A stretch of 12,538 nucleotides of DNA from Rhodobacter sp. GTDB lineage: Bacteria; Pseudomonadota; Alphaproteobacteria; Rhodobacterales; Rhodobacteraceae. How positions within the stretch are numbered: position 1 is the stretch's first letter; each line of letters begins with the position of its first letter. Shown piece by piece: positions 1 through 12,538 of this stretch. Location: the NCBI GenBank assembly GCA_013824045.1, contig PNND01000435.1, positions 1 to 12,538 of the forward strand, read 5' to 3'. Position numbers and translations under genes: made by a program. Under the pieces are notes generated by a model. It was not told the origin of the DNA and did not search any database. It worked only from the letters and a program-made list of their open reading frames with translations.

Positions 1-179
1 CAGTGGATCGGTTCACCCAACCGGCACTGCAGCAGCGCCACGAACCTCTCGCGCAATTCAGGCTGGCCGGACAGGATCGTCATCACCTCATTGGCACCCC
101 AATCGCCAACATCGATCTGCCCCTTCTGCGCCCATTGGCCGAGAAGTGTCTGAAGCTCCGTCAAGTCACGATCGTACAT
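1..179 (-). CDS. Hypothetical protein, 3' end beyond the window
   Basis: A leftward reading frame runs off the left edge and gives at least 59 residues, beginning MYDRDLTELQTLLGQWAQKG and containing a segment WGANEVMTILSGQPELRERF. It looks like a small soluble, helical protein; no family was recognised. The ATG at 179 is chosen because a weak promoter-like pair (TTGCCT and TATATT) lies just upstream. A TTG at 188, three codons earlier, is an alternative, and the frame stays open further upstream, so the start is uncertain. It is codirectional with, and about 120 bases beyond the stop of, tonB, so it could be a separate gene or a tail of the heme operon. The long rightward frame over the same bases is treated as its shadow. 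Confidence 0.45.
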   Translation of the reverse strand, partial: MYDRDLTELQTLLGQWAQKGQIDVGDWGANEVMTILSGQPELRERFVALLQCRLGEPIH

Positions 180-212
180 CTGTGCCAAATCCGCCTGTAT
201 TTCCGGGATGTT

Positions 213-239
213 AATATACCCCAGCCCTATCAAAGGCAA
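213..239 (-). promoter_or_regulatory. Weak candidate promoter for the left-edge gene
   Basis: On the minus strand TTGCCT (239-234) is followed after 15 bases by TATATT (218-213). The spacing is shorter than the usual 16-18. Placement about 35 bases before the ATG at 179 is sensible. Motif match only. Confidence 0.22.
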
Positions 240-240
240 T

Positions 241-266
241 CGGCCCCGCCTTCCCGCAAAGGGCCG
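241..266 (-). terminator. Possible terminator hairpin after tonB
   Basis: CGGCCC (241-246) and GGGCCG (261-266) form a 6-bp GC-rich stem around a 14-base loop, 35-60 bases beyond the tonB stop. There is no clear T-run after it on the minus strand, so termination there is only possible. Apart from this and the weak promoter, nothing else was seen in 180-300. Confidence 0.25.
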
Positions 267-300
267 AGACCTTGGGTAACGCTGCCATGGGCCAAAGGTC

Positions 301-1173
301 CTATCGCCCCACAAACTCAAAGGCAAAGCGCACCGCCGCACCCTCGGGCGGGGGCGGAAAGGGCGCGGCGCGACGGATATGGTCCATCGCCACAAGGTCC
401 AGCGCCCCTGATCCGGATGAGGCCACCACCGCCACCCGCCGCAATCCGCCATCCGCCCCGATCTCGAATCCCACCGTCACCACCCCCCGCTCCGGGGCCT
501 TGTCCCGCCGCAGACGTGCGATCTGGCGCATCACCTGATCCCCATAGGATGCCGCCGCCTGCCCGCCCGCCACGCGCCGCTCCTGCGCGGGCCGCGCCGC
601 CTGATCCGATCCCGCCGCCTGCGCGGGCGCAGCCGCGCTCTGCGCGGGCTCGGCCTGCGCCTCCGGTTGCGGCCCGGCGGGCGGCGCCGCCTCGGCCTTC
701 TGCGCCTCACCTGTTGCAGGGTCGGGCCGCGACCGATCAGGCCGCGCCACCGGGCGCGGGCTCTGCGCCATGTCCAGCGCGGGCGCTTCGGGCACAGGCG
801 GCGGGGCCGCCGCCATCACCGGCGGGGCCTCCGCCTGCGGCAGGTCCATCACCGGCGGCGGCAGGTCCGGTCGCGGCGCGGCCACCGGCTCGGGCACCGC
901 AACCGGCAAGTCCGGCGCCACCTCGGCCTGCGGGGCCTGCGCCAACACAGGCGCGGTCCTCTCCACCGCAGGCGGCACCGATGGCAACGCCGCCGATAGG
1001 GGCACCACCCCGACCGACAGATCCAACGCCACCGCCTCCACCGCCCCCGCGCCCGCCGCACCCGGCGCGGCCCGCAAGGCCGCCGCAGCCGCCCCCCCGA
1101 ACAGCGCCGCCGCCACAACCGCCGCCGCCAGCCACCCCGCCAGATCGCGCCGCCCGGAACGCCCGCCCGTCAT
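301..1173 (-). CDS. tonB: TonB energy-transducing protein
   Basis: Periplasm-spanning TonB protein, 290 residues, expected to pass proton-motive energy from ExbB-ExbD to the heme receptor encoded at the head of this operon. After a short basic N-terminus (RSGRR) one hydrophobic segment (about residues 9-32) anchors it in the inner membrane. Residues about 60-205 are Pro/Ala/Glu-rich, the usual flexible spacer. The last 83 residues carry a TonB C-terminal domain (SYGDQVMRQIARL, then GVVTVGFEIGADGGLRRV and the APFPPPPEG turn). The ATG at 1173 is preferred over one at 1215 because it overlaps the exbD stop as ATGA and follows AGAGGCGG. The spacer has little sequence conservation, so the family call rests on the two ends plus the operon context. 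Confidence 0.9.
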   Translation of the reverse strand: MTGGRSGRRDLAGWLAAAVVAAALFGGAAAAALRAAPGAAGAGAVEAVALDLSVGVVPLSAALPSVPPAVERTAPVLAQAPQAEVAPDLPVAVPEPVAAPRPDLPPPVMDLPQAEAPPVMAAAPPPVPEAPALDMAQSPRPVARPDRSRPDPATGEAQKAEAAPPAGPQPEAQAEPAQSAAAPAQAAGSDQAARPAQERRVAGGQAAASYGDQVMRQIARLRRDKAPERGVVTVGFEIGADGGLRRVAVVASSGSGALDLVAMDHIRRAAPFPPPPEGAAVRFAFEFVGR

Positions 1174-1592
1174 CCCCCCGCCGCCTCTTTGCCGACCAGC
1201 GCCACCTTCATCCACCCGGCCTCGCGCAGCGCATCCAGCACGGCCATCACCTGCGAATAGGGCAGCGCCGCATCCCCCATGATCAGCACCGCCCGCTCCC
1301 TGTCCCCGCCGCTCGCCGCCTCTAGCGCCGCCGCCAAGCCCTCGCGCGCCACCGCCTCATCCCCAAGCGACCACGCCCCCTCCGCCGTCACGGTCAGCCA
1401 CAGGGGATCCGCCACCCGCTCTGCAGGCGCGGCGGAACTCGTGGGCAGGGTCACCGTCACATCCACCGTCGACAGGGGCGCTGCCACCATGAACACGATC
1501 AACAGAACCAGCATCACATCGATAAAGGGCGTGACGTTGATCTCCGCCGCCACGTCATCCTCATCGCCCTCACGCGGAAGCCCGCCGCTCAC
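1170..1592 (-). CDS. exbD: ExbD, TonB-system proton channel subunit
   Basis: Inner-membrane ExbD/TolR-family protein of 140 residues that works with ExbB to energise TonB. The N-terminus has the family hallmark INVTPFIDVMLVLLIVFMV (residues 18-36), in which Asp25 is the conserved membrane-embedded acidic residue needed for proton movement. A periplasmic domain of about 100 residues follows, ending in a SQVMAVLDALREAGWMKVAL segment typical of the family. The start is a GTG at 1592: it overlaps the exbB stop as GTGA, has GGAGGG just upstream, and puts the membrane helix at the usual distance from the N-terminus. A longer in-frame reading up to 1835 would lie wholly inside exbB and is rejected. 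The stop overlaps the tonB start. Confidence 0.93.
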   Translation of the reverse strand: MSGGLPREGDEDDVAAEINVTPFIDVMLVLLIVFMVAAPLSTVDVTVTLPTSSAAPAERVADPLWLTVTAEGAWSLGDEAVAREGLAAALEAASGGDRERAVLIMGDAALPYSQVMAVLDALREAGWMKVALVGKEAAGG

Positions 1593-2446
1593 ACCCCAGC
1601 CCTCCGGTCCAGATCGCGGCCCATCAGCACCTCCAGCGCCACCGCCACATCCGCCATCGCCTGACGCAGGCCCGCAATCCGCCGCTGCACGGCGTTGTAA
1701 ACCACCACCGCCGGGATCGCCGCCACCAGCCCGAACCCCGTCACCAACAGGGCCTCGGCGATGCCCGGGGCCACCACGGCCAGATTGGTCGTCCCCTCCG
1801 CGCTGATCGCAAGGAATGACGACATGATCCCCCACACCGTCCCGAACAACCCGATAAAGGGCGCGGTCGCCGCCACCGTGGCCAGCACGCCCGTTCCCCG
1901 CCGCAGCCGCGCCGTCGCCTGCCCACCGATCCGGTCCACCCGCAAACGCACCCGCTCTTTCACGCCCGCAGGCCCCGCCTGCGCCAGCATCGGCAAGGCC
2001 AACGCATATTCCTCCTGCGCCGCCCCGGCCATCGCCGCCCCCACACAGCGCCGCCCGTCCAGCATCCGCGCCGCTTCCTCCAGCGTCCCCGCCCGGCCCA
2101 GCGACCGCAGGCTATGTCGCAACCGATGCCCCGCCAGCCACAACTCGCCCGCCTTGAACAGCAGCACCGTCACCACCGCAAACAGGCCCACCGCCAGCAC
2201 AAGGCTCACCCCCTGCACCACCCAATGCGCCGCCCCGATCATCTCGACCACCGGCACAGGCGCATGCAACGGTACGGCAATCGGGGTGCCGACCAAGGCA
2301 CCCGCCGACCCCGCCAAGGCCGGATCCGCAGGCAGCGACCCGGGGAATTGAGGAACCGATGGTGCCGCAAGAGGGGTCATGTTGCCCCCCTCCTGCGCCA
2401 AGGCCACCCCCGGAAACGCCGCCGCAATCCCGACCAGCACCCGCAT
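1589..2446 (-). CDS. exbB: ExbB, TonB-system proton channel subunit
   Basis: Inner-membrane ExbB/MotA/TolQ-family protein, 285 residues, forming the proton channel with ExbD. It is the long form, with a likely cleaved signal sequence (residues 1-17, ending AVALA-type at GVALA) and an extra periplasmic stretch rich in Ala/Pro before the first core helix (about 76-97). The cytoplasmic loop is followed by GLFGTVWGIMSSF (199-211) and PGIAEALLVTGFGLVAAIPA (227-246), the two most conserved family segments, covering helices 2 and 3. The ATG shares one base with the hmuR stop (TGATG), so translation is probably coupled to the receptor. The gene order receptor-exbB-exbD-tonB indicates a dedicated energising complex for heme uptake. 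Confidence 0.93.
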   Translation of the reverse strand: MRVLVGIAAAFPGVALAQEGGNMTPLAAPSVPQFPGSLPADPALAGSAGALVGTPIAVPLHAPVPVVEMIGAAHWVVQGVSLVLAVGLFAVVTVLLFKAGELWLAGHRLRHSLRSLGRAGTLEEAARMLDGRRCVGAAMAGAAQEEYALALPMLAQAGPAGVKERVRLRVDRIGGQATARLRRGTGVLATVAATAPFIGLFGTVWGIMSSFLAISAEGTTNLAVVAPGIAEALLVTGFGLVAAIPAVVVYNAVQRRIAGLRQAMADVAVALEVLMGRDLDRRAGV

Positions 2447-4554
2447 CAGAACGCGATCCGCTTCGCGATCGACAGCTTCGCCGCCCGGCCCAGCGCGTTT
2501 TCCGTTGCAAGGTTGTTGCGATAGTTCCGGTCGAACACGTTATCGACGGCCAGATTGACCTCCAGCCCCGCCAGCGGCCCCTCGTCCGGCGACCATGTCA
2601 CGAACAGGTCATGCGTGTCATAGGACGCGCCCGTCGTGGCGGCGCTCGATGTGCGGATATTGTCGAAATAGCTCGCCCGCCACCCCACCGTCAGCGATTG
2701 TTCCGGCAGCTTTGCCCCCACAGTCAGCACGACGTTTTCGGCAGGCGTATCCGGCAGCGTCAGCCCCGTCGCCTTGTTCTTCGATTTCACATGGCTATAG
2801 GCCAGTTGTGCAAACCACCGCTCGGCATCATAGGCGGCTTCGATCTCGGCCCCCCACAACTCTGCCGCGTTGATATTGGAAAAGAAAGGCACCGCTGGCC
2901 CCCCGGCCACGCGGGGCGTGGTGGCAATCATGTTGGTCAGGTCGTTGTGAAACGCCGTCACCTTCATCTGCAGACTGTCACCCTCAGAGAGCAGACCCTC
3001 GCGCTGCCAGGTAAACCCCAGTTCCACCGTATCCGCCTCTTCCTTTTGCAGGTTCAGGCTGGGCGTGCGCGCAGGCAGCGCCCCCGCCGCCTCGCTAGAA
3101 TAAAGCTCATCCAGCGTCGGCATCCGCTCCGTCCGCGCCAGCGATCCGAAGATGGCAAAGCTGTCGCTCACCTCATACATCGCCGCGATCTTGGGCGACA
3201 CGGCGGTATCCTCGGCGGGCCGCGCCCCTGCGGCCAGGGCCGCGGCGCTTGGCGTCCGATTGCCAAAGTCCACCCGCAGACCCGGGATGATCGTCAACCG
3301 CTCGCCAAAGGTGAATTCGCCCTGCGCATAGACACCGATCCGGCGATCCTCGCCCTCGGGATGAAAGCCGAACGCCCCCAGCGAGGATGTGGCGCTGCGC
3401 TCCTGTTCCGAGAACTGCACGCCGAGTGTCAGGTAATTCTCCCACGCGCCGCCGCTCAGATCGGCGGTGTTTTCCAGTTTCACCGTCGTCGTCGCATAGC
3501 CATAGCTGCTGGGACACAGGACCTGAGTCAGCCCCGGCCCGCACACAAGCGCCGTCCCCCGAAAATTCGATTTGTCCACACTGGTTTCGGCAAAGGACAG
3601 TTGTGCCGTCAGGTCAAGCAGCGGGTTGTCCCGGAATTCGTTCCGCCATGTCAGCGTCAGCGTATCGTCGACCGTGCGCAGGTCATGCAGCCCGAATGTC
3701 GCCAAGGTGGCCGCCGTGCCCCCCGTCTGAACAACCGGCGATCCCGGCAGGTCGCTTTCGCTGCGCGTGAAGGAAAGTGTCAGGCTTTGTTCCTCATCCG
3801 CGCCAAAGCTCCACTTGCCCTTCAACAAGCCCGACACACCGTCAAAGGCGGTCCCCCGAAGCACCGCGCCCGAACCATCCACCCTGTCATTGATGTCGCT
3901 GAAATTCAGCGCGGCAACATATTCGCCATTGCCAGCCCGCGTTGCCGAGATGACCCCCAACCCCAGCCCGTCACCATTGCTGTCAAAGCTTGTGGAGAAC
4001 CGGAACACCTGCGTTTCGCCGTCCTCAAGGAAATCACTGGCATCCTTGGTGGTAAAGTTCACCGCCCCCCCGATTGCCCCCGAACCGTATAGCGTCGAAG
4101 AGGCTGGTCCACGCAGCACCTCAACCCGCTTGAAAAGATCCAGATCGCTGAAGAACGACCCCATCCGATAGGATTCATAGAATTTGGGCGCTCCATCCAC
4201 CGTCACGGCAATCCGCGATTCGGATGAGGATTGGTCAAACGTGCCGATACCCCGGATGTTGAAGGCCTGCCCCAACGGCCGGGCCGGGGACCCCGTCCCC
4301 TGAATCCCCGGCACCGCCTTGAACAGATCGCCGATCGTCGTCGCCTGATCGCGCTCCAGCTCCTCGGCCTCGATCGTGCTCACCGCTTGCGGCGTGTCGA
4401 TCGCCACCTTGGCCGTCCCGGTGCCTAGGATGATCCGCCCCAGCACCTGAAAGAACCCGTCGCTCTCCTGCGCCGCAGCAGGCCCGGCACAAAGCAGAAT
4501 CACAGGAACAGTACACAGCAGTCGCGCCCTGCGGGCCGCCTTCAGGATCGGCAT
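2446..4554 (-). CDS. hmuR: TonB-dependent outer-membrane heme receptor
   Basis: Outer-membrane receptor of 702 residues that should import heme or heme-protein-bound heme. Residues 1-28 are a signal peptide (hydrophobic core, AAA-Q cleavage). A TonB-box-like RIILG follows near 40, then the plug (about 55-170, with IGDLFKAVPGI, FNIRGIG, RVEVLRGPASSTLYGSGAIG) and a 22-strand-type barrel ending in a C-terminal Phe. ERMPTLDELY (476-485) sits where heme receptors have the FRAP motif, and PSLNLQKEEADTVELGF (498-514) where they have NPNL. No His lies between the two, unlike the classical HemR/ShuA group. Cys338 and Cys347 could bridge an extracellular loop. The ATG at 4554 is chosen because AGGGG lies 8 bases ahead of it; a GTG at 4563 would have no spacing. 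Heme specificity is inferred mainly from the adjacent hmuSTUV genes. Confidence 0.92.
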   Translation of the reverse strand: MPILKAARRARLLCTVPVILLCAGPAAAQESDGFFQVLGRIILGTGTAKVAIDTPQAVSTIEAEELERDQATTIGDLFKAVPGIQGTGSPARPLGQAFNIRGIGTFDQSSSESRIAVTVDGAPKFYESYRMGSFFSDLDLFKRVEVLRGPASSTLYGSGAIGGAVNFTTKDASDFLEDGETQVFRFSTSFDSNGDGLGLGVISATRAGNGEYVAALNFSDINDRVDGSGAVLRGTAFDGVSGLLKGKWSFGADEEQSLTLSFTRSESDLPGSPVVQTGGTAATLATFGLHDLRTVDDTLTLTWRNEFRDNPLLDLTAQLSFAETSVDKSNFRGTALVCGPGLTQVLCPSSYGYATTTVKLENTADLSGGAWENYLTLGVQFSEQERSATSSLGAFGFHPEGEDRRIGVYAQGEFTFGERLTIIPGLRVDFGNRTPSAAALAAGARPAEDTAVSPKIAAMYEVSDSFAIFGSLARTERMPTLDELYSSEAAGALPARTPSLNLQKEEADTVELGFTWQREGLLSEGDSLQMKVTAFHNDLTNMIATTPRVAGGPAVPFFSNINAAELWGAEIEAAYDAERWFAQLAYSHVKSKNKATGLTLPDTPAENVVLTVGAKLPEQSLTVGWRASYFDNIRTSSAATTGASYDTHDLFVTWSPDEGPLAGLEVNLAVDNVFDRNYRNNLATENALGRAAKLSIAKRIAF

Positions 4555-4648
4555 CGGTCTCACCCCTTTTGTCGTTGTTTTTGAAAGGGCTGGCCGGGCG
4601 GATCGCTTGGCTGGCGGCAGGTCGGTCCGTCTTGGCGGATATTCCGAC

Positions 4649-4677
4649 TTGATCTGTCAGGAAATGGCTTCTAGAAA
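4649..4677 (+). promoter_or_regulatory. Candidate promoter of the hmuSTUV operon
   Basis: TTGATC (4649-4654) is followed after 17 bases by TAGAAA (4672-4677). Each box matches four of six consensus bases. The predicted start point, near 4684, falls inside the operator-like site, and the leader to the hmuS ATG would be about 107 bases. No better pair was seen nearer to hmuS, where the DNA is GC-rich. Confidence 0.4.
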
Positions 4678-4684
4678 GCCTGAC
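4656..4684. repeat. Inverted repeats in the divergent hmu promoter region
   Basis: GTCAGG (4656-4661) and CCTGAC (4679-4684) are inverted arms 17 bases apart. Nested inside them are GGCTT (4666-4670) and AAGCC (4676-4680), centred near the 8-bp palindrome TTCTAGAA (4669-4676). The right outer arm overlaps the TGA-N9-TCA site. This may be a second regulator-binding site; no protein is assigned. Confidence 0.4.
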
Positions 4685-4696
4685 TGTAACTGTCAA
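4668..4696 (-). promoter_or_regulatory. hmuR-exbBD-tonB promoter
   Basis: The minus strand has a perfect TTGACA (4696-4691), 17 bases, then TAGAAG (4673-4668). The -35 box overlaps the iron-rhodo-box-like site at 4681-4695, so a bound repressor would block RNA polymerase directly. The leader to the hmuR ATG would be about 105 bases. Confidence 0.6.
4681..4695. promoter_or_regulatory. Iron-rhodo-box-like operator
   Basis: TGACTGTAACTGTCA is an inverted repeat with exactly the TGA-N9-TCA layout described for the iron-responsive operator of Rhizobiales and Rhodobacterales, bound by RirA or, in Rhodobacterales, proposed for an IscR-type regulator. It overlaps the hmuR -35 box on one strand and falls about at the transcription start predicted for hmuS on the other, between two iron-acquisition operons. 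Site seen directly; the regulator is inferred. Confidence 0.7.
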
Positions 4697-4790
4697 GTAT
4701 TCGAAACGCCTGCCCGCTGCTTGACCCACGCGCACCAGCCCCGGCCCCGCCGCCCGCCAGACGCGCCCCATTCCCTGACTGGAGCACATC

Positions 4791-5843
4791 ATGGCTGACG
4801 GCCAATCCCACCCGCTGACCCCCGCCGCCATCCGCGCCCTGCGGCTTGAAAACCCCAAGGCCCGCGCCCGCGACTTCGCCCATGCCAACGGCATCCCGGA
4901 GGCCGCCCTCGTCGCCGCCCATGTCGGCCACGGCACTACCGCCATCGACGCCACAACCGACCGCCTGTTTCCGCTGATCCGCGATCTGGGCGATGTCATG
5001 GCGCTGACCCGCAACGCCTCCTGCGTCCATGAACGCCGCGGCGTCTATTCCGATTACCGCTCCGGCCCCCATGCCGCCATGGTGCTCGACCCCGAGATCG
5101 ACCTGCGCATCTTCCCCGCCCATTGGAAGCACGCCTTCGCCGTCTTGGAACAGGCCGAAGATGGCCCACGCCGCAGCCTGCAAATCTTCGATGCCGCAGG
5201 CGATGCCGTCCACAAGGTGCACCTGAAGCCCGTCTCCCATGTCGATGCCTTCGACACGCTAACCGCCGCCCTCGGCCTGCCCGACCAGCCGCAAACCCTG
5301 TCCCTCACCCCCCGCATCCCGACCGAGGGCCCAAAGGGCAACCCCGCCCGCGCCGATGACCTGCGCCGCGACTGGGACGCGATGACCGACACGCATCAGT
5401 TCAACACCCTGACCCGCCGCCTGAAAATGAACCGCCTCGGCGCATACCAACTCGCAGGCACCCCCCGCGCCGAACGCATCGACACCGGGGCCGTGACACA
5501 GGCCCTCCACGTCGCCGCCGACGCCGCCATCCCCCTCATGATCTTCGTCGGCAACGCCGGCTGCATCCAGATCCACGGCGGCCCCATCGAAAAGGTCGTC
5601 CCCATGGGCCCATGGATCAACGTCATGGACCCGCGCTTCAACCTCCACCTGCGCAGCGATCACATCACCGAAGTCTGGCGCGTCTGGAAACCCACCCGCA
5701 CGGGCGATGCCAACAGCATCGAGGCGTTTGACAAGGACGGCAGCCTGATCCTGCAAATCTTCGGCTACCGCAAGGACAAGGCCCCCACGGCCTGGAACGC
5801 CTTCGTCAAATCCCTCCCCGCGCTGGAAGGGGTATCGGCATGA
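4791..5843 (+). CDS. hmuS: HmuS-family cytoplasmic heme-handling/degrading protein
   Basis: HemS/ChuS/HmuS-family protein of 350 residues, the normal length for this two-repeat family. These proteins receive imported heme in the cytoplasm and, in studied members, carry it or open the ring to release iron. Recognisable segments are VMALTRNASCVHERRGVYSD (69-88), FPAHWKHAF (108-116), and the second-repeat block IFVGNAGCIQIHGGPIEKVV (251-270) with GPWINVMDPRFNLHLR (273-288). His202 in DTHQF is placed like the heme-ligand His of Yersinia HemS. There is no signal peptide, as expected. The ATG follows TGGAG at good spacing. The stop overlaps the hmuT start as ATGA. It is the first gene of the rightward operon. 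Confidence 0.93.
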   Translation: MADGQSHPLTPAAIRALRLENPKARARDFAHANGIPEAALVAAHVGHGTTAIDATTDRLFPLIRDLGDVMALTRNASCVHERRGVYSDYRSGPHAAMVLDPEIDLRIFPAHWKHAFAVLEQAEDGPRRSLQIFDAAGDAVHKVHLKPVSHVDAFDTLTAALGLPDQPQTLSLTPRIPTEGPKGNPARADDLRRDWDAMTDTHQFNTLTRRLKMNRLGAYQLAGTPRAERIDTGAVTQALHVAADAAIPLMIFVGNAGCIQIHGGPIEKVVPMGPWINVMDPRFNLHLRSDHITEVWRVWKPTRTGDANSIEAFDKDGSLILQIFGYRKDKAPTAWNAFVKSLPALEGVSA

Positions 5844-6709
5844 CGATCCGCCTGAACTTGGGCCTCACCCTCGCCCTCTCGCTGGCCCTCGCCGCCCCCG
5901 CACTGCCCACAGCAGCCTTGGCCGACCCGGCCCAGCGCGTCCTCACCCTCGGCGGTTCGGTCACCGAAATCGCCGTCGCCCTCGGGGCCGAGGATCGCCT
6001 CATCGGGCGCGACAGCACCTCTACCTTCCCGCCCTCGGTGACCTCGCTCCCCGATGTCGGCTATTTCCGCGCCCTCTCACCCGAAGGCGTCCTCGCCCTC
6101 AACCCCGACCTGATCCTGTCGGAAAACGGCGCAGGCCCGCGCGAGGCGCTGGATGTGCTGAACGCCGCTGGCATCCCCTTCATCGTGACGGGGGATGACA
6201 CCACCCCCGATGGCCTGACCGCCAAGATCACCACCGTCGCCAACGCGCTCGACCTGCCCGAACAGGGCAAGGCGCTCGCGGCGCAGGTGGCCGAAGGCCT
6301 GCAAACCGCCCGCGACCGCGCCGCCACAGTCCAAACCCCCAAACGCGTCCTCTTCATCCTCTCGCTGCAAGGCGGCCGCGTCATGGCGGGCGGCGAAGGC
6401 TCGTCGGCCGAAAGCATCATCACCCTCGCAGGCGGCATCAACGCAGGCACCGGTTTTCAGGGCTACAAGCAGATCACCGATGAGGCGGTCCTGACCGCCG
6501 CCCCCGATGTGATCCTGATGATGGATCGCGAAGGCGACCTTGCCATCAACAATGACATGGTTCTCGCCCACCCCGCCCTGTCGCAAACCCCCGCCGCCAA
6601 GGCGGGCGCGATCGTCCGCATGGATGGCCTGCTGCTTCTGGGCTTCGGCCCCCGCACCCCGCAGGCCGCCGCCGATCTGCACGCCCTCCTCTATCCCGGT
6701 CAGGGTTGA
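5840..6709 (+). CDS. hmuT: Periplasmic heme-binding protein
   Basis: Substrate-binding protein of the heme ABC transporter, 289 residues, expected to take heme in the periplasm and deliver it to HmuU-HmuV. A clear signal peptide (residues 1-28, cleavage ALA-D, no lipobox Cys) precedes a cluster A/BtuF-type fold starting RVLTLGGSVTEIAVALGAED. GYFRALSPEGVLALNPDLIL (74-93) contains Tyr75, in the position of the axial heme-ligand Tyr of ShuT and PhuT. The ATG overlaps the hmuS stop (ATGA), so translation is coupled. Context, with hmuS before and a FecCD permease after, makes heme more likely than siderophore or cobalamin. Confidence 0.93.
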   Translation: MTIRLNLGLTLALSLALAAPALPTAALADPAQRVLTLGGSVTEIAVALGAEDRLIGRDSTSTFPPSVTSLPDVGYFRALSPEGVLALNPDLILSENGAGPREALDVLNAAGIPFIVTGDDTTPDGLTAKITTVANALDLPEQGKALAAQVAEGLQTARDRAATVQTPKRVLFILSLQGGRVMAGGEGSSAESIITLAGGINAGTGFQGYKQITDEAVLTAAPDVILMMDREGDLAINNDMVLAHPALSQTPAAKAGAIVRMDGLLLLGFGPRTPQAAADLHALLYPGQG

Positions 6710-6712
6710 CCG

Positions 6713-7774
6713 ATGGTCGCCCTCCCCCTGCCCCAGCGCAGCCATGCCCGCCCGCAACCCCGTGCGGTGACGCTCGCCCTTGTGGCGCTCCTCCTCGCTG
6801 TCTCGCTGCTCTCCCTCGGCACCGGGGCGGCGGGCCTCTCGCCCCTGCGCTTGATCACTGCCTTCACGGGCGGCGCGCCGCTCACCCAGGCCGAATCCCT
6901 CGTCCTCTATGACATCCGCCTACCGCGCCTTGCCATGGGCCTGATGGTCGGCGCGGCCTTGGCCGTGGCGGGCGCACTGATGCAGGGCCTGTTCCGCAAC
7001 CCCCTCGCCGATCCCGGCATTGTTGGCGTCGGCGCGGGTGCGGGGCTGGGCGCGGTCACCGCCATCGTGTTGGGCGGCCTGCTGCCCCCCGCCCTCGCCG
7101 CCCTTACGGGCGCGCATCTCATCCCCTTCGCGGCCTTCCTCGGCGGCTGGATCGCCACGCTCATCCTCACCCGCGTCGCCGCCTCCGGCGGGCAGACCGC
7201 CATCGCCACCCTGCTTCTCGCAGGCATCGCGCTCGGGGCCATCGCCGGGGCCGCCACAGGCGTCCTCACCTATCTCGCCGATGACCAGCAGCTGCGCGAC
7301 CTCACCTTCTGGTCCATGGGGTCGCTTGCCGGGGCAAGCTGGGCCAAGATCGCCACTGCCCTGCCCCTGATCCTGCCTGTCCTGATCCTCTCCCCCCTCC
7401 TCGCCCGCGCGCTGAACGCGCTGGCGCTTGGCGAAGCACAGGCCGCCCATCTCGGCATCCATGTCGAACACACCAAGCGCCTCACCATCCTCGCCACCGC
7501 CGCCGCTGCGGGTGCTGCCACCGCCATCGCGGGCGGCATCGGATTTATCGGCATCGTCGTCCCGCACCTCCTGCGCCTTGCCACCGGGCCGGATCACCGC
7601 GCCCTCTTGCCCCATGCCGCCCTTCTGGGCGGAACGCTCCTGATCGGGGCCGACATGATCGCCCGCACCATCACCGCCCCGGCCGAGCTTCCCATCGGCA
7701 TCGTCACCGCCACAATCGGCGCGCCGGTATTCTTGTGGATCCTCCTGCGCCGTCGTGGCCTGGCCGGGATTTGA
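6713..7774 (+). CDS. hmuU: Heme ABC transporter permease (FecCD family)
   Basis: Inner-membrane permease of 353 residues, the usual size for FecCD/BtuC proteins with about ten helices, forming the heme channel as a homodimer. Family segments are present in order: [20 protein letters not shown] (67-86), [20 protein letters not shown] (87-106), then near the C-terminus [16 protein letters not shown], which includes the coupling region to the ATPase, and a final hydrophobic FLWILL. The N-terminus has about 20 basic and polar residues before helix 1. The ATG is three bases after the hmuT stop, with AGGG upstream. A short gap to hmuV (three bases) shows one operon. Confidence 0.94.
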
Positions 7775-7777
7775 CCC

Positions 7778-8557
7778 ATGCTCACCGCCCAGAACCTCAC
7801 CCTCGCCCGCGATGGCCGCACGATCCTGTCAGGCATCACCCTCACCGCCCAACCGGGCGAGGTCACCGCGATCATCGGCCCCAACGGATCGGGCAAGACC
7901 ACGCTTATGGCAGCCCTCACGGGCGATCTGGCTCCCGTCACGGGGGAAGTCACCCTCAACGGCGATGATATCGCCCGCCTCTCCCCCCGCCACCTCGCCG
8001 CCCGCCGCGCCGTGCTGGCGCAGGAAACCCAGGTCGCCTTCCCCTTCACCGTGGCTGAAATCCTGCAACTGGGGATCGAGGCCGGCACCGGCCCCACCGA
8101 CTCCGCCCTCATCCCCCGCCTGCTGGCCGAGGTCGATCTCGCAGGCACCGCCCATCGCCCGATCCACGCCCTGTCAGGCGGCGAACGCCAGCGCATCCAC
8201 TTCGCCCGCGCCCTCGCCCAAGCCCGCCGCCCGCGCGGCGATCAGGGGCCGATGTGGCTTTTCCTCGATGAACCCGCCTCCAGCCTCGACATTGCGCACC
8301 AGCTTATGGTCATGCGCCGCGCCCGCCGCTTCGCGGCCGAGGGCGGCGGCGTCGTCACGGTCATGCATGACCTCAACCTCACCGCCATGACCGCCGATCA
8401 CGTGATCCTGCTGGCCGAAGGCCGCCTCCTCGCCGCAGGCCCCCCGGCCGAGGTGATGACCGACCGCCTCCTGTCACAGGCCTATCGCTGCGGCATCCGC
8501 ACCAACCGCACCCCCGCCCAAGGCCCCTATCTGCTGCCGCAAATGGCCGGGGCGTGA
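7778..8557 (+). CDS. hmuV: Heme ABC transporter ATPase
   Basis: Cytoplasmic ATPase subunit of 259 residues powering HmuTU. All ABC motifs are intact: Walker A GPNGSGKTT (34-42), Q-loop Gln82 in LAQET, signature LSGGERQRI (132-140), Walker B MWLFLDEP (159-166), D-loop SSLD and H-loop His197 in VMHD. Length and the C-terminal extension (YRCGIRTNRTP, then a PQMAGA end) fit the HmuV/FecE-type group. It starts three bases after the hmuU stop and is the last gene of the operon. No obvious terminator follows; 15 bases after its stop the 36-bp repeat that bounds the R-M island begins. Confidence 0.95.
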   Translation: MLTAQNLTLARDGRTILSGITLTAQPGEVTAIIGPNGSGKTTLMAALTGDLAPVTGEVTLNGDDIARLSPRHLAARRAVLAQETQVAFPFTVAEILQLGIEAGTGPTDSALIPRLLAEVDLAGTAHRPIHALSGGERQRIHFARALAQARRPRGDQGPMWLFLDEPASSLDIAHQLMVMRRARRFAAEGGGVVTVMHDLNLTAMTADHVILLAEGRLLAAGPPAEVMTDRLLSQAYRCGIRTNRTPAQGPYLLPQMAGA

Positions 8558-8571
8558 CAGGGCAAGTGCCG

Positions 8572-8607
8572 CCTCACACCGCCCGCATCCAGAACTGCAA
8601 CGGCTTC
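8572..8607. repeat. 36-bp direct repeat, left copy (GNAT gene tail remnant)
   Basis: This 36-base block, from CCTCACACCGCC to AACGGCTTC, is identical to 10938-10973. Read leftward it is the last 10 codons (KPLQFWMRAV) plus the stop of the GNAT gene whose complete copy ends at 10940. It lies 15 bases after the hmuV stop, at the left edge of the low-GC island. Identity stops at 8571/10937 and 8608/10974. It is best read as a target duplication or attachment-site copy made when the island entered. Confidence 0.88.
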
Positions 8608-8619
8608 TGCAGGAAGGGA

Positions 8620-8648
8620 TTGACTGGTGCCATTAGTGGCGATCACAT
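8620..8648 (+). promoter_or_regulatory. Weak candidate promoter for the endonuclease gene
   Basis: TTGACT (8620-8625) matches the -35 box in five of six bases. The best -10 at 17 bases, TCACAT (8643-8648), matches only three. A small inverted repeat GCCA-TTAG-TGGC (8629-8640) sits between the boxes and could be an operator. The remaining bases of 8608-8677 show nothing else. Confidence 0.3.
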
Positions 8649-8677
8649 CCATCCTCAGTGCCTAACACGAGTCATTT

Positions 8678-9694
8678 ATGCCCAAGTATCACATAGCAGA
8701 ATGGTATGGCCTACCCTTCGATCAGTTGCTCCCGGAGGAAAGAGTAGCCCTTGCGCATCACAAAGCCGTCGGTCAGCCCCTAAAGGGCGCTGCGCTGAAA
8801 CGGCTTGTCGATTTGGAAAGAAGGTCGGCATCTGGTGCCAGCCTGACCAAGAAAGAGCTTGAACGACTGAAAGCCCTGAGGTCCCAACTTACGGAGGGGT
8901 TGTCCGAACTAAAGCCCTGTCCGTTCAAGATCACACCCTACCCAACGTGCACAAAGAAGGGCGGAGTCTGTTCTGTTCGGTTATATGATGAAGGTGATGA
9001 CAACGTCATCAAACCGTTAGAAGGAGAGCGCGGTAGCATCAGGTGCCTCTGCCCTTACCGCCTTCATCAAGACAAGACAGCCTTCAAGCATCTTAGCCAA
9101 ATTGCTTTGAAGGATCCCAACCCAAGATTAGCAGGCGAGGTTGGCTTTCTCGAAGGCGACGGTGGACTTGACATGGAGAAGGGCGAGGACGTCGGAAAGA
9201 TCGACATGATCATCGTCAGTACACTGAAAACCAATGAACTGGACTGGTGCGCTGCCGAGGTTCAGGCCGTATACTTTTCGGGCGATGCTATGGAGGTCGA
9301 ATTTCGTCACATTATCGCCCAAGGCGGAAAGTTGACGATGCCTCATGGAAGACGCAAACCCGACTACCGCAGCAGCAGCGTCAAGAGACTGATGCCCCAG
9401 CTCCAGATCAAGATACCGACGCTTCGCCGTTGGAGCCGAAAGATGGGGATAATCGTCGATAAGTCCTTCTATGGAAATCTTGGAGAGATGCGGAAAAGCA
9501 GTGATCCTTCGAATGCAGACATTGCATGGGTACTGCTTGACTTCTCCTACGACTCCACTTCACGGATCTATCGCGCCCACGTCCATGATGTTGCATGGGT
9601 AACGCTCGAAGACGCAACATACGGGCTAACCAACGGTCGTCCGATCTCAAAAAAAGCATTTGAAGAGAAAATTCTAAGCAAATTGTCTGCCTGA
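8678..9694 (+). CDS. NotI-family type II restriction endonuclease
   Basis: Predicted restriction endonuclease of 338 residues related to NotI, the rare-cutting enzyme. Two family marks are visible. First, a four-cysteine site: Cys81 in CPF, Cys91, Cys98 in GGVCS, and Cys125 in CLCPYR (Cys123 is an extra one); in the NotI structure the equivalent cysteines hold an iron atom. Second, a PD-(D/E)XK-type catalytic core with Asp176 (GKIDMIIV), Glu194 and Gln196 in AAEVQAVYFSG, matching the D...ExQ pattern of NotI (LEIQTMDFHG there). The N-terminal 75 residues, charged and helical, are not recognised. The ATG is the first start after an in-frame TAA at 8663; its Shine-Dalgarno is poor. It is paired with the methyltransferase downstream. 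The target sequence cannot be read from the protein. Confidence 0.83.
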   Translation: MPKYHIAEWYGLPFDQLLPEERVALAHHKAVGQPLKGAALKRLVDLERRSASGASLTKKELERLKALRSQLTEGLSELKPCPFKITPYPTCTKKGGVCSVRLYDEGDDNVIKPLEGERGSIRCLCPYRLHQDKTAFKHLSQIALKDPNPRLAGEVGFLEGDGGLDMEKGEDVGKIDMIIVSTLKTNELDWCAAEVQAVYFSGDAMEVEFRHIIAQGGKLTMPHGRRKPDYRSSSVKRLMPQLQIKIPTLRRWSRKMGIIVDKSFYGNLGEMRKSSDPSNADIAWVLLDFSYDSTSRIYRAHVHDVAWVTLEDATYGLTNGRPISKKAFEEKILSKLSA

Positions 9695-9699
9695 CCTGA

Positions 9700-9728
9700 T
9701 TGTCAGAAGGCACACTGGTTGCTATCTT
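9700..9728 (+). promoter_or_regulatory. Methyltransferase promoter
   Basis: TTGTCA (9700-9705) is followed after 17 bases by TATCTT (9723-9728), five and four matches to consensus. It starts six bases after the endonuclease stop, giving a leader of about 35 bases to the ATG at 9770. It would let the protective methyltransferase be made independently of the endonuclease. Confidence 0.5.
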
Positions 9729-9769
9729 ACAAGTGGAAACAAAATAAGAACAAGGCGCGGGAAAACTGC

Positions 9770-10900
9770 ATGAGCCTCACAGCAATCGACCTTTTCTGCG
9801 GTGCTGGCGGCCTGTCGGCCGGGCTTGAACTTGCAGGCTTCAAGGTACTCGCTGGTGTCGACATGTTTGTGGCCGCCGGAAAAACCTTTGAAGATAGTCA
9901 TCCAAACGCGAAATTCATATGCCGACCCATCGAGGCGGTGTCCGTTGATGACTTGATGATGGAAACGGGCCTTAAGCCAGGCGAGCTAACGGTGTTGGCA
10001 GGAGGCCCCCCGTGTCAGGCGTATTCGGTCTACAACCATCAACGCGGTATGCACGACGAAAGAGCAACTTTGTTCCGTGAGTATCTCCGGATCGTTGCCG
10101 GTTTACAGCCGGAGTGGATCATCATGGAAAACGTGATGGGCATCTATTCAATTGGAGGAGGTGCTGCGGTACGAGCCATCCAGTTCGAATTGGAGGCGCT
10201 AGGTTACGCGGTCAAAGAAAAAGTGCTTAAGGCAGAGGAGTTTGGTGTACCGCAGGAACGCCGCCGCGTTGTATTCATTGGCAACCGTACCGGCGATCCG
10301 ATCTTGCATCCCGAACCGTCACATGGCCCGGACCGGGAGTATCCTTTCGTGACAATCTGGGACGCTATAGGTGATCTGCCGCCACTCGAGAACGGTGAAG
10401 ATCGTGGCACAGTTCCTTACTCAAAGCCTGCAGACGGCCATTTCCAAATACTTGTCCGAGGAAAACAGCATACCGTGACAGGTCATACGGCACCAAAACT
10501 TGGCAAGGCGAACTTGCAGCGCCTTGACCATATTCCCGAGGGTGGAAGTTGGCGGGATATTCCGTATGACCTTCTCCCTACAGGCATGAAACGTGCGAAG
10601 CGTTCCGACCATACTAAACGTTATGGTCGGATGTCTTGGAACGGGCTGTCTTGCACTGTTTTGACGAAATGCGACATCCATTGGGGTGCGTACATCCACC
10701 CCGAACAAAACCGCGCTATTTCAGTGCGGGAAGCCGCAAGACTCCAAGCGTTTCCGGATAGTTTCGAATTTCATGGCAGCAAAACAGATCAATACGTCCA
10801 GATTGGCAACGCTGTACCCCCTTTGCTTGGTAGAGCGATCGGGCTTGCCGTACGCAAAGTTATCGAAAATGCCAAGAATTCAAGGATAGCGGCTGAGTAG
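9770..10900 (+). CDS. C5-cytosine DNA methyltransferase
   Basis: DNA (cytosine-5) methyltransferase of 376 residues, the expected protecting partner of the NotI-like endonuclease. Conserved motifs occur in standard order: I DLFCGAGGLSAGLE (7-20), IV GGPPCQAYS (78-86) with catalytic Cys82, VI ENV (120-122), VIII QERRRVVFIG (162-171), IX RAISVREAARLQAFPD (315-330) and X QIGNAVPPLLGRAIG (344-358). Residues about 175-310 between VIII and IX hold the target-recognition domain, whose specificity is not predictable here. The ATG at 9770 is preferred over a TTG at 9719: it puts motif I at residue 7 as usual and lies downstream of the predicted promoter, which the TTG would precede. Its ribosome site is weak. 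No controller (C) protein or vsr gene accompanies it. Confidence 0.95.
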   Translation: MSLTAIDLFCGAGGLSAGLELAGFKVLAGVDMFVAAGKTFEDSHPNAKFICRPIEAVSVDDLMMETGLKPGELTVLAGGPPCQAYSVYNHQRGMHDERATLFREYLRIVAGLQPEWIIMENVMGIYSIGGGAAVRAIQFELEALGYAVKEKVLKAEEFGVPQERRRVVFIGNRTGDPILHPEPSHGPDREYPFVTIWDAIGDLPPLENGEDRGTVPYSKPADGHFQILVRGKQHTVTGHTAPKLGKANLQRLDHIPEGGSWRDIPYDLLPTGMKRAKRSDHTKRYGRMSWNGLSCTVLTKCDIHWGAYIHPEQNRAISVREAARLQAFPDSFEFHGSKTDQYVQIGNAVPPLLGRAIGLAVRKVIENAKNSRIAAE

Positions 10901-10905
10901 ACTTC

Positions 10906-10927
10906 TTCTTGTTTAGGGTGACAAGAA
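10906..10927 (+). terminator. Hairpin after the methyltransferase gene
   Basis: TTCTTGT (10906-10912) and ACAAGAA (10921-10927) form a perfect 7-bp stem with an 8-base loop, 5 bases beyond the stop. The stem is AT-rich and no T-run follows, so it is either a weak terminator between convergent genes or an end structure of the island. Confidence 0.4.
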
Positions 10928-10937
10928 ACTAGCCCGC

Positions 10938-10973
10938 CCTCACACCGCCCGCATCCAGAACTGCAACGGCTTC
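10938..10973. repeat. 36-bp direct repeat, right copy (inside the GNAT gene end)
   Basis: Identical to 8572-8607. This copy is part of the complete GNAT gene: it spans the stop codon (10940-10942) and the last 10 codons. It marks the right edge of the low-GC island; to its right the DNA returns to host-like high GC. Confidence 0.88.
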
Positions 10974-11545
10974 ACGCTCTCGCCCGCCTGCCCGATATCC
11001 TTCCACGAAAACTCCGCCACCACACCCGGCAGCGGCGCGTAGCCCCGGCCCTGCCAGAAGCCATCATTCGTGCGATAGGTTCCGGGCCGCAGCGGATGAT
11101 CCTCGGGCCGCATCACCGAACAAAAGGCCACATGCCCTCGCCCCAGCGCCCGCGCGTGGTCCTCCCGCAGGTCAAGGAAGCGATGCCCGATCCCCTTGCC
11201 GCGATACTCCGGCAACAGCACCGATTCCGCGCCGTAAAGAATATCCTCCAGCGCCAGCCCCCGCCCGGCAAAAGGGGCCGCGAAGGCCTCCGCATGGTCT
11301 TCCATCGGGGTGGAGGTCGACGCCCCCACCAGCACATCGCCAAAGAACGCCCCCACCAGCAAGGCGCCGGGGCTGTCGCGATAGGTACTCAGATAGTCCC
11401 GCTCATAGTCCAGCGACCCGTCATACAGATAAGGCCAGTCCCGGAACACCGCGATGCGCAGCCGCGCCACATCGTCCAGCGCCGCCTCCAGCGCCTCACC
11501 GCGCAGCGCCCGGACGGTGATCCCCTCCGGCAGGTCGCGGCTCAT
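10940..11545 (-). CDS. GNAT-family N-acetyltransferase
   Basis: Predicted acetyltransferase of 201 residues; the substrate is unknown. The acetyl-CoA-binding motif A is clear as SVLLPEYRGKGIGHRFLDLR (108-127) with the R-G-K-G-I-G loop at 115-120, preceded by a strand VLVGASTSTP. N-terminal VRALRGEALEAALDDVARLR and IAVFRDWPYLYDG resemble the start of other GNAT enzymes of this group. The ATG at 11545 overlaps the stop of the SnoaL-like gene (ATGA), so the two are coupled. Its final 10 codons and stop lie within the 36-bp repeat duplicated next to hmuV. The complete ORF shows that island entry did not break it. Confidence 0.87.
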   Translation of the reverse strand: MSRDLPEGITVRALRGEALEAALDDVARLRIAVFRDWPYLYDGSLDYERDYLSTYRDSPGALLVGAFFGDVLVGASTSTPMEDHAEAFAAPFAGRGLALEDILYGAESVLLPEYRGKGIGHRFLDLREDHARALGRGHVAFCSVMRPEDHPLRPGTYRTNDGFWQGRGYAPLPGVVAEFSWKDIGQAGESVKPLQFWMRAV

Positions 11546-11952
11546 GCCGAGACCTGTGCGATCCAGTCATTCAGGTTGTAGAAGGTCGTCACCCGCGCGA
11601 TCTTGCCATCGCGGATGTCAAAGAACCCGCCCGCCGGCAGCACATAGCGCTGCCCCTTGGCCTCCGGCAGACCCGGATCGGTTTTCAGGTATTCGCCATG
11701 CACCACGAACTCCGCCGCCCCGCGCGTGCCATCCGCATTGGCAAAGATCACCATGTCCTTCAGCTCTTCGCGATAGCTCACGCCCATATGCGAACAGAAC
11801 TCGGCGAACTTCGCCCGCCCCCGCCGCACGCCGCCCTCATTCACCCGGTGCTCCACATCCTCGGCCACGCAGTCCAGCATGCCCGCCGCATCGCCCGCAT
11901 TGAACGCCGCGTAATACCGCGCGATCAGCGCCTCCGCTTCCATCCGGCTCAT
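11542..11952 (-). CDS. SnoaL/ketosteroid-isomerase-like (NTF2-fold) protein
   Basis: Small protein of 136 residues with the NTF2/SnoaL cone-fold pattern: helix ALIARYYAAFNAGDAAGML (8-26), then DVEHRVNEG, a central AAEFVVHGEY strand, and a C-terminal FFDIRDGKIARVTTFYNLND hairpin, which is very typical of ketosteroid-isomerase-related proteins. The length fits a single domain. No catalytic residues can be assigned, and members of this family range from isomerases to non-catalytic binders, so no substrate is proposed. The ATG at 11952 overlaps the stop of the phosphatase-like gene (ATGA), and the stop overlaps the GNAT start, so it sits in a tight operon. Confidence 0.82.
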   Translation of the reverse strand: MSRMEAEALIARYYAAFNAGDAAGMLDCVAEDVEHRVNEGGVRRGRAKFAEFCSHMGVSYREELKDMVIFANADGTRGAAEFVVHGEYLKTDPGLPEAKGQRYVLPAGGFFDIRDGKIARVTTFYNLNDWIAQVSA

Positions 11953-12425
11953 GGTCTCTTGTCCTCTTCCGTGGGCGGCCCGAACCGCGCAATCATCCTG
12001 TCCCTGATCTGGTCCCGCGCCTGCCGATAGGCCGCGAGCTTCGCCTCGCGCCCCTCGCCCAGCCCCGTCGGGTCCAGGATCGGCCAGTATTCTACATCCA
12101 GATGGTAGAACCGCGTCAGCTCCAGCGCCATGCGCTGGCTCGCGGGCGACAGCGCAATGATCAGGTCGAACTGGCTCAGATCATCGCCCCATTCCTGCAT
12201 CTCCTCGAAACTGCGCGACCGGTGCCGCGACAGCTCGATGCCCCATTCCTTGCAGACGGCGATGGAGAACCCGTCCACCTCCATGTCATTCTTCACGCCC
12301 GCCGATTGGACATAGGCCCGCTGGCCATACATCTGCTTCATCAACCCTTCGGCCATGGGTGACCGCACGGCATTATGGTCGCAGCAGAACAGGACCGAGG
12401 TGGGAAAGCTATCTCCCAAGATCAA
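11949..12425 (-). CDS. Low-molecular-weight protein-tyrosine-phosphatase/arsenate-reductase-like protein
   Basis: Cytoplasmic protein of the LMW-PTP fold, about 158 residues. The phosphate-binding loop is present as CDHNAVRS (C-x5-R, Cys15 to Arg21), and ILDPTG (116-121) supplies the general-acid Asp118 of the DP motif, so it should be catalytically competent. Family members dephosphorylate phosphotyrosine or, in related ArsC enzymes, reduce arsenate; the sequence does not settle which. No ATG or GTG exists near the expected start. A TTG at 12425 is chosen because it overlaps the upstream gene's stop as TTGA, like the other junctions here; TTGs at 12431 and 12419 are possible. From memory, this gene often follows UPF0262 and hisD in Rhodobacteraceae. 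Confidence 0.87.
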
Positions 12426-12538
12426 CCCCAATGCAGGACGCAGATCAGCGTGAACAGCCGCCGCGCCGTATCGGTATCCACCTCGGCCTTGCCCTCCAGC
12501 CGCTCCTGCAACACCCGCGCGCCCTCGTTGTGGATGCC
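12422..12538 (-). CDS. UPF0262-like protein, 3' end only
   Basis: The last 38 codons and the stop of a leftward gene that begins beyond the right edge. The visible end, [20 protein letters not shown] followed by [18 protein letters not shown], resembles the C-terminus of UPF0262 proteins, a conserved alphaproteobacterial family of unknown function. The TGA overlaps the TTG start proposed for the phosphatase-like gene. The family call rests on recall of the conserved end and should be treated as likely rather than certain. Confidence 0.7.

Follow-up and report, generated by a model that had tools for sequence, protein, structure and literature searches.

A NotI-type restriction-modification gene pair between two copies of a GNAT gene 3' end, with homologues at tRNA gene 3' ends

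In the window, i.e., the whole 12,538-nucleotide Rhodobacter sp. contig analysed here (PNND01000435.1, assembly GCA_013824045.1), a predicted NotI-type type II restriction-modification (R-M) system, and no other gene, lies between two identical copies of the 3' end of a GNAT-family acetyltransferase gene. A different gene pair, held at this position by the closest relatives, is missing; several homologous R-M pairs lie beside tRNA 3' ends, and one of these homologues has an empty site in a relative. On this basis it is proposed, at a probability of about 0.45, that an R-M-only unit entered the GNAT 3' end by site-specific recombination, with the integrase acting in trans or since lost.

The gene pair and the 36-bp repeat

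The features on which the argument draws are as follows.

7778..8557, + strand: hmuV, haem ABC transporter ATPase, left neighbour (NCBIfam NF010068, over the cut-off)
8572..8607, no strand: left repeat copy, a GNAT tail stranded beside hmuV, 100% identical to the right copy
8608..10937, + strand: R-M-only stretch of 2330 bp separating both copies
8678..9694, + strand: predicted NotI-type restriction endonuclease (R), 338 aa (Pfam PF12183, E 1.7e-80)
9770..10900, + strand: predicted C5-cytosine DNA methyltransferase (M), 376 aa (Pfam PF00145, DNA_methylase, E 2.2e-63)
10938..10973, no strand: right repeat copy, the GNAT 3' end with its stop and 2 bases beyond
10940..11545, - strand: GNAT-family acetyltransferase, intact, its 3' end duplicated (Pfam PF00583, E 4.3e-06; orthologue 96% in relative G018)

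The two copies form a perfect direct repeat (36/36), comprising the last 10 GNAT codons plus one base, the stop codon and 2 further bases; the left copy begins 14 bp after the hmuV stop. An earlier sequence-only reading had described this repeat, with one copy in the complete GNAT gene and the other stranded beside hmuV, and was right in all but its count of the tail (10 codons, stop and 2 bases), which falls one base short. In the organism's own draft genome, which is 83% complete in 512 contigs and of which the window is one whole contig, the 36-mer occurs in these two places only with up to 3 mismatches allowed, and a backwards control pattern in none; the dispersed repeat that this reading had named as a counter-case is absent.

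ORF and Pfam analyses recover only R and M within the 2330 bp. The gaps before R, between R and M and after M (70, 75 and 37 bp, respectively) are too short, so that a recombinase gene cannot fit. The GC fraction is 0.522 between the repeat copies as against ~0.63-0.72 in the flanks. These results bear out the earlier description of a low-GC NotI-like endonuclease and a cytosine methyltransferase with nothing else. An Rfam scan of the stretch gave no family above the gathering score, and an RNA element was rejected, the single match lying far below the cut-off. Transposon ends were likewise rejected, as the two ends are not joined by an inverted repeat and share no sequence with the homologues, as was a left end carried by plasmids or phages (one match each, at E 0.09 and 0.3). 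The exact 36-bp tail pattern was not found in viral contigs.

R resembles the NotI restriction endonuclease family in its PF12183 match (270 bits against a curated cut-off of 22) and in having an adjacent methyltransferase gene in tandem (215 bits to PF00145), the start of which was placed at the ATG yielding the 376-aa form. It differs in giving no sequence match to a solved structure at E 0.01. Searches with R retrieved 2288 proteins at E<=0.001, itself included, the best other being 60% identical, and the best other homologue of M reaches 78% identity. Within the bacterial family, R matches occur in 10 of 394 genomes, the organism's own included; 10 plasmid records match at 30-41%, and no phage record does.

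The hmuV-GNAT neighbourhood in related genomes

The GNAT gene is present in 17 of 18 same-genus relatives, the closest of which, judged by 1599 bp of GNAT flank, are G006 (91.3%) and G018 (91.0%). In both, hmuV faces GNAT as in the window, with ~2 kb and two genes between them, one coding for a GSCFA protein, the other for a protein without a Pfam family that is SGNH-like by eye. The 3' end of hmuV is similar in G018 and G006 and different in G017 and G004. A GSCFA orthologue (at least 73% to that of G018) stands beside GNAT in six of the 18 relatives (G018, G006, G004, G013, G002 and G011); of the remainder, five match only weakly (31-43%) and seven not at all, and none was found in the window's own, 83% complete, genome. 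Since G018 and G006 both keep the pair, the ancestor that they shared with the window most likely had it, and the window lineage most likely lost it. Read from these comparisons, the event in the window would be a gain of the R-M genes plus a loss of ~2 kb.

A simple insertion between adjoining hmuV and GNAT genes, which the sequence-only reading had predicted, is incomplete because the closest relatives hold this gene pair between the two, and was rejected in that form. Likewise, where an empty site had been expected, with a single 36-mer ~15 bp after hmuV and no R-M genes, G018 and G006 have the gene pair instead, and no empty site for the window came to light in the genomes compared, which include no same-species strain. 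The neighbouring gene in G006 shares a 12-bp microhomology at its 3' end with the GNAT end, but by eye this is at odds with the left junction and was discarded. The distance from hmuV to GNAT, 2 kb in G018 and G006, is ~21 kb in G004 (L087/L088; also L085, L086), indicating that the neighbourhood is variable.

A 23-mer of the tail, searched at up to 2 mismatches, is present in a single copy in 17 of 18 same-genus relatives and absent from G003; relatives that lack the R-M genes yet carry both copies, the other foreseen counter-case, are absent. A family-wide search of 394 genomes at up to 3 mismatches gave 127 with a match, own included, most being taken from the match list and not confirmed as GNAT tails. 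Two or three matches occur in 14 of the 126 other family genomes. The identical pair in G454 represents contigs with overlapping ends (98% over 405 bp); by the match list only, G032 has three identical 3-mismatch matches within 900 bp, and G049, G161, G198, G211, G264, G266, G287, G321, G370, G373, G402 and G456 have two differing matches each. The expectation of other cargo at the same GNAT 3' end was disappointed: across 17 genus relatives and 126 family genomes (13 of the 14 multi-match cases judged from the match list) there was no convincing second duplicated tail, nor, in the same genomes, an integrase-bearing relative using the tail as an att site. The single copies in 17 of 18 genus relatives, with none in G003, weaken the idea that the GNAT 3' end commonly serves for attachment.

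Homologous R-M loci and tRNA genes

A scan of named genomes for homologous loci, from which 80 of 200 loci were kept, places the window in a wider context. With tRNA genes located by ARAGORN, a same-strand tRNA gene ends 104-215 bp before R in eight of the 21 closest loci (L110-L130, R at 45-58%), namely L111, L112, L115, L116, L118, L119, L122 and L130. In a control with sliding mock starts the corresponding count is 177 of 67,186 positions, giving a binomial p of ~5e-16 with kinship ignored. A same-strand tRNA lies 831-1236 bp before R in L113, L121 and L125, and the other 59 of the 80 loci have none within 220 bp before R. Some of the eight are related by descent: L111 and L118 are both at tRNA-Asn, and L112 and L115 lie beside what appears by eye to be the same gene. 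Given this shared ancestry, the independent tRNA events number perhaps five or six; on the R tree the tRNA label requires five changes, at least four of which are forced by well-supported branches. The window falls on a long branch with L110, from Paracoccus, in which a tyrosine integrase gene lies 1.3 kb away from R. Integrases were found in 21 of 21 genomes, a genome-level count that does not place them on the R-M contigs.

In 20 of the 21 close loci M was detected beside R and on its strand; the exception, L117, has a masked or unknown stretch after R. The tRNA cases run tRNA-R-M, whereas in the window the GNAT 3' end faces M. Only L116 and L119 among the eight tRNA-linked loci have a second tRNA copy right after M; L112, L118 and L130 are interrupted by contig ends, and for L111, L115 and L122, 6.5-8.8 kb of downstream sequence gave no convincing second copy. 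At 9625-9664 in L115 the 5' part of tRNA-Thr recurs over 40 nt, starting 146 bp before the intact tRNA beside R, as if the site had been used more than once. In L123, L126, L127 and L129 the ORF after M is, by eye, that of a Vsr-like mismatch-repair endonuclease.

Repeat-bounded units among the homologues

Exact repeats of at least 20 bp across the 2-kb flanks occur in 6 of the 80 loci, as against 8 of 962 controls; the cases relied on are L116 and L140, with L185 as a lead. L116, from a Salinarimonas metagenome-assembled genome, is the most informative. Here R and M stand alone between 71-bp tRNA-Thr copies that are 97% identical and 2443 bp apart start-to-start, the second being 6 bp past the M stop; the neighbours are genes with aminotransferase and transketolase domains. 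In the relative G814 (L218) the left (87%) and right (86%) flanks of L116 join at one tRNA-Thr, and this constitutes an empty site. Further, a single T-arm base pair, changed on both of its sides, distinguishes the two L116 copies (GAGAG/CTCTC as against GACAG/CTGTC), which looks unlike a fresh target duplication. As a two-sided change would be rare in a dead copy drifting alone, the tRNA 3' end probably came with the R-M unit. This pair varies among relatives, and G814 has a third form of it, so that the L116 copies may alternatively have diverged after insertion.

In L119, M is frameshifted (HSPs in two frames), and 23 bp beyond its stop a 15/16-bp copy of the tRNA-Arg 3' end precedes what looks by eye like a terminator hairpin. 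A search for an empty site of L119 found none. The 79-bp repeat of L140 contains a nearly complete tRNA-Pro, and its copies, 4 kb apart, enclose more than R-M. In L198, a phage-like contig, 40-bp perfect repeats (9637-9676 and 12318-12357) flank an R-M pair of the NotI-type family; the repeat is intergenic and occurs only twice in the stretch examined, and a weaker similarity (by eye) extends upstream of both copies. The 102-bp, 90% identical repeat of L185 (1137-1238 and 3228-3329) is, like that of the window, a protein-gene 3' end with its stop, and holds a NotI-type R and a different, convergent methyltransferase-like ORF between the copies; it may represent a dispersed gene family. The repeat lengths across these NotI-family loci, the window included, are 36, 71, 16, 79, 40 and 102 bp, and several are tRNA ends. 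Three candidates were dropped: L170, by eye apparently a methylase fragment duplicated at the end of a contig, L178, with a repeat of 22 bp, and L181, which resembles coding repeats.

Units with other contents were also encountered at tRNA-Thr. L234 (G836:C3, ~3632-6529) is a 2.85-kb islet between 45-bp repeats of a tRNA-Thr 3' half with other cargo, i.e., two long ORFs without a Pfam family and no integrase seen among them. Identical tRNA-Thr 3'-end pairs ~20-72 kb apart in G824:C12, G827:C1 and G819:C2 suggest that this kind of tRNA also hosts larger islands.

Mechanism and alternatives

The mobile unit in the proposed mechanism would consist of the 2.33 kb plus one 36-bp copy, with R and M only and no integrase. 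The tail would serve as the attachment core, so that GNAT is completed by one copy while the other ends up next to hmuV. Another element might have supplied the recombinase in trans, or the unit might once have carried it and then lost it, and the GSCFA and SGNH-like pair would have been deleted in the same lineage before, with or after the insertion; the recombinase type, its supply in trans and the order of events are what we infer from the arrangement. The repeat starts 2 bases past the GNAT stop and leaves GNAT intact, as this mechanism would have it, and integration at gene 3' ends gains support from the homologous R-M pairs at tRNA 3' ends together with the one empty site. Counted against it are the integrase-free unit, the lack of a third tail copy in the 83% complete genome, a GNAT-end orientation opposite to that of the tRNA cases and unit ends that are not shared with the homologues. 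Whichever model is preferred, it must also accommodate the lost gene pair, which stands as a fact of its own.

The sequence-only reading had weighed two models, site-specific integration into a protein-gene 3' end and insertion with a long target duplication. The choice of models was sound, and it is the former that the homologues support, although the simple insertion assumed in it is incomplete, as noted above. Under the latter, which we consider rather unlikely, the R-M genes would have entered a staggered break, the 36-bp target being doubled, and the gene pair would have been lost separately. Because neither GNAT nor hmuV is broken by the duplication, an insertion at the GNAT 3' end would be tolerated. 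Taken by itself, the window fits target duplication equally well, having identical copies, no recombinase, no reuse of the site, no third copy and the opposite orientation. That no reuse of the GNAT tail was found among the genus and family genomes keeps this account viable at the window locus, and the variation in repeat length within the NotI family, with the intergenic repeat of L198 on its phage-like contig, may be in keeping with it. A passage of PMC3031569, citing Nobusato 2000 and others, states that genome comparison suggested R-M insertion with long, variable target duplications. However, target duplication leaves the tRNA-3'-end location of the close homologues unexplained, offers no simple account of the two-sided tRNA-Thr difference in L116 and requires a separate deletion of the gene pair.

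Such a deletion is not needed in a gene replacement, illegitimate or homology-assisted, with one join in the GNAT end and a non-homologous join beside hmuV: a single event would cover the missing 2 kb kept by the closest relatives, and the second tail copy would come from donor DNA. The left copy lies close to the hmuV stop, as such a join might leave it, and PMC4176335 suggests transformation or gene transfer agents as R-M routes. A tail copy at the far end is nevertheless unexpected unless the donor unit was already flanked, and this explanation is held to be improbable. More remote still is an assembly effect, in which a metagenome assembler joined an empty hmuV-36-mer-GNAT chromosome to an R-M circle bearing the 36-mer. 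The window being a whole contig of a 512-contig draft, this could occur if the assembler's word length were below 36, but common assemblers end with longer words; were it true, the free R-M circle would be striking in itself.

With these alternatives considered, site-specific recombination at gene 3' ends is favoured, on comparative sequence evidence, for the NotI-type R-M lineage. A bolder and doubtful extension is that the lineage consists of minimal units that carry a borrowed gene 3' end and use the integrase of a matching helper. The helper-matched ends would be those of tRNA-Thr, Asn, Arg and Lys, and in the window that of a protein gene.

Relation to known systems and implications

Kobayashi and colleagues are said to have proposed long target duplication for R-M units, and Furuta, in 2010, reportedly described R-M gene units inserted in this way. 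The window unit is like these in having R-M genes alone, a direct repeat of the target and no recombinase. It differs in that its repeat is a gene 3' end, with close homologues that favour tRNA 3' ends; the copies of one of these homologues, L116, are non-identical and differ by a change on both sides of a base pair. Cis-mobilizable elements (CIMEs) are bounded by attL and attR and lack an integrase. The window unit similarly has att-like repeats at both ends and no integrase, but it is only 2.3 kb, contains just R and M, and the searched genomes yielded no ICE or helper that shares its att; its mobilisation is putative. Genomic islands and satellites at tRNA genes, in turn, have their own tyrosine integrase. 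As in these, a gene 3' end is doubled at the far end of the insert and the gene is left whole, whereas the unit in the window is integrase-free and its target is a protein gene for which a second use was not found in the searched genomes. The literature search having been narrow, no claim is made that R-M-only units at tRNA ends have gone unreported.

R-M systems turn over fast yet are rare on known mobile elements, an 'intriguing question' in the words of PMC4176335, which points to small hotspots of integration or to R-M units that are themselves mobile. Units of R and M alone whose ends are defined, at the 3' ends of tRNA and protein genes, make this question testable: one can search directly for the junctions, for a circle and for a helper integrase, and one homologous unit already has an empty site in a relative. 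The tRNA-end habit of the related units hints at how defence genes spread among bacteria. If the reading of borrowed ends is true, the exchange of ends would let one defence unit switch both its target site and its helper.
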